64,000 nt of DNA from Pseudomonas sp. B21-048 (GTDB lineage Bacteria > Pseudomonadota > Gammaproteobacteria > Pseudomonadales > Pseudomonadaceae). This document shows positions 1 through 64,000 of this stretch, one piece after another. Location: positions 248,001-312,000 of the forward strand of contig NZ_CP087168.1 of NCBI RefSeq assembly GCF_024748615.1, in the 5' to 3' direction. Position numbers and translations under genes: made by a program. The notes below the pieces were generated by a model. It made no database searches and had not been told where the DNA came from. It saw only the letters and a list, made by a program, of their open reading frames with translations. Numbering within the stretch: position 1 is the first letter of the stretch; each line of letters starts with the position of its first letter.

Positions 1-883
1 TCATATTCGGCCCACCATTCTTCTCCAGATGCTCAATGATGATCCCCGCCACGTTCTTCCCGGTGGTGGTTTCAATCCCTTCAAGCCCCGGCGACGAGTT
101 CACTTCCATCACCAGCGGCCCATGATTGGAGCGCAGGATATCCACCCCCGCCACCGCCAACCCCATGACCTTCGCCGCACGCAACGCGGTCATGCGTTCT
201 TCCGGCGTGATCTTGATCAGGCTCGCACTGCCACCGCGATGCAGGTTGGAGCGAAACTCCCCCGGCTTGGCCTGGCGCTTCATCGCCGCGATCACCTTGT
301 CGCCGACCACAAAACAGCGAATGTCCGCACCACCGGCTTCCTTGATGTATTCCTGAACCATGATGTTCTGTTTCAGGCCCATGAAAGCTTCGATCACCGA
401 CTCCGCCGCCGTCGCGGTTTCACACAGCACCACACCGATGCCTTGGGTGCCTTCCAGCACCTTGATCACCAGCGGTGCGCCGTTGACCATCTCGATCAAG
501 TCGGGAATGTCATCCGGGGAGTGGGCAAAACCGGTGACCGGCAAACCGATCCCTCGGCGCGACAGCAATTGCAGCGACCGCAGTTTGTCTCGCGAACGAG
601 CGATGGCCACCGATTCGTTGAGTGGAAACACCCCCATCATTTCGAACTGGCGCAGCACCGCGCAGCCATAAAACGTTACCGAAGCACCAATCCGCGGGAT
701 CACTGCATCGAAACCCTCCAGCGGTTTGCCTCGGTAGTGGATCTGCGGTTTGTGGCTGGCAATGTTCATGTAGGCGCGCAAGGTGTCGATCACCACCATT
801 TCATGGCCACGCTCCATACCGGCTTCGACCAGACGACGGGTGGAATACAGACGCGGGTTCCGCGACAGCACAGCGATCTTCAT
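1..883 (-). CDS. rimK: RimK, ribosomal protein S6 glutamate ligase (C-terminus cut by window edge)
   Basis: ATP-grasp ligase that adds glutamates to the C-terminus of ribosomal protein S6; cytoplasmic. The minus-strand translation begins [20 protein letters not shown] and runs through the ATP-grasp signatures [11 protein letters not shown] and [14 protein letters not shown]. About 294 of the usual ~301 residues are present and no stop lies inside the window, so only the last few residues are missing. The start codon overlaps the stop of the upstream protease gene by 4 bases (ATGA), which indicates translational coupling in a rimB-rimK operon. In P. fluorescens this operon is linked to ribosome modification and adaptation to the plant environment (family knowledge). 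Confidence 0.95.
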
Positions 884-1359
884 GCAACACCTGTGGAGAA
901 GGTAGATACCGGGAACACCGGCTTGTCTTGTACATATTTAATGCCCGGATTGACCACCAACTGGCCGTCTATCAGGGCTTTGGAACCGAGTAACAGGCGA
1001 TAACGCATGGACTTGCGGCAGGCGAGGGTGAATTCGACCCGCCAGACCCGATCACCGAGGGCCAGGGTGGTGCTGACCACATAGCGCATCTGCGTGTGGC
1101 CGTTGGAGCTTTTAATGGTTTTCCTCGTTACCAGCGGAGCTTCGCAACGCCGGTGACGCAGTTGCACCACCGTGCCCAGGTGCGCAGTGAAGCGCACCCA
1201 TTGTTCGCCGTCGCGCTCGAACGGCTCGATATCGGTGGCGTGCAGGCTGGAGGTGCTGGCGCCGGTGTCGATTTTTGCGCGAAGGCCCGCGACTCCCAAA
1301 TCCGGGAGCGCCACCCACTCGCGCAGACCGATAACGGTCAAATGATCAAATGTCTTCAA
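880..1359 (-). CDS. rimB: RimB-type retropepsin-like protease (ATP-dependent zinc protease family)
   Basis: 159 residues. It carries the aspartyl-protease-like signature [13 protein letters not shown] near residue 30, typical of the RimK-associated retropepsin-like family, often annotated as ATP-dependent zinc protease. In Pseudomonas the partner protein RimB is reported to act with RimK on S6 modification. The gene is directly upstream of rimK with a 4-base overlap. No rimA-like gene is seen upstream: the next 200 bases are intergenic and hslR is on the other strand. Family and operon assignment are firm; the biochemical role is from the literature. Confidence 0.85.
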
Positions 1360-1571
1360 AAGTGCTCAATCGGTAAAAACCGCTCTGGCCGCGTGCGGCT
1401 GAATCCGCGGTATTCACGCAGAATAATGGGTAAAAGGCGACAGATATCTACTGCCTGGATTTCCATCCCTCACTGGCGGGGAATGCCTGCATTCTAATCC
1501 AGAGTGTGATGATTCATGGCACGACAGAAACGGTAGTACAGTTCATCGATATTTCAGAATGAGGTCATCCG

Positions 1572-1979
1572 ATGGCACAAAAAAGCGAAGAGGACGACAA
1601 GGTTCGTCTCGATAAATGGTTGTGGGCCGCGCGTTTTTATAAAACACGTGCCTTGGCCAAGGCCGCGATTGAGAGTGGCAAGGTGCATTGCCGGGGCGAG
1701 CGCTGCAAGCCGGGCAAGGAACCGAGGATCGGCGACGAATTTCAGATTCGCACCGGCTTCGAGGAGCGCACGGTGGTGGTCCAGGCGCTGTCGATCGTGC
1801 GCCGTGGCGCGCCGGAGGCTCAGGCCCTGTATGCCGAAACCGAAGCCAGCGTCGCCAAACGTGAAGCGGCTGCGGCCATGCGCAAGGCCGGGGCGTTGGG
1901 CGTGAGTACCGATGGCAAACCGAGCAAGAAGCAGCGCCGGGATCTGTTCAAGTTTCGCGGTAACAGCAACGACGAGTAG
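1572..1979 (+). CDS. hslR: HslR (Hsp15), ribosome-associated heat shock protein
   Basis: 135 residues with an S4 RNA-binding domain at the N-terminus (VRLDKWLWAARFYKTRALAK) and a basic, disordered C-terminal tail. Hsp15 rescues stalled 50S subunits carrying peptidyl-tRNA after heat stress. Start ATG 1572 is preceded by GAGGT at a suitable distance. It lies 225 bases upstream of hslO, a common pairing of heat-shock recycling factors. Confidence 0.95.
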   Translation: MAQKSEEDDKVRLDKWLWAARFYKTRALAKAAIESGKVHCRGERCKPGKEPRIGDEFQIRTGFEERTVVVQALSIVRRGAPEAQALYAETEASVAKREAAAAMRKAGALGVSTDGKPSKKQRRDLFKFRGNSNDE

Positions 1980-2204
1980 TGACCGCCGGCAAGCCCAGAC
2001 TTGCAATCGCTCACCTGTGCAGCCATATGGGTGTGCTCGACAGCGCCAACGTTAAAACGCCGTTCGTCGAAAACCGGGATTTGACCTTGCTTGGAACAAC
2101 CCTGGATTGTCCATAAAATGCCCTTATGGCTGAACATTGCCCGCGCAAAAATGCGGAAATGACGCGATTTTCATTTTTTGTAACCCTTTCAGATACCCAG
2201 ACCT

Positions 2205-3107
2205 ATGACCGATCTAGCGGATAACGACTACACCCAACGCTTCATCTTCGATGACAGCGACACTCGCGGCGAGCTGGTTGGGCTGGAGCGTAGCTATGCC
2301 GAAGTCCTCGCCAAACACGCCTATCCGGAGCCGGTCGCGCAACTGCTGGGCGAGCTGATGGCGGCGGCAGCGTTGCTGGTGGGCACCTTGAAGTTCGATG
2401 GCTTGCTGATTCTTCAGGCCCGTTCCGAAGGCCCGGTGCCGCTGCTCATGATCGAGTGCTCCAGCGAGCGCGAAATCCGTGGGCTGGCGCGTTACGAAGC
2501 CGACCAGATCGCCCCGGACGCGACCCTCGCCGACCTGATGCCCAATGGTGTGCTGGCGCTGACCGTCGACCCGACTCAGGGCCAGCGTTACCAAGGCATC
2601 GTCGACCTCGACGGCGAAACTCTCTCGGAGTGCTTCACTAACTACTTCGTCATGTCTCAGCAGGTCGGCACGCGCTTCTGGCTCTACGCCGATGGCCGTC
2701 GTGCCCGTGGCCTGTTGCTGCAGCAATTGCCTGCCGACCGACTGAAAGACGAAGAAGAACGCGCCGCCAGCTGGCAGCACATCACCGCCCTCGCCAGTAC
2801 GCTGACGGCCGATGAATTACTGAGCCTGGACAACGAAACCGTGCTCCATCGCCTCTATCATGAAGAACAGGTGCGCCTGTTCGACGTGCAGAAACTGCGC
2901 TTCCATTGCAGCTGCTCGCGGGAACGCTCGGGTAATGCGCTGGTCAGTTTGGGTCTGGAAGATGCTCAGGCACTCGTCATCGAACACGGTGGCGCCGTCG
3001 AGATCGATTGTCAGTTTTGCAACGAACGTTACCTGTTCGACGCGGCCGATATCACCCAATTGTTTGCTGGTGCAGGGGTCGATACGCCGTCAGATACCCG
3101 TCACTAA
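2205..3107 (+). CDS. hslO: HslO (Hsp33), redox-regulated chaperone
   Basis: 300 residues, the usual Hsp33 length. The redox switch is intact: C235-x-C237 ([10 protein letters not shown]) and C269-x-x-C272 (CQFCNERY), 31 residues apart. In the family these cysteines hold zinc when reduced and form disulfides that activate holdase activity under oxidative heat stress. It acts in the cytoplasm and follows hslR. Confidence 0.97.
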
Positions 3108-3226
3108 AACGTTTCAGCGCAGGTAAATTCACTGCGTAACGCCGGAATAACGCCGTTACGACGGGAGGGCCCTACACTTTTTGGGCTTTTCTGGCATAAT
3201 CCGGCCCACTTTTTTCGCGGTAGTAG

Positions 3227-4831
<1,605 letters not shown>

Positions 4832-4857
4832 GAATCGGTAGTGGTTTGAGGTAAGAG

Positions 4858-4885
4858 AAAGCCGCCTGAGTAGGGCGGCTTTTTT
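4858..4885 (+). terminator. Rho-independent terminator after pckA
   Basis: A GC-rich stem (AGCCGCC / GGGCGGCT) with a short loop is followed by six T residues, 27 bases past the pckA stop. It separates pckA from the convergent hipA gene. Confidence 0.9.
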
Positions 4886-4954
4886 GTGGGCGCGATTCAG
4901 TTCCCTTGAAGCAGAACTGGCAATCTTCCCTGCGTCGTAGTTGGCGCGTTGAGG

Positions 4955-6226
4955 CTAATTACCCGAAAGCCGAAACGCTGGGGCCATGTTGTCCCTCTCT
5001 CGCTTCGAAAGCCCCAACGCACTAGCCACGTTTGACCATTGGCTGACGGCTTCCTGGTAGTTCTCGATAATTTCGTCTGCGTCGTTACGGCTGACTCGGA
5101 AGTACCCTGCAACTTCGCGAGCGAGCTCAAGATCCAAAGCGTTATCCGAATCGGTAATGTTGAGTTTCAACCCATCGGCATGTGGTACCGGGTTCATGTC
5201 GTAGGCTTCAGACAGGCGCCATCCTCGACCAGGGTCAAGGATAAAACCATGATTGCGCAGGTGGTCGTCGGTATTGGAAACCAGGATGTTGAACACGATA
5301 CGAGACCACAACTCGCGAAGATCCGCGTTAGTTTCTGAACCGTGCTTTATGAGCACTTCAGCCAACTCCAAGTAGCTGGCACCTGCCGATGCATCGTCAC
5401 CGTCCACCCTGTCTGTCATGGTCATGGCTGAGGCGAAGTGCAGTCGACCACCATTTTTGGTTCGGTCGAAGCGCTTAACCATAAAGCAGTGATGATCGCT
5501 TGCGAAACGTTGTGCCACACCAGTTGCTACCCGCAATCCGCAGCTATCCGCCAAGGCGTTCACCACCAGTTCCCAACCGCCGACGTCATAGTCATCGCGA
5601 GTGCTTGGAAATTTAGCGATCCACAAATGCCCAGCTTCGTCAGCGACACTGGCCTTAGGTCTGGCTCCGCCCAATGAGCCGCCAGGTGCAATCAACATTC
5701 TCAGCCATTCCCGTCCATCGGGAGCAGTGTTGTCCTCATCGCGCTCCAAGGCGCGACTTGCCTGCTCCAAGGCGCGTAACTCGACGAAGGGCGGAGCAGC
5801 CAACCCATCGCGATCATCCAGAAAATTGCCTTGGTCATTGAGTTTGTAGCGGATCGCCCCGACCCGGTAGCGGTCATGAACACCCAGAAGAAAGTCGGAC
5901 TCGTACAGTTTGGTTCCGTCAGGCGCCAAGCCCTCGCGGATATCTCGCTCCAGCCGGCGCTTCATCAGCAACTGACCCCACCGATCAGGGCTTGAGTCAG
6001 CAAATATGCCAAACCGGCTTTGATGTTGACCTGGGTACTGACGACCTTCAAAAAGCCCGATACGGGGGTCAAGCGAAATGAAATTTAACGCCGGATCGGC
6101 CAGTGCGGCAGAGTCGTACTCAAACTCAAATATGTTTGCGGAGCGGGTTTTCCTTACGTGCAGGAACCCAAGTCGTCTTGGACCGTTCAAGGTTTCCCAG
6201 TCGGCATACACAGCGATTAATGTCAT
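4955..6226 (-). CDS. hipA: HipA-family toxin, serine/threonine kinase fold
   Basis: 423 residues, typical of HipA. Seen directly: glycine-rich loop [13 protein letters not shown] (181-193), candidate ATP-anchoring lysine in LWIAKFP (K205), catalytic segment [15 protein letters not shown] (313-327, with N318, D320, D321, H322) and the metal-binding YDMNP (342-346). All kinase residues look intact, so the protein should be active. In E. coli HipA phosphorylates glutamyl-tRNA synthetase and causes persistence; the target here is unknown. The start overlaps the antitoxin stop by 4 bases. Confidence 0.9.
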
Positions 6227-6717
6227 TTTTCATCTGCCATAGGCTTGTTTTTTTTCTTGATGACCAAGCGGGATAAGGAGTGGGTACTGAAAGGGAAATC
6301 AGGAATACGATCTGATTCGGGACCGGATCTTTCAATCAATTGACCACCCTTTTCGTCTACGGGGGACGGCGTTCGGGTCGCAGCAATGCTTCGTGCACTT
6401 CGGCGTTTTTTGACCGTGAGTTTCGCTCCGGGGGTTAACTGAGCATCTTGCAGTTGGCGCCCTAACTCATCCACTGCGGCGAGCTTACTCAAGTCTTTTT
6501 CCAATCCCAGCACCTGCATCACTGACAAATAGGCACCCATCGTCACTCCCGATCCACCGGACTCCAGAGAGCGCAGTGTCGTCAGCGACATGCCAGCCCT
6601 CTCGGCTACTTGTTTGGCTGTCAGCTTTCGGCGCAGTCGAGCGAGTTTCAGTCGCTCGCCAAACTCGGAAAGCAGCTTGGACGCGGCGGGCAAGAGTGGT
6701 GCTGTTTTCTTAGCCAT
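6223..6717 (-). CDS. hipB: HipB-type antitoxin, Xre-family HTH regulator with long C-terminal tail
   Basis: 164 residues. A Cro/C1-type helix-turn-helix spans about residues 18-72 ([20 protein letters not shown], then [20 protein letters not shown]). The basic C-terminal tail (about 100-164, KKRRSARS and KKKNK) is longer than in classical ~90-residue HipB and is probably disordered; it may carry the toxin contact or a protease tag (inference). It is the first gene of the hipBA operon. Its ATG lies right beside an inverted-repeat half-site that also overlaps the ribosome-binding region, so autorepression is likely. Confidence 0.88.
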
Positions 6718-6719
6718 GT

Positions 6720-6764
6720 GCCATTATTCCTTCATTTTTAAGCCTAAACTGCCAGAATAATAGC
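6720..6764. promoter_or_regulatory. hipBA operator O1 (inverted repeat)
   Basis: Half-sites GCCATTATTC (6720-6729) and GAATAATAGC (6755-6764) form an inverted repeat with 9/10 matching bases. Half-site starts are 35 bp apart. The proximal half-site adjoins the hipB start codon and the intervening sequence is AT-rich promoter-like DNA. This is the expected place for HipB autorepression. A second copy with the same spacing lies 144 bp upstream. Confidence 0.7.
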
Positions 6765-6863
6765 ACTTAATGGATGGGCTGCTTCACGGTCTTACAGGGT
6801 TACGGGATCGACCTATCTAGGGTTGCCATTCCTTGTCTATGCAGATGATCGATCATCAAAACT

Positions 6864-6908
6864 GCCATTATTCCAGTCGAAATACGCCTAAACAGCCAGA
6901 ATAATGCC
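6864..6908. promoter_or_regulatory. hipBA operator O2 (second copy of the inverted repeat)
   Basis: Half-sites GCCATTATTC (6864-6873) and GAATAATGCC (6899-6908), again 9/10 complementary and again 35 bp apart. The spacer shares GCCTAAAC-GCCAGAATAAT with O1, so this is a duplicated element, not chance. It sits between hipB and the DUF1493 gene and may allow looping by a HipB or HipAB complex (inference). Confidence 0.65.
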
Positions 6909-6954
6909 ACTTATCTTGAGACTGGTTGCGGCGATCGAAGTATCGATATGCGCG

Positions 6955-7308
6955 TTACAGGCCCTCCAATCTTTGTGTGTCCCACCGTTGCACCTTGATC
7001 GCTTGGTAAAGCATGCCAATGGTCAGTGGGATTTTGTCGCCTCGACCCTTCGCCCTGCGTTTGAGGAACACATCAAACCCTTCCGGCTGAAAGTACCGGT
7101 ACGCGTCGTAATCAACGAAGTCGATCCCAAACTGTTCTTCCAGCGCTTCCATCAAATGCCGTGCATCAGCGCCATCACAGCCCAGGTCAAAGTTGATCGA
7201 GGTGGTGAGGCTGATGATTTTGCGTTCGGGCAGGCCGAGCTCTTCGTGCAGCAGCTGCATGAGCAGGTGCATGGCGTGGTCATCGGGGAAGTTGGGGGCG
7301 AGGTTCAT
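6955..7308 (-). CDS. DUF1493 family protein
   Basis: 117 residues from the ATG at 7308, chosen because ACGGAAG lies just upstream; the reading frame extends 23 codons further 5' but without support and into an antitoxin remnant. It is acidic and resembles the DUF1493 (acyl-carrier-like) fold: LLMQLLHEELGLPERKIISL, then EQFGIDFVDYDAYRYFQPEG. Function unknown. It sits between the hipBA operators and the decayed antitoxin. Confidence 0.65.
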   Translation of the reverse strand: MNLAPNFPDDHAMHLLMQLLHEELGLPERKIISLTTSINFDLGCDGADARHLMEALEEQFGIDFVDYDAYRYFQPEGFDVFLKRRAKGRGDKIPLTIGMLYQAIKVQRWDTQRLEGL

Positions 7309-7342
7309 GGTGCATCTTCCGTTGGGTGTATATCGATGAGGA

Positions 7343-7533
7343 TTAAGCCCGACTTTGCGGCGAGTCGGGGTCGTCAATCGGCACTGTGAACTTGGTCTGA
7401 GTCAGATCGGTAGCCTTACGAATTTCTTGGACTTGCAACCCATCAACATGAAACTCGCGGGCTCACGCTCACCCCGTACGATCTCGTTCATCTGTTGCAC
7501 GCTTTCCATTAGCTCATCAAAAAACTTGCTCAT
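7343..7533 (-). pseudogene. HigA-type antitoxin remnant, frameshifted and truncated
   Basis: The minus strand starts MSKFFDELMESVQQMNEIVR and continues GEREPAS, the usual N-terminus of HigA-like HTH antitoxins, but that frame ends after 43 codons at 7402. A neighbouring frame continues the family sequence EFHVDGLQVQEIRKATDLTQ and then TKF, stopping at 7343 before the second half of the helix-turn-helix. So there is a frameshift plus loss of the C-terminus. No HigB-like toxin gene is visible upstream, where a REP element sits instead. Confidence 0.7.
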
Positions 7534-7565
7534 GATTATCTCCAGTGTTCGATGACGGCTTTCGG

Positions 7566-7635
7566 TGCTCTGCGTCCCAAGAGCCGAACGCGGAGCGTCC
7601 GTAGAGGCATTCCCACGCGGAGCGTGGGAACGATC
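7566..7635. repeat. REP-type palindromic repeat
   Basis: Contains GCGGAGCGTCC and ATTCCCACGC/GCGTGGGAACGATC, the same module seen at 10.9, 16.1 and 24.5 kb. It sits where the toxin partner of the HigA remnant would be expected. Confidence 0.75.
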
Positions 7636-7646
7636 TTCACTCGGCG

Positions 7647-7946
7647 TCAGGCAGGCGCTTTCCAGCCCATCATGCGTTGCTGGGCGACTTTAAGCAGGTC
7701 GCAACCGTCCTGAGTTAGCAGGTAGAGCGCGTGGGTGATGTGGGGAATATCTTCGACGTCGCCGTGTTTGAAGCAAACGCAGTGCAGGGTTTTGAGGAGA
7801 TCACTGGAGGCTCGGATGCGCTGGAGGGCGGCTTCGAGGATGTCTTGCGGGTTGGCCTCTGTATCGATGATCAGGGGCGGGGAGTCGGTGAGGCTGGTTT
7901 GCAGCGGAAGGTAACGATCGTTTGTGAGCGGATTCCATGAGTTCAT
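7647..7946 (-). CDS. Small conserved protein, DUF6124/DUF3077-like (paralogue A)
   Basis: 99 residues from the ATG at 7946, preceded by TGAGGA; an upstream in-frame ATG has weaker support. The C-terminal part (IDTEANPQDILEAALQRIRA, later HALYLLTQDGCDLLKVAQQR) is alpha-helical and close to the gene at 9774-10052. It looks like the small DUF6124/DUF3077-type proteins found in many copies in pseudomonads, but I am not certain of the family. Function unknown. A putative lipase-like gene lies between the two copies. Confidence 0.6.
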   Translation of the reverse strand: MNSWNPLTNDRYLPLQTSLTDSPPLIIDTEANPQDILEAALQRIRASSDLLKTLHCVCFKHGDVEDIPHITHALYLLTQDGCDLLKVAQQRMMGWKAPA

Positions 7947-7966
7947 TGTGTTTATCCTCAAATGCA

Positions 7967-8191
7967 TCAAATGAAGCCACCGCCATCGTGACCAAGCGAT
8001 GGGAGGCGGACTGTGTTCAGGTTGGTCAACCGGTGAGGATCACACGCATACCCGGCACGCCCGAAGGCGTCCCAAACACAGCCACCATAAAACGTGCAGA
8101 CACTTGAGGTGCCGGCAGCATACAGCGAACGCGTAAGTATGATCCATTCGGGTGACCAAGCCCGAGCCGCTGATTTGGCAGCGCCAGTCAC
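7967..8191 (-). other. Possible recurring pseudomonad ORF-like element (FGRAG motif)
   Basis: The minus strand can encode ...SSVCTFYGGCVWDAFGRAGY...GGGF, ending 20 bases before the small gene at 7647-7946. I recall similar cysteine-containing FGRAG...GGG(F/L) patterns upstream of small DUF3077-type genes in other Pseudomonas genomes. It may be a leader element and not a protein gene. Low confidence. Confidence 0.3.
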
Positions 8192-8296
8192 GACTATAGA
8201 TTTGAGCTACGGGGCGGCGATAGTCGACAAGGAGCCTTCTGTTGTAGGAACGGGATGAAGCTTCGATAGGCCGTTACTACCGATCTGCCGACCGCT

Positions 8297-8458
8297 TCAA
8301 CAAGTCGCGTTTTTCGCCATCAGACGCCTGGCTTCTTCGTCCGGAATGCTCGGTCGAGGATCATCGATGCTGGCCTGGACCTGCTTGATGAACCATGCCT
8401 CGTAGGCTGCATTGTCGATTTGCGCCTCAGAGTCGTTGTCGGACGTTTTATCCATCAT
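8297..8458 (-). CDS. Stability-determinant (StbD/ParD-like) antitoxin, orphan
   Basis: 53 residues, with GAGGTG seven bases before the ATG at 8458. The core YEAWFIKQVQASIDDPRPSI matches the pattern (AxYDxWFRxKVQASxxDxRPxI) of the short stability-determinant antitoxins that normally precede a RelE/ParE toxin. No toxin reading frame follows within the next 350 bases on this strand. A run of five A near the 3' end (codons for MAKN) could hide a frameshift: the next frame would end KKRDLLKRSADR. Probably an orphan remnant. Confidence 0.6.
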   Translation of the reverse strand: MMDKTSDNDSEAQIDNAAYEAWFIKQVQASIDDPRPSIPDEEARRLMAKNATC

Positions 8459-8536
8459 TCAACTTCACCTCTACATCAGTTTTTAGAAATCCCGCGCCCA
8501 TCACAGGAGTGCTTTCGCCCAGCGCCGCCCACCCGA

Positions 8537-9664
8537 TCAACCAATATGCCGATACGCCGCAACATCCAGCACGCTAGTCGTCAGCCCGGTCGCCGGCGCA
8601 TAGATCGTGCCCTTCACCGCCGAGAAGTTGACCCCTTGGCTGCCCAGCGAAACATAGCGTTCACCTTGATCCAGCTCGGTGAAGTAGGTGTAGGAGTAGT
8701 TGTGCATCAGCCGATACTTCGCTTCGTCGTCGACCATGGCTTTGCCGAGGTTCGCCAGATCGGCCTGAGTCAGGTTCAACGGCTTGTCCAGTTGCACGCC
8801 CCAACGCTTGAGGCAGACTTCGGCAAAGTGGCGAACGAACCGGCCTGGCTCGGCCAGGATTTTCGGGCCGTTGACGCCGTCAGGGGAGGCATTGCCAACC
8901 AGAGTGGCGTGACGGCCGGGTATTGGGTAAATGTGGGTTTTGGTGCCAGTGGCGGTTTGCGGGATAACGCAGCTGAAACCTTTCGAGCGTTCGTCCCGGG
9001 CATAGAAACCTACATACTCTTTGACGTTGCCACCGAGTTTGACTTTGTCATCCTGAAAGTTGCCAATACCAGGCACCGGATCAATCGCAAAGATAGTAAC
9101 CGGGATGTTTCTAAGTGTGCTGTCCTTGAACATGGCGTTGGCCAGCATGTGGCAACTAATACCGCCGCGGCTCCAGCCCACCAGGTTTACTTGGGTGGGA
9201 ATAATACCGTCCTGGCGGAAGGTTTTGATGATCTGTTCTTGCAACGCCTGCTGGGTCACGCTGCGATCGCCATAGTTGTATTTGCGCCAGAACCACGAGC
9301 CTTCAATTTTCACGTCTTCAATGGGGATGCCGGCCGCTTTGAGGCGGTTGTATTCGGCTTCGGTCAGTTGCTCGCGCTGCCAGCTGCACTGGCCTTTGAT
9401 GATGTTGATCGCGTGCTGGACGTTTTGCTCCCAGCCTTTGCCGAACAGTGTGCCGCTGAGGCCGTAGTCCTCGGACTTGGTGAAGAGATCATCGGCTTGC
9501 AGGTTACCGCTGCCGGGGCCGTCGACCACGATCCATTCGGCGAACTCCCTGCCGAGATGGTGGGATGCGAGTGTCGACACCAGTTCGCCGTCCCAGTAGT
9601 TTGCGTTGGTGTCGTCGAATTTGGTTGAGCCAGTGCCACAGAAGAAAATAGTTAGTACGGTCAT
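8537..9664 (-). CDS. Putative alpha/beta hydrolase, Tle1/DUF2235-like (possible phospholipase)
   Basis: 375 residues. It opens MTVLTIFFCGTGSTKFDDTN, like Tle1/DUF2235-type hydrolases whose first strand reads (F/V)F(C/D)GT. A nucleophile elbow LVGWSRGG lies at 161-168 (S165); D195 in FAIDPVPG and H252 in IPGRHATL are candidate triad partners. No signal peptide or membrane segment is seen, so export would need a dedicated machine such as T6SS, though no vgrG, PAAR or tai gene is nearby. Substrate unknown. It is flanked by two paralogous small genes, which could be partners or immunity-like proteins (inference). Confidence 0.6.
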   Translation of the reverse strand: MTVLTIFFCGTGSTKFDDTNANYWDGELVSTLASHHLGREFAEWIVVDGPGSGNLQADDLFTKSEDYGLSGTLFGKGWEQNVQHAINIIKGQCSWQREQLTEAEYNRLKAAGIPIEDVKIEGSWFWRKYNYGDRSVTQQALQEQIIKTFRQDGIIPTQVNLVGWSRGGISCHMLANAMFKDSTLRNIPVTIFAIDPVPGIGNFQDDKVKLGGNVKEYVGFYARDERSKGFSCVIPQTATGTKTHIYPIPGRHATLVGNASPDGVNGPKILAEPGRFVRHFAEVCLKRWGVQLDKPLNLTQADLANLGKAMVDDEAKYRLMHNYSYTYFTELDQGERYVSLGSQGVNFSAVKGTIYAPATGLTTSVLDVAAYRHIG

Positions 9665-9773
9665 TTGTGTCGCTCTTTTTTGATGTAAGAGCTGGCACGT
9701 TAGTTTGTGTTGTTTGAAGAGTGAAGTGATGAGTTGTTGCTATTTTTGTAAGGTGTGTTAGTTATTGATATTT

Positions 9774-10052
9774 TTATTTGATTCGCTGTTTGGCGACTTC
9801 AAGAAGTTCGCAGCCATCTTGGGTCAGCAAGTAAAGTGCGTTGACGATATTGGGAATGTCTTTCACGTCGGCCTGTTTAAAGCACAGGCAATAGAGCGTT
9901 TCGAGCAGGTCACTGGCAGCGCGGATGCGTTGCTGGGCGGCGTCAAGAATCTCGTGAGGATTGGCTTCGGTGTCGATGACCAATACGGGAGTATCGCTGT
10001 AGCTGGTTTTGAGCGGGCGATAGCGGTCTGTTAACGAGTGGAACGTGTTCAT
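9774..10052 (-). CDS. Small conserved protein, DUF6124/DUF3077-like (paralogue B)
   Basis: 92 residues, clearly homologous to the 7647-7946 product: LVIDTEANPHEILDAAQQRI versus LIIDTEANPQDILEAALQRI, and both share ALYLLTQDGC. It is probably the first gene of a minus-strand set B-hydrolase-(antitoxin)-A. Function unknown. Confidence 0.6.
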   Translation of the reverse strand: MNTFHSLTDRYRPLKTSYSDTPVLVIDTEANPHEILDAAQQRIRAASDLLETLYCLCFKQADVKDIPNIVNALYLLTQDGCELLEVAKQRIK

Positions 10053-10363
10053 CGAGGTCAGTCCTGTAAGGAAGTCGGGCAGTCTCGCCGGCAGGCCGAC
10101 ACAGTGTTTTCAGCCGCGTCGAAAACTATAGAGGGCTGCGGCGAGGCGTCGCAAGGTGGCGCAAATGGACAGGATTTGTAGGGGATTTACCGGCGCTATC
10201 GGCCTTTGCCTACGCATGCCCCAACTATTTTTTAAGCTTTTCCCTTAGAGGTCGATATTCCTACGGGCCTGTCAGGCTTAGTGCATCAAAGCTCTGTAGG
10301 GTGCGCGCCAGAATTTGTAGGACGTTTCGAAGCGTCTGAGTCGACTCTTAAAGGGAATTAGGT
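10053..10363. other. Intergenic region, no gene recognised
   Basis: 311 bases between the small minus-strand gene and the secreted-protein gene. I see no convincing reading frame, tRNA or strong hairpin. Promoters for the two divergent genes are expected here but none is distinctive. Confidence 0.5.
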
Positions 10364-10867
10364 ATGCAATGGCTGCGTATGGTCTCGATTTTTTTGTTGT
10401 GGGCGGGTGTTTGCCGGATGGCGGGCGCTGCCGACGTCGCTCATTCGCTGGTCCTCGCCAACATGGACCGCAACGGTTGGCCACAGGCGCTGACCACTCA
10501 GGCAGACGTCGACACCGCGTCCCGCGCCGAGGTCTTGATGGTGGGCAAGGCGCTGTTGGCCAGCGAAACGCTGGATGAACAGGGTCTGAAACAGCGACTG
10601 GGTGTGCAGGCTGTGAAGCTCAAGTCGGTCAGGCAAGTGCGTGACGGGTTGTGGGATCGGTTGCTGATTACCTACCGCAACGCCAGCCAGAACTGTGACG
10701 CTGAACCCTTCTGCCCCCGTGTGCGAAGTGTCGCGGATTTGCGTCAGTTGGCGGCGGCGTTCACTGGCGAAATCAGCCCGGCTTTTGCGGTTTGGGCGAG
10801 CAAGAGTCGGGTGTTTCATGAGCAGGCGCTGAATGAACAGTTGCGGGTGGCGGTGTTGGTGCCCTGA
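10364..10867 (+). CDS. Exported hypothetical protein
   Basis: 167 residues with an N-terminal signal peptide (MQWLRMVSIFLLWAGVCRMA, cleavage likely after AGA-A at about 22-23). The mature part has a cysteine pair (NCDAEPFC) that could form a disulfide in the periplasm. Not recognised as a named family. It is monocistronic, followed by a REP element and then the helicase gene. Confidence 0.65.
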   Translation: MQWLRMVSIFLLWAGVCRMAGAADVAHSLVLANMDRNGWPQALTTQADVDTASRAEVLMVGKALLASETLDEQGLKQRLGVQAVKLKSVRQVRDGLWDRLLITYRNASQNCDAEPFCPRVRSVADLRQLAAAFTGEISPAFAVWASKSRVFHEQALNEQLRVAVLVP

Positions 10868-10896
10868 TTTTTTATCAATGTTTTTTGGGTGATATT

Positions 10897-11010
10897 GATC
10901 GTTCCCATGCTTCTGCGTGGGAATGCAGCCCGTGACGCTCTGCGTCACATTCAATAGCTGGAACGCGGAGCGTCCCTTGAGGCATTACCACGCAGAGCGT
11001 GGGAACGATC
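10897..11010. repeat. REP-type palindromic repeat
   Basis: Outer arms GATCGTTCCCA / GTGGGAACGATC enclose GTGACGCTCTGCGTCAC and GAACGCGGAGCGTCC modules, so two REP units face each other. Lies between the exported-protein gene and the helicase gene. Confidence 0.8.
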
Positions 11011-11137
11011 ACGCCTTGCAGTCTCCCGAACTATCCGCTGTATCATCCCGTATCGTTTTTGCCCCCGACCTTTTCTCGACTCGCTGCGTTCGCCGGCTAG
11101 GCTTTGGGCTTCGCAGCGGTCAACGGAGTGACAGCTT

Positions 11138-13072
11138 ATGCACAACACCCTGGAACAGGTTTTCGGTTATCCACAGTTTCGGCTCGGCCAGGAGGCGGCG
11201 GTCAGCGCGGTGTTGGCCGGGCGTTCGGCGGCGGCCATTTTCCCGACCGGTTCGGGCAAGTCTCTTTGCTATCAATTGCCGGCCTTGTTGCTGCCGCACT
11301 TGACGCTGGTGGTCTCGCCTTTGCTGGCGCTGATGCAGGATCAGTTAGCGTTCTTGCAGCGCCACGGCATTGCGGCGGGCAGTATCGATTCGGCCCAGAG
11401 CCGCGATGACGCCAGCGATGTGATGGCCCGGGCCAAGTCTGGTGAATTGAAGATTTTGATGATTTCCGTGGAGCGCCTGAAGAACGAGCGCTTCCGTAAT
11501 TTCTTGCAGCAAGTGCCCATCTCGCTGCTGGTGGTGGACGAGGCCCACTGCATTTCTGAATGGGGCCACAACTTTCGCCCCGACTACCTCAAGCTGCCGG
11601 ACTATCAGCGCCAGTTCAACATCCCTCAGGCCCTGCTGCTGACCGCCACCGCGACACCCAAGGTGATCGCCGACATGGAGGCCAAATTCTCCATCGCCCC
11701 CGAGGATGTGGTGACCACCGGTTTTTATCGACCCAACCTCAATCTGTTGGTGGAACCGGTACGCGGCCAGGACAAGCGCCGACGCCTTGTCGAGTGGATG
11801 AGCCAGCGTCCCGGCCAGCCGAGCATTGTCTACGTGACCCTGCAGAAAACCGCCGAGCACATCGCCGAACATCTGGGGCGGAACGGAATTCAGGCCGAGG
11901 CCTATCACGCCGGTTTGCCCCACGAACAACGGGAAGCAATTCAGCGGCGGTTCATGGGCGGGCAATCCAATTGCATCGTCGCGACCATCGCGTTCGGCAT
12001 GGGCATCGACAAAAGTGATATCCGCAACGTGGTGCATTTCGACCTGCCCAAATCCATCGAAAACTACAGCCAGGAAATCGGCCGCGCCGGGCGTGACGGG
12101 CAGCCATCCGATTGCCTGGTGCTGGCCAACCGCGACAGCCTCAACGTGCTGGAGAACTTCGTCTACGGCGACACGCCGGAACGGGACGGCATTCGTTGCG
12201 TGCTCGAGGAGTTACAAGCCGCTGTGCCCGAGGGGCAGTGGGAGTTTCTGCTGGGGCCTTTGGCCGATCAGAGCAACATTCGCCAGTTACCGCTCAAGAC
12301 CTTGCTGGTACAGCTGGAGCTGCGCGCAATAATCGCTCCGCGTTATGCGTATTACGCCGAATACCGCTTCAAGTATTTGCAGGAGCCCGAAGCGTTGCTG
12401 GCTCGTTTTGAAGGTGAGCGCAGGGACTTCGTCTCGGCGATCATCCAGACCTCCAGCCGCGCACGCACCTGGGCCACGGTGAATTTCGACGCGCTGTATG
12501 AACAGCATCAGGCCGAGCGCAGTCGGGTGGTCAAGGCCCTGGATTACTTCCAGGAGAAAGGCTGGGTGGAGCTTGAAAGCAAGCAGATGACCGAGGTCTA
12601 CAGCCTGCAAAAAGCAGACTTTGATGCCCAAACCCTGAGCGCTGAATTGCACGCCTACTTCACCCAACACGAGCGCACCGAGATCGCGCGGATTCACGCC
12701 ATGCTGGATCTGTTCGCCACCGACCTCTGTCTGGGTTACCGCCTGGCGGAATACTTCGGTGACGAAAACGCACCGAAGCAGTGCGGGCATTGTTCGGTGT
12801 GTCACGGTCAGGTGGCGCGTCTGCCAGCACCACCGGAATTGCCAGCGCTTGTGGATAAAAATTTCGAGGCGCTGTGTGGTGACTTTATCCACAGGCACGA
12901 GCAGCACACGGGCAACATCCCTTCGGCTGAGCGCGTAACAAGATTTCTATGTGGGATCAGTGTGCCGCTGTTTACCAAGCTCAAGGCTCGGGCGATTCCG
13001 GGGTTTGCGGCGTTGGAGGATTATCCGTATGCCGAGGTGCGTGAGTGGGCTCAAGCGCATCTACCAAGTTGA
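11138..13072 (+). CDS. RecQ-family ATP-dependent DNA helicase
   Basis: 644 residues. Walker A is FPTGSGKSLCYQ (35-46, K41), Walker B is VVDEAHCISEWGH, and motif VI is QEIGRAGRDGQ, all RecQ hallmarks. A zinc-binding cysteine set follows (C..CGHCSVCHG). The C-terminal part does not obviously hold an HRDC domain, so this is a RecQ-like paralogue; the canonical recQ may be elsewhere. It unwinds DNA 3'-5' in repair (family knowledge). GGAG precedes the ATG. Confidence 0.9.
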   Translation: MHNTLEQVFGYPQFRLGQEAAVSAVLAGRSAAAIFPTGSGKSLCYQLPALLLPHLTLVVSPLLALMQDQLAFLQRHGIAAGSIDSAQSRDDASDVMARAKSGELKILMISVERLKNERFRNFLQQVPISLLVVDEAHCISEWGHNFRPDYLKLPDYQRQFNIPQALLLTATATPKVIADMEAKFSIAPEDVVTTGFYRPNLNLLVEPVRGQDKRRRLVEWMSQRPGQPSIVYVTLQKTAEHIAEHLGRNGIQAEAYHAGLPHEQREAIQRRFMGGQSNCIVATIAFGMGIDKSDIRNVVHFDLPKSIENYSQEIGRAGRDGQPSDCLVLANRDSLNVLENFVYGDTPERDGIRCVLEELQAAVPEGQWEFLLGPLADQSNIRQLPLKTLLVQLELRAIIAPRYAYYAEYRFKYLQEPEALLARFEGERRDFVSAIIQTSSRARTWATVNFDALYEQHQAERSRVVKALDYFQEKGWVELESKQMTEVYSLQKADFDAQTLSAELHAYFTQHERTEIARIHAMLDLFATDLCLGYRLAEYFGDENAPKQCGHCSVCHGQVARLPAPPELPALVDKNFEALCGDFIHRHEQHTGNIPSAERVTRFLCGISVPLFTKLKARAIPGFAALEDYPYAEVREWAQAHLPS

Positions 13073-13075
13073 AAC

Positions 13076-13096
13076 ACGGCCTCCCACAGAGGCCGT
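13076..13096. terminator. Bidirectional hairpin between helicase and Fic genes
   Basis: Perfect 8-bp stem ACGGCCTC / GAGGCCGT with a 5-base loop, immediately after the helicase stop and ending just at the 3' end of the convergent Fic gene. It lacks a long T tract on either side. Confidence 0.6.
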
Positions 13097-14599
13097 TCAA
13101 ACGTCTTCAGGAGACTCACCGTAAGCATCGGCCAATAGCGCCTGAGCTTGTTGCTCAAGAAAATCAAAGACCTCTTCCTGAATCGATCCTTGGTATTGTT
13201 TGCGACGGCCTTTGGACACGATGCCGTTTTGATCCAGGCACTGCATGACTAGCCTGGACAAAAGATTGCCTCGAACGTCGTAGTTTTCGTTTACAACTTT
13301 CACGAGAGTATCGAATCGCTGAAGAAAATCGGTTTCCTCTCTCAGCTCCACCTCGAGGGCTCGTTTGGCCATTTCCATCGTGAACGCTACGCAATCGGTG
13401 GCATCCCAATAGCGATAGAGACTGGAGTCGCCGATGAAGTTGAAACTCATTGTTTCCGCATCGATCCAGCGAACATCCCAAAACTCACGGGCTGGCTTGG
13501 AGAAAGACTGTAGTGCTTCCAGATAGTGTTGTTCTTCACGCTTCATAGCGATCGAAACAGGTAGCAAGAGGCCGTTTTCGAGAGCACCGCTTCGGCACAG
13601 AGCCAGGTGGATCAGAAAGCGCGAAAGACGGCCATTGCCATCCATGAAGGGGTGCAGAAAGACGAAGCCAAAAGAAGCGATGCCTGCGGCGACCAATGGG
13701 TCGAGTTGCTCTGGCGCTCTGTTGGCAAAGGTCATCAGCTCTTCCATCAACTCACGGCAGAGCTCGGGGTCTGGCGGCACGTAGGTCACACCAGCAGCAC
13801 CGCGAAATGAATTACTCAGGTGGTTTTGTTCGTGTCGGAATGCTGCTGCACGATCAAAGGGGTTGGAGATCGCGCTGTTCTGCAGCGCGACGAGATAATC
13901 TTCCGTAAGCGGCTGGCGCTCATGTGCCTGGCGGAGCAGTTGCACAAATCGTTGCGCCTTCTGCTCACTGGGGGCTTCCTTCTCGATTGCAAACGAGTAT
14001 TCGGTTTCGCTCAGATACGCCCAATTGATCGCCCGATCCATCGTTTCTTTTGGCAGGGAGCCGATAAAGGCTTTTGATCGACCAAGAATGTCATAGTCGA
14101 GCAGGGTCTGAATCTCAGCTGTGCGTTCGACTGTTGCGCAATATCGAAGCGTGCCAAGTCCATTGAAGTCGACTCGCCAGCGCGAATTTCGGACTGATGG
14201 CCCGGTGATGTAATTGTCCGGATCAAATAGAAAAGTAGCGGTGCCGCGTGGGTTGTCGGGATAGTCCAGGTGCTGGTCGGTGAAAAATTCCCAGAGGAAG
14301 CAAATTTTGCGCAGATAGGCACTACTGGGAGCTTCTGTGATGGCTTCGACCAATATTTGGCCATCAATGCGGGGGAGTGCCTGAGCCAGAATGGCGAGAT
14401 TGACGCCCTCATGCTTTAGCGCAAACATGATGTGTGAGAGGTAGTCTTCTTTCGATGGCGCAACACTCAGCGGAACGGACAACGCACCGCCGATTTTCTC
14501 TAGGCGGGTGACTGGCTGGATGAGCGCTGGCCGTTTCACCTCGATAGCTTTTAGATCCAGCGCATCAATCAAATGCGCATAGCCCACTCTGTTTCCCAT
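13097..14599 (-). CDS. Fic-domain protein (probable AMP transferase)
   Basis: 500 residues. The intact Fic motif HPFMDGNGRLSR is at 316-327 with catalytic H316. An upstream helix EYSFAIEKE (S202, E206) fits the class II inhibitory motif (S/T)xxxE that blocks ATP until relieved, so the enzyme is probably self-inhibited. The N-terminal ~200 residues are not recognised and the C-terminus looks helical and wHTH-like. Fic proteins usually transfer AMP to protein hydroxyls. The AT-rich upstream region with inverted repeats suggests autoregulation and transfer. AGGGGAA supports the start. Confidence 0.85.
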   Translation of the reverse strand: MGNRVGYAHLIDALDLKAIEVKRPALIQPVTRLEKIGGALSVPLSVAPSKEDYLSHIMFALKHEGVNLAILAQALPRIDGQILVEAITEAPSSAYLRKICFLWEFFTDQHLDYPDNPRGTATFLFDPDNYITGPSVRNSRWRVDFNGLGTLRYCATVERTAEIQTLLDYDILGRSKAFIGSLPKETMDRAINWAYLSETEYSFAIEKEAPSEQKAQRFVQLLRQAHERQPLTEDYLVALQNSAISNPFDRAAAFRHEQNHLSNSFRGAAGVTYVPPDPELCRELMEELMTFANRAPEQLDPLVAAGIASFGFVFLHPFMDGNGRLSRFLIHLALCRSGALENGLLLPVSIAMKREEQHYLEALQSFSKPAREFWDVRWIDAETMSFNFIGDSSLYRYWDATDCVAFTMEMAKRALEVELREETDFLQRFDTLVKVVNENYDVRGNLLSRLVMQCLDQNGIVSKGRRKQYQGSIQEEVFDFLEQQAQALLADAYGESPEDV

Positions 14600-14900
14600 C
14601 GCAGTTCCCCTATCCGGGTAAGATTTTTTTTACCATATCAAGATTTTTTTTAAAATCATCAAATCAGATAAGAAAATTTTAACCTGATTAAAGTTGTTGG
14701 CTAACACCCATTTTGGTCTGGCTCACTCCTTTGTAATTTTTTCTGAGTTCTGGGTCCCCTAGCGGTTGTGGAAATGGGCTTCCCGCAATAAATGGTATAT
14801 CCATCCCCTGAATGTCGCTCATCACAGGAATAAATTTCAAAAAAACCCGGCGCCTGACTATGGTGAGGACTGTCTTTGGATCGCTAACAAGAGAACAACC
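14600..14900. other. AT-rich intergenic region with inverted repeats upstream of fic
   Basis: Bases 14615-14700 are much more AT-rich than the surroundings, with GGTAAGATTTTTTTTACC, a second AAGATTTTTTTT, and AATCAG...CTGATT arms (about 14663-14693). These look like operators for the fic promoter. The rest up to 14900 carries only a short minus-strand reading frame that I cannot assign. Confidence 0.5.
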
Positions 14901-16127
14901 ATGAGCCAGACACCGTTCGATATTCAGCGCGCCGCCGTGATCGGCGCGGGCACCATGGGCCGTGGCATTGTCATGTGCCTGGCCAACGCCGGGGTGCCGG
15001 TGCAGTGGGTCGACAACAATCCGCAGATGCTCGAGCAAGCGCTGAGCAGCGTGGCTGAGACTTACGCCCACAACGTGCGTCAGGGGCGGATCGATCAGGC
15101 CGAGGCGGATGCGCGTATTGCGCGGGTGACAGCGGCTGCCGATTACGCAGCGATCCGCAATGTCGATCTGGTTATTGAAGCGGTTTACGAAAACCTCGAG
15201 TTGAAGCAGAAAATTTTCCGCGAACTTGAGGGCCTGATGAAACCTGAAGCGATTCTGGCCAGCAATACCTCAGCACTGGACATCGACGCCATCGCCGCTG
15301 CCACTCGCCGTCCGCAGCAGGTGCTGGGCCTGCATTTCTTCAGCCCGGCGCACATCATGAAATTGCTGGAGATTGTGCGCGGCGCCCAGACGGAACCGGC
15401 GGTGCTTGATGCGGCCCTGATGCTTGGCCAGCGCATGGGCAAGGTCAGCGTGGTGTCGGGCAACTGCCACGGCTTTATCGGCAACCGCATGCTTCATCCG
15501 TACGTACTCGAAGCGCGCAAGATGCTGCTGGAAGGCGCTTTGCCTTATCAGGTGGATGCGGCGCTGCAAGGTTTTGGTTTCGCCATGGGGCCGTTCCGCA
15601 TGTACGACGTGGTCGGCATCGACCTGGAATGGCGCGCTCGGGAACTGACAGGCAAAGGGCAGGATGCGCCGGAGGTTCAAGTGGACAACCGCTTGTGCGA
15701 GCTGGGGCGTTTCGGTCAGAAGAGTGGCGATGGGTATTACCACTACGAATCGGGCAGTCGCCAGGCTGAGCACGATCTGGAAGTCGATGCGCTGGTATTG
15801 GAAGTTAGCGAAGGGCTGGGATTCCAGCGTCGCGAGATCGGCCCTGAAGAGGTTCTGGAGCGTTGTTTGCTGGCGCTGGTGAACGAAGGGGCGAAGATTC
15901 TTCAGGAAGGTATTGCCACGTCGGCGCATGACATCGATCTGGTGTACCTCAATGGTTATGGCTTCCCGGCGGACAAGGGCGGGCCGATGGCCTGGGCGGA
16001 TCAGCAAGGGTTGGCGGATATTCATCTGCGGTTGTTGCAGCTTGAGACCAAGCAGGGTGATCACTGGGCGCCGGCGCGGTTGATTGGTGAACTGGCGGCA
16101 GAGGGGCGAGGCTTTGCTGACATGTGA
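14901..16127 (+). CDS. 3-hydroxyacyl-CoA dehydrogenase, NAD-binding
   Basis: 408 residues from the ATG at 14901, preceded by AAGAGAA; the frame is open further 5' but unsupported. The Rossmann motif AVIGAGTMGRGI lies at residues 12-23. The 3HCDH motifs ASNTSALDI, GLHFFSPAH and SGNCHGFIGNRM follow, then a second C-terminal 3HCDH repeat with VYLNGYGFPADKGGP. It matches the dehydrogenase half of FadB without the hydratase half. It oxidises 3-hydroxyacyl-CoA with NAD+. A thioesterase gene follows after a REP element. Confidence 0.88.
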   Translation: MSQTPFDIQRAAVIGAGTMGRGIVMCLANAGVPVQWVDNNPQMLEQALSSVAETYAHNVRQGRIDQAEADARIARVTAAADYAAIRNVDLVIEAVYENLELKQKIFRELEGLMKPEAILASNTSALDIDAIAAATRRPQQVLGLHFFSPAHIMKLLEIVRGAQTEPAVLDAALMLGQRMGKVSVVSGNCHGFIGNRMLHPYVLEARKMLLEGALPYQVDAALQGFGFAMGPFRMYDVVGIDLEWRARELTGKGQDAPEVQVDNRLCELGRFGQKSGDGYYHYESGSRQAEHDLEVDALVLEVSEGLGFQRREIGPEEVLERCLLALVNEGAKILQEGIATSAHDIDLVYLNGYGFPADKGGPMAWADQQGLADIHLRLLQLETKQGDHWAPARLIGELAAEGRGFADM

Positions 16128-16136
16128 ATTTATACT

Positions 16137-16247
16137 GATCGTTCCCACGCTCTGCGCGGGAACGCCTCCATGGACGCTCTGCGTCCGCTCCTGAATGTGA
16201 CGCAGAACGTCACGGGCCGCATTCCCGCGCAGAGCGTGGGAACGATC
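16137..16247. repeat. REP-type palindromic repeat
   Basis: Outer arms GATCGTTCCCACGC / GCGTGGGAACGATC, with GACGCTCTGCGTCC and GTGACGCAGAACGTCAC inside. It lies between the dehydrogenase and thioesterase genes and may decouple their expression. Confidence 0.8.
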
Positions 16248-16265
16248 ATGAAAGGACCTGCTTCG

Positions 16266-16685
16266 ATGCCCCAACGCTTCGACTACCGCCACTTCCAGCC
16301 CATCACCACCCGCTGGCATGACAATGACGCCTATGGTCACATCAACAACGTTGCCTATTACAGCTTCTTCGACACGGCGGTGAACACCTACCTGATTGAA
16401 GTCGGCGGTCTGGATATCCATGACGGCGAAGTGGTGGGTTTTGTGGTGAGTTCGGCCTGCGATTACTTCGCTTCTATCGCCTTCCCGGACCGGATCGAAA
16501 TCGGCCTGCGGGTTGGCAAGTTGGGCAACAGCTCGGTGCAATACGAATTGGCTGTGTTCAAGGCAGGTGAAGATGAAGCCTGCGCGGCGGGGCGCTTCGT
16601 GCATGTCTTCGTGGATCGGGCGTCGAATCAACCGGTGGCGATTCCTGCCAGGTTGCGCGGGGCATTGGAGCGGTTAGCGGTTTGA
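16266..16685 (+). CDS. Acyl-CoA thioesterase, 4-hydroxybenzoyl-CoA thioesterase family
   Basis: 139 residues from the ATG at 16266 (AAGGA upstream); an in-frame ATG at 16248 touches the REP element and is less likely. The hotdog-fold signature WHDNDAYGHINNVAYYSFFD is at residues 17-36, with the catalytic aspartate in HDND. It hydrolyses acyl-CoA in the cytoplasm; substrate unknown. Placement after the hydroxyacyl-CoA dehydrogenase suggests acyl-CoA metabolism. Confidence 0.88.
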   Translation: MPQRFDYRHFQPITTRWHDNDAYGHINNVAYYSFFDTAVNTYLIEVGGLDIHDGEVVGFVVSSACDYFASIAFPDRIEIGLRVGKLGNSSVQYELAVFKAGEDEACAAGRFVHVFVDRASNQPVAIPARLRGALERLAV

Positions 16686-16692
16686 GGGGCAA

Positions 16693-16724
16693 AAAAAATC
16701 GCAGCCCGAGGGCTGCGATTTTTT
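16693..16724. terminator. Bidirectional rho-independent terminator
   Basis: A/T-flanked 7-bp stem GCAGCCC / GGGCTGC with loop GAG; A8 on the left and T6 on the right make it work in both directions, between the convergent thioesterase and glycine-zipper genes. Confidence 0.92.
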
Positions 16725-16754
16725 GATCTACCGGTTAACGAGGCGATTCAAGCC

Positions 16755-17237
16755 TCAGTCGCGGTAGCGATGGTGATGCTTGCGATGGCCGTAGGCATGG
16801 CCGCGACCTGGATGGCCGTCACGGTAGTAGCGACGATCATCACGGTCACGATAGGAGCGACGATCGTCGTCGTCATCACTCTTGTTGCCCATGTAGTTAC
16901 CCAGCGCACCACCGGCGCCGCCGCCTGCCGCGGAGCCGATCAGGCTGCCGGTGGTGCCGCCCATGCTGCGACCGACCACGTTACCGCCCGCTGCGCCCAA
17001 CGCACCGCCGATGGCGGCTTCGCCACGGCTGCGTTTGTCTGCGCCGACTGCGCTACCACCCGCGCCGCCCAGGGCTGCGCCAATGGTTGAACCTGTACTG
17101 CCGCCTAACGATTGACCGACGACCGAGCCCAGTACCCCGCCCAATGCGCCGCCCACACCTGCTTCGGTGGTGCCGCCAGCAGAAGCGAAGCCACTGACCA
17201 GGCCAAGGGACAACAAGAGAATCGAGGAGAACTTCAT
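16755..17237 (-). CDS. Glycine-zipper (YMGG-like) outer-envelope protein
   Basis: 160 residues with a signal peptide (MKFSSILLLSLGLVSGFASA). Residues 21-112 are repeated glycine-zipper units such as GGALGGVLGSVVGQSLGGST and GSAAGGGAGGALGNYMGNKS. The tail is rich in Asp, Arg, Tyr and His (DDDDDRR...YRDGH...HRKHHHRYRD), possibly metal-binding. Such proteins sit in or at the outer membrane; function unknown. Confidence 0.8.
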   Translation of the reverse strand: MKFSSILLLSLGLVSGFASAGGTTEAGVGGALGGVLGSVVGQSLGGSTGSTIGAALGGAGGSAVGADKRSRGEAAIGGALGAAGGNVVGRSMGGTTGSLIGSAAGGGAGGALGNYMGNKSDDDDDRRSYRDRDDRRYYRDGHPGRGHAYGHRKHHHRYRD

Positions 17238-17392
17238 AGAGGAACCTCAAGGGGATGACGGCGCGATCCTGAGGCTGTGTCATGGTTGTGACAATAGAAA
17301 TCCGACGAGTAACACGACTTGAGCACAATTCTATAAGTTACTGTTTTTTGGGCGGAACTTAACTGTTTTTCACCGGTCTTTAGCTACTTCGC

Positions 17393-17427
17393 AAAGGCCG
17401 TTTCTATACAAAAACGGCCTTTTTTAT
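17393..17427. terminator. Hairpin downstream of the oxidoreductase gene
   Basis: Stem AAAGGCCGTTT / AAACGGCCTTT with an 8-base loop; T6 follows on the plus strand. It lies 67 bases beyond the oxidoreductase stop and may serve as its terminator, or protect the glycine-zipper gene from read-through. Confidence 0.7.
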
Positions 17428-17493
17428 GGGCGATTGGAAAGTGAGTTTCCGCTGGAAATCAGAAGTGAACATCGCCACAGTGGTATGTGTGCG

Positions 17494-19842
17494 TTAAGCC
17501 GACTTGGCCATAATCAACCTAGTCTCACTCGCCGCTTCCAACCGAATTGCCACAAACTTCGACGTCGGCGTATGGCTGTCATCTCCAGTGCTTTCCAGCG
17601 GCACTAGCGGGTTCACTTCCGGATAGTACGCGGCAGCTTGCCCGGCAGGAATATCAAACGCCAGCAGCGTAAAGCCTTTCACCCGACGCTCACGGCCATC
17701 ATCCCAGATTGAAACGATGTCAGCCTTCTGCCCCGGTTTGAAGCCCAGGCGAATGATGTCGGCCTCATTGACGAACAGCACATCCCGTTGACCTTTCACC
17801 CCGCGATAGCGGTCATCAAGACCATAAATCGTGGTGTTGTACTGATCGTGGGAGCGCATCGACTGCATGATCAGGTCCGGCAGCACGCCGGTGGCGCGGG
17901 TGCGTTCGTGCACCAGGTCTTTGGGCAGCCTGTTCGCTCGGAAGTTGGCCCGACCCGATGGGGTATTCCAGCGACGTCTGCCAGCGCTGTTACCCAGGTG
18001 GAAGCCGCCCGGGTTCTGAATCTTTTCGTTGAAGTCCCGGAAGCCCGGAATGGTGTCGGCAACCAGGTCGCGGATGCGGCTGTAATCGGCCACCAGCCAG
18101 TTCCAGTCCACCGGTTTGTTCCCCAGGGTCGCCGCGGCGATACCGGCGATGATCGCAGGCTCCGAGCGCATCTGATCCGACAACGGCTGCAACTGGCCGT
18201 TGGAAGCGTGGACCATGCTGAACGAGTCTTCCACGGTCACCGCTTGGGCGCCTTCGGTCTGGATGTCGATGTCGGTACGGCCCAGGCACGGCAGGATCAG
18301 CGCTTCTGTACCGTGGGCCAAATGGCTGCGGTTGAGCTTGGTGCTGATCTGCACGGTCAGGTCGCAGTTGGCCAGCGCCTGGAAGGTACGCGTGCTGTCT
18401 GGGGTGGCTTGGGCGAAGTTGCCGCCAAGGCCGATGAAGACTTTCGAGCGGCCGTCGGCCATGGCGTGAATCGCCTCGACCACGTTGTGGCCGTTTTCGC
18501 GCGGCACCTTGAACTGGAAGCGTCGCTCCAAGGCATCGAGGAACGTCGCTGGCGGACGTTCGTTGATGCCCATCGTCCGGTCGCCCTGCACATTACTGTG
18601 GCCACGCACCGGGCACAGACCGGCACCCGGCCGACCGATGTTGCCGCGCAGCAGCATGAGGTTGGCGATTTCCTGGATGGTCGGCACCGAATGACGATGC
18701 TGGGTGATGCCCATGGCCCAGCACATGATCACGTTCTTGCCTTTGGCGTACATACGCGCCGCTTGCTCTATTTCCACCAGAGTCAGGCCGGACTGCGCGA
18801 CGATCTGCTCCCATGGGGTGTCGTCGATGACGCCCATGTAGTCCAGCACGTTGACCGCGTGTTCATTGAGGAAGTCGTGATCGAACACCGCCGGGGCGCC
18901 AGCCTTCTGCGCATCGCGTTCCCATTGCAGCAGGAATTTCGCCATGCCGCGCAGCACCGCCATGTCGCCGCCCAGCGCTGGGCGGAAGTAGGCAGTGTTG
19001 GTTGGCTTGTCGCCGTTGGTGAGCATTTCCAGCGGATGTTGCGGATGCTGGAAGCGTTCCAGGCCGCGTTCTTTCAGCGGGTTGACGCATACCACCTGAG
19101 CGCCACGTTTCACTGCTTCGCGCAAGGGTTCGAGCATCCGCGGGTGATTAGTGCCGGGGTTTTGGCCCCAGACGAAAATCGCATCGGCGTGTTCGAAATC
19201 ATCGAAGGTCACCGTGCCTTTGCCGACGCCGACACTCTGCGCCATGGCCACACCGCTGGCCTCGTGGCACATATTCGAGCAGTCGGGAAAGTTGTTGGTG
19301 CCGTAGGCGCGCACGAACAGCTGATAAAGGTACGCCGCTTCGTTGCTGGCGCGGCCCGAGGTGTAGAACTCGGCTTGGTCCGGGCTCGACAGGCCCTGCA
19401 AATGTTTGCCAATCAGCGCGAAGGCGTCATCCCAGCTGATGGGTTTGTAGCGGTCGGTCTCGGCGTCGTAGCTCATCGGCTCGGTCAATCGGCCCTGATA
19501 CTCGAGCCAGTAGTCGCTCTGCTCCAGCAGCGAGCTGACGCTATGTTTGGCGAAAAACGCGCTGTCGACACGGCGTTTGGTCGCTTCCCAGTTCACCGCT
19601 TTGGCGCCGTTCTCACAGAACATCACCATGCCCTTTTCCGGAGAATCGCCCCAGGCGCAACCGGGGCAGTCGAAGCCGCCGTTCTGGTTGGTCTTGAGCA
19701 TTATGCGGAGGTTTTTCAATGCGTTATCGCTGGTCAACCAGGCCTGGGCGACGCTGATCAGCGCGCCCCAGCCACCGGCTGGGCCTTTGTAGGGCTTGTA
19801 GCGAGGGACGGGTTTGCGGTCGGCTTGACGATGTTGACTCAC
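17494..19842 (-). CDS. FdhF-like molybdopterin oxidoreductase alpha subunit (YdeP type)
   Basis: 782 residues from a GTG start at 19842 with GGAG eight bases upstream; this start overlaps the fdhD stop as GTGA, which overrides the longer open frame that runs through fdhD. The sequence has FDCPGCAWGDSP, then FYTSGRASNEAAYLYQLFVR and FPDCSNMCHEASG, typical of the FdhF/YdeP molybdopterin-guanine-dinucleotide family. Physiological electron donor unknown; annotated relatives are formate-dehydrogenase-like. The FdhD partner supports a Mo/W-bisPGD cofactor that needs sulfuration. Confidence 0.88.
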   Translation of the reverse strand: MSQHRQADRKPVPRYKPYKGPAGGWGALISVAQAWLTSDNALKNLRIMLKTNQNGGFDCPGCAWGDSPEKGMVMFCENGAKAVNWEATKRRVDSAFFAKHSVSSLLEQSDYWLEYQGRLTEPMSYDAETDRYKPISWDDAFALIGKHLQGLSSPDQAEFYTSGRASNEAAYLYQLFVRAYGTNNFPDCSNMCHEASGVAMAQSVGVGKGTVTFDDFEHADAIFVWGQNPGTNHPRMLEPLREAVKRGAQVVCVNPLKERGLERFQHPQHPLEMLTNGDKPTNTAYFRPALGGDMAVLRGMAKFLLQWERDAQKAGAPAVFDHDFLNEHAVNVLDYMGVIDDTPWEQIVAQSGLTLVEIEQAARMYAKGKNVIMCWAMGITQHRHSVPTIQEIANLMLLRGNIGRPGAGLCPVRGHSNVQGDRTMGINERPPATFLDALERRFQFKVPRENGHNVVEAIHAMADGRSKVFIGLGGNFAQATPDSTRTFQALANCDLTVQISTKLNRSHLAHGTEALILPCLGRTDIDIQTEGAQAVTVEDSFSMVHASNGQLQPLSDQMRSEPAIIAGIAAATLGNKPVDWNWLVADYSRIRDLVADTIPGFRDFNEKIQNPGGFHLGNSAGRRRWNTPSGRANFRANRLPKDLVHERTRATGVLPDLIMQSMRSHDQYNTTIYGLDDRYRGVKGQRDVLFVNEADIIRLGFKPGQKADIVSIWDDGRERRVKGFTLLAFDIPAGQAAAYYPEVNPLVPLESTGDDSHTPTSKFVAIRLEAASETRLIMAKSA

Positions 19843-20678
19843 GCTTGATTCTCCAACGCTGGGCTGTAAACCCGCGGTGCACTTTTCTGCGGCAGGTGGA
19901 TGAGATTGAGGTTGTGACGACGGGCCCATTGCACGGCAAGGCCCGTGGGCGACGACAGGCTGACCAGGGTCTGGATGCCGGCGCGTAACACTTTCTGGAT
20001 CAATTCGAGGCTGCAACGGCTGGTGACAATTGCCAGGCCGCCAGTGGTCGGGATTTTCTGGCGGATCAACCCGCCGATCAGCTTGTCGAGGGCGTTGTGC
20101 CGGCCGATGTCTTCGCGGCCCAACAGCAATTCGCCGTTGCCGTTCATGAACACCGCCGCATGCACCGCGCCGCAATGCTGGCCCAGAGGCTGGAACTCGC
20201 CGATGCGCTGGCGCAGGCCGTCCAGCCATTCGGCCGGGGGCAGTGGGGCGCCGGGCAATACTTTGAGGTCGGGCAGGGCTTGCTCCACCGCTTCCACGCC
20301 ACAGAGCCCGCAACCGCTGGTGCCAGCCAGTTGCCGACGCTGCTGCTTGAGGTTCCAGAAGGCACGATTGGCGATGGTCACTTGCGCGTATTGCGCCGAC
20401 CCTGAACCGCTGAGTTGCAAATCGTAGATGTCTGAAGCGTCTTCGATGATGCCGCTGCCGAGGCTGAAACCGACGATGAAGTCTTCAAGATCCGTTGGCG
20501 TCACCAACATGACCGCCTGGCTGATGCCGTTGTAGGCGATCGCCAGCGCGACTTCCTCGGCCAGCGCGGTGCTGGCCGATTCGGTGTATTCAAGGTTGCA
20601 GTAACTGTAGGTATGGCTTGCGGCGGTCGCGGGCGTTTCAAGAGCAGGCGCCGCGCGGGAAGGGCGCTTGGCGTTCAT
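19839..20678 (-). CDS. fdhD: FdhD, formate dehydrogenase accessory sulfurtransferase
   Basis: 279 residues. The active-site loop TSGCGLCGVEAVEQ carries the two cysteines that pass sulfur to the molybdenum cofactor. DIGRHNALDK is also diagnostic. It is the first gene of a two-gene operon with the oxidoreductase, coupled by a 4-base overlap. Confidence 0.95.
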   Translation of the reverse strand: MNAKRPSRAAPALETPATAASHTYSYCNLEYTESASTALAEEVALAIAYNGISQAVMLVTPTDLEDFIVGFSLGSGIIEDASDIYDLQLSGSGSAQYAQVTIANRAFWNLKQQRRQLAGTSGCGLCGVEAVEQALPDLKVLPGAPLPPAEWLDGLRQRIGEFQPLGQHCGAVHAAVFMNGNGELLLGREDIGRHNALDKLIGGLIRQKIPTTGGLAIVTSRCSLELIQKVLRAGIQTLVSLSSPTGLAVQWARRHNLNLIHLPQKSAPRVYSPALENQA

Positions 20679-20772
20679 TAGGCATCACCGAGGGTTTAGT
20701 CAGCTTTAAGCCTATGCGCGTCAACGGGTCACGTCTAATCGCTATTGCTGATCTACTGATAGATAAGATCGA

Positions 20773-21660
20773 TCAAGAGTCTGTCGGTGATTGCTGATAG
20801 AACGCGAAACAGACTTCTGCAAGCGCCGAACGCGGAGCACTGCGACGCATGATCAGACCCAGCCGGGCGAGGGTCTGGGCGCTTTCGATGGGTTGCAGAC
20901 GCAAGTGATCGGTGAGGTTTTCCAGGCCACTGCTCAGCGGCATCACTGCGCAACACAGGCCACCGTGTACGGCTTGTAACAATTGGTGGACCGCATCGGT
21001 TTGCAGCAATGGCTGTGGGCTCAGGCCACGGCTGTGGAAGTTATGGTCGATGGACTGGCGAAAATGCATGCCGCTGGTGAGCATGCCCAGCGGCAGTTCA
21101 ATCAACGATTCCCAGCTTAACGGCGCCTCGCCGAAGCTGAAGAAACGCCGATCGTAAAGCAGGCCCATGCTGGTTTCGCTGAAGGCCAGGGAATCGAAAC
21201 GCTCACCGTCCAGACGCTCCAGGTACGACACGCCGATGTCGAGACGGTTATTCGCCAATTGTTCAAGGATCTGTTCGGAACTCAGCGCCGAAAGTTCGAA
21301 GCGCAGGTTGGGGTGTTCGGCGTGCAGGCGTTGCATCAATGGCACCGGATCGAAACTCGACAGCGGCACCACGCCCAGACGCAACGTACCCACGAGATTG
21401 CCGCGACAGGCTGCCGCTTCGGCCTGTAAACCATCACAAGCCGCCAGTACCGTACGCGCCCATGCCAACACGCGTTCGCCCGGCGCGGTGAAACCTTCGA
21501 AGCGTTGACCGCGATTGACCAGCGGCAGGTCGAGCTCTTCTTCGAGGCTGCGCAGGCGCATGGACAAGGTCGGCTGGGTGATGTGACAACGCGCGGCGGC
21601 CTGGCCGAAGTGCCGGGTTTCGTCGAGAGCGATGAGGAATTTGAGCTGCTTGATGTCCAT
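20773..21660 (-). CDS. LysR-family transcriptional regulator
   Basis: 295 residues from the ATG at 21660, with GGAG five bases upstream; a GTG two codons earlier is possible. The N-terminal winged HTH reads [20 protein letters not shown], followed by a LysR substrate domain. The sequence around [20 protein letters not shown] resembles OxyR/CynR-like members. It lies upstream of fdhD on the same strand, 94 bases apart, and may regulate it (inference). Confidence 0.88.
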
Positions 21661-21797
21661 CTTCACTCCAGGGCGCGGGCAAGGTTTGCGATTCTAGCGC
21701 CTGCAGGGGGTTGGGTCATTGGTCGGCTGGGAACCGGGCTTCGCAAGGCTGGTCTAGTCTTTGGCGTCTGGAACCTAAACCCCAAGGAGAGTGCACC

Positions 21798-22238
21798 ATG
21801 AGTATTTTTAGCTTTGTGAAAGAAGCAGGCGAAAAACTTATCGATCTGTTGACACCTGGCAATGCGAATGCCAGCGAGCAACTGAAGGAACACATCAGCA
21901 AGGTCGGCCTGGGTAATCCGAATGTTCAGGCGACAATTGAGGGCGACAAAGTCACCATCACCGGTGACGTGGCGAGTCAGGAAGAGAAGGAAAAAATTCT
22001 GTTGGCCGTGGGCAATATTGCCGGTGTCGGCAGTGTTGATGACCAGATCACCGTAACAGGTCCGGTTGCTCAGGCGGCGCGCTTTGTCACCGTTAAAAAG
22101 GGCGACACCCTCAGCGCAATTTCCAAGGCCGAATACGGCGACGCGAACAAGTACAACAAAATATTCGAGGCCAACAAACCAATGCTTTCGCACCCGGACA
22201 AGATCTATCCGGGGCAGGTGTTGCGGATTCCTGAATAA
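21798..22238 (+). CDS. lysM: LysM/BON-domain protein (Kbp/YgaU family)
   Basis: 146 residues. ATG 21798 is preceded by AAGGAG. A BON domain covers about 25-90 ([20 protein letters not shown]) and a LysM motif closes the protein ([20 protein letters not shown]...PGQVLRIPE). The E. coli relative Kbp binds potassium. No signal peptide is visible. Confidence 0.9.
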
Positions 22239-22242
22239 GGCT

Positions 22243-22346
22243 TGAGATCGCTATCGCTGGCAAGCCCGCTCCCACAGGAATTGTGTCGTTCACGAAGGAT
22301 GCGAACGACACAGATCCTGTGGGAGCGTGGCTTGCCCGCGATGCAT
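22243..22346. repeat. REP-type palindromic repeat (second class)
   Basis: Arms ATCGCTGGCAAGCCCGCTCC and GGGAGCGTGGCTTGCCCGCG pair across a central GTGTCGTTC...GAACGACAC hairpin. This CCCACAG/CTGTGGG class differs from the GTTCCCACGC class found elsewhere in the window. Confidence 0.8.
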
Positions 22347-22356
22347 GCGACTCGAT

Positions 22357-23019
22357 TTAGAGCCCGGCAATCAACTCCCGATAATCCCCCACCGCCGCAA
22401 ATTCGGCCGTGTCCTTCGGCCCTTTGCGACTGTCTGGTTCGCTCACGGCCAGCAGATGCGCCACACCAAAATTGCGAGCACTGCGCAGAATCGGCAACGT
22501 ATCGTCGATAAACAGACTGCGCGCCGGGTCGAAACCGATATCGGCTTGCAAGGCATCCCAGAACTGCGGGTTTTCCTTGGGGAAACCGTAATCGTGGGAG
22601 CTGATCAATCGCTCGAAATACGGCGCCAGTTCAATTCGTTCCAGCTTCAATGACAGCGAGTCGCGGTGGGCGTTGGTGATCAGTACCACGCGTTTGCCGG
22701 CCCGTTTGATTGCCGCCAGAAACGTGTCCGCATCCGGACGCAGGGCGATCAGGTGCGCGGTTTCCACTTTCAGTTCGCGTACCGACAGCTTCAGCTCGGC
22801 GCTCCAGAAGTCCAGGCAATACCACTGCAATTGACCGGCGTTGCGTTCGAACAGTGGCTGCAACTCCAGCTCCGCCATGGCCCGGCTCACCCCATGCAGC
22901 TCGGCATAACGCTGGGGCAGGTGCTCCATCCAGAAATGGTTGTCGTAGTGCAGGTCCAGCAACGTGCCGTCCATATCCAGCAAAACGGTATCGATGTCGC
23001 GCCAGGGCAGCAGGGACAT
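22357..23019 (-). CDS. yrfG: GMP/IMP 5'-nucleotidase YrfG, HAD family
   Basis: 220 residues from the ATG at 23019, with GGAGAAG upstream; the longer frame crosses the nudE promoter and is not used. HAD motif I is LLDMDGTLLDLHYDN (catalytic D14 and D16 region), motif II VLITNAH, motif III/IV FIDDTLPIL. It dephosphorylates purine nucleotides. Divergent from nudE, 90 bases apart. Confidence 0.92.
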   Translation of the reverse strand: MSLLPWRDIDTVLLDMDGTLLDLHYDNHFWMEHLPQRYAELHGVSRAMAELELQPLFERNAGQLQWYCLDFWSAELKLSVRELKVETAHLIALRPDADTFLAAIKRAGKRVVLITNAHRDSLSLKLERIELAPYFERLISSHDYGFPKENPQFWDALQADIGFDPARSLFIDDTLPILRSARNFGVAHLLAVSEPDSRKGPKDTAEFAAVGDYRELIAGL

Positions 23020-23109
23020 AAAAAACTTCTCCAGCGGTAAAAAAGATATCCGAGGTAAACAATCAGAATAGGCCGGGTATAGTAACGCGTTCACGCCAAG
23101 GAGCTGTCT

Positions 23110-23676
23110 ATGCGCCAGAAACCCACCGTACTTGCCCGCGAGATCGTCGCCACCAGCCGTTTGTTCTGTGTCGAAGAGCTGAAGTTGCGCTTTTCCAATG
23201 GCGTGGAGCGCACGTACGAGCGCCTGGTCGGCAAGGGCGCCGGTTATGGCGCGGTGATGATCGTGGCGATGCTCGACGCGGACCACGCGGTGCTGGTGGA
23301 GGAATACTGCGGCGGCACCGATGCCTATGAACTGTCCTTGCCCAAAGGCTTGATCGAGCCGGGCGAAGACGTGCTGGCGGCGGCCGAGCGGGAACTCAAG
23401 GAAGAAGCCGGCTATGGCGCGCGGCAGCTCGAACATCTGACCGAGTTGTCGTTGTCACCCGGCTACATGAGCCAGAAGATCCAGGTGGTACTGGCGACCG
23501 ATTTGTACGAAGAACGCCTGGAGGGGGACGAGCCTGAGCCGATGGGGGTGGACAAGATCAATCTGCGTGAATTGTCGGCCTTGGCGCAGAACCCGCGATT
23601 CACCGAGGGCCGTGCCTTGGCGGCGTTGTATCTGGCCCGTGACTTACTGACTCAACGTGGGGTGTTTTTGCCGTGA
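23110..23676 (+). CDS. nudE: NudE, ADP-compounds (ADP-ribose) hydrolase, Nudix
   Basis: 188 residues. The Nudix box GLIEPGEDVLAAAERELKEE-AG is intact (GX5EX7REXXEEXG). It hydrolyses ADP-ribose, NADH and Ap3A. It overlaps cysQ by 4 bases (GTGA). Confidence 0.95.
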   Translation: MRQKPTVLAREIVATSRLFCVEELKLRFSNGVERTYERLVGKGAGYGAVMIVAMLDADHAVLVEEYCGGTDAYELSLPKGLIEPGEDVLAAAERELKEEAGYGARQLEHLTELSLSPGYMSQKIQVVLATDLYEERLEGDEPEPMGVDKINLRELSALAQNPRFTEGRALAALYLARDLLTQRGVFLP

Positions 23677-24506
23677 ATTTGAATTTTCCCCATCCGTTGA
23701 TGGCGCCAGTCGTTGAACTGGCTTTGAAGGCTGGTGAAGCGATCCTGCCATTCTGGCGCGTCAACGTTGCCGTGACGGCAAAGTCCGATGATTCCCCGGT
23801 CACCGCCGCCGACATGGCCGCTCATCATCTGATTCTGGCTGGGCTGACGGCGCTGGATCCGAGCATTCCGGTGCTGTCCGAAGAAGACGCCAATATTCCC
23901 CAGAGCGTGCGCGCTGGCTGGCAGCGCTGGTGGTTGGTCGATCCATTGGACGGGACCAAGGAGTTTATTTCCGGCAGCGAAGAGTTCACCGTCAACATTG
24001 CGTTGATCGAGCAAGGGCGTGTGGTGTTCGGTGTGGTGTCGATGCCGACCAACGGGCGCTTTTATGTAGGGGGCGCGGGGTTAGGTGCCTGGCGTGGCGA
24101 TAAAGGCGCCGAGCCGTTGCCGATTGAGGTTCGCGACGTTCCGGCGGCGGGTGAAGCGTTCACGGTGGTTGCCAGTCGTCGGCATTCCAGCCCTGAGCAG
24201 GAGCGGTTACTCGCGGGGTTGAGCGACAGCCTGGGCGAGTTGCAACTGGCGAATATCGGCAGTTCGTTGAAATTTTGCCTGTTGGCGGAAGGGGCCGCGG
24301 ATTGTTATCCACGGCTGGCGCCGACTTCGCAGTGGGACACGGCCGCGGCCCAAGGCGTGCTGGAAGGTGCGGGGGGTGAAGTGTTGGATTTGAGCGGTGA
24401 GCCGTTCTGTTACCCGGCGCGGGAATCATTGCTGAATGAATTTTTTCTGGCGCTGCCGGCTAAGGCAACATGGCGGGAAAAGTTGTTGGCTTTGGCTCGC
24501 AACTAA
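23673..24506 (+). CDS. cysQ: CysQ, 3'(2'),5'-bisphosphate nucleotidase
   Basis: 277 residues starting at GTG 23673, which overlaps the nudE stop; the next ATG (codon 10) would cut conserved N-terminal sequence. Inositol-monophosphatase-fold metal motifs are present: EEDANIP and WWLVDPLDGTKEF, and late SQWDTAAAQGVLE. It converts PAP to AMP in sulfur assimilation and can use inositol phosphates. Confidence 0.95.
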   Translation: MNLNFPHPLMAPVVELALKAGEAILPFWRVNVAVTAKSDDSPVTAADMAAHHLILAGLTALDPSIPVLSEEDANIPQSVRAGWQRWWLVDPLDGTKEFISGSEEFTVNIALIEQGRVVFGVVSMPTNGRFYVGGAGLGAWRGDKGAEPLPIEVRDVPAAGEAFTVVASRRHSSPEQERLLAGLSDSLGELQLANIGSSLKFCLLAEGAADCYPRLAPTSQWDTAAAQGVLEGAGGEVLDLSGEPFCYPARESLLNEFFLALPAKATWREKLLALARN

Positions 24507-24608
24507 GATCGTTCCCATGCTCGGCGTGGGAATGCCTCTAGGGACGCTCCGCGTCCAGTGACGCGGAGCGTCACGGGCTGCATTCCCACGCAGAGCGTGG
24601 GAACGATC
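24507..24608. repeat. REP-type palindromic repeat
   Basis: Arms GATCGTTCCCATGC and GCGTGGGAACGATC with GACGCTCCGCGTC / GACGCGGAGCGTC inside. It separates the convergent cysQ and thioesterase genes. Confidence 0.82.
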
Positions 24609-24610
24609 AG

Positions 24611-25066
24611 TCATCGGTGAAGGACGTACTGCCCGGTAAACCGCACCGCCTCCTCTTCACTCCCGGCATTGACGATCCGCGAATGCAGCGTCAACCGCGC
24701 CCGCCCATACCGCTCATACATTGCCAGAAACTTCTTCCACGCCGCCGCACTCGGTGCCTGGCACATCGCCGTCGCATCCATGGTGACCGGCAGCGGGTAG
24801 CTGATCTGCCCTTCCTGAATCACGATGTGCCCGTCTTCGATGCCTTCTTCGCGCAAACGCAAATGCAACCAGCCCCAGCCGGCCAGCACCGCGCCGCAAT
24901 ACAGGCTGCCGCCGAACATGGTGCTCTTGTGGTTGACGTTGGCTTCCAGTGGCAGGTGCAGGCGCAGTTGTTGATCGTGCCAGTCGAGCACTTTGAGGCC
25001 CATCTTCCGCGTGAGAGGGATGTCGGAATGGAGGATCGATTCCAGGTGTCGACTGTCGCGGTTCAT
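24611..25066 (-). CDS. Thioesterase, YiiD C-terminal-like hotdog protein
   Basis: 151 residues. The hotdog core NHKSTMFGGSLYCGAVLAGW is characteristic of YiiD_C thioesterases (N...FGGS). Substrate unknown. It is 40 bases downstream of dctD on the same strand and could be cotranscribed. Confidence 0.82.
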   Translation of the reverse strand: MNRDSRHLESILHSDIPLTRKMGLKVLDWHDQQLRLHLPLEANVNHKSTMFGGSLYCGAVLAGWGWLHLRLREEGIEDGHIVIQEGQISYPLPVTMDATAMCQAPSAAAWKKFLAMYERYGRARLTLHSRIVNAGSEEEAVRFTGQYVLHR

Positions 25067-25106
25067 TCGCGGGCCTTTTGTTTGAAGAGGATGATTTTAC
25101 GGTAGC

Positions 25107-26501
25107 TCAATCAAGGTCGTCGGTGTGGCTGCTGCCGCCAGCGTCGGCGAAGTTCAGACCATGCTTGCGCAGTTTGTCATGCAAGGTTTTGCGCGGAATG
25201 CCGAGCGCTTCGGCGAGGCTGCGCACGGAGCTGTGAGAGCGCGCCAGTTCGGCGGCAATCAGGCTCTTCTCGAAGTTCTCCACCTGCTCGCTCAAACCGC
25301 CGCTGACCACTTCAATCGTGGTGCCGACGCCGCCATCAGGCGCACTGTTGTCCAGCGCCAGTTCAAGACCCAGGGCAAAACGTTCGGCGGCGTTCTGCAG
25401 TTCGCGCACATTGCCTGGCCAGGTATGGCGCAACAGCAGTGCCCGGTGCCCCGGCTGCAATTCGTGGGGCGGCAAGCCGTGCCGGGCGCTGGCTTCATCG
25501 GCGAAATGCTGGAACAGCATCAGCGCATCTTCGCCTCGCTCACGCAGCGGCGGAATACGCAATGGCGCGACGTTCAGGCGGTAATACAAGTCGGCACGGA
25601 AGCGGCCTTGGTCGGCGGACTGACGCAGGTCTTCCTTGGTCGCGGCGATGATGCGGATGTCCAGCGGGATCAGTTGGTTGCCGCCCAAGCGCTCGACGAC
25701 CCGCTCTTGCAGCAAGCGCAGCAGTTTCACCTGCACGTCCAGGCTCATGCTTTCGATTTCATCAAGGAACAACGTGCCGCCATTGGCGAATTCGAATTTT
25801 CCGATGCGACGTTTCTGTGCGCCGGTAAATGCACCGGGTTCGTGACCGAACAGCTCGCTTTCCACCACCGACTCGGCCAGGGCTCCGGCGTTGATTGCCA
25901 CGAACGGGCCGTTACGCCGACTCGACAGATCGTGCAGCGCGCGGGCCACCACTTCTTTACCCGCACCGGTTTCGCCGAGGATCAGCACGTCGGCCTTGGT
26001 CGCCGCCAAGGCACCAATCTGTTCGCGCAGGCGCAGCATCGGCGCCGATTGGCCGACCAGTCGAGCACTCAGTTCGTTGCGATCGCTCAGGGCCAGACGC
26101 AGGCTGCGGTTATCCAGCACCAGCCGGCGAAGGTCCAGGGCACGACGCACGCTGTCGAGCAGGGCGTCGCTGGCGAAAGGTTTTTCCAGAAAGTCATAGG
26201 CTCCGGCGCGCATGGCTTGTACCGCCAGCGGCACATCGCCGTGGCCGGTGATCAGCAGCACCGGCAACTCCGGGTCCTGGGCATGGAGTTCGGTCAGCAG
26301 TTCGATGCCGTCCATGCCCGGCATGCGGATGTCACTGACCACCACGCCCGGCCAGTCGCGTTCCAGTTGCCCGGCCAGGCCTTTGGCTTCAGCCAGCGGC
26401 AGGATTTTCAGGCCGGCCAGATCCAGAGTTTGGCTCAGGGCCTGGCGCAGATGGGGATCGTCGTCGATCAACACGACCTGGATGCGGTTGTCGATGGTCA
26501 T
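25107..26501 (-). CDS. dctD: DctD-type sigma-54-dependent response regulator
   Basis: 464 residues. Receiver domain with phospho-acceptor D57 (VVVSDIRMPGMDG), AAA+ domain with Walker A GETGAGKEVVARAL and the sigma-54 contact loop GAFTGA, and a C-terminal Fis-type HTH (LAEALGIPRKTLHDKLRKHG). It activates sigma-54 promoters for C4-dicarboxylate uptake in relatives. Its start overlaps the kinase stop (ATGA). No dctPQM transporter genes are in the window, although the P. aeruginosa locus has them next door (from memory). Confidence 0.88.
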   Translation of the reverse strand: MTIDNRIQVVLIDDDPHLRQALSQTLDLAGLKILPLAEAKGLAGQLERDWPGVVVSDIRMPGMDGIELLTELHAQDPELPVLLITGHGDVPLAVQAMRAGAYDFLEKPFASDALLDSVRRALDLRRLVLDNRSLRLALSDRNELSARLVGQSAPMLRLREQIGALAATKADVLILGETGAGKEVVARALHDLSSRRNGPFVAINAGALAESVVESELFGHEPGAFTGAQKRRIGKFEFANGGTLFLDEIESMSLDVQVKLLRLLQERVVERLGGNQLIPLDIRIIAATKEDLRQSADQGRFRADLYYRLNVAPLRIPPLRERGEDALMLFQHFADEASARHGLPPHELQPGHRALLLRHTWPGNVRELQNAAERFALGLELALDNSAPDGGVGTTIEVVSGGLSEQVENFEKSLIAAELARSHSSVRSLAEALGIPRKTLHDKLRKHGLNFADAGGSSHTDDLD

Positions 26502-28312
26502 GCACTTCGGTCCTCGGACGGTTGCAGGCTCACACCCGGTGCGCCTGCGCGCAGTTTCAGGGTAATCAGGGCGCCGCCTTCCTTGTGGTTGGAGAACGAC
26601 AGTTCACCCCCGAAGGCGCGCATCAGGCTGTCGCAGATTGCCAGCCCCAGCCCAAGCCCCTGAGTGCGGGTCTTGGTGGTGTAAAAGGGCTCGCCGGCAC
26701 GACCCAGCGCTTCCAGGCAGAACCCGGGGCCGTTGTCGCGAATGTACAGATTGACGCCGGCGGCGGTGGACTCGGCACTCAACCAGAGTTTACGCGGCGG
26801 GCCTTTTTCCGTCAGGGCATCGAGGGCATTGGCCAGCAAATTGCCAAGTACCTGGCGCAGACGGGTTTCACCGGCCTCGACCCATAGGGTGGCGGCCGGC
26901 AGGTCACGGATCAGTTCGACTTCCATGCTGCGTCGACGCTTGGCCAGTAATGCCAGGGCATCGTCCAGCGCCGGTTGCAGGGCCACGCTTTCCGGGGCGT
27001 GGCGATCACGCCGGGCGAAGGCGCGCAGGTGGGCGATGATCGAGGCCATGCGCCCGGTCAATTCGCTGATCAGCTTGAGGTTGCCGCGAGCATCCTCGGT
27101 GCGCTGATGATCGAGCAGCACTTCGGCGTTTTCCGCGTAGCTGCGTATCGCCGCCAGGGGTTGATTGAGTTCATGGCTGATGCTTGCCGACATCGTCCCC
27201 AACGCCGAGAGCTTGCCGGCCTGCACCAGGTCATCCTGCGCGCGCACCAGTTCCTGCTGAGCGTGTTCGCGCTCCAGCACTTCCTGCTTCAGTCGACGGT
27301 TGAGGCCTTCGAGGTCGCTGGTCCGTTCAGCGACCCGGCCTTCCAGTTCCTGGCGAGCCTTGCCTTCGAAGGCGATCCGATCCAGATAATGGCGTCGACG
27401 CTGCATCATCAGGCCGAGCAGCAGCATCAATACCAGCAGCGTTGCGCCGCCGATGGCCACAACCGTGCGTACCGGGCGGTCGATCAGGGTACGCGGCGCA
27501 AGGATACTGACGCTCCAGCCGGTTTCTTCGATCTGCCGGGTTTGGGTCAGCCAGGCATTGGCGTCGAGATTCAACGGCTTGGGATCGCGGGTCGGGTAGG
27601 GTTGAATGGCGGTGATGGCCTCGCGCTCTGCGTCGCTCAATGGGCGCGTCGAGCGGAAACGCCACTCGGGCCTCGACGTGAGGATGACCACGCCATTGTG
27701 GTCGGTGACCAGCAGTTGTTCCGGGGTTTTGCCCCAGAGGCTTTCGGTGTGGTCGAGGTCAACCTTGATGACCAGCACACCAATGATTTTTTCGCGATCA
27801 CGTATTGCCGCCGCAAAGAAGTAACCGCGTTTGGCCGAGGTGGTGCCCAGGCCGAAGAAGCGCCCCAGGCGTCCGGCCATGGCTTCACTGAAATAAGGAC
27901 GGAAAGCGAAATTGCGGCCGACGAAGCTGTCGTGTTTGTCCCAATTGGAAGCTGCCAGTGTCTTGCCGGTGGTGTCCATCAGGTACATGACTTCGGCGCC
28001 GGTCTGGGCGCTGATGTTTTTCAGCAGGCGATTGGCATTGCCTTGAACCACACCTTCGTCGGGTGCGGCCAGTGTCGCGCGCAGGGCAGGCAGCTCGCCA
28101 AGAATCTGTGGCAACACTTCATACCGATGCAGGGTGCCCAGCAGGTTGGCGACGTAGAGGTCGAGGGTCTGACGGTTCTGCCCGGTCAGTTCGCTGCGGT
28201 AGTAACGCTCGGCCAGATGCTCCAGTGGCCACAGCAAGGGCGCCAGGCACAGCGCGAGCAACGCCAGGCTGCGCCAGCGGGGTCTGCGGGGGAGGGTCGG
28301 TGTCATGAGCAT
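26498..28312 (-). CDS. dctB: DctB-type sensor histidine kinase
   Basis: 604 residues. One N-terminal membrane segment (about 13-28, SLALLALCLAPLLWPL), a large periplasmic double-PAS-like sensor domain, a second membrane segment (about 278-300, VVAIGGATLLVLMLLLGLMM), a coiled coil, the H-box SASISHELNQPLAAIRSYAE and the ATPase motifs NLLANALDALTE and DNGPGF. In the family the sensor domain binds succinate, malate or fumarate. Confidence 0.88.
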   Translation of the reverse strand: MLMTPTLPRRPRWRSLALLALCLAPLLWPLEHLAERYYRSELTGQNRQTLDLYVANLLGTLHRYEVLPQILGELPALRATLAAPDEGVVQGNANRLLKNISAQTGAEVMYLMDTTGKTLAASNWDKHDSFVGRNFAFRPYFSEAMAGRLGRFFGLGTTSAKRGYFFAAAIRDREKIIGVLVIKVDLDHTESLWGKTPEQLLVTDHNGVVILTSRPEWRFRSTRPLSDAEREAITAIQPYPTRDPKPLNLDANAWLTQTRQIEETGWSVSILAPRTLIDRPVRTVVAIGGATLLVLMLLLGLMMQRRRHYLDRIAFEGKARQELEGRVAERTSDLEGLNRRLKQEVLEREHAQQELVRAQDDLVQAGKLSALGTMSASISHELNQPLAAIRSYAENAEVLLDHQRTEDARGNLKLISELTGRMASIIAHLRAFARRDRHAPESVALQPALDDALALLAKRRRSMEVELIRDLPAATLWVEAGETRLRQVLGNLLANALDALTEKGPPRKLWLSAESTAAGVNLYIRDNGPGFCLEALGRAGEPFYTTKTRTQGLGLGLAICDSLMRAFGGELSFSNHKEGGALITLKLRAGAPGVSLQPSEDRSA

Positions 28313-28412
28313 CAGGCGCCTGTGGGTACAGACGCATTATGCCTAGGCTTGCGGGCGCAGTCTGCGCACCTGGGATCAAGTGCGCGCTGGCGGTGAAGAC
28401 TCACACAGGAAT

Positions 28413-28958
28413 TCAGGAAAAGACTTCGGCGTCCTTGAGGAACGCAGCGGACTGATCCTTGGCCGACAGTTTTGGTGCTTCGTCCAGCTGCCAGTCAATG
28501 CCCAGGTCCGGATCGTCCCAGCGAATGCTGCGCTCGGCCGACGGGGTGTAGTAGTCGGTGGTTTTATAGAGGAACTCGGCGAAATCGCTCAGCACCACGA
28601 AACCATGGGCAAAACCTTCCGGTACCCAGAGTTGGCGATGGTTGTCGGCGGACAGGCGCACCGCCACCCATTTGCCGAAATGCGGCGAGCTGCGTCGAAT
28701 ATCCACCGCCACGTCCAGCACTTCACCGACGGTGACGCGGACCAGTTTGCCCTGGGTGTTTTCCAGTTGGTAATGCAGGCCGCGCAGAACGCCTTTTTGC
28801 GAGCGGGAATGGTTGTCCTGAACGAACTGGGTGTTCAGGCCAGTCGCTTCTTCGAAAGCCTTGGCGTTGAAGCTCTCATAGAAGAAACCGCGCTCGTCAC
28901 CAAATACCTTGGGTTCGATGATCACAACACCGGGCAGGTCGGTGGTGACTACATTCAT
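28413..28958 (-). CDS. rmlC: dTDP-4-dehydrorhamnose 3,5-epimerase
   Basis: 181 residues from the ATG at 28958, supported by GGAGAAACACC upstream. Cupin-fold motifs FGDERGFFYESFN, QDNHSRSQKGVLRGLHYQ (catalytic His) and VPEGFAHGFVVLSD are intact. It makes dTDP-rhamnose precursor for surface polysaccharides. rmlA, rmlB and rmlD are not beside it; the upstream neighbour is a DUF3916 gene. Confidence 0.95.
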   Translation of the reverse strand: MNVVTTDLPGVVIIEPKVFGDERGFFYESFNAKAFEEATGLNTQFVQDNHSRSQKGVLRGLHYQLENTQGKLVRVTVGEVLDVAVDIRRSSPHFGKWVAVRLSADNHRQLWVPEGFAHGFVVLSDFAEFLYKTTDYYTPSAERSIRWDDPDLGIDWQLDEAPKLSAKDQSAAFLKDAEVFS

Positions 28959-29098
28959 GGTGTTTCTCCAGCAATAGGCGTGATGGCCGACATTCTTACG
29001 CAAAGTGGCGGTGGGTGCGAGTGGTGCGGTGGTTCGGGCGATCAAAATCTTGAAGTTGCTGTGTCTCCATCAGTAAAAAACGGGTGATCTCTCACCTG

Positions 29099-29623
29099 TT
29101 AATCGACCTCACCGAAATACCACTGCTCGGCCTCATAGGGTTGCCCGTCACAATCTTCAGAGGTATAGCGCAATCCTCTTTCCTTCATCCCGTCCGGAAG
29201 GACAAGACCCCATTCTGTGGCGAGGCTTTTGTCAGTTCGGCAGTGCTCACTGTCGATTGGCGGAATATGACCTCGGTGGTAATCCAGATTGGTGTAAATG
29301 CAGATTTCGCTGGTGAACATGTCCGGTAGGCAAATGACCGTGACTATTCGACAGTCGATGGCATTTTCAGGCCTGGCCTGGCGTATGTGGTGCGCTGCAT
29401 TGATCATTTGTTGGGCGCATTCTTTGCGTATGACAGTGGTCGCTTGTTTACCCTCTACCAGCGTTGTGAGAACCGGAATTTTCCAGTGGCAATATTTCTG
29501 CTCGAGAGTCAGGTCATCCGGGAAATAGCCTTCGAAGCGAGAGGCCCAGGCTGCAAGCGCTTTCAATCGACGTGGGATATTGCGGACTTTTTTGTTTGAG
29601 AGTGCAAGGCGGCGCATCGTCAT
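29099..29623 (-). CDS. DUF3916 domain protein
   Basis: 174 residues. RRLKALAAWASRFEGYFPDD, YCHWKIPVLTTLVEGKQATT and CLPDMFTSEICIYTNLDYH fit the DUF3916 family. Function unknown; no signal peptide or membrane segment. It is monocistronic and sits where P. aeruginosa, as I recall, carries rmlA/rmlD/rmlB. Confidence 0.75.
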   Translation of the reverse strand: MTMRRLALSNKKVRNIPRRLKALAAWASRFEGYFPDDLTLEQKYCHWKIPVLTTLVEGKQATTVIRKECAQQMINAAHHIRQARPENAIDCRIVTVICLPDMFTSEICIYTNLDYHRGHIPPIDSEHCRTDKSLATEWGLVLPDGMKERGLRYTSEDCDGQPYEAEQWYFGEVD

Positions 29624-29846
29624 GGTGGCGATTTTATCCTGGACGGTTTGATGGGGCCCTTCAGGCTATAGGTTGGAATCAGGAACGGGGGAAAGGCAAT
29701 CCGAGATTGCTGTAGGAAAGTTCATCTAAGTAGTCGCTGACTGGAAGCCGTCCCCAATGCCGCCCCCCCGACCGGTATAAGAGGGTTGCGTATCGCCCGA
29801 AGCAGTGGCGATATAAGCACCTAATAAAATTTCAGGGGATCGTTGT

Positions 29847-32759
29847 ATGCCGCTCGCCACGTTGATTCACCGCGCCAGTCTGCCCAGCCCGCAAGTGTCT
29901 GCGGCGCAAGCGCTTGAGCTGCTGGAAGCGCATTACGGGCTGAGCGGGCGGTTGCAGGCTCTTGGGAGCCAGCAGGATCTCAATTTCCGGGTCGACAGCG
30001 AGCAGGGGCGTTTTGTCCTGAAAATCTGCCGTGGCGATTACTCGGCGCTGGAGCTGCAAGCTCAGCACGCAGGGCTCAAGCATTTGGCTGAACACTCCGG
30101 CGTGCAGGTGCCACGAGTTATTCCTGCCAAAAACGGCGCAGACCTCCTCTCCCTTGAGATTGGGAGCCAGGCGGTGCACGTGCGCCTGCTCGATTACATC
30201 GACGGCCAATCCCTGACGCACCTCGATCATCTGAGCCTTTCAGTGGTTGCCGGTTTCGGTCGGCTTTGCGGCGAAATGGACCTGGCGCTGGCCGGTTTCG
30301 ATCATCCGGGCCTTGAGCGCACCCTTCAATGGGACGCCCGTCACGCCAACGCGTTGATCGCGCATTTGCTGCCGGTGATCAAGGATGAGCGGCAACGAGC
30401 GTTGATTGCTGAAGCGGCCGAACAGGCCGAGCGCCATTTGCAGCCCTTGGTGGATAAGCTGCCGGTACAGGCGATTCACATGGACATCACTGACGACAAC
30501 GTGGTCTGGCAGCGGGATTCCCAGCGCCAATGGCAGTTGCAGGGCGTGATCGATTTTGGCGATCTGGTCCGAACCTGGCGGATCACCGATCTGTCGGTGA
30601 CCTGTGCCGCGCTACTGCACCATGCCGATGGCGATCCGTTCTACATTTTGCCGGCGGTTCAGGCTTATCACGCGGTCAATCCGTTGCAGCATGAAGAGTT
30701 GCTGGCGCTCTGGCCGCTGATCGTTGCCCGCTCGGCGGTGCTGGTGCTGAGTGGCGAACAGCAGGTCAGCATCGATCCGGGCAATGAGTACAGTCGTGAC
30801 AACCTGACCCATGAGTGGGAGATTTTCCGCGTTGCCACATCGGTGCCGTTGGCGTTGATGGAGGCGGCGATTCTTGCCGCAGTCGGTCAAAGTCTGCCGA
30901 GCATCGACAGTGAAGGCTTCGCGCCATTGTTGCCGAGTCTGGTGGGGCGCGAATTTGCGTTGATCGATCTGGGCGTACTCAGCCCACATTTCGAGACGGG
31001 TAACTGGGAGCAGGAGGGAATCGATCTGCGTCTGTTGACGGAGGCCGCCGCTGCTCACGGTCTGGCGGCCAGTCGATATGGCCAATATCGTCTGTCTCAA
31101 ACCCGACCGGACAGCGCCAGCGAAGCGGACACTTTCCCGTTACACGTTGCGTTGCGAGTGCCCGACGGCACGGCGGTCGAAGCGCCGTTTGCCGGTGTTA
31201 TCCATATCGCAGGGGAAAATTTGCTGCAACTGGACGCCCCAGAGGTCAGCGTCCGATTATGGGGTGTGGCCTCGTCGGTGCGCGATGGCGCGGCGCTGGT
31301 CAAAGGCCAGGTGCTGGGTTCGGTCAGCGGGCCGTTGATCGTGCAGTTGTGTCGAAGCGCTCAGCTCGATGCGCCGTTGTTTTGCACGCCATCGCGCGCG
31401 GCAGCCTGGCAGGCGTTGTGTCCTTCGCCTGCCGCGTTGCTGGGCCTGGCCTGTAATGCGGAAGAAGAACTCGACCCGCAGACGTTGCTGGCCCGCCGTG
31501 ACGCGAGTTTCGCGCGCTCCCAAAAACACTATTACATCGACCCGCCGCGCATCGAGCGCGGCTGGCGCAATCACCTGATTGACATGCAGGGCCGTTCTTA
31601 CCTCGACATGCTCAACAACGTCGCGGTCCTGGGTCATGGCCATCCGCGCATGGCTGCCGTCGCCAGCCGGCAGTGGTCGTTGCTCAACACCAACTCGCGT
31701 TTTCACTACGCGGCGATTGCCGAGTTTTCCGAACGCTTGCTGAAGCTGGCACCGGACAACATGGACCGTGTATTTCTGGTCAACAGCGGCACCGAGGCCA
31801 ATGACCTGGCAATCCGCCTGGCCTGGGCCTACAGCGGCGGTCGCGACATGCTCAGCGTGTTGGAGGCGTATCACGGCTGGTCGGTGGCGGCGGATGCGGT
31901 CTCGACCTCGATTGCCGATAACCCCAAGGCCTTGAGCAGTCGTCCTGATTGGGTGCACCCGGTGACCGCGCCGAACACCTATCGCGGTGAATTTCGTGGT
32001 GTCGACAGCGCACCCGACTACGTGCGTAGCGTCGAACACAACCTGGCGAAAATCGCCGAGCAGAAACGCCAGTTAGCCGGTTTCATCTGCGAGCCGGTGT
32101 ACGGCAATGCCGGCGGTATCTCGCTGCCGCCGGGTTACTTGAAGCAGGTCTATGCGCTGGTCCGCGCTCAGGGCGGGGTGTGCATCGCCGACGAGGTGCA
32201 GGTCGGTTACGGCCGGATGGGCAAATTCTTCTGGGGCTTCGAAGAGCAGGGCGTGGTGCCAGACATCATCACCATGGCCAAAGGCATGGGTAACGGCCAG
32301 CCGTTGGGCGCAGTCATTACCCGTCGGGAAATCGCCGAAGCGCTGGAGGCCGAGGGTTACTTCTTCTCGTCGGCCGGCGGCAGCCCTGTCAGTTGCCAGA
32401 TCGGCATGGCAGTGCTGGATGTGATGGAAGAAGAAAAACTCTGGGAAAACGCCCAGGTCGTGGGCGGGTATTTCAAGGAACGTCTTGAAGCGTTGATCGA
32501 TCGGCATCCCTTGGTGGGAGCGGTGCATGGTTCCGGCTTCTATCTGGGCGTGGAGTTGATCCGCAATCGAGAAACCCTGGAACCGGCGACCGAGGAAACC
32601 ACGGCGCTGTGCGATCGTCTTCGAGAGCTGGGGATCTTCATGCAGCCGACGGGTGATTATCTGAACATCCTCAAGATCAAGCCGCCGATGGTTACGTCGC
32701 GTCAGAGCGTGGATTTCTTTGTCGACATACTGTCCAAAGTCTTGGATGAGGGTCTATAA
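29847..32759 (+). CDS. Fusion of APH-type kinase and class III PLP aminotransferase
   Basis: 970 residues. Residues about 25-290 are an aminoglycoside/choline-kinase-like (APH) domain with catalytic AIHMDITDDNVVW and VIDFGDL. About 390-510 is a beta-rich segment resembling an M23/lipoyl-type fold (ALRVPDGTAVEAPFAGVIHI). About 545-968 is a class III aminotransferase with PLP lysine K812 (ITMAKGMGNG) and DEVQVGYGRMG. The order matches ETNPPL-related bacterial fusions. Likely substrate is a (phospho)amino compound; proximity to aguBA suggests polyamine or agmatine metabolism. AGGGGA supports the start. Confidence 0.88.
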   Translation: MPLATLIHRASLPSPQVSAAQALELLEAHYGLSGRLQALGSQQDLNFRVDSEQGRFVLKICRGDYSALELQAQHAGLKHLAEHSGVQVPRVIPAKNGADLLSLEIGSQAVHVRLLDYIDGQSLTHLDHLSLSVVAGFGRLCGEMDLALAGFDHPGLERTLQWDARHANALIAHLLPVIKDERQRALIAEAAEQAERHLQPLVDKLPVQAIHMDITDDNVVWQRDSQRQWQLQGVIDFGDLVRTWRITDLSVTCAALLHHADGDPFYILPAVQAYHAVNPLQHEELLALWPLIVARSAVLVLSGEQQVSIDPGNEYSRDNLTHEWEIFRVATSVPLALMEAAILAAVGQSLPSIDSEGFAPLLPSLVGREFALIDLGVLSPHFETGNWEQEGIDLRLLTEAAAAHGLAASRYGQYRLSQTRPDSASEADTFPLHVALRVPDGTAVEAPFAGVIHIAGENLLQLDAPEVSVRLWGVASSVRDGAALVKGQVLGSVSGPLIVQLCRSAQLDAPLFCTPSRAAAWQALCPSPAALLGLACNAEEELDPQTLLARRDASFARSQKHYYIDPPRIERGWRNHLIDMQGRSYLDMLNNVAVLGHGHPRMAAVASRQWSLLNTNSRFHYAAIAEFSERLLKLAPDNMDRVFLVNSGTEANDLAIRLAWAYSGGRDMLSVLEAYHGWSVAADAVSTSIADNPKALSSRPDWVHPVTAPNTYRGEFRGVDSAPDYVRSVEHNLAKIAEQKRQLAGFICEPVYGNAGGISLPPGYLKQVYALVRAQGGVCIADEVQVGYGRMGKFFWGFEEQGVVPDIITMAKGMGNGQPLGAVITRREIAEALEAEGYFFSSAGGSPVSCQIGMAVLDVMEEEKLWENAQVVGGYFKERLEALIDRHPLVGAVHGSGFYLGVELIRNRETLEPATEETTALCDRLRELGIFMQPTGDYLNILKIKPPMVTSRQSVDFFVDILSKVLDEGL

Positions 32760-32850
32760 GCCGCAGCTCCTACATTTGAATCGTGAAATGTCGATTGTTA
32801 TCGGTTTTAAGCGAATCATTTTTGACGGATGGAGTATTTTCCGCTTTAAA

Positions 32851-32868
32851 AGCCGATTTTTATCGGCT
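32851..32868. promoter_or_regulatory. Palindrome between the fusion gene and aguB
   Basis: Perfect 7-bp inverted repeat AGCCGAT / ATCGGCT with a TTTT loop in an AT-rich stretch, 110 bases before aguB. Could be an operator or a weak hairpin. A related GTTATCGG sequence lies 50 bases earlier. Confidence 0.45.
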
Positions 32869-32977
32869 ATAAAGTCGCCACTGCCCACGGTGTGGATGAA
32901 CCACGCCCGGTGTTGCCTCTGTCTGTCATCGGTCGATGCCACCCTCGACCCTCAAGCACTTGCCCAGGAGATGATTC

Positions 32978-33856
32978 ATGAGCCGTATCGTTACCGTCGC
33001 CGCTACCCAGATGGCGTGTTCCTGGGACCTGGAAGCCAACATCGAGACCGCTGAGAAACTGGTCCGTGAGGCAGCGGCCAAAGGCGCGCAAATCATCCTG
33101 ATCCAGGAGCTGTTCGAGGCTCCGTACTTCTGCCAGAAGCCGAATCCTGATTACCTGCAGTTGGCCACGACCGTTGAAGACAACGTCGCCATCAAGCACT
33201 TTCAGAAAATCGCCAAAGAGCTGCAGGTCGTTCTGCCGATCAGCTTCTACGAACTGGCCGGCCGCGCACGTTTCAACAGCATCGCGATCATCGATGCCGA
33301 CGGCAGCAACCTCGGGATTTATCGTAAAAGCCACATCCCGGACGGCCCTGGCTACCACGAAAAGTACTACTTCAACCCGGGCGATACCGGTTTCAAAGTC
33401 TGGAACACCCGTTATGCGAAAATTGGCGTGGGCATCTGCTGGGATCAATGGTTCCCTGAGTGCGCCCGCAGCATGGCGCTGCAAGGCGCGGAAATCCTGT
33501 TCTACCCGACCGCCATCGGCAGCGAGCCACACGACAAGACCATTTCCTCCCGCGACCACTGGCAGCGCGTGCAACAAGGCCATGCCGGCGCCAACCTGAT
33601 GCCGCTGATTGCCAGTAACCGCATTGGCAATGAAGAACAAGACGGCTACGACATTACCTTTTACGGCTCATCGTTCATTGCCAACCCGTTTGGTGAGAAA
33701 GTCCAAGAGCTGAATGAAACAGAAGAAGGCATTCTGGTTCACAGTTTCGACCTCGATGAGCTGGAGCACATCCGCAGCGCATGGGGCTCGTTCCGTGACC
33801 GTCGCCCGAACCTGTACGGCGCGATCAAAACCCTCGACGGTTCCCTGGAGTCCTGA
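32978..33856 (+). CDS. aguB: N-carbamoylputrescine amidase
   Basis: 292 residues of the carbon-nitrogen hydrolase family. Catalytic triad in context: E in LIQELFEAPYF, K in YRKSHIPDGPGY and C154 in GVGICWDQWFPE. Converts N-carbamoylputrescine to putrescine. Three bases separate it from aguA. Confidence 0.96.
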   Translation: MSRIVTVAATQMACSWDLEANIETAEKLVREAAAKGAQIILIQELFEAPYFCQKPNPDYLQLATTVEDNVAIKHFQKIAKELQVVLPISFYELAGRARFNSIAIIDADGSNLGIYRKSHIPDGPGYHEKYYFNPGDTGFKVWNTRYAKIGVGICWDQWFPECARSMALQGAEILFYPTAIGSEPHDKTISSRDHWQRVQQGHAGANLMPLIASNRIGNEEQDGYDITFYGSSFIANPFGEKVQELNETEEGILVHSFDLDELEHIRSAWGSFRDRRPNLYGAIKTLDGSLES

Positions 33857-33859
33857 ACC

Positions 33860-34966
33860 ATGACCACTTTGAACAGCACCCCTCGCACCGACGGCTTTTA
33901 CATGCCCGCCGAATGGGCTCCACAGACCCAGGCCTGGATGGTCTGGCCCGAGCGCCCGGACAACTGGCGCCTGGGTGGCAAACCGGCACAAGCCGCGCAT
34001 GTGGCGGTGGCCAAGGCCATCGCGCGTTTCGAACCGGTGACCGTGGCGGTTTCCGCCGGCCAGTACGAAAATGCTCGTGCCCGTCTCGATGTGCCGAATA
34101 TTCGTTTGGTGGAGATGTCCAGCGATGACGCCTGGGTTCGGGATACTGGCCCGACATTCGTCATCAATAACCGCGGCGAAGTCCGTGGTGTGGATTGGGA
34201 TTTCAATGCCTGGGGCGGTTTCGACGGTGGTCTGTATTCACCGTGGAACCGTGACTCGCAGGTGGCGGGCAAGATCCTCGAAATCGAGCGCAGCCCGCGC
34301 TACCGCACCGAAGGTTTTGTGCTCGAAGGCGGCTCGATCCATGTCGATGGCGAAGGCACCCTGATCACCACCGAAGAGTGCCTGCTCAACCGCAATCGCA
34401 ATCCGCACATGGACCGCACGCAGATCGAAGCGGTGCTCAGCGCCAATCTGGCTGTGGATAAAATCATCTGGTTGCCAGACGGTTTGTTCAACGACGAAAC
34501 CGACGGCCATGTGGATAACTTCTGCTGCTACGTGCGTCCGGGCGAAGTACTGCTGGCCTGGACCGACGACCCGCAGGACCCGAACTACCCGCGCTGCCAG
34601 GCGGCAATAAACGTGCTGCAAAACAGCACCGATGCCAAGGGGCGCCCGTTCACGGTGCACAAGATGCCGATTCCGGGGCCGCTGTACGCAACTGAAGACG
34701 AGTGCGCAGGTGTCGATCCGGTGGATGGCACTCAGGAACGCAATCCGACCGTTCGTCTGGCCGGCTCTTACGTGAACTTCCTGATCGTCAACGGCGGCAT
34801 CATCGCGCCGAGCTTCGACGACCCCTTGGATGGTCCGGCCAAAGAGATTTTGCAGAGGTTGTTCCCGCAACACGAAGTGGTCATGGTGCCGGGTCGTGAA
34901 TTGTTACTGGGGGGCGGTAACATCCACTGCCTTACCCAACAACAGCCAGCCCCGCACAAGGAGTGA
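33860..34966 (+). CDS. aguA: Agmatine deiminase
   Basis: 368 residues. Motifs [33 protein letters not shown], the histidine in [20 protein letters not shown] and nucleophile C357 in [15 protein letters not shown] are all intact. Converts agmatine to N-carbamoylputrescine, the step before AguB. A terminator follows at 35038. Confidence 0.96.
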
Positions 34967-35037
34967 GTGAGGTCGTAACACCTTGAGTTGATTGAAGAAT
35001 CGATTGAGCAACGATTCAGCCTCGTTGTTTCACAGAA

Positions 35038-35070
35038 AGCCCGCAGCCCATCAGGACTGCGGGCTTTTTT
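35038..35070 (+). terminator. Rho-independent terminator after aguA
   Basis: 9-bp stem AGCCCGCAG / CTGCGGGCT followed by T6. Confidence 0.92.
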
Positions 35071-35211
35071 GTATCCACTTGCCGACACTTCGAAAACATT
35101 GGCACAGCTCTTGTATCTTCGATGGCGCAATGTGGGGAGGGAGAGAACTTCGATGTTCTGTCATAAACCTTGGATAAGTTAGCCGCTCACAAACCAGGAG
35201 AGAGCGCTGAG

Positions 35212-35424
35212 ATGAACGCCGAAATGAACGTCGTGAGCGAGCGGGCACTGCATCCTCTGGCAGTTAATAGCGAATCGCTCCAGGTCTTGGCGCAGTGGTT
35301 GAAGTCCAATGGAACGCGTCAGATCAGGGAAGCTGATCCGCGCCGGATGATGATCGAGCGCTACCCCGCTGGTTTATTCAGCGAGGCAGAACTGGAAGCA
35401 CTGTGGGATGTGATGGAAGGATAA
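35212..35424 (+). CDS. Small hypothetical protein
   Basis: 70 residues from the ATG at 35212, with AGGAGAG upstream; the frame begins earlier but without support. The C-terminal half (RQIREADPRRMMIERYPAGL, FSEAELEALWDVMEG) looks helical and structured. Family not recognised. A terminator follows directly. Confidence 0.6.
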   Translation: MNAEMNVVSERALHPLAVNSESLQVLAQWLKSNGTRQIREADPRRMMIERYPAGLFSEAELEALWDVMEG

Positions 35425-35445
35425 GAAGAAAAACAACGGATTGAT

Positions 35446-35476
35446 AAAAGCGCTGCCGGGGAAGGCGGCGCTTTTT
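35446..35476 (+). terminator. Rho-independent terminator after the small gene
   Basis: Stem AAAAGCGCTGCC / GGCGGCGCTTTTT with a 5-base loop and a T tract. Confidence 0.88.
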
Positions 35477-35501
35477 ATGCCTGTGATCGCGACCAGGTGC
35501 A

Positions 35502-35759
35502 TTGGTCCGTGAGGCATATTTCGACGGTTTGCTGCGCGATGAGACGGCGGTGTTCGATTCCACACCGCCGATTGCCGCTGTACTGGCAGCCGAGCAGATC
35601 GCGGGACGAGGGCTCGCATTGCTGGGTCGTTTGCAAACAGCTCATTACGTGGAAGGTCGACGCATTGCTGACGAAGCCGTTCTGATGGAACTCGCCGTAC
35701 AAACAGATCTGGAACCTGAGGCCTTCCGACAATCTACAAAGCCACCGGACGCCCGATGA
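35502..35759 (+). pseudogene. DsbA-family protein, C-terminal fragment
   Basis: REAYFDGLLRDETAVFDSTP, later LLGRLQTAHYVEGRRIADEA-VLMELAVQTDLEPEAF, is the C-terminal helical part of a thioredoxin/DsbA-family (DSBA-like) protein. The CxxC thioredoxin part is absent. The fragment ends at a TGA where NTF2-family sequence starts in another frame. Confidence 0.6.
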
Positions 35760-35863
35760 ATGCCCGGGTCGCTCACTTGTGGACGCTGGCCGACGGCAAA
35801 GTCACGCATTTCGAACAATTCGTCGACAGTCACACTGTGCAATTAGCTATCGCGGACAAGTGA
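35736..35863 (+). pseudogene. SnoaL/NTF2-like protein, C-terminal fragment
   Basis: In a frame shifted relative to the DsbA fragment, TIYKATGRPMNARVAHLWTL and ADGKVTHFEQFVDSHTVQLA match the C-terminal strand-rich part of SnoaL-like ketosteroid-isomerase-fold proteins, ending in TGA at 35861. The N-terminal half is missing, so a deletion or recombination joined two unrelated gene ends. Confidence 0.6.
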
Positions 35864-36068
35864 TGGGGGCGCGGAAAACGACCTCGGTACATTGATCACT
35901 TTTGTTCGGAAAAATACCCAAAGTTGCTGTTTTTACTCGTAAAAAATCGGATTAAAGCAACTTCATGCCGCGTTTCAAGCAACGCTTGATATGCCTGAAA
36001 TTCTTTCTCATGGGCCGCAAAACCCGCACCCACTAGATTAGGCCGCTAAATGGAATGGAGACCTGGTA

Positions 36069-36815
36069 ATGATCGTGTTGAACAAAGAAGTTGGCGAATC
36101 GCTACGACGCGACAAATATGTCAACGTCCAGGGAGCCGACTTCAATCTCTTCGGTCATTTTTCCGACTTTGTCAGATTGACTAAAAGTTGGGAAAGCATG
36201 GAGCCGGACAGCTATTACGGCCAGGCCGATGCGGGCATGCGTTTCCGTCGTTACAGCGATTTCGAATACAACCCGGTCAGCCGTGAACTGAAGCAGCTGG
36301 AACACCGCGCCTACGTGCAATCGAAGGCCAACAACAGCTACGTCGGCGGGCTGGAGCGGCACTTCCAGGATTTCTCCAATGAAGTCATCAATTCGCCGGT
36401 GATGCGCAGCCTCATCGATGCGGATTTCGAGGTGTACAAAAACGTATTGCCGCCGGAGTTGCACGATGAAATCTGGCAGTGCCAGATCCATCAGATCCGC
36501 ATCGAAATCAAGCCGGGCAAGCAACTGGAAATCACCCCGGAAGGTATTCATTGCGACGGTTATCCGTTCAGCGGTGTGCATTTCTGGGGCCGCAACAACG
36601 TGGAGGGGGCGGAAAGCCGGTTGTATTCGGCTGAAGAGGAACAGTTGGCGGCGACGACTTATCTGGAAATCCTCGACACCACCTACTTCCTCGATCGCGA
36701 CATGCGTCACTACGTGACAGCGGCACGCAATACCCACGCTCACGAAATGGCCTATCGGCAGATTCTGGCCATTTCCTTCTCGCGGCCCGGGACCGCTTTC
36801 GACATTGTTCGCTGA
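36069..36815 (+). CDS. 2OG-Fe(II) dioxygenase, amino-acid hydroxylase type (PF10014-like)
   Basis: 248 residues. The facial-triad motif H161-C-D163 (GIHCDGYPFSGVHFWGRNN) and a distal histidine H223 or H225 (ARNTHAHEMAYRQILAISF) are present. QLEHRAYVQSKANNSYVGG and QIRIEIKPGK fit the 2OG-Fe_Oxy_2 family, whose members hydroxylate free L-isoleucine, L-leucine or similar amino acids. It is the first gene of an operon with a GNAT and AzlCD. The upstream region has an inverted repeat (AAGTTGCT at 35921 / AGCAACTT at 35956). Confidence 0.82.
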   Translation: MIVLNKEVGESLRRDKYVNVQGADFNLFGHFSDFVRLTKSWESMEPDSYYGQADAGMRFRRYSDFEYNPVSRELKQLEHRAYVQSKANNSYVGGLERHFQDFSNEVINSPVMRSLIDADFEVYKNVLPPELHDEIWQCQIHQIRIEIKPGKQLEITPEGIHCDGYPFSGVHFWGRNNVEGAESRLYSAEEEQLAATTYLEILDTTYFLDRDMRHYVTAARNTHAHEMAYRQILAISFSRPGTAFDIVR

Positions 36816-36828
36816 ACAGCTAGACCCC

Positions 36829-37275
36829 ATGATGCACATCGCCGAGTGCCCTGCACCGGTGATGCTGCAGCGTGCAACAGCCAAGGAAGCGCAACGTCTG
36901 GAGCGCTTCTTTCGGCAATTCGACGAAGTGTCATTCTGTGAATGGCAAGACGCCAAATGTTTGCGCGGTGTGTTGGAGCAGAAAACCACCACCGCGTTTC
37001 TCGCGCTCGATGTCTGTGGCGAAGTGGTCGGCGCGGTGTTGGGCGGAATGCTCGGCAGCCGTGGCACCATCAATCACTTGGCGGTGAGCCCGGTGTATCG
37101 CAGCCAGGGGGTCGGTCAGCGCTTGGTGGAAGCGGCATCGGCGGACATGAAAAGGGTCGGTGTGCTGCGGATGTTCCTGTTCGTTGACGATGCCAACCTC
37201 GCCGGCAAACGTTTTTGGAGTGCCCAGGGCTTTTGTGAGCCGCGCGGCGAAACGACCTTTGAGAGGGACTTATGA
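36829..37275 (+). CDS. GNAT-family N-acetyltransferase
   Basis: 148 residues from tandem ATG codons at 36829. The acetyl-CoA-binding motif SPVYRSQGVGQRLVEAASAD (motif A, R/QxxGxG/A) is intact, and SAQGFCEPRGETTFERDL closes the fold. It follows the dioxygenase by 13 bases and overlaps azlC by 4, so it belongs to the same operon. It may acetylate a small amine, perhaps the hydroxylated amino acid (inference). Confidence 0.82.
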   Translation: MMHIAECPAPVMLQRATAKEAQRLERFFRQFDEVSFCEWQDAKCLRGVLEQKTTTAFLALDVCGEVVGAVLGGMLGSRGTINHLAVSPVYRSQGVGQRLVEAASADMKRVGVLRMFLFVDDANLAGKRFWSAQGFCEPRGETTFERDL

Positions 37276-37988
37276 ATGAGACGTCCAGCAGCCAACCGCT
37301 GATGGTCGAACCCCAGCCCTCGCGCACGTTCGCTGAAGCCAGCCCGGTGATTGCGGGCTACTTCACGGTGGCGTTTGTGTTCGGTCTGATGGCCGTCAAT
37401 GCCGGATTGCCCGTGTGGCTGCCGGTCGCGATGTGCCTGTTCGTCTACGCCGGCGCTTCACAGTTCGCCGCCCTGGCGCTGATTTCCAGCGGTGCGTCGC
37501 TGACGACCATCATCCTCACCACGTTTTTGATCAACGCGCGGCACATGCTGATGTCGGTCTACATGGCCAAGGCCTTGCAGGCGATGGGCCTCAGTCGTCT
37601 GGAGCGCTGGTGTTATGCCGGCGGGCTGACCGACGAATCGTTCGCCTTCCACAGCGTCAAACTGGGCAAGGGCATACCGGTCAATGTGCGTTACCTGATC
37701 GGCTTCAATCTGTATTGCCACACCTCGTGGGTGCTGGGCGGTTTGCTGGGGGCGATCTGCGCACAGTACGCGGCGCACCTGATCAAGTATCAGCTCGACT
37801 ATGCGCTGACCGCGATGATGCTCTACGTGCTGGTATCGCTGTGCAACACCCGTAACAAACTGATCGCCGCACTGGCCGCGGTTGCCTGCATGGGTGCCCT
37901 GAGCCTGATCGGCAGCTCACCCTTCAACGTGTTCATTGCCACATTCGTGGGCTGCGGGGTGGGTGTATGCCTGACCAAACGTTCCTGA
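37272..37988 (+). CDS. azlC: AzlC-family branched-chain amino acid exporter subunit
   Basis: 238 residues with several membrane segments and the AzlC signatures FVYAGASQFAALALISSG and NARHMLMSVYMAKAL, plus DESFAFHS. With AzlD it exports branched-chain amino acids or analogues. The start overlaps the GNAT stop as ATGA. Confidence 0.92.
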   Translation: MNETSSSQPLMVEPQPSRTFAEASPVIAGYFTVAFVFGLMAVNAGLPVWLPVAMCLFVYAGASQFAALALISSGASLTTIILTTFLINARHMLMSVYMAKALQAMGLSRLERWCYAGGLTDESFAFHSVKLGKGIPVNVRYLIGFNLYCHTSWVLGGLLGAICAQYAAHLIKYQLDYALTAMMLYVLVSLCNTRNKLIAALAAVACMGALSLIGSSPFNVFIATFVGCGVGVCLTKRS

Positions 37989-38287
37989 TCCTCGTCGTCG
38001 CGCTGATGATGGCCGTCACATTCCTGCCGCGCGCGTTGCCGCTGCAGGTGAACACCGACCATTGGCCACCCCTGGTCGCCCGGGCGCTGGAATACCTGCC
38101 GGTGGCGATCGTCGCTGCAATCAGTCTCACGCCGCTGTTGATCAAGGATCAGCAGGTGCAACTTGATCGCCCGGAATTTTATGCAGCCATTCCGACGTTG
38201 TTATGTGCGTATTTCAGCAAAAATCTCTTTCTCAGCGTAGCGGTGGGAACGGCTGCGTACATCGCGCTCGGGTCGTTCATGCAGTGA
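37967..38287 (+). CDS. azlD: AzlD-family small exporter subunit
   Basis: 106 residues, hydrophobic, with TFLPRALPLQ and a central P/R motif typical of AzlD. It overlaps azlC by 22 bases and its 3' end overlaps the convergent LysR gene by 87 bases. Confidence 0.9.
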   Translation: MPDQTFLILVVALMMAVTFLPRALPLQVNTDHWPPLVARALEYLPVAIVAAISLTPLLIKDQQVQLDRPEFYAAIPTLLCAYFSKNLFLSVAVGTAAYIALGSFMQ

Positions 38288-39127
38288 CAGAGCAACCACC
38301 TCGTTCAGGGCCTGGCTCGACAACTCGGGGTTATTGACCGCCAGCCGTACTTCAAGGGAGTCCTCGAAACCCGGGAAAATGGTCAAGCCGTTACGCAGGG
38401 CCGCCTCACGGGACACCACGCCGAGGCCGTCCATTTGCGTGATCAACGACAGGGTCAGGGTCTCGCTGCAGGAATAGATCATCCGCTTGTCTGACTCGTA
38501 ATGACCAAGGCCGGCGTCGAGAAAACGCAAGAAACTGTGGGAATACGGACAATCGTCGGCAGGACGAACCTGAAACTTGTTGCTGAGCAGCATCAGCGGA
38601 TCGTTTTCCTGACCGCAATGAGCACCCACCACCTGCACCTGTACATCGGGCAGGGCAATGCTGGGTAAACCTGGTTGCTGCGGGCCAATCAGCACGGCCA
38701 GGTCGAAGTCTTCATTCTTCAACTTGCTGAGGTTTTCCATCGACTCGGCGTAGCTGAATTCCAGTTGATAATCAGGAAACACCTCAATGAGGCGTCCGAT
38801 CATTCGCCGGTTGAAGTCGGCTGACAGGGTCGTATTAAGCGCAACCTTGAGCGTACGTTGTCCGGGCACCTTGAGCGTGGCGACTTTCTCCTCCAATTGC
38901 CGCATGGCGACCAATACCTTGTCCATATAGGGCGTGAGCTCCTTGCCCTGCGTCGTTAGGGTCAGCCCCTTGTTGGAGCGACGAAACAACCGAAAACCAA
39001 ACTGCTCTTCGACCTTGTTCAACTGCGCGGCCAAGGCCTGCACGGTCAAACAGGAATGCTCCGCCGCCGCCGACAACGAGCCGGTCTGCACGATGCGCAT
39101 GAGATTACGTAAGGTTCTACTATCCAT
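38201..39127 (-). CDS. LysR-family transcriptional regulator
   Basis: 308 residues from the ATG at 39127; the frame is open for 30 more codons upstream without support. N-terminal HTH: LRNLMRIVQTGSLSAAAEHS, CLTVQALAAQLNKVEEQFGF. The last 28 codons lie antisense to the end of azlD, an unusual convergent overlap. It may control the dioxygenase-azlCD operon (inference from position). Confidence 0.85.
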   Translation of the reverse strand: MDSRTLRNLMRIVQTGSLSAAAEHSCLTVQALAAQLNKVEEQFGFRLFRRSNKGLTLTTQGKELTPYMDKVLVAMRQLEEKVATLKVPGQRTLKVALNTTLSADFNRRMIGRLIEVFPDYQLEFSYAESMENLSKLKNEDFDLAVLIGPQQPGLPSIALPDVQVQVVGAHCGQENDPLMLLSNKFQVRPADDCPYSHSFLRFLDAGLGHYESDKRMIYSCSETLTLSLITQMDGLGVVSREAALRNGLTIFPGFEDSLEVRLAVNNPELSSQALNEVVALSLHERPERDVRSRSHRYAEKEIFAEIRT

Positions 39128-39675
39128 TTGGGTAATGCCCTCTAAAGTGGGCTGATTATTGTTGTGTACCTGGCCGCCCCGGTGGGCGTCGGTCGCGTGC
39201 TGGCTATGATCCTGCACCTGAGCATGCTTGTCCCGAGTTTAGTAGCGAAATGATTTCGCGTCCGATGGTTGGAGACTTATTACAGGGGCGGGTTTTTGGG
39301 TGGAGGATAGATGATCTGGTCAAAAAGTGGCTGAACGGGGGCAGACGTAGTTGTTTTTTGGTTTTGATTGAACAATGAAATCTTTTTCCCAGGCAAAAAA
39401 AGCAGCCTGATGAGGCTGCTTTCATGAATGGGTGCTTGATATTATGCTCCCTCAAGCAGGGGAGGAGAGGTTTTGCCCCTACGCTGATTTTCAGGTCACC
39501 AACGGGGTTCCTAACGTCGACTATCGCCACCTGAAGGCAGTCGGTTTCGCGCTCTCGATTAAATTCTCTGCCCGTGTGAGGGGGGTGTCAATGGGTGTGT
39601 TGACCGTGTGTCGGCGTTTTTTGGTCTTCGAAAAAACCGCCGAAACGTGGACATGTCGCCGTTAGCGACACCTCT
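39128..39675. other. Intergenic region with a hairpin, no gene recognised
   Basis: 548 bases. A palindrome GCGAAATGATTTCGC lies at about 39245-39259. The plus-strand frame at 39432-39665 has no recognisable family and is probably spurious. The terminator at 39395-39422 is the only firm element. Confidence 0.5.
39395..39422 (-). terminator. Rho-independent terminator downstream of the AAA ATPase gene
   Basis: Stem AGCAGCCT / AGGCTGCT, with seven A on the plus strand giving a T tract on the minus strand. About 250 bases past the ATPase stop. Confidence 0.7.
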
Positions 39676-40833
39676 CTAACTAACGTCAATCAGCGCCCGT
39701 TCCTCCAACCAAATCTCCTGAACAAACTGATCCGTAATCGCATAAATCCCATGACCACGTCGCATGATGATGTTCTCGGCAACTAGCGCAATCACCACCG
39801 GTTGAATCTCTTCAACGCGCACCTCACGACCTACAGTCTTCGAATACTCAGCCGCAGCATCGGTAGAGAAAATACCTCGTGCATCGCCGTCCGCAGACGC
39901 AATTTTGTTGAAAATAGCCTGAGCCAGACTTCCCAGTTGTTCAACTTTTTCAAGCTCAATACCGGCCGCTGCCGAACGCAAAGTGCTGGCAATAACTGGC
40001 AAGAAAAGGTCTGGATCACCTTCTTGCTGCATCAACTGTCGCAATGCCTTGAGCATTTCCTCAGGTCGATTCCCCAAGGTGTTGAACGCTTCGATGGCGA
40101 CCTCAAGAGACGGTAATTTTTCCTTCTTTACCGTCATGGCGAGGCGGTTGAGCAGGTACTCAACGTAATCCCCTTTCAGCACCGGATACGCCGCCGACGT
40201 TGCGCCGGAAAACGCCTGGTTCCGTTTTGCAGTCAGTTCACTGATTTGCGCCCGGTGCGATCCCGTTCCGATGAACAGAAAATAGCCCGGCGTATTCGGG
40301 CGTGGGTTGATCGCATCACGGACGGCTTTGAGTGCCAGGAGCAGCTGATTGCCGTCATCGGAGGAAATGGCGTGCTGCACTTCGTCGATGATCAGCACCA
40401 AATCTGTTTTTGCTTGATCGACGACTGCTGTCAGCGCCTGTGCCAGCGTAGGCCCACCTGCATTGCCAATGCTGTCGAGCTTGAAACCAAACTTGAATCC
40501 GGCTACTCCGACATCTGCACCACTAACGCGTTTGAGCATTTCGAGCAGGCTGGAGCCAGGCGTTTGGAGTTCTTCCAGATGTTGACGGATAGCGTCATGC
40601 ACGAGTATTGCAGGATTGGCCAGCGTATCGCTCCATAAGTCGACGTAAATGACCAGAGCACCCGCTTCTTCCAAGGCAGGGATGAGGTCATTTCTCAGGA
40701 AAGTCGTTTTACCGGTTCTGCGCAGGCCGGAAAGAAACAGACCTGAGCGCAGACCCTCATCGAGAACACCCGGATTGAGAAGCTGATTTGCCATCTGTTC
40801 AGCCAGTTCAGGGCGCTGAAAAATGCTGCTCAT
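39676..40833 (-). CDS. AAA-family ATPase, solitary
   Basis: 385 residues from the ATG at 40833 with GAGGT upstream. Walker A GLRRTGKTTFLRN is at about 32-44 and Walker B LVLIIDEVQHA at about 148; a sensor-like FLFIGTGSHRA follows, and the C-terminus looks winged-helix (IVMRRGHGIYAITDQFVQEI-like). It resembles AAA_16/ATPase-like STAND or MNS NTPases found singly in pseudomonad genomes. Target unknown. A palindrome in the promoter suggests regulation. Confidence 0.72.
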   Translation of the reverse strand: MSSIFQRPELAEQMANQLLNPGVLDEGLRSGLFLSGLRRTGKTTFLRNDLIPALEEAGALVIYVDLWSDTLANPAILVHDAIRQHLEELQTPGSSLLEMLKRVSGADVGVAGFKFGFKLDSIGNAGGPTLAQALTAVVDQAKTDLVLIIDEVQHAISSDDGNQLLLALKAVRDAINPRPNTPGYFLFIGTGSHRAQISELTAKRNQAFSGATSAAYPVLKGDYVEYLLNRLAMTVKKEKLPSLEVAIEAFNTLGNRPEEMLKALRQLMQQEGDPDLFLPVIASTLRSAAAGIELEKVEQLGSLAQAIFNKIASADGDARGIFSTDAAAEYSKTVGREVRVEEIQPVVIALVAENIIMRRGHGIYAITDQFVQEIWLEERALIDVS

Positions 40834-40868
40834 GCAATTACCTCTTTTTATGGACACGCCATAATTAT

Positions 40869-40891
40869 TGGCCAGCCATAATTTAGCATAA
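40869..40891. promoter_or_regulatory. CCATAATT repeats upstream of the ATPase gene
   Basis: The region holds CCATAATTATTGG, a near-palindrome, and a second CCATAATT about 20 bases away. Only 40-60 bases upstream of the ATPase start codon, so a likely operator or promoter region. No repressor gene adjoins it. Confidence 0.35.
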
Positions 40892-41075
40892 AGGCTGGAA
40901 ACTGGCCTGAGGGTGCGCAGATGGACTTTAGCCAAGCACAACATCCTTTGAACTCATTACATCACGTCACTAATGATGTTCCCGCCCCCACCTTTATCCC
41001 CCCCAGACCAACCTCATACATTGATCTCCAACGCCTCCCCATTATTCCGATGAGAAGGTCACTGGAGATTCCCCC

Positions 41076-41297
41076 ATGCCTTTCGTAAGCGTACGCATCA
41101 CCCGCGATGGCGTTACCCCAGAGCAGAAAGCTCAGGTGATCGCCGAAATCACTGAAACCCTGGAACGCGTCCTCAACAAGCGCCCGGACCTGACTCACAT
41201 CGTGATCGAAGAAGTCGACACCGATAACTGGGGTTATGCCGGCATCACCACCACCCAGTACCGAAAGCAACTGGCTGAGGAAGAGGGGCAGTCATGA
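41076..41297 (+). CDS. 4-oxalocrotonate tautomerase-family protein
   Basis: 73 residues. The mature protein would start with Pro2 (MPFVSVRITRDGVTPEQKAQ), the catalytic proline of the tautomerase superfamily. Its length fits the 60-80-residue family. A short DsbA-like stub overlaps its stop and an SDR gene follows. Confidence 0.85.
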   Translation: MPFVSVRITRDGVTPEQKAQVIAEITETLERVLNKRPDLTHIVIEEVDTDNWGYAGITTTQYRKQLAEEEGQS

Positions 41298-41353
41298 CTG
41301 CGTCCGTCACCCTCGATTTCATCTCCGATGTGGTGTGCCCCGCCGAAGCCTGA
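41294..41353 (+). pseudogene. DsbA-family protein, N-terminal stub
   Basis: ATG overlapping the tautomerase stop begins MTASVTLDFISDVVCPAEA and stops. The first 16 residues are the N-terminus of a FrnE-like DsbA family protein, which should continue as CPWC. A deletion removed the rest, including the active site. It sits between tautomerase and SDR and was probably the middle gene of an operon. Confidence 0.6.
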
Positions 41354-41389
41354 TTGATCACTTTTTAAAATTTCCAGTTGAGGTTCATC

Positions 41390-42100
41390 ATGAGCAATTC
41401 GAAAAAAGTCATCGTTATTACTGGCGCCTCCCAAGGTCTCGGCGCAGGCATGGTCAAGGCCTTCCGTGATCTCGATTACAAGATTGTCGCGACTTCACGC
41501 TCGATCCAGCCGTCCACCGATCCGGACATCCACACCGTGGCGGGCGACATCGGCGACCCGGCGATCGCCCAGCAAGTCATTCGTGAAGCCATCGCGCGTT
41601 TTGGTCGCATCGACACACTGGTCAACAACGCCGGTATCTTCGTTGCAAAGCCGTTCACCGCTTATACCCCTGAAGATTATGCGGCGGTGCTGTCGGTAAA
41701 CCTGAATGGCTTCTTCTATATCACCCAACTCGCAATCACCGAGATGGAAAAACAGGGCAAAGGACACATCGTCAACATCACCACCAGCCTGGTGGACCAT
41801 GCCATCGACGGTGTGCCGTCGGTACTGGCGTCGTTGACCAAGGGTGGTTTGAACGCTGCGACCAAGTCACTGGCCATTGAGTATGCCAAGCGTGGGATTC
41901 GGGTGAATGCGGTTTCCCCCGGCATCATCAAGACCCCGATGCACGGCGAGGAAACTCACGAAGCGCTGGGGAGTTTGCATCCGGTTGGGCGCATGGGGGA
42001 GATCAGCGATATTGCTCAGGCTGTGGTGTATCTGGACAGTGCCAACTTTGTCACCGGCGAAATCTTGCATGTTGATGGTGGGCAGAGTGCGGGTCACTGA
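41390..42100 (+). CDS. SDR-family oxidoreductase
   Basis: 236 residues from the ATG at 41390, GAGG upstream. NAD(P)-binding TGASQGLGAGM at the N-terminus, NNAG motif (LVNNAGIFVAKPF). The active-site position where SDRs usually have YxxxK reads LASLTKGGLNAATKS, so the tyrosine is replaced although K is present. Substrate unknown. The missing Tyr may mean reduced activity or an altered role. Confidence 0.85.
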   Translation: MSNSKKVIVITGASQGLGAGMVKAFRDLDYKIVATSRSIQPSTDPDIHTVAGDIGDPAIAQQVIREAIARFGRIDTLVNNAGIFVAKPFTAYTPEDYAAVLSVNLNGFFYITQLAITEMEKQGKGHIVNITTSLVDHAIDGVPSVLASLTKGGLNAATKSLAIEYAKRGIRVNAVSPGIIKTPMHGEETHEALGSLHPVGRMGEISDIAQAVVYLDSANFVTGEILHVDGGQSAGH

Positions 42101-42118
42101 GACCTTTCCAAATCCCGG

Positions 42119-42160
42119 AAAAAACAAAGCCCTCGCATTTCTGAGAGGGCTTTGTTTTGT
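42119..42160 (+). terminator. Rho-independent terminator after the SDR gene (copy C of a tRNA-type terminator)
   Basis: AACAAAGCCCTC / GAGGGCTTTGTT stem with a short loop and a T tract. The same stem-loop recurs at 44178 and at 49029, beside tRNA-Thr. Confidence 0.9.
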
Positions 42161-42284
42161 GGGGGGGTGGTATCTGTTTTTGTATCTTGTATTAAGTAGA
42201 AACAATCGTGCTAAGCTGATTGCCGAATTATTGGAGAGCGCTCTGACGAAGCTTCGATCAGTAATAGGGTGTCAGTGGTGCGCT

Positions 42285-43187
42285 CTATATCCCTTCATCT
42301 TTTGGCATGACGCCTTGATGAGTCTTGAGTCGGCCCACTTCGTCCAGATGCCTCCAGAGAAATTGCGCGGCTTCTTCACGCCGATCAGACTCAATGAGAT
42401 CGAGCAAATGGATGTGTTCCTGGCATTGCGCAATAAGACGAGTGCGATCGACGTTGGCTTTGTAGCCCATGAAACGCCTGAGTTGGTTTTGCTGGCGTAT
42501 GGCATCGATGAAAAAGACATTTGCGGAGCACTGCACGATCAGTTCGTGAAACTGCGCGCCCACTTGGAACAATTGGGCACGGGACAAGGTGTGGATATCC
42601 CCATCGAGCATGGCCTGCTGTTGCTGCCTGGCTTTGGCAAACGCGGCGTGATTGATCTGATAACCGGGCTCAAGCAGGGCTGCCGGCTCGATGGCCATAC
42701 GAAAGCGATAACTTTGTATGTATGTCTGAGCGTTATGCACGAAGTCTTTGAGCGCCCATCCTTGCCCCGGCTTGCGCTCCACCATGGCTTCGCTGGCCAG
42801 CCTGTTCAGCACCTTGAGCAATTGTCCACGGGGCACTTCGTAACGGCGCAACAGCTGCGCTTCGAAAAAATGGGCAGGTATTTCGCCGCCAAGAATGTCA
42901 TCGACCACGCGAAGGTAAAAGTCTTCGAAAGGATCAGTGGCAAGAGGGAATCTTGCTTCCTCAATCTGCTCTGCGCCCTGTTTCAGAAAGTAGCCACGAT
43001 TAGGCTCCTGAATGGCCAGGTCCCACTCGGCGAGCAAGGCAAACACTCGCCGGATAGGCGAGCGCGAAACACCCAGCGCCTGGGCGAACGTCTGCTCGCG
43101 CAACGGCTCACCGGCTTTCATCGACCGGGCGCGAACCATGTCGATGACGCGTGGGGCCAACTGCAAGGCGAGGTCTTTCTTGATCAC
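42285..43187 (-). CDS. GntR-family regulator with two winged-helix domains
   Basis: 300 residues. Two GntR-like HTH segments are visible: residues about 10-68 (LREQTFAQALGVSRSPIRRV, FALLAEWDLAIQEPNRGYFL) and about 88-150 (DDILGGEIPAHFFEAQLLRR, EVPRGQLLKVLNRLASEAMV). A helical FCD-like ligand domain follows. Most GntR/FadR proteins have a single HTH. It is divergent from a hydroxypyruvate-isomerase-like gene, 197 bases away, and probably regulates it. Confidence 0.8.
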   Translation of the reverse strand: MIKKDLALQLAPRVIDMVRARSMKAGEPLREQTFAQALGVSRSPIRRVFALLAEWDLAIQEPNRGYFLKQGAEQIEEARFPLATDPFEDFYLRVVDDILGGEIPAHFFEAQLLRRYEVPRGQLLKVLNRLASEAMVERKPGQGWALKDFVHNAQTYIQSYRFRMAIEPAALLEPGYQINHAAFAKARQQQQAMLDGDIHTLSRAQLFQVGAQFHELIVQCSANVFFIDAIRQQNQLRRFMGYKANVDRTRLIAQCQEHIHLLDLIESDRREEAAQFLWRHLDEVGRLKTHQGVMPKDEGI

Positions 43188-43384
43188 AGGTTCTATCTCG
43201 AATGGTTAGCTTCAGTCCATTCCCGTTGGGGCAGATGCCCCACCGGAGTGGAGTTGGAAAATACCATACGAAGAGGCAGTGGATATCTGCACAGAGAGCG
43301 CCACTCCCGACAGTGCAGTGCTGGAGCTGCGAAGGATGCTCCAGGCTGATGATTTCGTTTCTTCCCAGGATGGATGTTTACCCC

Positions 43385-44134
43385 ATGCTCAAGTTCAATG
43401 CTCATCTCGGCTTCCAATTCAATGAGTTACCTTTTCTGCAACGCATCGAAGCTGCCGCAGCAGCTGGTTTTCGGGCGGTGGAGTTCCCGTCGCCCTATGA
43501 ATTCGACGCAAGTCTGCTGGCCGACCATCTGGCTCAATACAGTCTGCCGTTGATTCAGTTCGCCGCACCGGCTGGCGTTACCAAAGGCATTGCTGCCTTG
43601 CAGGGCAAGAAAGAAGAGTTTCGCAACGGGTTGCTCCAGGCTGCCCGCTATGCAAAGGCGCTGGCGTGTTCGGATGTCCACCTCATGTCTGGCGTTACGA
43701 CGCAGGATGAGGCAGCGCTTATCTTCGAGGGCAACCTGGAATATGCAGTCAAGTACTTCGAAGACCAGGGTTTGCGGCCGCTTATCGAAGTGATCAGTTC
43801 AGAGGCTATGCCAAGCTATTACATGTCTGACTTCAACAAGGCACAACAGGTGCTGGAGACCTTCCCGAGTGTTGGGCTGATTCTCGATCTTTACCATGCC
43901 CAGCTTCTGACTGGAGACGCAGCAGATGTTCTGGCTCGGTTTTATGACAGAACCGTCCATGTACAAATTGCCGACTGCCCGGGTCGTCACGAACCGGGAA
44001 CGGGGAGCATCGACTTTGCTGCCTTGTTCGCGGCGCTGGAGCAGCGTGGCTACTCAGGATGGATTGGTTGTGAATACCATCCTTCGGGTTCTACCGTTGC
44101 GAGCCTTGACTGGATTAAGTCGCTAAGTGCTTAG
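43385..44134 (+). CDS. Hydroxypyruvate isomerase-family TIM-barrel protein
   Basis: 249 residues from the ATG at 43385. MLKFNAHLGFQFNELPFLQR and AAGFRAVEFPSPYEF match Hyi/OtnI (2-oxo-tetronate isomerase) proteins. Metal-ligand regions LIEVISSEAMP, GLILDLYHAQL, VQIADCPGRHEPGTG and GWIGCEYHP are present. It isomerises hydroxypyruvate or 2-oxo-tetronate in the family. No other tetronate-pathway genes are near, so its physiological role is open. Confidence 0.8.
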   Translation: MLKFNAHLGFQFNELPFLQRIEAAAAAGFRAVEFPSPYEFDASLLADHLAQYSLPLIQFAAPAGVTKGIAALQGKKEEFRNGLLQAARYAKALACSDVHLMSGVTTQDEAALIFEGNLEYAVKYFEDQGLRPLIEVISSEAMPSYYMSDFNKAQQVLETFPSVGLILDLYHAQLLTGDAADVLARFYDRTVHVQIADCPGRHEPGTGSIDFAALFAALEQRGYSGWIGCEYHPSGSTVASLDWIKSLSA

Positions 44135-44177
44135 TGCTTGCGACGCGTGAATGGGATTCGGGTTTCACGTACGCCAG

Positions 44178-44219
44178 AAACAACAAAGCCCTCGTATTTC
44201 TACGAGGGCTTTGTTTTGT
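44178..44219 (+). terminator. Rho-independent terminator, copy A of the tRNA-Thr type
   Basis: ACAAAGCCCTCG / CGAGGGCTTTGT stem with loop TATTTCTA. It closes the isomerase gene. The 49 bases from 44178 match those at 49029 beside tRNA-Thr with two differences. Confidence 0.88.
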
Positions 44220-44245
44220 ATGGTGCGGTACCGAGTCGAATGGAT
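44178..44245 (+). repeat. Degenerate duplicate of the tRNA-Thr 3' end and terminator (possible att remnant)
   Basis: After the shared terminator comes TATGGTGCGGTACCGAGTCG, a decayed version of the 3' part of tRNA-Thr at 49072 (TATGGTGCCGGCACCAGGAG). This is what a tyrosine-integrase island inserted into tRNA-Thr leaves at its far end. About 4.85 kb lie between the copies. Confidence 0.55.
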
Positions 44246-44326
44246 ATTTAACTATTTGCCATTAATGATTTTTATGAAGGTGAATATTGTTGCGAGGTGA
44301 GCTGCCTCGGCGAGCAGATAAACGAG

Positions 44327-45226
44327 CTATCCATGCAGGTCGCTAGTGAATAGCTGACTGTGCATAAAATCTATGAAGGCCCGTAGTCTTAGAGAAAGAT
44401 GTTTGCTCGATGGCCACAGAAGCCTGAACACCCCAGTGTGAACCGTATAGTCTGCTAACACCCTAACCAGTTCGCCGTTTTTGATGGACTTGGAAGTCAT
44501 GAAGTCAGGTAGGCAAGCGATTCCCAAACCTGAACGAGCCACATCGACAATCACTTCAGTCGTGTTGCACACCATGGTCTGAGGGAGCTCGAAATCCGGC
44601 TCTCCGGTCTCAACGCGTAGCGGCCAAGGTTCAACCTTCCCTGTCGAAGGAAACTTGTGCAATAAACATGAGTGCGTAGCGAGATCTGCTGGCCGTTTAG
44701 GTACACCGTACTGTGCGAGATAGTCTGGAGACGCCACAATCTGGAGCTGAAAGCCTCCCAGCCTTTTAGAAATCAACCGAGAGTCACTAGGCTCGCCTGT
44801 CCGCAACACAGCATCAAAGCCCTCCTCAATAACGTCGACCATTCGATCAGAAAAATCTATGTCGAGTTCTATTTCGGGGTAAGTGCGCATGAATTGAATG
44901 ATTGCTGGCATCACTAGACCGCTGACTAGAGGCAAGCTAATTCGCAATTTTCCCCTCGGTTGTTCACGGGCATTGCTTAGCTCCATTTCTGCGGCTTCAA
45001 GCTCCGAAAGTATCCGTCGGCACCGCTCAAGAAACAGTGACCCTTCTAACGTCAGGGCAATACTGCGGGTGTTGCGCTGGAATAGGCGTACACCGAGCTT
45101 CTCCTCCAGCCGACCAATACTTTTACCGACGCCAGAGGAGGAAATACCTAGTCGTTTCCCTGCTTCTGTAAAGCTTCGAGTCTCAGTCACCAATACGAAT
45201 AGTGAAATGCTACCAAGCGATTCCAA
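44327..45226 (-). CDS. LysR-family transcriptional regulator (TTG start)
   Basis: 299 residues. Start is TTG at 45226 with GAGGG upstream; no ATG lies before the HTH. The HTH (ISLFVLVTETRSFTEAGKRL, GISSSGVGKSIGRLEEKLGV) and the LysR ligand domain are complete. DmlR/CrgA-like. Divergent from the MFS gene, so it probably controls it. Confidence 0.86.
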   Translation of the reverse strand: MESLGSISLFVLVTETRSFTEAGKRLGISSSGVGKSIGRLEEKLGVRLFQRNTRSIALTLEGSLFLERCRRILSELEAAEMELSNAREQPRGKLRISLPLVSGLVMPAIIQFMRTYPEIELDIDFSDRMVDVIEEGFDAVLRTGEPSDSRLISKRLGGFQLQIVASPDYLAQYGVPKRPADLATHSCLLHKFPSTGKVEPWPLRVETGEPDFELPQTMVCNTTEVIVDVARSGLGIACLPDFMTSKSIKNGELVRVLADYTVHTGVFRLLWPSSKHLSLRLRAFIDFMHSQLFTSDLHG

Positions 45227-45383
45227 GGGCTGCCCTCACTGCGGACACCAGTGTCCGATATGTTCGGATTATAGGCCTGTTTTTGTTTGCGAACGCATGC
45301 CCTAGCCTCTTGGTGGGCCGATCACCGCGGACAACCGTGCGCTGAGGACCAACACCTCTGCACATCAATCAGGGAACATTCAG

Positions 45384-46943
45384 ATGAATTCAACACGCAG
45401 CGTTCAGGCGGCTCCCCAGTTATTGAAGTGGATACAGCTATTCGCAGCTTGCCTGACAGGCGTTCTCATCCCGCTTTGCTTCACTGGGCCGGCAGTTGTC
45501 CTCTCTTCCATCAGCGCTGCCATGGGCGGATCTGCTGTCGAGCTCAGCTGGGTCGTCAACGCATATATCCTGACTTATGGCAGCGCCATGATGGCGGCAG
45601 GGAGCCTGACGGATATCTATGGACGCAAGCGGGTATGGCTGATGGGTCTAGTAATCTTTGTGTTGTCTACCATTGCTATTCCCTTCTCTTCCACAGTTTT
45701 GCAGATCGATGTCCTACGGCTTGTACAGGGGTTGGGCGGAGCAGCTGCTTTCGCCGGCGCCATGTCGTCTCTAGCCCAGGTATTCCACGGTTCTGAACGC
45801 ACCAAGGTTTTCAGTCTCCTTGGGACGACTTTTGGCATTGGATTAGCTTTCGGCCCATTGGCGGCGGGGCTACTGGTCGACTCCGCAGGCTGGAAATGGA
45901 CGTTCCACGCTACGGCATTGATAGGCGTAGCGGGCTTCGTGCTTGTCTGCGTGAGCGCGACTGATTCTAAAGACCCGGCTAACAATGGTATGGACTGGCC
46001 CGGTGCTCTCAGCTTCACGGCCGCACTAACCCTGTTTACCTATGGCATTCTCCTCGCGCCTGAGGACGGTTGGGCCAGCCCAATCGTTTTGGGAAGTGTC
46101 GCCGGCGCGATCTTGCTGTTCATGATATTCGTGCTGATAGAGCGCCGAACCAGTAGTCCTATGCTCGACCTTTCGTTGTTCAAGCAATCCAAGTTTGTTG
46201 GTGTGCAGATTCTTGCAGCGAGCCCTGCATTTTTTTTTGTCGTCCTCGTCATCTTGCTCCCGGCGCGATTTATTGGAGTCGATGGGCTTAGTGCTTCGCA
46301 GACCGGACAAATGATGATTGCGCTGGCCGCACCGTTGTTGCTTGTGCCGTTTCTGGCTGCTCAGCTCGCGCGATACTACACATCAGGAATGCTCTCGGCG
46401 GTCGGGCTGATGCTGGTGGCTGTCGGGCTGTTTTGGCTAGGCGTCGTGCTAGATAGCGGAGTAAGTCATGCGGTAATGCCTATGGCGCTGATCGGCATCG
46501 GTATTGGCCTGCCTTGGGGTTTGATGGATGGCATGGCCGTTAGCGTGGTTGAAAAAGAACGCGCGGGAATGGCCACAGGGATTTTTAACGCAGTTCGCGT
46601 TTCCGCCGACGGTATAGCCATCGCCGTCGCCGGAGCGTTGCTGGCGACGTTCATTCAATGGGGGCTATTCGACGCCGCCACGAATTTTGCACCGCATCAG
46701 ATTATGGAGGCATCCAGCCGGGCTGCGCTCGGCGATCTGAAGAACGCCGGCAACCAACTGCCAGGGCAGTCAGAGCTTTTGCGCCACGAGTACGCGAACG
46801 CGTTTCGTCATCTGCTTTTCATCTTGGGCGCTGGCAGCGTGCTCACGGCAGTTGCTGTGCTCGCAACGCTCGGTCGAGTTAGCGCGCATGATCATCAACC
46901 AGTAGAAGCAGTCCGTCCCGTGATCGTGGGTGACCGCGAGTGA
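45384..46943 (+). CDS. MFS drug-efflux transporter, DHA2 (14-TM) family
   Basis: 519 residues with about 14 membrane segments, the usual DHA2 size. Motif A-like DIYGRKRVWLMG after TM2 and motif C-like GIGLAFGPLAAGLLVDSAGW are visible. It likely uses the proton gradient to export small molecules or drugs. Divergent LysR gene 157 bases away. Part of the tRNA-Thr-flanked segment. Confidence 0.88.
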   Translation: MNSTRSVQAAPQLLKWIQLFAACLTGVLIPLCFTGPAVVLSSISAAMGGSAVELSWVVNAYILTYGSAMMAAGSLTDIYGRKRVWLMGLVIFVLSTIAIPFSSTVLQIDVLRLVQGLGGAAAFAGAMSSLAQVFHGSERTKVFSLLGTTFGIGLAFGPLAAGLLVDSAGWKWTFHATALIGVAGFVLVCVSATDSKDPANNGMDWPGALSFTAALTLFTYGILLAPEDGWASPIVLGSVAGAILLFMIFVLIERRTSSPMLDLSLFKQSKFVGVQILAASPAFFFVVLVILLPARFIGVDGLSASQTGQMMIALAAPLLLVPFLAAQLARYYTSGMLSAVGLMLVAVGLFWLGVVLDSGVSHAVMPMALIGIGIGLPWGLMDGMAVSVVEKERAGMATGIFNAVRVSADGIAIAVAGALLATFIQWGLFDAATNFAPHQIMEASSRAALGDLKNAGNQLPGQSELLRHEYANAFRHLLFILGAGSVLTAVAVLATLGRVSAHDHQPVEAVRPVIVGDRE

Positions 46944-47354
46944 TCGGGCGGATGCGAACGAGCGGCGATTCCAATGAAGCTCACCCTGCGTGTTCCCGAG
47001 GGAAAAACGGGGACAGACACGATTAATTGACACGATTAATTTAGTGTTGGCCTATTCATTTAAGCCAGTAGTCGTGATCTGTCTCCGAATTAGCATCCAT
47101 CACATCGCGATGATCATGCGAGCCGCCGGACGCTAATCGCACATTTGGAAGGAATACCACGGTGTGTGGCGCAGCCTTAAGGTTCTGGCTACCTGATTGC
47201 TGTCAACGACAGCGCTTTGCCCGATTTTTTCTGAAAACGGGCGCCGTTAGCGCACTCAATTTCGAATGTTTGATTGCAAGATGCCATCCATACGCTTCAA
47301 TTGACCTTAGTGTCATACCGGCGCATGGACTCCCTGATGGGAAAGGAAATCTGA
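46944..47354. other. Intergenic region with direct repeats (possible RAYT/REP-type remnant)
   Basis: 411 bases. At about 47003-47040 there is GGGGACAGACACGATTAATT followed by GACACGATTAATT, a direct repeat that resembles the GGGGACAGAC(C)ACG ends flanking REP-associated transposase elements. The plus-strand frame at 47162-47374 overlaps the next start and is not recognised. Confidence 0.4.
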
Positions 47355-47567
47355 ATGTCTTCCCTGCAAGCTGAGATGTTAATTGAGCAAAAGGTCGCCA
47401 ATGCCCAAAAATCTACCGGCGTGGCTTATTTGCTGTGGTTTTTCTTGGGGGGCTTTGGTGGCCACCGGTTCTATCTCGGTAAGACTGGGACTGCGGTCGC
47501 ACAATTGATTATCACGATCGTCGGTTTTTTTACTCTGATTCCCCTTGTTGTTACGGGTATCTGGTTG

Positions 47568-48134
47568 CTAGGCACTGTACGAAAAGTAATGTCGCAAACA
47601 CCGCATAGCACAAGCTAACGAGACCATCGCAGCATAACTTTTCGCGAGCTTGTCGAAGCGTGTGATGATGCGGCGGTTTTCTTTCAGCCAGCCGAACATG
47701 CGCTCGATGATGTTGCGCTGCCGGTATTTTGGCCGATCAAACAAGCGAGGCAAACCGGGCTTGGGTTTGCGTTTCATGGATCGCAGAGGGATTACCGGCT
47801 GCATCCGGTAACGGTCACAGTAGCGACGCAGAGCCTCAGCATCGTAGCCTTTGTCGGCCAAAAGCCAGCGACATCGTTTGCGAGGACGACCGCGCAAACT
47901 GGGGATATAGGCTTCATCGAGCAGTGGCTGGGCATACGAGATATCACTGGCTTGTCCGCCCGAAAGTAGAAAACGCAGCGGTATGCCGTTGGCGTCGCAA
48001 AGCATATGAATCTTGGTCGTCAGGCCTCCGCGACTGCGGCCTAGCGCATGGTCTGAAGGTTCATCAGGCCCCCTTTTTTCCCGGCGCCTGATGAAGCTCG
48101 GGTTGCGCGTGCAGCTGTGGAATCGATCATCCAT
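47568..48134 (-). CDS. Transposase OrfB (catalytic part) of the IS5-family element
   Basis: The DDE catalytic half: GGLTTKIHMLCDANGIPLRF, LLADKGYDAEALRRYC and RNIIERMFGWLKENRRIITR contain the D, G and E regions. It is reached from OrfA by -1 frameshifting at A-AAA-AAG (minus strand of 48073-48079). The stop codon TAG (47568-47570) lies in the host target sequence, not inside the element, so translation ends only because the IS inserted at a CTA. Confidence 0.88.
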   Translation of the reverse strand: MDDRFHSCTRNPSFIRRREKRGPDEPSDHALGRSRGGLTTKIHMLCDANGIPLRFLLSGGQASDISYAQPLLDEAYIPSLRGRPRKRCRWLLADKGYDAEALRRYCDRYRMQPVIPLRSMKRKPKPGLPRLFDRPKYRQRNIIERMFGWLKENRRIITRFDKLAKSYAAMVSLACAMRCLRHYFSYSA

Positions 48135-48421
48135 GTTTCCAGGTCGATCAATCCTTGCTCGTTCAGCTTAATGTGCAGCCGCCTGAGCATCAGGTCGAAC
48201 GTTCCTTGGTTACGCCAATCCCGAAACCGTTGGTAGACCGTTGACCAGGGCCCGAAGCGCTCGGGCATGTCGCGCCATGCGGCGCCTGAGCAAAGCACCC
48301 AGAGCACGCCATTGAGCATCAAACGATCATCGGCTCTCGGCCGACCATTGCGCCGGGGTTGTTCAAAGAGGTCAGCAACCAGCTCCCAGGCTGCATCGGG
48401 AATTTCGTACCGTTTCACCAT
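48041..48421 (-). CDS. Transposase OrfA of the IS5-family element
   Basis: 126 residues: YEIPDAAWELVADLFEQPRR, then RPRADDRLMLNGVLWVLCSG and WRDMPERFGPWSTVYQRFRD are the N-terminal DUF4096 domain of IS5 transposases. The frame ends shortly after the slippery run, where a -1 shift gives the full enzyme. Confidence 0.9.
   Translation of the reverse strand: MVKRYEIPDAAWELVADLFEQPRRNGRPRADDRLMLNGVLWVLCSGAAWRDMPERFGPWSTVYQRFRDWRNQGTFDLMLRRLHIKLNEQGLIDLETWMIDSTAARATRASSGAGKKGGLMNLQTMR
48073..48079 (-). promoter_or_regulatory. Programmed -1 frameshift site of the transposase
   Basis: AAAAAAG slippery heptamer at the orfA/orfB overlap. The two frames differ by -1 here, matching the mechanism known for IS427-type elements. 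Confidence 0.75.
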
Positions 48422-48610
48422 CGTGGCCTCCTGCCTTCGATGGGCGCGAACTTTACCGAATATCAGTGTTCAAGTGCGGTGACGGCGGTTTCAAAGGATT
48501 TCGTACAGAACCTAGTGGACCTCTTTTTGATTCCTGGCATTATTCGTGAGCATTCTGAAAAAATTCGACATGATGCCCGCCTTGAAGTAGCTCTAATCAA
48601 GGAAAACTAA

Positions 48611-49028
48611 AGTTCACCACCCAATCCGAATGAACCTCGGAGGCGCGGGTGGTGATACAGAGGCAATCCTTGCCCTACATACACAGCAAAGCCGCTCGAA
48701 GGCCGCTTCAATCCATCTGATCGCCCCAATAACGATCCGACTCCTGTCAGCGCCCGCCGGTGACTATCGATTTTGAGTACCGGCAACCTCAAATTCGGCC
48801 AACCTGGTCTGGCATGTCGAAGGCACTCATCTAGTCTTCTTCAGACAGAAAAAACCCGCACGATTTGAGCTTGCTGACTAAGTCAACCTAGGCTTGGCGG
48901 GTGTATTGGAGGAGCATTTTAGGTCGCAGGAGAAGGTCGTCAGAAATTGTAACGGGTAAATGTGCATGCAGATTTTGGCGCGGGGGAGTTAAGACGGTAT
49001 CTACAGGGGCTGTTTTTTTGGATGCCAC
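48611..49028. other. Intergenic region between the TM2 gene and tRNA-Thr
   Basis: About 420 bases with no recognisable gene. It contains several short inverted repeats but no firm element; probably the residual end of the island whose other end is marked at 44178. Confidence 0.45.
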
Positions 49029-49070
49029 AAACAACAAAGCCCTCGCATTTCTACGAGGGCTTCGTTTTGT
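49029..49070 (-). terminator. tRNA-Thr terminator (copy B)
   Basis: ACAAAGCCCTCG / CGAGGGCTTCGT stem just downstream of the tRNA-Thr 3' end on the minus strand. Near-identical to the copies at 42119 and 44178. Confidence 0.88.
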
Positions 49071-49071
49071 A

Positions 49072-49147
<76 letters not shown>

Positions 49148-49208
49148 GTGTTGGGCGACGATTATAGCGATTGGGTTGGTTCTGTAAACCCCTGAATTCA
49201 GACTATTT

Positions 49209-49650
49209 TTACGCAGGCTTCTGGTCAGGCGCGAAGCAAGGTTTTCTTGAGTTTCTGAATGGCTTTCCAGGCCCGGCTGTTTTGCATTGCAGCAGCTGCG
49301 CTTCGGCGCGTTGCAGGGCGGCGGCGAGGTGGTTTTCGGCGTCGGTGATGGGGTGGCTGAAGTTGTGGCCGCGGCAGAATTGGAATTCGTCCAGGTTGCA
49401 TGGCGGGATGTTGAAGGCGGGTTTGAGGGCCAAGTGCTCTTCAGCGAGGTAGTAGGTGTTGATGCCATCGAACAGGATGGACTGGTAGCCGGCGCCGGTG
49501 ACGAGGGTTTCCCAGGTCTGGTCGCGTTCCCATGGGGTTTCGATGAGGATGATCCATGGCCGCCATTGGGTGAAGTCCATGCCGCGCAGGACGGTTTCTT
49601 CGTGACCGTCGATTTTCAGAAAGTGGATGGGGCGGCGGTTATGTCGTTTT
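49209..49650 (-). pseudogene. FkbM-family methyltransferase, C-terminal remnant
   Basis: IHFLKIDGHEETVLRGMDFT and RPWIILIETPWERD match the C-terminal half of FkbM methyltransferases. The family's KIDVEGHE motif reads KIDGHEE here, so two residues are lost. The N-terminal AdoMet-binding part is absent upstream. A gene fragment next to tRNA-Thr, likely another acquisition or deletion scar. Confidence 0.6.
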
Positions 49651-49858
49651 GATGAAATGCTTATGCACAATGGATTAGGGGCGATGGTCTGTTCATTGCG
49701 ATTTTGTAGACTCGTTCTCATTTGTCTGCAAATACCTGTTTTACGGGTTTTTTATGGGTATGAACAAAAAATGACCAGCAACGTTTCGGGCGTAAAACGG
49801 CATGGATATTGGATCCACGATAATTCCATCAACAGAGTTATCCACAGACGATGACTGT

Positions 49859-51088
49859 TTAAGGACGTTCTGCCAGCAGCAGAAAATTGCGCGGCGTAAG
49901 GGGGGGGTTACAGAAAGTGCCAAGGCGAATGGCATAACCCTGCTCAGATAGGAAAAGCGCCCGATCAAGTACCAGCCAAAGCTCCAGCGGCCGTCGGAAA
50001 AGGCCTCGCAGCAGCTCCAGATTGCGCACTTCGGCCAATCGCAGCCAACCGGCGTCTTCCAGTACGGCCCAGTTTGGCGTGCCGACTGTGGATAAGTCTT
50101 TGAGTGCAGCCAGATCGCGGCAGTAATCGGCGAAAGGTTTGTCCAGCCAGGCGCTGGGCAGGGAAGGGGTCGGCAGGTATTCGTCGACGCCGCGCAGTTG
50201 TCGTTGCAGCAGGTCGAACGCCAGGCGCCGGGCCATGGAGATGTCGCGCTGGCGTCGGACGCGAGCGCCGGCGGTGACGGTTTCGCTCATCGGCAGCGCA
50301 AGATCATCGAGGGAAAGATGTAGGTCGGAGCGCTCAGCTGCGTAGGAAAGCGGCTGATAGGTGTTCAGACTGATCCGGTTGTAGCAACAGGGTGCGATGG
50401 CCAATTGTTTGCAACCGGCGGCGCTGGCGAGCTGGATCAGCCGCACGTGCAGATCGCCACAGGCGTGCAGCGCGACCGGCGTGTGATCGGCGTTCAATAA
50501 AGCGGCTGCGCCAGGCGCGAGTACATCCTGCTCGACATGCAGCGCGTGCAATTGATGACGCTTGCTGAGTGCTTGGCCGCTGGCGACTAGCGTTGGGTCG
50601 TACTCCAGGCATGTCAGTTGTTGCCCGGTTTGCAACAGGCGTCGTCCCAAATGGCCCTTGCCCGAACACCAATCCAGCCAATGCGTTGATGCATGAACAA
50701 ACTGTAAACAACTGGCGAACGCTTCGATCTGCTGCCATTTACGTCCCGGCACATCCACATTCAAGCGATGGCCTGCGGCTTCAAGCATGCGAGCTGGCAA
50801 TTCACCCACCGCGCTCAGTTCAGCAGACATCGCCGCCAATGAAGCAAACGGCTCCGGCGCATCGAGCAAGCAAGGTTGGTTATGACTGTTTTCCGCATCT
50901 TCCAGCGACCGCCCGCGTAGCCATCGAGCCAATTCCGGATAGGACATTTCCCAAGGCAAGTGCAGATGGGTAAACGGTCGAGGCTTCCACAATGCTTGAT
51001 GCTCGATCAGAAAAGCATCCAGCGCAGTGAAACGGGCGAGTAGGGCCTCGCCCGTCAGCACGCAGGAATCAGCGGCCTTGGCAGGCAT
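49859..51088 (-). CDS. SAM-dependent methyltransferase, Methyltransf_32/METTL25-like
   Basis: 409 residues. Motif I is FVHASTHWLDWCSGKGHLGR, followed by CLEYDPTLV and VALHACGDLH, then LAIAPCCYNRI, typical of the METTL25/RRNAD1 type of class I methyltransferase. Its start lies within the last 20 bases of the permease gene, so it is translated as the last gene of the transporter operon. Substrate unknown. Confidence 0.82.
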   Translation of the reverse strand: MPAKAADSCVLTGEALLARFTALDAFLIEHQALWKPRPFTHLHLPWEMSYPELARWLRGRSLEDAENSHNQPCLLDAPEPFASLAAMSAELSAVGELPARMLEAAGHRLNVDVPGRKWQQIEAFASCLQFVHASTHWLDWCSGKGHLGRRLLQTGQQLTCLEYDPTLVASGQALSKRHQLHALHVEQDVLAPGAAALLNADHTPVALHACGDLHVRLIQLASAAGCKQLAIAPCCYNRISLNTYQPLSYAAERSDLHLSLDDLALPMSETVTAGARVRRQRDISMARRLAFDLLQRQLRGVDEYLPTPSLPSAWLDKPFADYCRDLAALKDLSTVGTPNWAVLEDAGWLRLAEVRNLELLRGLFRRPLELWLVLDRALFLSEQGYAIRLGTFCNPPLTPRNFLLLAERP

Positions 51089-51758
51089 CGACGCGCAACC
51101 AGCGCTCCAGCAGCTTGAAACCGCGAACCAGCACGTACGCCATCAGCAGATAGAACATGCCCGCGGCGAAGAAAATCTCCACCGGCAGGTAGGTGCGGGC
51201 AATGATGGTGCGGGCCATGCCGGTCAGTTCCAGCAAGGTCACGGTACTGGCCAGGGCGCTGGCCTTGAGCATCAGGATTACTTCGTTGCTGTAGGCCGGC
51301 AGGCCGATGCGCGCCGCGCGCGGCAGCATGATGTAGAACAGCGCTTTGGCCCGGGACATGCCCAGCGCCCGCGCCGCTTCAATCTCGCCCGGTGGAATCG
51401 CCTGGATCGCGCCGCGCAGGATCTCGGCGATGTAGGCCGCAGTGTGCAGGGTCATGGTCACGGTGGCGCACCAGAACGGACTGCGCAGGTACGGCCACAT
51501 CGAGCTGTTACGCACCGCATCAAACTGCGCCAGGCCGTAGTAGACCAGGAACAGCTGAACCAGCAACGGTGTGCCACGGAAAAAGAAGATGTAGCCGTAG
51601 GGGAATGCCCGCACGTACCAGAGTCGCGACGAGCGGGCGATGCCCAGTGGAATCGCCAGCAACAACCCGGCGATCACGGCGATGGCCACCAGCTCCAGGG
51701 TCAGCGTTGCGCCTTGAGCCAGTTTCGGCAGCCATTTGATGATGACTTCCCAGTTCAT
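51069..51758 (-). CDS. Amino-acid ABC transporter permease (HisM type)
   Basis: 229 residues from the ATG at 51758, overlapping the hisQ-like stop by 4 bases; the frame is open further upstream but unsupported. Polar amino acid permease motif EILRGAIQAIPPGEIEAARA-LGMSRAKA is intact, with about five membrane segments. Pairs with the HisQ-type permease in the inner membrane. Substrate class is basic or polar amino acids, by the binding protein. Confidence 0.88.
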   Translation of the reverse strand: MNWEVIIKWLPKLAQGATLTLELVAIAVIAGLLLAIPLGIARSSRLWYVRAFPYGYIFFFRGTPLLVQLFLVYYGLAQFDAVRNSSMWPYLRSPFWCATVTMTLHTAAYIAEILRGAIQAIPPGEIEAARALGMSRAKALFYIMLPRAARIGLPAYSNEVILMLKASALASTVTLLELTGMARTIIARTYLPVEIFFAAGMFYLLMAYVLVRGFKLLERWLRVDACQGR

Positions 51759-52450
51759 TGGGCGCTCCTCGCGAAGCCGCGAGCGGCGCGTCGTTCCATA
51801 AAGTGCATGCCGGTCATGGCCAAGATGGTCAGGCCCAGGTACATGAACGCGGCCACCATATAGAAGGTGAACGGTTGCTTGGACACGGTCACGCCGATTT
51901 GTGCGTGACGCATGATTTCTTCCAGGCCGATGACGGAGACCAGCGCGGTGTCTTTCATCAGGATCATGAACAAGTTGCCCAGGCCCGGCAGGGCGATGCG
52001 CCACATCTGCGGCATGATCAGCCGGGTAAAGATGCGAAATTTCGACAGGCCCAAGGCCACGCCGGCCTCACGGTGACCTTTGGGGATCGCCAGAATCGCA
52101 CCGCGAAACACTTCCGTGGCGTAGGCGCCGAAGCACAGCCCCAGCGCAATCACGCCGGCGGCGAAGGCATTGAGTTCGAGGTCGGGGTTGCCGAAGAACT
52201 CGCCCAGGGCGCGCATCAGGTTGACCGTGCCGAAGTAGATCAGCAGCACCCAGAGCAATTCCGGGATGCCGCGAACCAGCGTCGAATAAGTACCGCCAAG
52301 CCATTGCAGCGGCTTGTACGGGGAAGTCTTGGCCAAGGCGCCGAGCAGACCGAGCACCAGCCCCAGGCACAGGGCCGAGAGTGCCAGTTTCACAGTCATC
52401 AGCGCACCAGCGGCGAGCGCCGGGCCGAATCCGTAGAGGTCGATAATCAT
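51755..52450 (-). CDS. Amino-acid ABC transporter permease (HisQ type)
   Basis: 231 residues, about five membrane segments; EAA loop EVFRGAILAIPKGHREAGVA-LGLSKFRI. Inner-membrane partner of the HisM-type permease. The intercistronic hairpin upstream may set its expression relative to the binding protein. Confidence 0.88.
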   Translation of the reverse strand: MIIDLYGFGPALAAGALMTVKLALSALCLGLVLGLLGALAKTSPYKPLQWLGGTYSTLVRGIPELLWVLLIYFGTVNLMRALGEFFGNPDLELNAFAAGVIALGLCFGAYATEVFRGAILAIPKGHREAGVALGLSKFRIFTRLIMPQMWRIALPGLGNLFMILMKDTALVSVIGLEEIMRHAQIGVTVSKQPFTFYMVAAFMYLGLTILAMTGMHFMERRAARGFARSAQ

Positions 52451-52486
52451 GGATTTCTTTTCAAATCGCGGCAGGCAATGCCAAAG

Positions 52487-52514
52487 ACTGGCGCCGTCAG
52501 CGAGCGGCGCCGGT
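52487..52514 (-). promoter_or_regulatory. Intercistronic hairpin between binding-protein and permease genes
   Basis: Arms ACTGGCGCCG / CGGCGCCGGT (9/10) with an 8-base loop, in the 78-base gap after the binding-protein gene. Such hairpins often protect the upstream mRNA so that the binding protein is made in excess (established for hisJ; inference here). Confidence 0.5.
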
Positions 52515-52528
52515 CAGGCAGGTCAGAA

Positions 52529-53275
52529 TCAATAGATGCTGAACGGGAAGTACTTGTCGTTGATCTTTTTGTAAGTGCCATCAGCGACAATTTCTTTCAG
52601 CGCGATGTTCAGCTTCTCGCGGATCGGGTCGTTCTTGCGAACAGCGATACCGATCTTGTCGCTTTCTTCCACCGGATCGCCTTTGAATTCATAAGCACGG
52701 CCGGCGTCGCTTTTCAGCCACTCATAGTTGACGTACTTGTCGGCGAGGATGCCGTCCAGACGACCCGAAGTCAGGTCCAGATAGGCGTTTTCCTGGGTGT
52801 CGTAGAGTTTGACTTCGACGCCTTCCATGTTGTCTTCCAACCAGGTGCCGGCGAGGGTCGCGCGTTGGGCGCCGATCACTTTGCCTTGCAGCGAAGCCTT
52901 GTCGGTTTTGAAATCGACGTCTTTCTTGGCGATGAACTGCAGCTTGTTGGAGTAGTACGGTTCGGTGAAGTCCACCGCTTGCTTGCGCTCGTCGGTGATC
53001 GACATCGAGGAGATCAGGAAATCGAATTTCTTGGCGTTCAGGGCCGGAATGATGCCGTCCCAGTCGGAGGTGACCACGGTGCACTCGACTTTCATCTTGG
53101 CGCACAGGGCCTCGCCGATATCTTTGTCGAAGCCGACGACATTGCCACTGGCATCTTTGTTGTTGAACGGCGGGTAGGCCGCTTCGATGCCCATCTTCAA
53201 GGTCTCGGCGGCGGCACCGGCGCTGAAGGCCAGGGTGGCGGCAGCGGCCAGGAAGATTTTTTTGTAGTTCTGCAT
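52529..53275 (-). CDS. Amino-acid ABC transporter periplasmic binding protein
   Basis: 248 residues with a signal peptide (MQNYKKIFLAAAATLAFSAG, cleavage after AGAAA). The SBP_bac_3 pattern MGIEAAYPPFNNKDASGNVV-GFDKDIGEAL and YYSNKLQFIAKK fits lysine/arginine/ornithine or histidine binding proteins. It lies 13 bases after the ATPase gene in the operon. Confidence 0.9.
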   Translation of the reverse strand: MQNYKKIFLAAAATLAFSAGAAAETLKMGIEAAYPPFNNKDASGNVVGFDKDIGEALCAKMKVECTVVTSDWDGIIPALNAKKFDFLISSMSITDERKQAVDFTEPYYSNKLQFIAKKDVDFKTDKASLQGKVIGAQRATLAGTWLEDNMEGVEVKLYDTQENAYLDLTSGRLDGILADKYVNYEWLKSDAGRAYEFKGDPVEESDKIGIAVRKNDPIREKLNIALKEIVADGTYKKINDKYFPFSIY

Positions 53276-53288
53276 GTGGGTAGCTCCG

Positions 53289-54062
53289 TTAGCGGTTGCT
53301 GGACATGAATTGTTTGCAGCGCGCCGAAAGTGGGTTTTCGAACACTTGCTGCGGCGATCCTTGTTCTTCTACCAGGCCTTGGTGGAGGAACACCACTTCG
53401 CTGGAAACCTGACGGGCGAAGCCCATTTCATGGGTCACGAGCAGCATGGTGCGGCCTTCTTCGGCCAATGCGCGGATGACATTAAGTACTTCCTGGACCA
53501 TTTCCGGGTCAAGGGCGGAAGTGGGCTCGTCGAACAGGATCACCTTGGGCTGCATTGCCAATGTGCGGGCGATGGCCGCGCGTTGCTGCTGGCCGCCGGA
53601 AAGTTGCGCCGGGTAGGCATGACGTTTGTCAGCGATGCCGACCTTGGCCAGCAAGGCTTCGGCGACTTCGATGGCCTCAGCCTTGCTTTGGCCGAGCACG
53701 CGGCGCGGGGCTTCGATGATGTTGTCGAGCACGCTCATGTGTGGCCAGAGATTAAAGTTTTGAAATACAAAACCGATCTCGCTGCGCAGGCGATTGATCT
53801 GCTTGCCATCGGCAGCGACCAGTTCGCCGTTCTTGGCAGCTTTGAGCTTGAGTTCTTCGCCGGCCACCAGGATCTGGCCCTGATGCGGGTTTTCCAACAG
53901 GTTGATGCAGCGCAGGAACGTGGACTTGCCGGAACCGGAGGAGCCCAGGATCGAGATCACGTCGCCGTCGCGGGCGGTCAGCGAGATGCCTTTGAGCACC
54001 TCAAGCTGTCCGTAGCGTTTGTGCAAGTTGCGGATTTCAAGCGCGGGCGTGGCCTCAGCCAT
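53289..54062 (-). CDS. Amino-acid ABC transporter ATP-binding protein (HisP type)
   Basis: 257 residues. Walker A GSSGSGKST, signature LSGGQQQRAAIARTLAM, Walker B VILFDEPTSALD and the H-loop LVTHEM are intact. First gene of the operon ATPase - binding protein - HisQ - HisM - methyltransferase. Confidence 0.92.
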   Translation of the reverse strand: MAEATPALEIRNLHKRYGQLEVLKGISLTARDGDVISILGSSGSGKSTFLRCINLLENPHQGQILVAGEELKLKAAKNGELVAADGKQINRLRSEIGFVFQNFNLWPHMSVLDNIIEAPRRVLGQSKAEAIEVAEALLAKVGIADKRHAYPAQLSGGQQQRAAIARTLAMQPKVILFDEPTSALDPEMVQEVLNVIRALAEEGRTMLLVTHEMGFARQVSSEVVFLHQGLVEEQGSPQQVFENPLSARCKQFMSSNR

Positions 54063-54350
54063 GTGCGTTCCTCATAGTGTTTTGCGCTCCTGCTGTTGGC
54101 GGCCTTCCTGGCGAGGCGGCCAAGCTAGCATAGCGTTCGAATGGCAGCCAACAGCGCTACGGACGGTAAACGGGTGGCCTGTGGCAGGTTGTCGCATCGG
54201 CACAGCAGACTGTCGCCCCATCAACAAACGAACAGCCGTTTGAAGAGGCTTTGGCGCGGCTGTCGGGTAAAAAAAGGCGCGATGTTGCCAGTTTTGGCGG
54301 GGTGTTGGAAGCGCTAACCGGACAAACGTTCCTGATCTGCACTTTTATAG
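54063..54350. other. Intergenic region, no gene recognised
   Basis: 288 bases upstream of the transporter operon and beyond the vapB remnant. A plus-strand frame reads EQPFEEALARLSGKKRRD-like sequence, which I could not assign to a family. Confidence 0.4.
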
Positions 54351-54587
54351 TTATGTGTGCTTTTTCACGGCCCTGACCGTCATGCTGTTCGACGACACCT
54401 CGCCAAAGTCTGCGCTCACCCCTTCACCGTCGAACCAGCTATCTCAGGCTTCTCCTGTCGAGGTGATGAGGCGAGCCCTGCCGATAGCGATAACATCGAC
54501 TCGCTTCATATCGTTGGGTATTGAGACGGCTTTGGGTAGGCGGACGGCCTGGCTTCGATTGCTCATAAAAAGAGTGGTGTGTTCCAG
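54351..54587 (-). pseudogene. VapB-type antitoxin pseudogene
   Basis: The minus strand reads EHTTLFMSNRSQAVRLPKAV...VDVIAIGRARLITSTGEA, the AbrB-like VapB N-terminus, then a TGA where family members have W (GEAWDSWFDGEGVS; here GEA-stop-DSWFDGEGVSADF). The start is CTG at 54585-54587, five bases after AGGAGG, where ATG is expected. The C-terminus is altered and no VapC toxin follows. So the start, an internal codon and the partner are all lost. Confidence 0.7.
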
Positions 54588-54690
54588 GGTGGCCTCCTGC
54601 TGACGCGATAGAAATTCGGCGGGATATTTCAATGGGATATACGTGGCGACTGATGAAGGATTGTGATGGTCACAACAGTTCATTGCTACG

Positions 54691-54730
54691 AAAAACGGCC
54701 GTTGTCAGCGATGATAAGCGGCCGTTTTTT
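54691..54730. terminator. Bidirectional terminator
   Basis: AAAAACGGCCG / CGGCCGTTTTT stem with a 17-base loop, ten bases past the end of the 54740 gene. A on one side and T on the other, so it can act in both directions. Confidence 0.85.
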
Positions 54731-54739
54731 GGAATGGCT

Positions 54740-55192
54740 TTACTCAGCCTTTTCGACCGGCAGGTCCAGCGACTGACGATAACTGTCCAGCGCATCGCCA
54801 AAGTCGGTGATGAACTGCGGATCGGTCAGCCAGGCCTGGGCGGCGTCGCGGTCCATGCCGTCGGCCCACATGCGGTAGTCGATCAGCATATCGGCGGCCA
54901 GGTGTGTGGCGGCCATGGCTTCGTTGTCGGCGTTTTCCATGTCCAGCAGTTCTGGATGGTCGCTGATGATCCCGGCGAGGTTCGACAGCAGGGTCAGCAG
55001 CATGCCGTTGCGGCTGGTGGCTTCGGCGTCGCGCATTTTGCTGAACATCGTCAGGGTGTATTCCGGGATCGGCTCGCCGATTTCGCCCAGGTCATCGTCC
55101 AGCGCGGCGGGTTTTCGGCCGTGGATATTGATTTGCCGGGCTTTGATCTTGGCGCGTTTGGCGCGTTTCTGTTGCTTGTTCAGGGAGGCCAT
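54740..55192 (-). CDS. Conserved hypothetical protein (tandem paralogue 1)
   Basis: 150 residues. The basic N-terminus (MASLNKQQKRAKRAKIKARQ) is followed by an acidic helical region with LLSNLAGIISDHPELLDMEN and WLTDPQFITDFGDALDSYR. Its upstream neighbour starts MASANKQNKRASRAKAKAKQ, so the two are homologous. Function unknown. Confidence 0.65.
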   Translation of the reverse strand: MASLNKQQKRAKRAKIKARQINIHGRKPAALDDDLGEIGEPIPEYTLTMFSKMRDAEATSRNGMLLTLLSNLAGIISDHPELLDMENADNEAMAATHLAADMLIDYRMWADGMDRDAAQAWLTDPQFITDFGDALDSYRQSLDLPVEKAE

Positions 55193-55198
55193 GGGAAC

Positions 55199-55615
55199 TC
55201 AGTTCGGTTTCTGTTGGTTTTGGGCTGCAATGACTTCGGACGCTGCCACGTAGTCAGCCTGGAAGGCCGGGGATTCGATCCACGCCAGGGCGCTGGCTTC
55301 GTCGGCTTCGGTGGACCATTGGCGATACTCGATCAGTGCAGCGATGATGAAGTCTGTCGCGGTTTCTTCGCCTTCCTGCTCCAGCACCAGCGCGAGCAAT
55401 GGGTGTTCCAGAAAAGCTGCGCACATCGCCTGTTGGCTGATCTTTGCCGCATCGATCATCTCTTTGAACAATTCGGTGAGGTCCACCGATTCGAAGTCGA
55501 TGCGATCGTCATTCGGGTCCAGCTCGACCGGCGCGGCGGCCCGCTGGGTGCGGTTCTGCTTGGCCTTGGCTTTGGCGCGTGAGGCGCGTTTGTTCTGTTT
55601 GTTGGCGGAGGCCAT
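55199..55615 (-). CDS. Conserved hypothetical protein (tandem paralogue 2)
   Basis: 138 residues from the ATG at 55615; the frame is open 11 codons further but without support. The lysine-rich N-terminus matches paralogue 1, as do the FLEHPLLALVLEQEGEETAT and WIESPAFQADYVAASEVI segments. Six bases separate it from paralogue 1: a tandem duplication within one operon. Function unknown. Confidence 0.65.
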   Translation of the reverse strand: MASANKQNKRASRAKAKAKQNRTQRAAAPVELDPNDDRIDFESVDLTELFKEMIDAAKISQQAMCAAFLEHPLLALVLEQEGEETATDFIIAALIEYRQWSTEADEASALAWIESPAFQADYVAASEVIAAQNQQKPN

Positions 55616-55865
55616 GGTGTCGTTCCGTAATTCGTTGAGAGGGCGCATCCATCAACTGCGTGGCATTCGCCGACCCAGGTGTGTCGAGGCATCGGTCTGC
55701 AGTCAGGACAATGCAATGGGCCATAGTGTGGCTTGGTATGCGCTGCGAAAAAAGGCGAAATGTCCGACTTCTTCTTCGCCGATGTTTTCAGGAGCGATTC
55801 GCAGGCGGGTATCTGTGCTGCCAGGGAAGTAGTCGAGCAGGCTTTTATGAATAATCCACCCGTAC

Positions 55866-56924
55866 TTATCGGAGTCTCTGCTTGAGCAACCGCTCCTCAA
55901 GCACCGCCCATTCCCGATCCAGTTCTGTGCGAAGTTCCTCCTCGCTCGGCAACACCAGTCTGTAGGTACTGGCGAACAGTTGTTCGTTGCCTTGCAGCAC
56001 TGAATAGCGCACCACCGATTCATCTTTTTGCGCGCAGAGAATGAGGCCGACGGTGGGGCTATCCTCCGGTCCGCGCTTGAGGTCGTCGTACATGCGCACG
56101 TACATGTCCATCTGGCCGACATCCTCGTGGGTCAGTACGCCGCGCTTGAGGTCGAAGATGACGAAGCACTTGAGCAGGTAGTTGTAGAACACCAGGTCGA
56201 TGTAGAAGTCTTTGCTCTCGGTACTGATGCGTTGCTGGCGAGCGATGAAGGCGAAGCCTTTGCCCAGTTCGAGCAGGAAGCCCTGGAGTTGATTGATCAA
56301 TGCTTGTTCAAATTCGCTTTCCTGGATCAAGCCCGCATTGGGCAGGCCGAGAAATTCCAGTAGCACGGGGTCGCGGATGAAATCCCGAGGGCTGGCGTTC
56401 ATTTGCTGGATATTGGTGGCGGCTTCCTGTTTGACGGCAGCCCGGTCGCGGCTCGCCAGCAGGCGTTCGTAATAGAGGGTATTGATCTGGCGCTCGAGGG
56501 CTCGACTTGACCAGTTCTGCATAGCTGACTCGTTCATGTACCAGTGGCGAGCATTGTCGTTGTCGACTCGTAGCAGTCTGCGGTAGTGGGTCCAGCTCAA
56601 TTCGTGACGCAGTGCGTCACGAATTGGGAACGCTTGATAGAACAGGCGCATGTAGCGAAGGTTGGAAGCGTCGAAACCTTTCCCAAACTGCTCCGTCAGT
56701 ACTTTCGCCAGCGTCGATAGCAACTGCTTGCCATACACCGCCCGCCGAGCGCCTTCCTGCTCGAACTCCACAATATGCCGTCCGATCTGCCAGCAGGTTT
56801 GCACCTGAACGGTATCGACCGCTCGCAGCACCTTCTGACGCGCGTCACGGATCAATTCGCCAAGATTGCCGAGCAGTGAAGTGATCTGTGAATCTTGAGT
56901 GTTACCGGGTTTGAGAAGGCTCAT
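55866..56924 (-). CDS. PDDEXK nuclease-domain protein, DUF1016/YhcG type
   Basis: 352 residues from the ATG at 56924. N-terminal DUF1016 part LIRDARQKVLRAVDTVQVQT and LSWTHYRRLLRVDNDNARHW, then a C-terminal PDDEXK core with ESKDFYIDLVFYNYLLKCFV-IFDLKRG (D and K positions) and VGLILCAQKD. Members are often encoded near restriction genes, but none adjoins here. A putative nuclease, function unproven. Confidence 0.85.
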   Translation of the reverse strand: MSLLKPGNTQDSQITSLLGNLGELIRDARQKVLRAVDTVQVQTCWQIGRHIVEFEQEGARRAVYGKQLLSTLAKVLTEQFGKGFDASNLRYMRLFYQAFPIRDALRHELSWTHYRRLLRVDNDNARHWYMNESAMQNWSSRALERQINTLYYERLLASRDRAAVKQEAATNIQQMNASPRDFIRDPVLLEFLGLPNAGLIQESEFEQALINQLQGFLLELGKGFAFIARQQRISTESKDFYIDLVFYNYLLKCFVIFDLKRGVLTHEDVGQMDMYVRMYDDLKRGPEDSPTVGLILCAQKDESVVRYSVLQGNEQLFASTYRLVLPSEEELRTELDREWAVLEERLLKQRLR

Positions 56925-57186
56925 GACATTTTCCGCGGCTGAAGGAAACAGGCACAAGAGGATGGCAAGAGAGTGATAGTCCGCGATGCCGGGCGTTGCT
57001 GGTAAATCGGAAGGAAAGATGAATTTGCTTTGCAGGACCGGGCCCACGGTGGCCCGTGCATGAGGAGCGCATCATGTAGTCCGATTCGCAGTGAGCCCAA
57101 GTGCTAATCGATCTAAAACTTGAACATTCGGTAACAAATCTAAAAAGAGTAACGATTGGGTTCTGAGCAACCCGGGAGTCGCCATC

Positions 57187-57636
57187 ATGAAGAACGTCCA
57201 TTCATTCATGCTGCCCATCGCCGCCGTCGGCGTACTGATGTTTCCAGTCGTGCTTAACGCCGCCAGTCTTGAACCGATCGACAGCACAGGCGTGCAAGTC
57301 CAGCAGCAACAGCAAAACGGGATTACTTACCTGTCCGGGGGGATCGGAGAGGATGAGGCTCGAGCTATTCAACAAGCGCAGGGCTACAACCTGCACATGA
57401 CTTTCTCCATCGGGGCGGAGGGCAAATATGTTCCGGATGTAAATCTGGTCATTCAGAAAGACCCGGGGCAACCCGTGCTGACGCTGAGTGAGGCCGGCCC
57501 GCTGGTTTACGTACAGCTGCCACCTGGCAAGTACACCGTCGTCGCGACGCGCAATGGTGAGGAGCGGCGTGATACGACGGATGTAGGAAGTGGTGCCGCT
57601 CGCAATCTTGTCTTCCACTGGAATACTGAAAACTAG
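57187..57636 (+). CDS. Exported protein with carboxypeptidase-regulatory-like fold
   Basis: 149 residues, signal peptide (MKNVHSFMLPIAAVGVLMFP, cleavage after LNAA). The mature part contains a Q5 run, SGGIGEDEARAIQQAQGYNL and PGKYTVVATRNGEERRDTTD, an immunoglobulin-like beta fold seen in carboxypeptidase-regulatory-like periplasmic proteins. Function unknown. Confidence 0.7.
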   Translation: MKNVHSFMLPIAAVGVLMFPVVLNAASLEPIDSTGVQVQQQQQNGITYLSGGIGEDEARAIQQAQGYNLHMTFSIGAEGKYVPDVNLVIQKDPGQPVLTLSEAGPLVYVQLPPGKYTVVATRNGEERRDTTDVGSGAARNLVFHWNTEN

Positions 57637-57680
57637 CCCAAGAGAGACGCTTGCACGATGCCTGATCAAATCGCGGGCAT

Positions 57681-57713
57681 AAAAAAACCCTGAATCTTGC
57701 GATTCAGGGTTTT
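57681..57713. terminator. Terminator beside the tRNA-Phe fragment
   Basis: AAACCCTGAATC / GATTCAGGGTTT stem flanked by A7 and T4. It resembles in layout the terminator at 58902 that follows tRNA-Phe but differs in sequence. Confidence 0.85.
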
Positions 57714-57718
57714 CGGTA

Positions 57719-57765
57719 TTTGGTGCCCAGAGACGGAATCGAACCGCCGACACGGGGATTTTCAA
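57719..57765 (-). repeat. Partial tRNA-Phe copy (47-bp direct repeat)
   Basis: Bases 57719-57765 are identical to 58945-58991, the 3' half of tRNA-Phe(GAA) up to the anticodon loop. The match stops where the anticodon stem continues. This is the hallmark of site-specific integration into a tRNA 3' end. The two copies bracket 1226 bp. Confidence 0.9.
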
Positions 57766-58374
57766 AACCTGTGAACCTTCTTCCGCATTCGAGAAACGGC
57801 TGGTTATCCTTGCCCTATCTCAAATTCCTTACTGTAACCCCCGGCCAGAAGCGGGCCAGATGGCTTCAAAAGCGTCCGGACGTACCGGAGGAGCACCGGA
57901 GCGTTGGAAGTGGATTGCGGTTGGTTTTCCACGCACTGCGCGTACCGCGTGATATTTATGCATTTTATTATTTAGGAACTTCAAAAGCACCTACATCAGC
58001 CAATGTAACTCTTACAGTAGAATGAGCATTGTTTGACCGGAGAAGCTGGGCAACACAGTGCATTGAAATGCCGTGATAGAGAGTCATTAGCGGAGCTCAA
58101 ACGCTGACAAAAACTTGAGACAACCGCAGTCAATTGCTGCTGGAGACCTGCGATTCAAGCTATTTGTCGGTTTTTGGTCGGACAGCGAGTATGCATTCGC
58201 CCGAGACGCTGCAGATGTGGAAAGGCTGCTGAATCGCGACGCGGCACGAAGGGATATTGACGCGGGTGGTGAAGGATTGATGCGTATTTGTCTATCGATG
58301 TTCTTATTAATAATAGTGTGGACCCTTTCCTAATGGCATAGGAAAGGGCATTACTGAACTAAGTAACTATGCGA
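57766..58374. other. Remnant between the tRNA-Phe repeats, no intact integrase
   Basis: 609 bases with frames such as 58115-58333 that I cannot assign. A palindrome CCCTTTCCTA / TAGGAAAGGG with a six-base loop lies at 58323-58348, just past the lipoprotein gene. No integrase, phage or plasmid gene is recognised. Confidence 0.45.
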
Positions 58375-58560
58375 TTACTGTTGTGGGGACAGTTTGTCAA
58401 TAGGGCCGCATCCGCCAATGATTTTCGAGATGGAAACCGATGGAGTAAAAAGATAGTCGTAAGAACAGTTTTTTTGCTGGTTGTAGACTTGGCCCGTGCA
58501 GCCAGTCAGAACAGCCGTCCCACAAATTGCTACAACAGCCAAGATCGCCTTGAACTTCAT
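58375..58560 (-). CDS. Small lipoprotein, YhfL/DUF4223 family
   Basis: 61 residues. The lipobox is TAVLTGC in MKFKAILAVVAICGTAVLTG-CTGQ, cleaved before the cysteine at about 21. The rest (VYNQQKNCSYDYLFTPSVSI, SKIIGGCGPIDKL) matches the YhfL family of small lipoproteins. Function unknown. It lies inside the tRNA-Phe-bounded segment, which suggests it was carried in. Confidence 0.8.
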   Translation of the reverse strand: MKFKAILAVVAICGTAVLTGCTGQVYNQQKNCSYDYLFTPSVSISKIIGGCGPIDKLSPQQ

Positions 58561-58944
58561 TATACTAAATCCTTAAATTTATAATCCGCACCTAATGGTG
58601 GCCAGCAATGATGGCTTAAAGTAAAGCACTGGTCTATAGGAAAAATCCTAAAGTTCATTTTATGTGGATTAAAATGTACTGGATAGATCGCGAATCTGAT
58701 GAAGTGATGGGCAACGTCGGTTACATCGAGAGGGTGTAATCACCGTTTTCCGTCTGGCAAATTTCGCCCATCATGAAGTAGTGTTGCCGCTGACCGAAAA
58801 CTGACCCAGGTCAGTTTTCAATCAGCGCCAACAGCTATCAATCACACTGCCGAAGTGACTTGGTCCAGAAATGGTCCAGCGACCATAAAATCGCAGGCAA
58901 TAAAAAACCCCAAGGACACATTGTTCCTTGGGGTTTCTCGGTAT
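58561..58944. other. Intergenic region with a 22-bp palindrome
   Basis: Contains the perfect inverted repeat AAAACTGACC / GGTCAGTTTT at 58797-58818 (CA between the arms), preceded by GCTGACCGAAAACTGACC, similar to the ends I remember for IS21-type elements. At 58861-58879 TGGTCCAG occurs twice in direct orientation. No gene recognised. Confidence 0.4.
58902..58936 (-). terminator. tRNA-Phe terminator
   Basis: AACCCCAAGGA / TCCTTGGGGTT stem downstream of the tRNA 3' end on the minus strand. Confidence 0.85.
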
Positions 58945-58946
58945 TT

Positions 58947-59022
58947 TGGTGCCCAGAGACGGAATCGAACCGCCGACACGGGGATTTTCAATCCCCTGCT
59001 CTACCGACTGAGCTATCTGGGC
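58947..59022 (-). tRNA. tRNA-Phe (anticodon GAA), CCA encoded
   Basis: 76 nt. Acceptor GCCCAGA / TCTGGGC, D-arm AGCTCAGTCGGTAGAGCA, anticodon loop TTGAAAA with GAA, T-arm GGTTCGATTCC. Complete and canonical. Its 3' part is repeated at 57719. Confidence 0.97.
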
Positions 59023-59125
59023 AACGGGGCGCATTAAACTGGTTTTTCAGGGGGTCGTCAAGCAAGTTTTCAAAAAAATTTTAATTTATTCCGTCGCTTA
59101 CGATCCGGACCCCGATTTTGCAGGG

Positions 59126-59398
59126 TTACTCCGATGGCGGAACGTAGCCTTCGGCCTTGGCGTATTCCTCGCCGGAAAAGAACTTGTCCATCTCGCCTTG
59201 AAGATATTTGCGATCCTCGGCGTTCATCATGTTCAGGCGTTTTTCGTTGATCAGCAGGGTCTGGTGTTTCTGCCAGTCGGCCCAGGCCTTTTGCGATACG
59301 TGGTCAAAAATGTCCTGACCTTTTGCGCCCGGAAACGGAGCGCGCTCCAGGGCGGGCAATTCTTCTTTGTACTTGCGGCACATGATGGTGCGGGTCAT
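59126..59398 (-). CDS. yggX: YggX, Fe(II)-trafficking / oxidative damage protection protein
   Basis: 90 residues. The conserved cysteine C7 ([20 protein letters not shown]) and [20 protein letters not shown] match the family, which limits oxidative damage to Fe-S clusters. It follows mutY, overlapping it by 4 bases. Confidence 0.95.
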
Positions 59399-60462
59399 GA
59401 CGACTCTCCTGCGTTCAATACGGCGGCCGCGCGTTCGAGCAAGGTTTTGACCGGGGCGGCAAGGCCCAGGCGCGGCGGGGTGGCGAGGTTATACCAGAGC
59501 CAGTCGGCCTCGGCCACGTGATGGCCGGCCTCCTGGACCTGAACCAGCCAAGGTTCGATGGATAACTGAAAGTGGCTGAAGGTGTGCACCAGGCTTGGTA
59601 GTGCCTGTTGGTTGCCCAATTCCAGTGAATGCTGCGAAGCCAGATGTTGCAGGTCGTCGAGGTCGTCGAGTTCCGGCAGGCTCCAGAGACCGCCCCACAG
59701 GCCCGTGGAAGGGCGACGGTAAAGCAGAATCGCCCCTTCGCCATTGGCGAGCATCGGCATCAGCGTGCGCTTCTGTGGCACGGCTTTGCGCGGCTTGGGG
59801 ATTGGGTAGCGGGTTTCCAGGCCAAGCCTGTGCGCCTCGCAGCCCTTTTCCAGCGGACAAAGCAGGCAGCTCGGTTTGCTGCGGGTGCAGAGCGTGGCGC
59901 CCAGGTCCATCATCGCCTGGGTGTAGGCGTTGACACGGGTCTGCGGCGTAAAGCGCTCAGCGTTGGCCCACAGCTGTTTGGCAACCTTGGGCTCGCCCGG
60001 ATAACCCTCTTGCGCGGTAAAGCGCGCAAGCACCCGTTTGACGTTGCCGTCGAGGATCGGCGCACGCAGGCCCATGCTGATGCTGGCGATTGCGCCAGCA
60101 GTGGAAAGTCCGATACCCGGCAGGTCAGTGAGCTTTTCCACATCACGGGGAAACTCGCCGCCATATTCGGCGACGACAATTTTCGCGGTCTTTTGCAGAT
60201 TACGCGCACGGGTGTAGTAACCGAGGCCGGTCCACAGGTGCAGCACTTCGTCTTCCGGCGCGGCGGCCAGGGCTTCGACCGTTGGCAGCGAAGCCATGAA
60301 ACGGTCGAAGTAATTCAGCACGGTGCTGACCTGGGTCTGCTGCAACATGATTTCCGAGACCCACACCCGGTAAGGGGTGATGCCCTGTTGCCAAGGCAAA
60401 TCGTGGCGGCCGTGGCGGTCGTACCAATCCAGCACCGCCGTTGAAAATTGCTCGGTTCTCAT
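59395..60462 (-). CDS. mutY: MutY, adenine DNA glycosylase
   Basis: 355 residues. The HhH-GPD core [20 protein letters not shown] and the [4Fe-4S] motif [17 protein letters not shown] (Cx6Cx2Cx5C) are present, and the C-terminal Nudix-like domain contacts 8-oxoG. It removes adenine opposite 8-oxoguanine. It overlaps asmA by 4 bases and yggX by 4 bases: one operon asmA-mutY-yggX. Confidence 0.96.
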
Positions 60463-62693
60463 CGTTTGAACAGCCCCTTGAGCGCGTTTTTCAGTTCCGG
60501 GCTGACTTTATCGCCAAGCTTCTCGTCGATTTTTTCGCTGATCCGCTCGCCGGCCAGTTTGCTCGCGACTTGTCCCATGCGTTCGTTGTCGATGCGGCAA
60601 GCCTTGGCGCCCAGTTCCAGCGGGCCGCGGCAGCGCAGTGGCCACTCGATGCCGACGAAGCGCTCGCTGACCTGGCAGGCCGGGTCCGGCATGTCGCTCT
60701 TGTCGCCTTCGACGATCACGCCGACGCGGTAATCCATGCCCAGCACCCGCAGGTCGATGTCGCCGTTACCGTTGACGGTCATGCCCGGAATGCGCACTTT
60801 CAGGTCGGGGTTGCTGGCCACGCCGTTGCGCAAGGTCAGGTTGCCCTTGAGCTCTTCGAAGGGTGTGTCCTTGCCCCGTGGCTCGCCGGTGAGGGTTTTG
60901 CGGTTCAGGGTGGCAATGCCTTTGCACAGTTGCTGCTCCAGGTTGGCATTGAGCAGCACGCCGTTGTTGATGACGAAACTGGCGTTGCCGTTGAGGTTAT
61001 CGATCAGCACGTTCTGGCTATTGCCGCTGCTGGTCAGCGCGCTGTTGAGCGTAACCAGGCCTTGGACTGGTGGGGTTTTCCCTTGGCTTTCGAGGATTTT
61101 TTCCACGGGCACTTTGCTGATGCGCGTCTGCATGTTCAGCGCCGGCACTTGCTGGCGCACGTCCAGGGTACCTTTGGCTTCGAAGTTGCCGTCGTACAGG
61201 TCGCCGCGCAGGTTTTCCAGCGTCAGAAGGCCACCTTGGCCGGTAGCCTTGAGTGCAGCATTCTGAATCGGCAGTTTGTCGAGGGTCAGTTGGCCAAAGG
61301 TCAGGTCGGCGTTCACGTCGAGTTTGCTCAGACGCTCCACCGGCAACAGGCGCTCGGTGCTCCATGAGCCTTTGGTCGGTGAAGGTGGCAGTGGTGAACT
61401 GCCCGCGCCAGCCATGGCCTCGGTCTCGGTGCTGGCCACTTCGGCCTGACGCACCTGCTTCGCGCTGTCGGCTTCGGCGGATTTTGGCGGCAAGTAGCGA
61501 TCAACGTTGAAGGTGTCAGCCTTGAGGTTCAGTCGCAGCGATTGCCTGGCGAAGTCTTCGACAGCGATGCGGCCGCTGAACGTGCTGTCGTCGAGTTTCA
61601 GGTTGAGGTTGTCGAGGGACAAGCTGGTCGGCGTGCCGGCAACCTGGCTCACCAGTTCGACTTTGCTCAGGCTACCTTCGGCCATCGCCGGGAGTTTTTG
61701 GCCGATGCTGTCGACGAATTTCGCCAGGTCGAATTGAGCAATCGACAGGCCACCGCTGATCTTCGGGGTCTTGTCGAGGTCGTTGGCCTTCAGTTCACCC
61801 AAGGCGCGCAGCTGGTTGGCGGAGATCTTGATGCCGGTCCATTCGGCGACGTTGGCGGCCTTGTCCAGCAGCAGCTGGCCTTGAGCGGCGAAGGTCATGG
61901 TCTTGCCTTGCAGCGGATCGCCAGCGACTTCACCGGAGAGTTTCATGTCTTCGAATTTGTAGCGCTGCAGCGCACGCTCGAAACGCAACTCGCCAGCCAG
62001 CTCAGTCCGCACCCGCAGAACCGGTTGGTTGGTGCCGAGAAACGCGGTGAGTTTGACCGGGATGTTGGTCGAGTCGTGCACGGGCCCCGTGCTCAGCTGG
62101 ATGCTTTCGGCGCTGAACTGCTTGCCGGTTTTCTCGTCGCTGTACTCAACGCGGGCGTTGTTGACGGTCAGGCTGTCGATGTCCAGGCGGATCGGCTGGG
62201 CCGGTTTTTCTGCCTGAGCAGTCGTCGTTGGTGCAGGTTCGCCGGTGGCGGCGGGCGGCGTGGCCGAGGTACTCGGGGTGGCAGGCGCCGGGACCTTGCC
62301 GATGTCTTCCCAGTTGCCGTGGCCGTCCTTGTCGCGGTTCAGGCGCAGGTTCAGGCCTTCGACGCGCACATCGCTCATCTGCACTTCGCGGCGCAGCAGC
62401 GGAATCACGCGGACCGACAGGCCGAGCATCTGCAAGTCTGCGAACGGCTCGGTAGGCTTGGCCAGGGTTGCAACACTGGCTTCGTGCAATTCCAGGCCCA
62501 GCCAGGGAAACAGGCTCCAGCCGATATCACCATTGAGCGTCAGCTCGATGTGGGCCTTGTCGCGGGCAATCTGGCGAATCTCGTCTTTATAGTCGTTGGG
62601 ATCGAAGAGGTGGGTCAGGGCAAAGCCCAGCGCCACAATGATCAGCAACAGCCCGAGAAGTACCAGACCCAGGATTTTGCCGAACGCTTTCAT
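60459..62693 (-). CDS. asmA: AsmA-family outer-membrane biogenesis protein
   Basis: 744 residues. N-terminal membrane anchor (KILGLVLLGLLLIIVALGFA), then a long periplasmic beta-rich region with AsmA repeats. A Pro/Ala/Thr-rich linker (APATPSTSATPPAATGEPAP) is at about 145-165. AsmA-like proteins bridge phospholipid transport to the outer membrane. First gene of the asmA-mutY-yggX operon. Confidence 0.92.
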   Translation of the reverse strand: MKAFGKILGLVLLGLLLIIVALGFALTHLFDPNDYKDEIRQIARDKAHIELTLNGDIGWSLFPWLGLELHEASVATLAKPTEPFADLQMLGLSVRVIPLLRREVQMSDVRVEGLNLRLNRDKDGHGNWEDIGKVPAPATPSTSATPPAATGEPAPTTTAQAEKPAQPIRLDIDSLTVNNARVEYSDEKTGKQFSAESIQLSTGPVHDSTNIPVKLTAFLGTNQPVLRVRTELAGELRFERALQRYKFEDMKLSGEVAGDPLQGKTMTFAAQGQLLLDKAANVAEWTGIKISANQLRALGELKANDLDKTPKISGGLSIAQFDLAKFVDSIGQKLPAMAEGSLSKVELVSQVAGTPTSLSLDNLNLKLDDSTFSGRIAVEDFARQSLRLNLKADTFNVDRYLPPKSAEADSAKQVRQAEVASTETEAMAGAGSSPLPPSPTKGSWSTERLLPVERLSKLDVNADLTFGQLTLDKLPIQNAALKATGQGGLLTLENLRGDLYDGNFEAKGTLDVRQQVPALNMQTRISKVPVEKILESQGKTPPVQGLVTLNSALTSSGNSQNVLIDNLNGNASFVINNGVLLNANLEQQLCKGIATLNRKTLTGEPRGKDTPFEELKGNLTLRNGVASNPDLKVRIPGMTVNGNGDIDLRVLGMDYRVGVIVEGDKSDMPDPACQVSERFVGIEWPLRCRGPLELGAKACRIDNERMGQVASKLAGERISEKIDEKLGDKVSPELKNALKGLFKR

Positions 62694-62766
62694 AGGCGAG
62701 TCCTTGTAATTAGTCTCGAAATTTAGCGGGGAGTATAGCGCTGCGAAGTGGACGACCGGTCAGCGA

Positions 62767-63171
62767 TCATAGGGTAAGTACATCCAGCGGCACCTTCAGC
62801 TTAGCCGCAAGTGCTTGAGCTTCGAGGTGCCCGGCAGGCGCCAACAGCCGCAATGTCGCACCTGATTGCGACGCCATTTTCCGCGCTTCGTTCACCAGAC
62901 GCTCGGCAACGCCACGGCGACGGGTAATTTTTCGTACGCATAAATGAGACAAGTGCCAGACGTCCTGGTGTCGTTGCAGACGTGCCGCGCCCAACAGCCG
63001 ATCGTTGAAGCGTCCGGCGATCAGCGAACCGTCCCGCAGGCAGTCTTCAATCAGCTGCGTCTCCCCAGTGAATGGCGCAAACAGCCAGTCCGGAGCATCG
63101 CGGTAGATCTTCTGCAGATCTTGTTGATCCTGATAAGTGGCTGGGTTCAGCAGTTCGACAATGATCGGCAT
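62767..63171 (-). CDS. GNAT-family protein, PanZ-like
   Basis: 134 residues from the ATG at 63171. The GNAT acetyl-CoA motif VRKITRRRGVAERLVNEARK is present and the overall length and ending (LKVPLDVLTL) fit the PanZ/acetyl-CoA sensor family, which promotes PanD maturation in enterobacteria. No panD is nearby. Function inferred from family. Confidence 0.8.
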   Translation of the reverse strand: MPIIVELLNPATYQDQQDLQKIYRDAPDWLFAPFTGETQLIEDCLRDGSLIAGRFNDRLLGAARLQRHQDVWHLSHLCVRKITRRRGVAERLVNEARKMASQSGATLRLLAPAGHLEAQALAAKLKVPLDVLTL

Positions 63172-63201
63172 GGCGCTTCCTTTGAAAAGTAATCCGGCCC
63201 C

Positions 63202-63228
63202 GTAGGAGCTGCCGAAGGCTGCTCCTAC
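63202..63228. repeat. REP-like hairpin
   Basis: GTAGGAGC / GCTCCTAC arms with an 11-base spacer (TGCCGAAGGCT); a common pseudomonad repeat module. Confidence 0.7.
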
Positions 63229-63463
63229 GCGTGAAACACATTCTTGCGGGTTGTACGAGAACAGATGACATACAAAAGGTGATATCACTTTGGTTTTTCT
63301 GTCGCGTTCAAATGGTAACCTTTGCCCGTTCGTCCGTCCTTCAATGACTTGATGTCACATCAAAAATGAAGCTTCAGCTCCGAAAAAACAGTCGTGTCTG
63401 CGTGCATAAAGGCTGGGGGTGAAGAGCGGCTGGCGAACCATACTAATAATTGGGGGAAACACC

Positions 63464-64000
63464 ATGACTACGAGCATCACGGCGGACGGCTTTGCCGACC
63501 AGCCCGCGTTCCTGTCCAAGGAGCGCATCATTGCCAAGCCCGGTTTTAACCGTTGGCTGGTACCACCGGCCGCTCTGGCCATCCACCTGTGCATCGGCAT
63601 GGCCTACGGCTTTTCGGTGTTCTGGTTGCCGTTGTCCAAAGCCCTGGGCGTCACCAAGGCCGTGACTTGCGAGCCGGACATGAGCTTCATCGCTCAGGTC
63701 TTTTCGTCTCAATGCGACTGGCCGATCTCGATGCTCGGCTGGATCTACACCCTGTTCTTCATCTTCCTCGGCTGCTCGGCAGCGATCTGGGGCGGCTGGC
63801 TGGAACACGCAGGTCCGCGCAAGGCCGGTGTGGTGTCGGCACTGTGCTGGTGTGGCGGTCTGCTGATTTCGGCGTTGGGGGTTTATACCCACCAGATCTG
63901 GCTGATGTGGATCGGCTCCGGGGTCATTGGTGGTATCGGCTTGGGGTTGGGTTACATCTCGCCGGTCTCGACCCTGATCAAGTGGTTCCCGGACAAGCGC
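63464..64000 (+). CDS. OFA-type MFS transporter, N-terminal part (cut by window edge)
   Basis: The frame runs from ATG 63464 (GGGGGAAACACC upstream) past the right end: 179 codons seen. Membrane segments include VPPAALAIHLCIGMAYGFSV and MLGWIYTLFFIFLGCSAAIW. IGSGVIGGIGLGLGYISPVS-TLIKWFPDKR matches the oxalate/formate antiporter-like family, often annotated OFA family. Substrate unknown. Confidence 0.85.
   Translation, partial: MTTSITADGFADQPAFLSKERIIAKPGFNRWLVPPAALAIHLCIGMAYGFSVFWLPLSKALGVTKAVTCEPDMSFIAQVFSSQCDWPISMLGWIYTLFFIFLGCSAAIWGGWLEHAGPRKAGVVSALCWCGGLLISALGVYTHQIWLMWIGSGVIGGIGLGLGYISPVSTLIKWFPDKR

What the first reader, a model, noticed from the sequence alone, without database searches (positions are those of the whole stretch)
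36069..38287. Amino-acid hydroxylase, acetyltransferase and AzlCD exporter in one operon
A PF10014-like 2OG-Fe(II) hydroxylase (H161-x-D163, distal H223/H225), a GNAT and both AzlCD subunits are tightly packed: 13-base gap, then 4- and 22-base overlaps. PF10014 members hydroxylate free branched-chain amino acids, and AzlCD exports them. The order suggests a modify-acetylate-export module for a hydroxy-amino acid, possibly a secreted metabolite or detoxification route. A convergent LysR gene may sense the substrate. I do not know of a description of this combination with the GNAT.
Basis: partly seen in the sequence, partly recalled or inferred. Interest (0 to 1): 0.72.

Follow-up and report, generated by a model that had tools for sequence, protein, structure and literature searches.

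The report
Amino-acid oxidation and export operon
A conserved five-gene Pseudomonas unit appears to oxidise a free amino acid, probably acetylate it and pump it out under its own regulator; the compound is unknown, so this is a new version of a known kind of operon.

Summary
The operon is real and correctly placed: PF10014 Fe(II)/2OG oxygenase, GNAT, AzlC, AzlD, then a convergent LysR gene. Oxygenase orthologs (63% identity or more) and their AzlC partners (52% or more) occur in the same 45 of 199 Pseudomonas genomes. All five genes are in 80 of 80 named Pseudomonas loci. In a divergent lineage LysR sits upstream and divergent, yet is still the only close LysR match, and a LysR-type dyad plus a -10-like element keep their positions before the oxygenase.

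Corrections: the distal iron His is H214, not H223/H225. The GNAT probably starts at TTG 36805, overlapping the oxygenase by 11 bases, so there is no 13-base gap. Branched-chain hydroxylation cannot be assumed: the enzyme is a clade of its own, and its best solved match is titled HrmJ, not isoleucine dioxygenase.

PF10014 + LysR + amino-acid exporter operons are published. AzlCD, the ever-present GNAT and the separate oxygenase clade are the new elements. Best reading: a regulated make-and-export unit for a modified amino acid, substrate unknown.

The parts
35975..35989 (+). 15-bp dyad TCAAGC-N3-GCTTGA, candidate LysR recognition site, starting 94 bases before the oxygenase ATG; conserved sequence runs on to about 36000 (likely second LysR contact)
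   Evidence: best-scoring position at the same distance in the 80% relative and in 7 of 7 divergent loci; 0-18 of 1000 shuffles reach the score; only exact match in the genome.
36034..36039 (+). -10-like element TAGATT, 35 bases before the ATG
   Evidence: TAGATT or TAAATT at -35 to -38 in 8 of 8 loci of the two divergent groups.
36069..36815 (+). PF10014 Fe(II)/2OG-dependent oxygenase, 248 aa; iron ligands H161, D163, H214; R230 probable 2OG ligand
36805..37275 (+).
37272..37988 (+). AzlC exporter subunit, 238 aa
37967..38287 (+). AzlD exporter subunit, 106 aa
38201..39127 (-). LysR-type regulator, convergent, probable start ATG 39127; overlaps azlD tail to tail (38201-38287)

Best explanation
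The five genes form one LysR-controlled unit that makes and exports a modified, non-proteinogenic free amino acid. The PF10014 oxygenase oxidises a free amino acid, by hydroxylation or by a hydrogen-abstraction ring closure. AzlCD exports the product. The GNAT acetylates the product or its precursor, most likely on the amino group, as self-protection. LysR binds the dyad 94 bases before the oxygenase and switches the operon on when its cognate amino acid builds up. Shown here: gene content, co-inheritance, purifying selection, intact iron ligands, and an operator conserved in sequence and position. Inferred: the substrate class (from the family), the GNAT target, the export substrate, and activation rather than repression.
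For: Oxygenase and AzlC orthologs share the same 45 of 199 genomes. Five genes in 80 of 80 named loci and in 28 of 28 longer loci, in three genomic settings. LysR is the only match at E 1e-25 in 8 of 8 cassette genomes and absent at that level in 8 of 8 others, although it changes place. Operator and -10 keep their positions. dN well below dS for all five genes in eight comparisons each. Distant PF10014 genes lie next to LysE, EamA, MFS or AzlC exporters in 5 of 12 longer Pseudomonas loci. The published IDO operon couples PF10014 to the RhtA exporter, which is presumed to excrete an antimetabolite (PMC3684760, passages).
Against: No substrate is known and the closest characterised relatives do different chemistry. 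The exporter is not branched-chain specific by model (86 bits against a cut-off of 332 for azlC). The GNAT is the fastest-changing of the five proteins, and its acetyl-CoA loop departs from the usual pattern in the two divergent loci displayed. In 47 distant PF10014 loci no relative of this GNAT was found (many loci have only 1.5 kb flanks). A pure detoxification role fits the anatomy nearly as well.
Confidence: 0.5

Rival explanations
1. Detoxification unit: LysR senses a toxic plant or microbial amino acid taken up from the surroundings; the oxygenase and GNAT inactivate it and AzlCD expels it.
For: Bacillus AzlCD protects against toxic amino acids: 4-azaleucine, histidine, asparagine, diaminopropionate (PMC10882977 and PMC11005379, passages). 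A single operon with its own LysR resembles an inducible response.
Against: The PF10014-related enzymes with known roles in the papers seen act in biosynthesis. Pairing with unrelated exporter families fits product export at least as well.
Confidence: 0.25
2. One reading: hydroxylation of a free branched-chain amino acid, then acetylation, then export.
For: PF10014 includes isoleucine dioxygenase and members acting on Leu, Ile and Thr (PMC3684760, passages); AzlCD has a branched-chain history (recalled; 4-azaleucine).
Against: Isoleucine dioxygenase is among the weakest solved matches (2.7e-6, about 22% identity). HilB scores 22 bits against a cut-off of 350. The acetylation step is inferred from gene order.
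Confidence: 0.13
3. The enzyme is an HrmJ-type ring-forming oxygenase working on a nitro or related lysine-derived amino acid.
For: Closest solved chains by sequence and in the weak fold comparison are titled HrmJ. HrmJ and BelL cyclise 6-nitronorleucine (PMC10764440, passages).
Against: No HrmI-like nitrating enzyme lies in the cassette; four PF14518 proteins are encoded elsewhere in the genome and were not compared with HrmI. 9dqp does not group with the other HrmJ/BelL chains in the tree, and the cassette clade groups firmly with neither. I read no assay of 9dqp.
Confidence: 0.1

Closest known systems
IDO operon of Bacillus thuringiensis and Hil operons of Pantoea, Pseudomonas syringae and others (PMC3684760; abstract and passages)
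   Same: A PF10014 enzyme on free amino acids in one operon with an amino-acid exporter (RhtA in IDO); a LysR gene in the Hil operons
   Different: AzlCD instead of RhtA; a GNAT instead of the reductase and second oxygenase; the oxygenase is a distant clade (IDO 2.7e-6; HilB 22 bits against 350)
HrmJ and BelL oxygenases of hormaomycin and belactosin biosynthesis (PMC10764440; passages)
   Same: Same Pfam-level family; best solved-structure matches; act on a free amino acid
   Different: No HrmI/BelK partner in the cassette; separate clade; exporter and GNAT partners differ
AzlCD exporter of Bacillus subtilis (PMC10882977, PMC11005379; passages)
   Same: Two-subunit AzlC/AzlD exporter under a nearby regulator gene
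   Different: AzlB repressor there, LysR here; scores below the azlC equivalog cut-off; here joined to an oxygenase and a GNAT

Membership tests
PF10014 (2OG-Fe_Oxy_2 / BsmA) | Score above Pfam's gathering cut-off | tested here: met
   168.4 bits against 23.1
PF10014 (2OG-Fe_Oxy_2 / BsmA) | HxD...H iron-binding triad | tested here: met
   H161, D163, H214 in 45 of 45 aligned sequences
PF10014 (2OG-Fe_Oxy_2 / BsmA) | Fe(II)/2OG-dependent activity on a free amino acid | not testable with these tools
   Needs an enzyme assay
HilB / Hil operon | HilB equivalog score | tested here: not met
   22.1 bits against a cut-off of 350
HilB / Hil operon | Core of HilR, HilP, HilA, HilB, HilC (as listed) | tested here: not met
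   A LysR and a PF10014 gene are present; the other cassette genes are GNAT, AzlC and AzlD by Pfam, with no PF13640, PF00497 or PF00106 gene among them. An SDR-like frame at 41378-42100 lies outside and is found in only 22 of 80 named loci.
HrmJ / BelL cyclopropanases | Grouping with HrmJ/BelL in a tree | tested here: inconclusive
   Cassette clade stands alone (100/99); deeper forks are weak
HrmJ / BelL cyclopropanases | HrmI/BelK-type partner gene beside it | tested here: not met
   None in the cassette; the genome's four PF14518 matches are all elsewhere
AzlCD exporter | AzlC and AzlD as adjacent genes above Pfam cut-offs | tested here: met
   130.6 bits (cut-off 32.1) and 73 bits (cut-off 23.7)
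AzlCD exporter | Azaleucine-resistance equivalog TIGR00346 | tested here: not met
   86.1 bits against 332.35
GNAT acetyltransferase | Pfam GNAT domain with RxxGxG acetyl-CoA loop | tested here: met
   51.2 bits against 20.7; loop RSQGVG in the window, altered in the two divergent loci displayed
LysR-type regulator | HTH and substrate domains with a dyad in the target promoter | tested here: met
   PF00126 and PF03466; conserved dyad; binding itself not tested

The most novel reading that the evidence does not exclude
An undescribed Pseudomonas pathway for a new non-proteinogenic amino acid, possibly ring-containing rather than hydroxylated, with built-in resistance by N-acetylation and release through a dedicated AzlCD exporter, used as an antimetabolite or signal.
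Probability: 0.3. Interest if true: 0.7.

Novelty: new variant of a known kind. Interest (0 to 1): 0.45.

Why it matters
If right, many Pseudomonas species carry a compact, self-regulated unit that makes and exports an unknown modified amino acid. That would bear on competition between microbes and on life with plants, and the oxygenase could be a new amino-acid C-H oxidation catalyst. The unit is small enough to express whole in a laboratory strain and identify the product directly.

Tried and rejected
Rejected: H223/H225 as distal ligand. Rejected: the 13-base oxygenase-GNAT gap as the conserved arrangement. Rejected: the SDR-like frame at 41378-42100 as part of the unit, since it is found in 22 of 80 named loci and in none of the 8 loci L032-L039. 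Not found: the cassette outside Pseudomonas. Non-Pseudomonas matches were 24-34% identical among 293 genomes of the order and 26-32% among 398 of the phylum (E at most 1e-15); plasmid matches were below 60%; no phage match. These are samples, and the scan kept 80 of 107 relatives.

Full report
OBSERVATION. The genes are where the finding puts them. Pfam gives PF10014 for 36069-36815, a GNAT for the next frame, AzlC for 37272-37988, AzlD for 37967-38287, and LysR domains for the convergent gene. For all five genes dN is well below dS in each of eight comparisons. Two details need correcting. The distal iron ligand is H214: H161, D163 and H214 are kept in 45 of 45 aligned PF10014 sequences, while positions 223 and 225 are His in 4 of 45 each. 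H223 and H225 are invariant among 28 close relatives but not in the divergent cassette members. R230 is kept in 43 of 45 and is the likely 2OG-binding Arg (inference). The GNAT most likely starts at TTG 36805, overlapping the oxygenase by 11 bases. That TTG is in 80 of 80 named relatives; 34 of 80 have the ATG at +13; 41 of 80 have no other in-frame start up to +36; and the Ile codon that creates the TTG is ATT in 80 of 80, against 311 of 1098 Ile codons elsewhere in the gene. lysR overlaps azlD tail to tail, by 84 bases in 80 of 80 relatives and 87 in the window.

A UNIT. In 199 Pseudomonas genomes the oxygenase query matched 59: 45 at 63-100% identity, and 14 with only distant matches of 31% or less. 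The AzlC query matched 185 of 199, but only 45 at 52% or more, the next best being 36%; comparing handles by eye, these are the same 45 genomes. A scan of one genome for each of 84,980 species kept the best 80 of 107 relatives, all titled Pseudomonas. All 80 have oxygenase, GNAT, AzlC and AzlD in order with LysR convergent. Of 40 longer loci, 28 have an oxygenase of at least 63% and all 28 have all five genes; the other 12 carry distant oxygenases without a match to this GNAT. Twenty-nine of 29 short loci have oxygenase, GNAT and AzlC. These sets overlap. Three settings were seen: AguA within the locus in 77 of 80 named loci, about 1.6 kb from a TrpB-like gene in L032, and about 1.3 kb from mqo in L033.

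REGULATION. In the seven divergent loci LysR lies upstream and divergent. In 8 of 8 cassette genomes tested, the only LysR match at E 1e-25 or better is the one beside the cassette; 8 of 8 genomes without the cassette have none. A 15-bp dyad, TCAAGC-N3-GCTTGA, starts 94 bases before the oxygenase ATG. A profile from 81 main-group sites (window plus 80) has its best match at -97 to -100 in the 80% relative and in 7 of 7 divergent loci; 0 to 18 of 1000 dinucleotide shuffles reach that score. In the divergent loci the perfect dyad itself is often lost. A TAGATT/TAAATT element lies at -35 to -38 in 8 of 8 of these loci. The genome holds one exact match to the extended pattern, plus two with 2-3 mismatches, against one for the reversed control. 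The spacing fits the classic LysR site near -65 (recalled). No second site of that strength lies in the window, so none in front of lysR.

THE OXYGENASE. The best solved match is 9dqp (7.8e-30; 1.6e-34 with a profile), titled HrmJ from Streptomyces sp. Ag109_G2-6; isoleucine dioxygenase is far weaker (2.7e-6). A review says HrmJ and BelL close a cyclopropane on 6-nitronorleucine, made from lysine by HrmI or BelK (PMC10764440, passages). In the tree the cassette enzymes form a supported clade (100/99) on a long branch, and deeper placement is weak; 9dqp does not group with the other HrmJ/BelL chains, so its name may not carry a function. No HrmI-type gene is in the cassette; four PF14518 proteins lie elsewhere in the genome and were not compared with HrmI. 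So a free amino acid is a fair inference; a branched-chain hydroxylase is not.

EXPORTERS RECUR. In 12 longer Pseudomonas loci with distant PF10014 genes, five have an exporter next to the oxygenase: LysE (L041), EamA (L043, and L044 by likeness), MFS (L047) and AzlC (L050); Pfam confirmed four. Two of six plasmid loci opened have an annotated DMT transporter nearby; one of the six carries no annotation. The published IDO operon pairs PF10014 with RhtA, and Hil operons contain a LysR gene (PMC3684760, abstract and passages). The general plan is therefore known. New here are AzlCD in this role, a GNAT present in all cassette loci checked, and the separate oxygenase clade. Bacillus AzlCD exports or gives tolerance to 4-azaleucine, histidine, asparagine and diaminopropionate (PMC10882977 and PMC11005379, passages), so exporter family does not fix the substrate.

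THE GNAT. It evolves fastest: median identity 84.6%, against 87.0 to 96.2% for the other four. An FCxWQ motif in its first half is kept in 12 of 12 aligned sequences, hinting at a specific ligand, while the acetyl-CoA loop is canonical in the window and altered in the two divergent loci displayed. Its nearest solved relatives are named only as putative acetyltransferases. Self-protection by acetylation is my preferred, unproven reading.

VERDICT. A real, conserved, regulated operon, correctly spotted, with two errors of detail and an over-specific substrate claim: a new variant of the known PF10014-plus-exporter operons.

Noticed in passing
L045:4645-8686 (G036) and L046:4650-8648 (G003): A different Pseudomonas cluster: FA desaturase, heme-oxygenase-like diiron protein (best solved match HrmI, 1.4e-35, tested for L045), PF10014, GNAT, ThiF (Pfam on L045; GNAT and ThiF also on L046). 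A candidate HrmI/HrmJ-type nitro or cyclopropyl amino-acid pathway.
   Followed up: partly
L050:5200-6867 (G071): A distant PF10014 gene followed closely by an AzlC gene on the same strand: a second, separate PF10014-AzlC pairing. A small frame after it was not recognised as AzlD by Pfam.
   Followed up: partly
L043, L044, L173, L174: PF10014 genes next to an argininosuccinate-synthase-like gene and a DMT/EamA exporter, in Pseudomonas (L044 by likeness only) and on two rhizobial plasmids.
   Followed up: no
L211 (own genome C1:3516392-3516883): A PF14518 diiron protein beside a frame that looks like dihydrodipicolinate synthase, in the window's own genome; it recalls azomycin (Roh) gene sets, from memory only.
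   Followed up: no
window 38201-38287: Tail-to-tail coding overlap of azlD and lysR, 84 bases in 80 of 80 relatives; a long, length-conserved antisense overlap that may couple the two transcripts.
   Followed up: partly
L040, L042, L047, L071: Other PF10014 genes: L040 beside an SHMT-like gene, L047 beside an ATP-grasp gene (Pfam); L042 and L071 look alike by ORF listing only.
   Followed up: no
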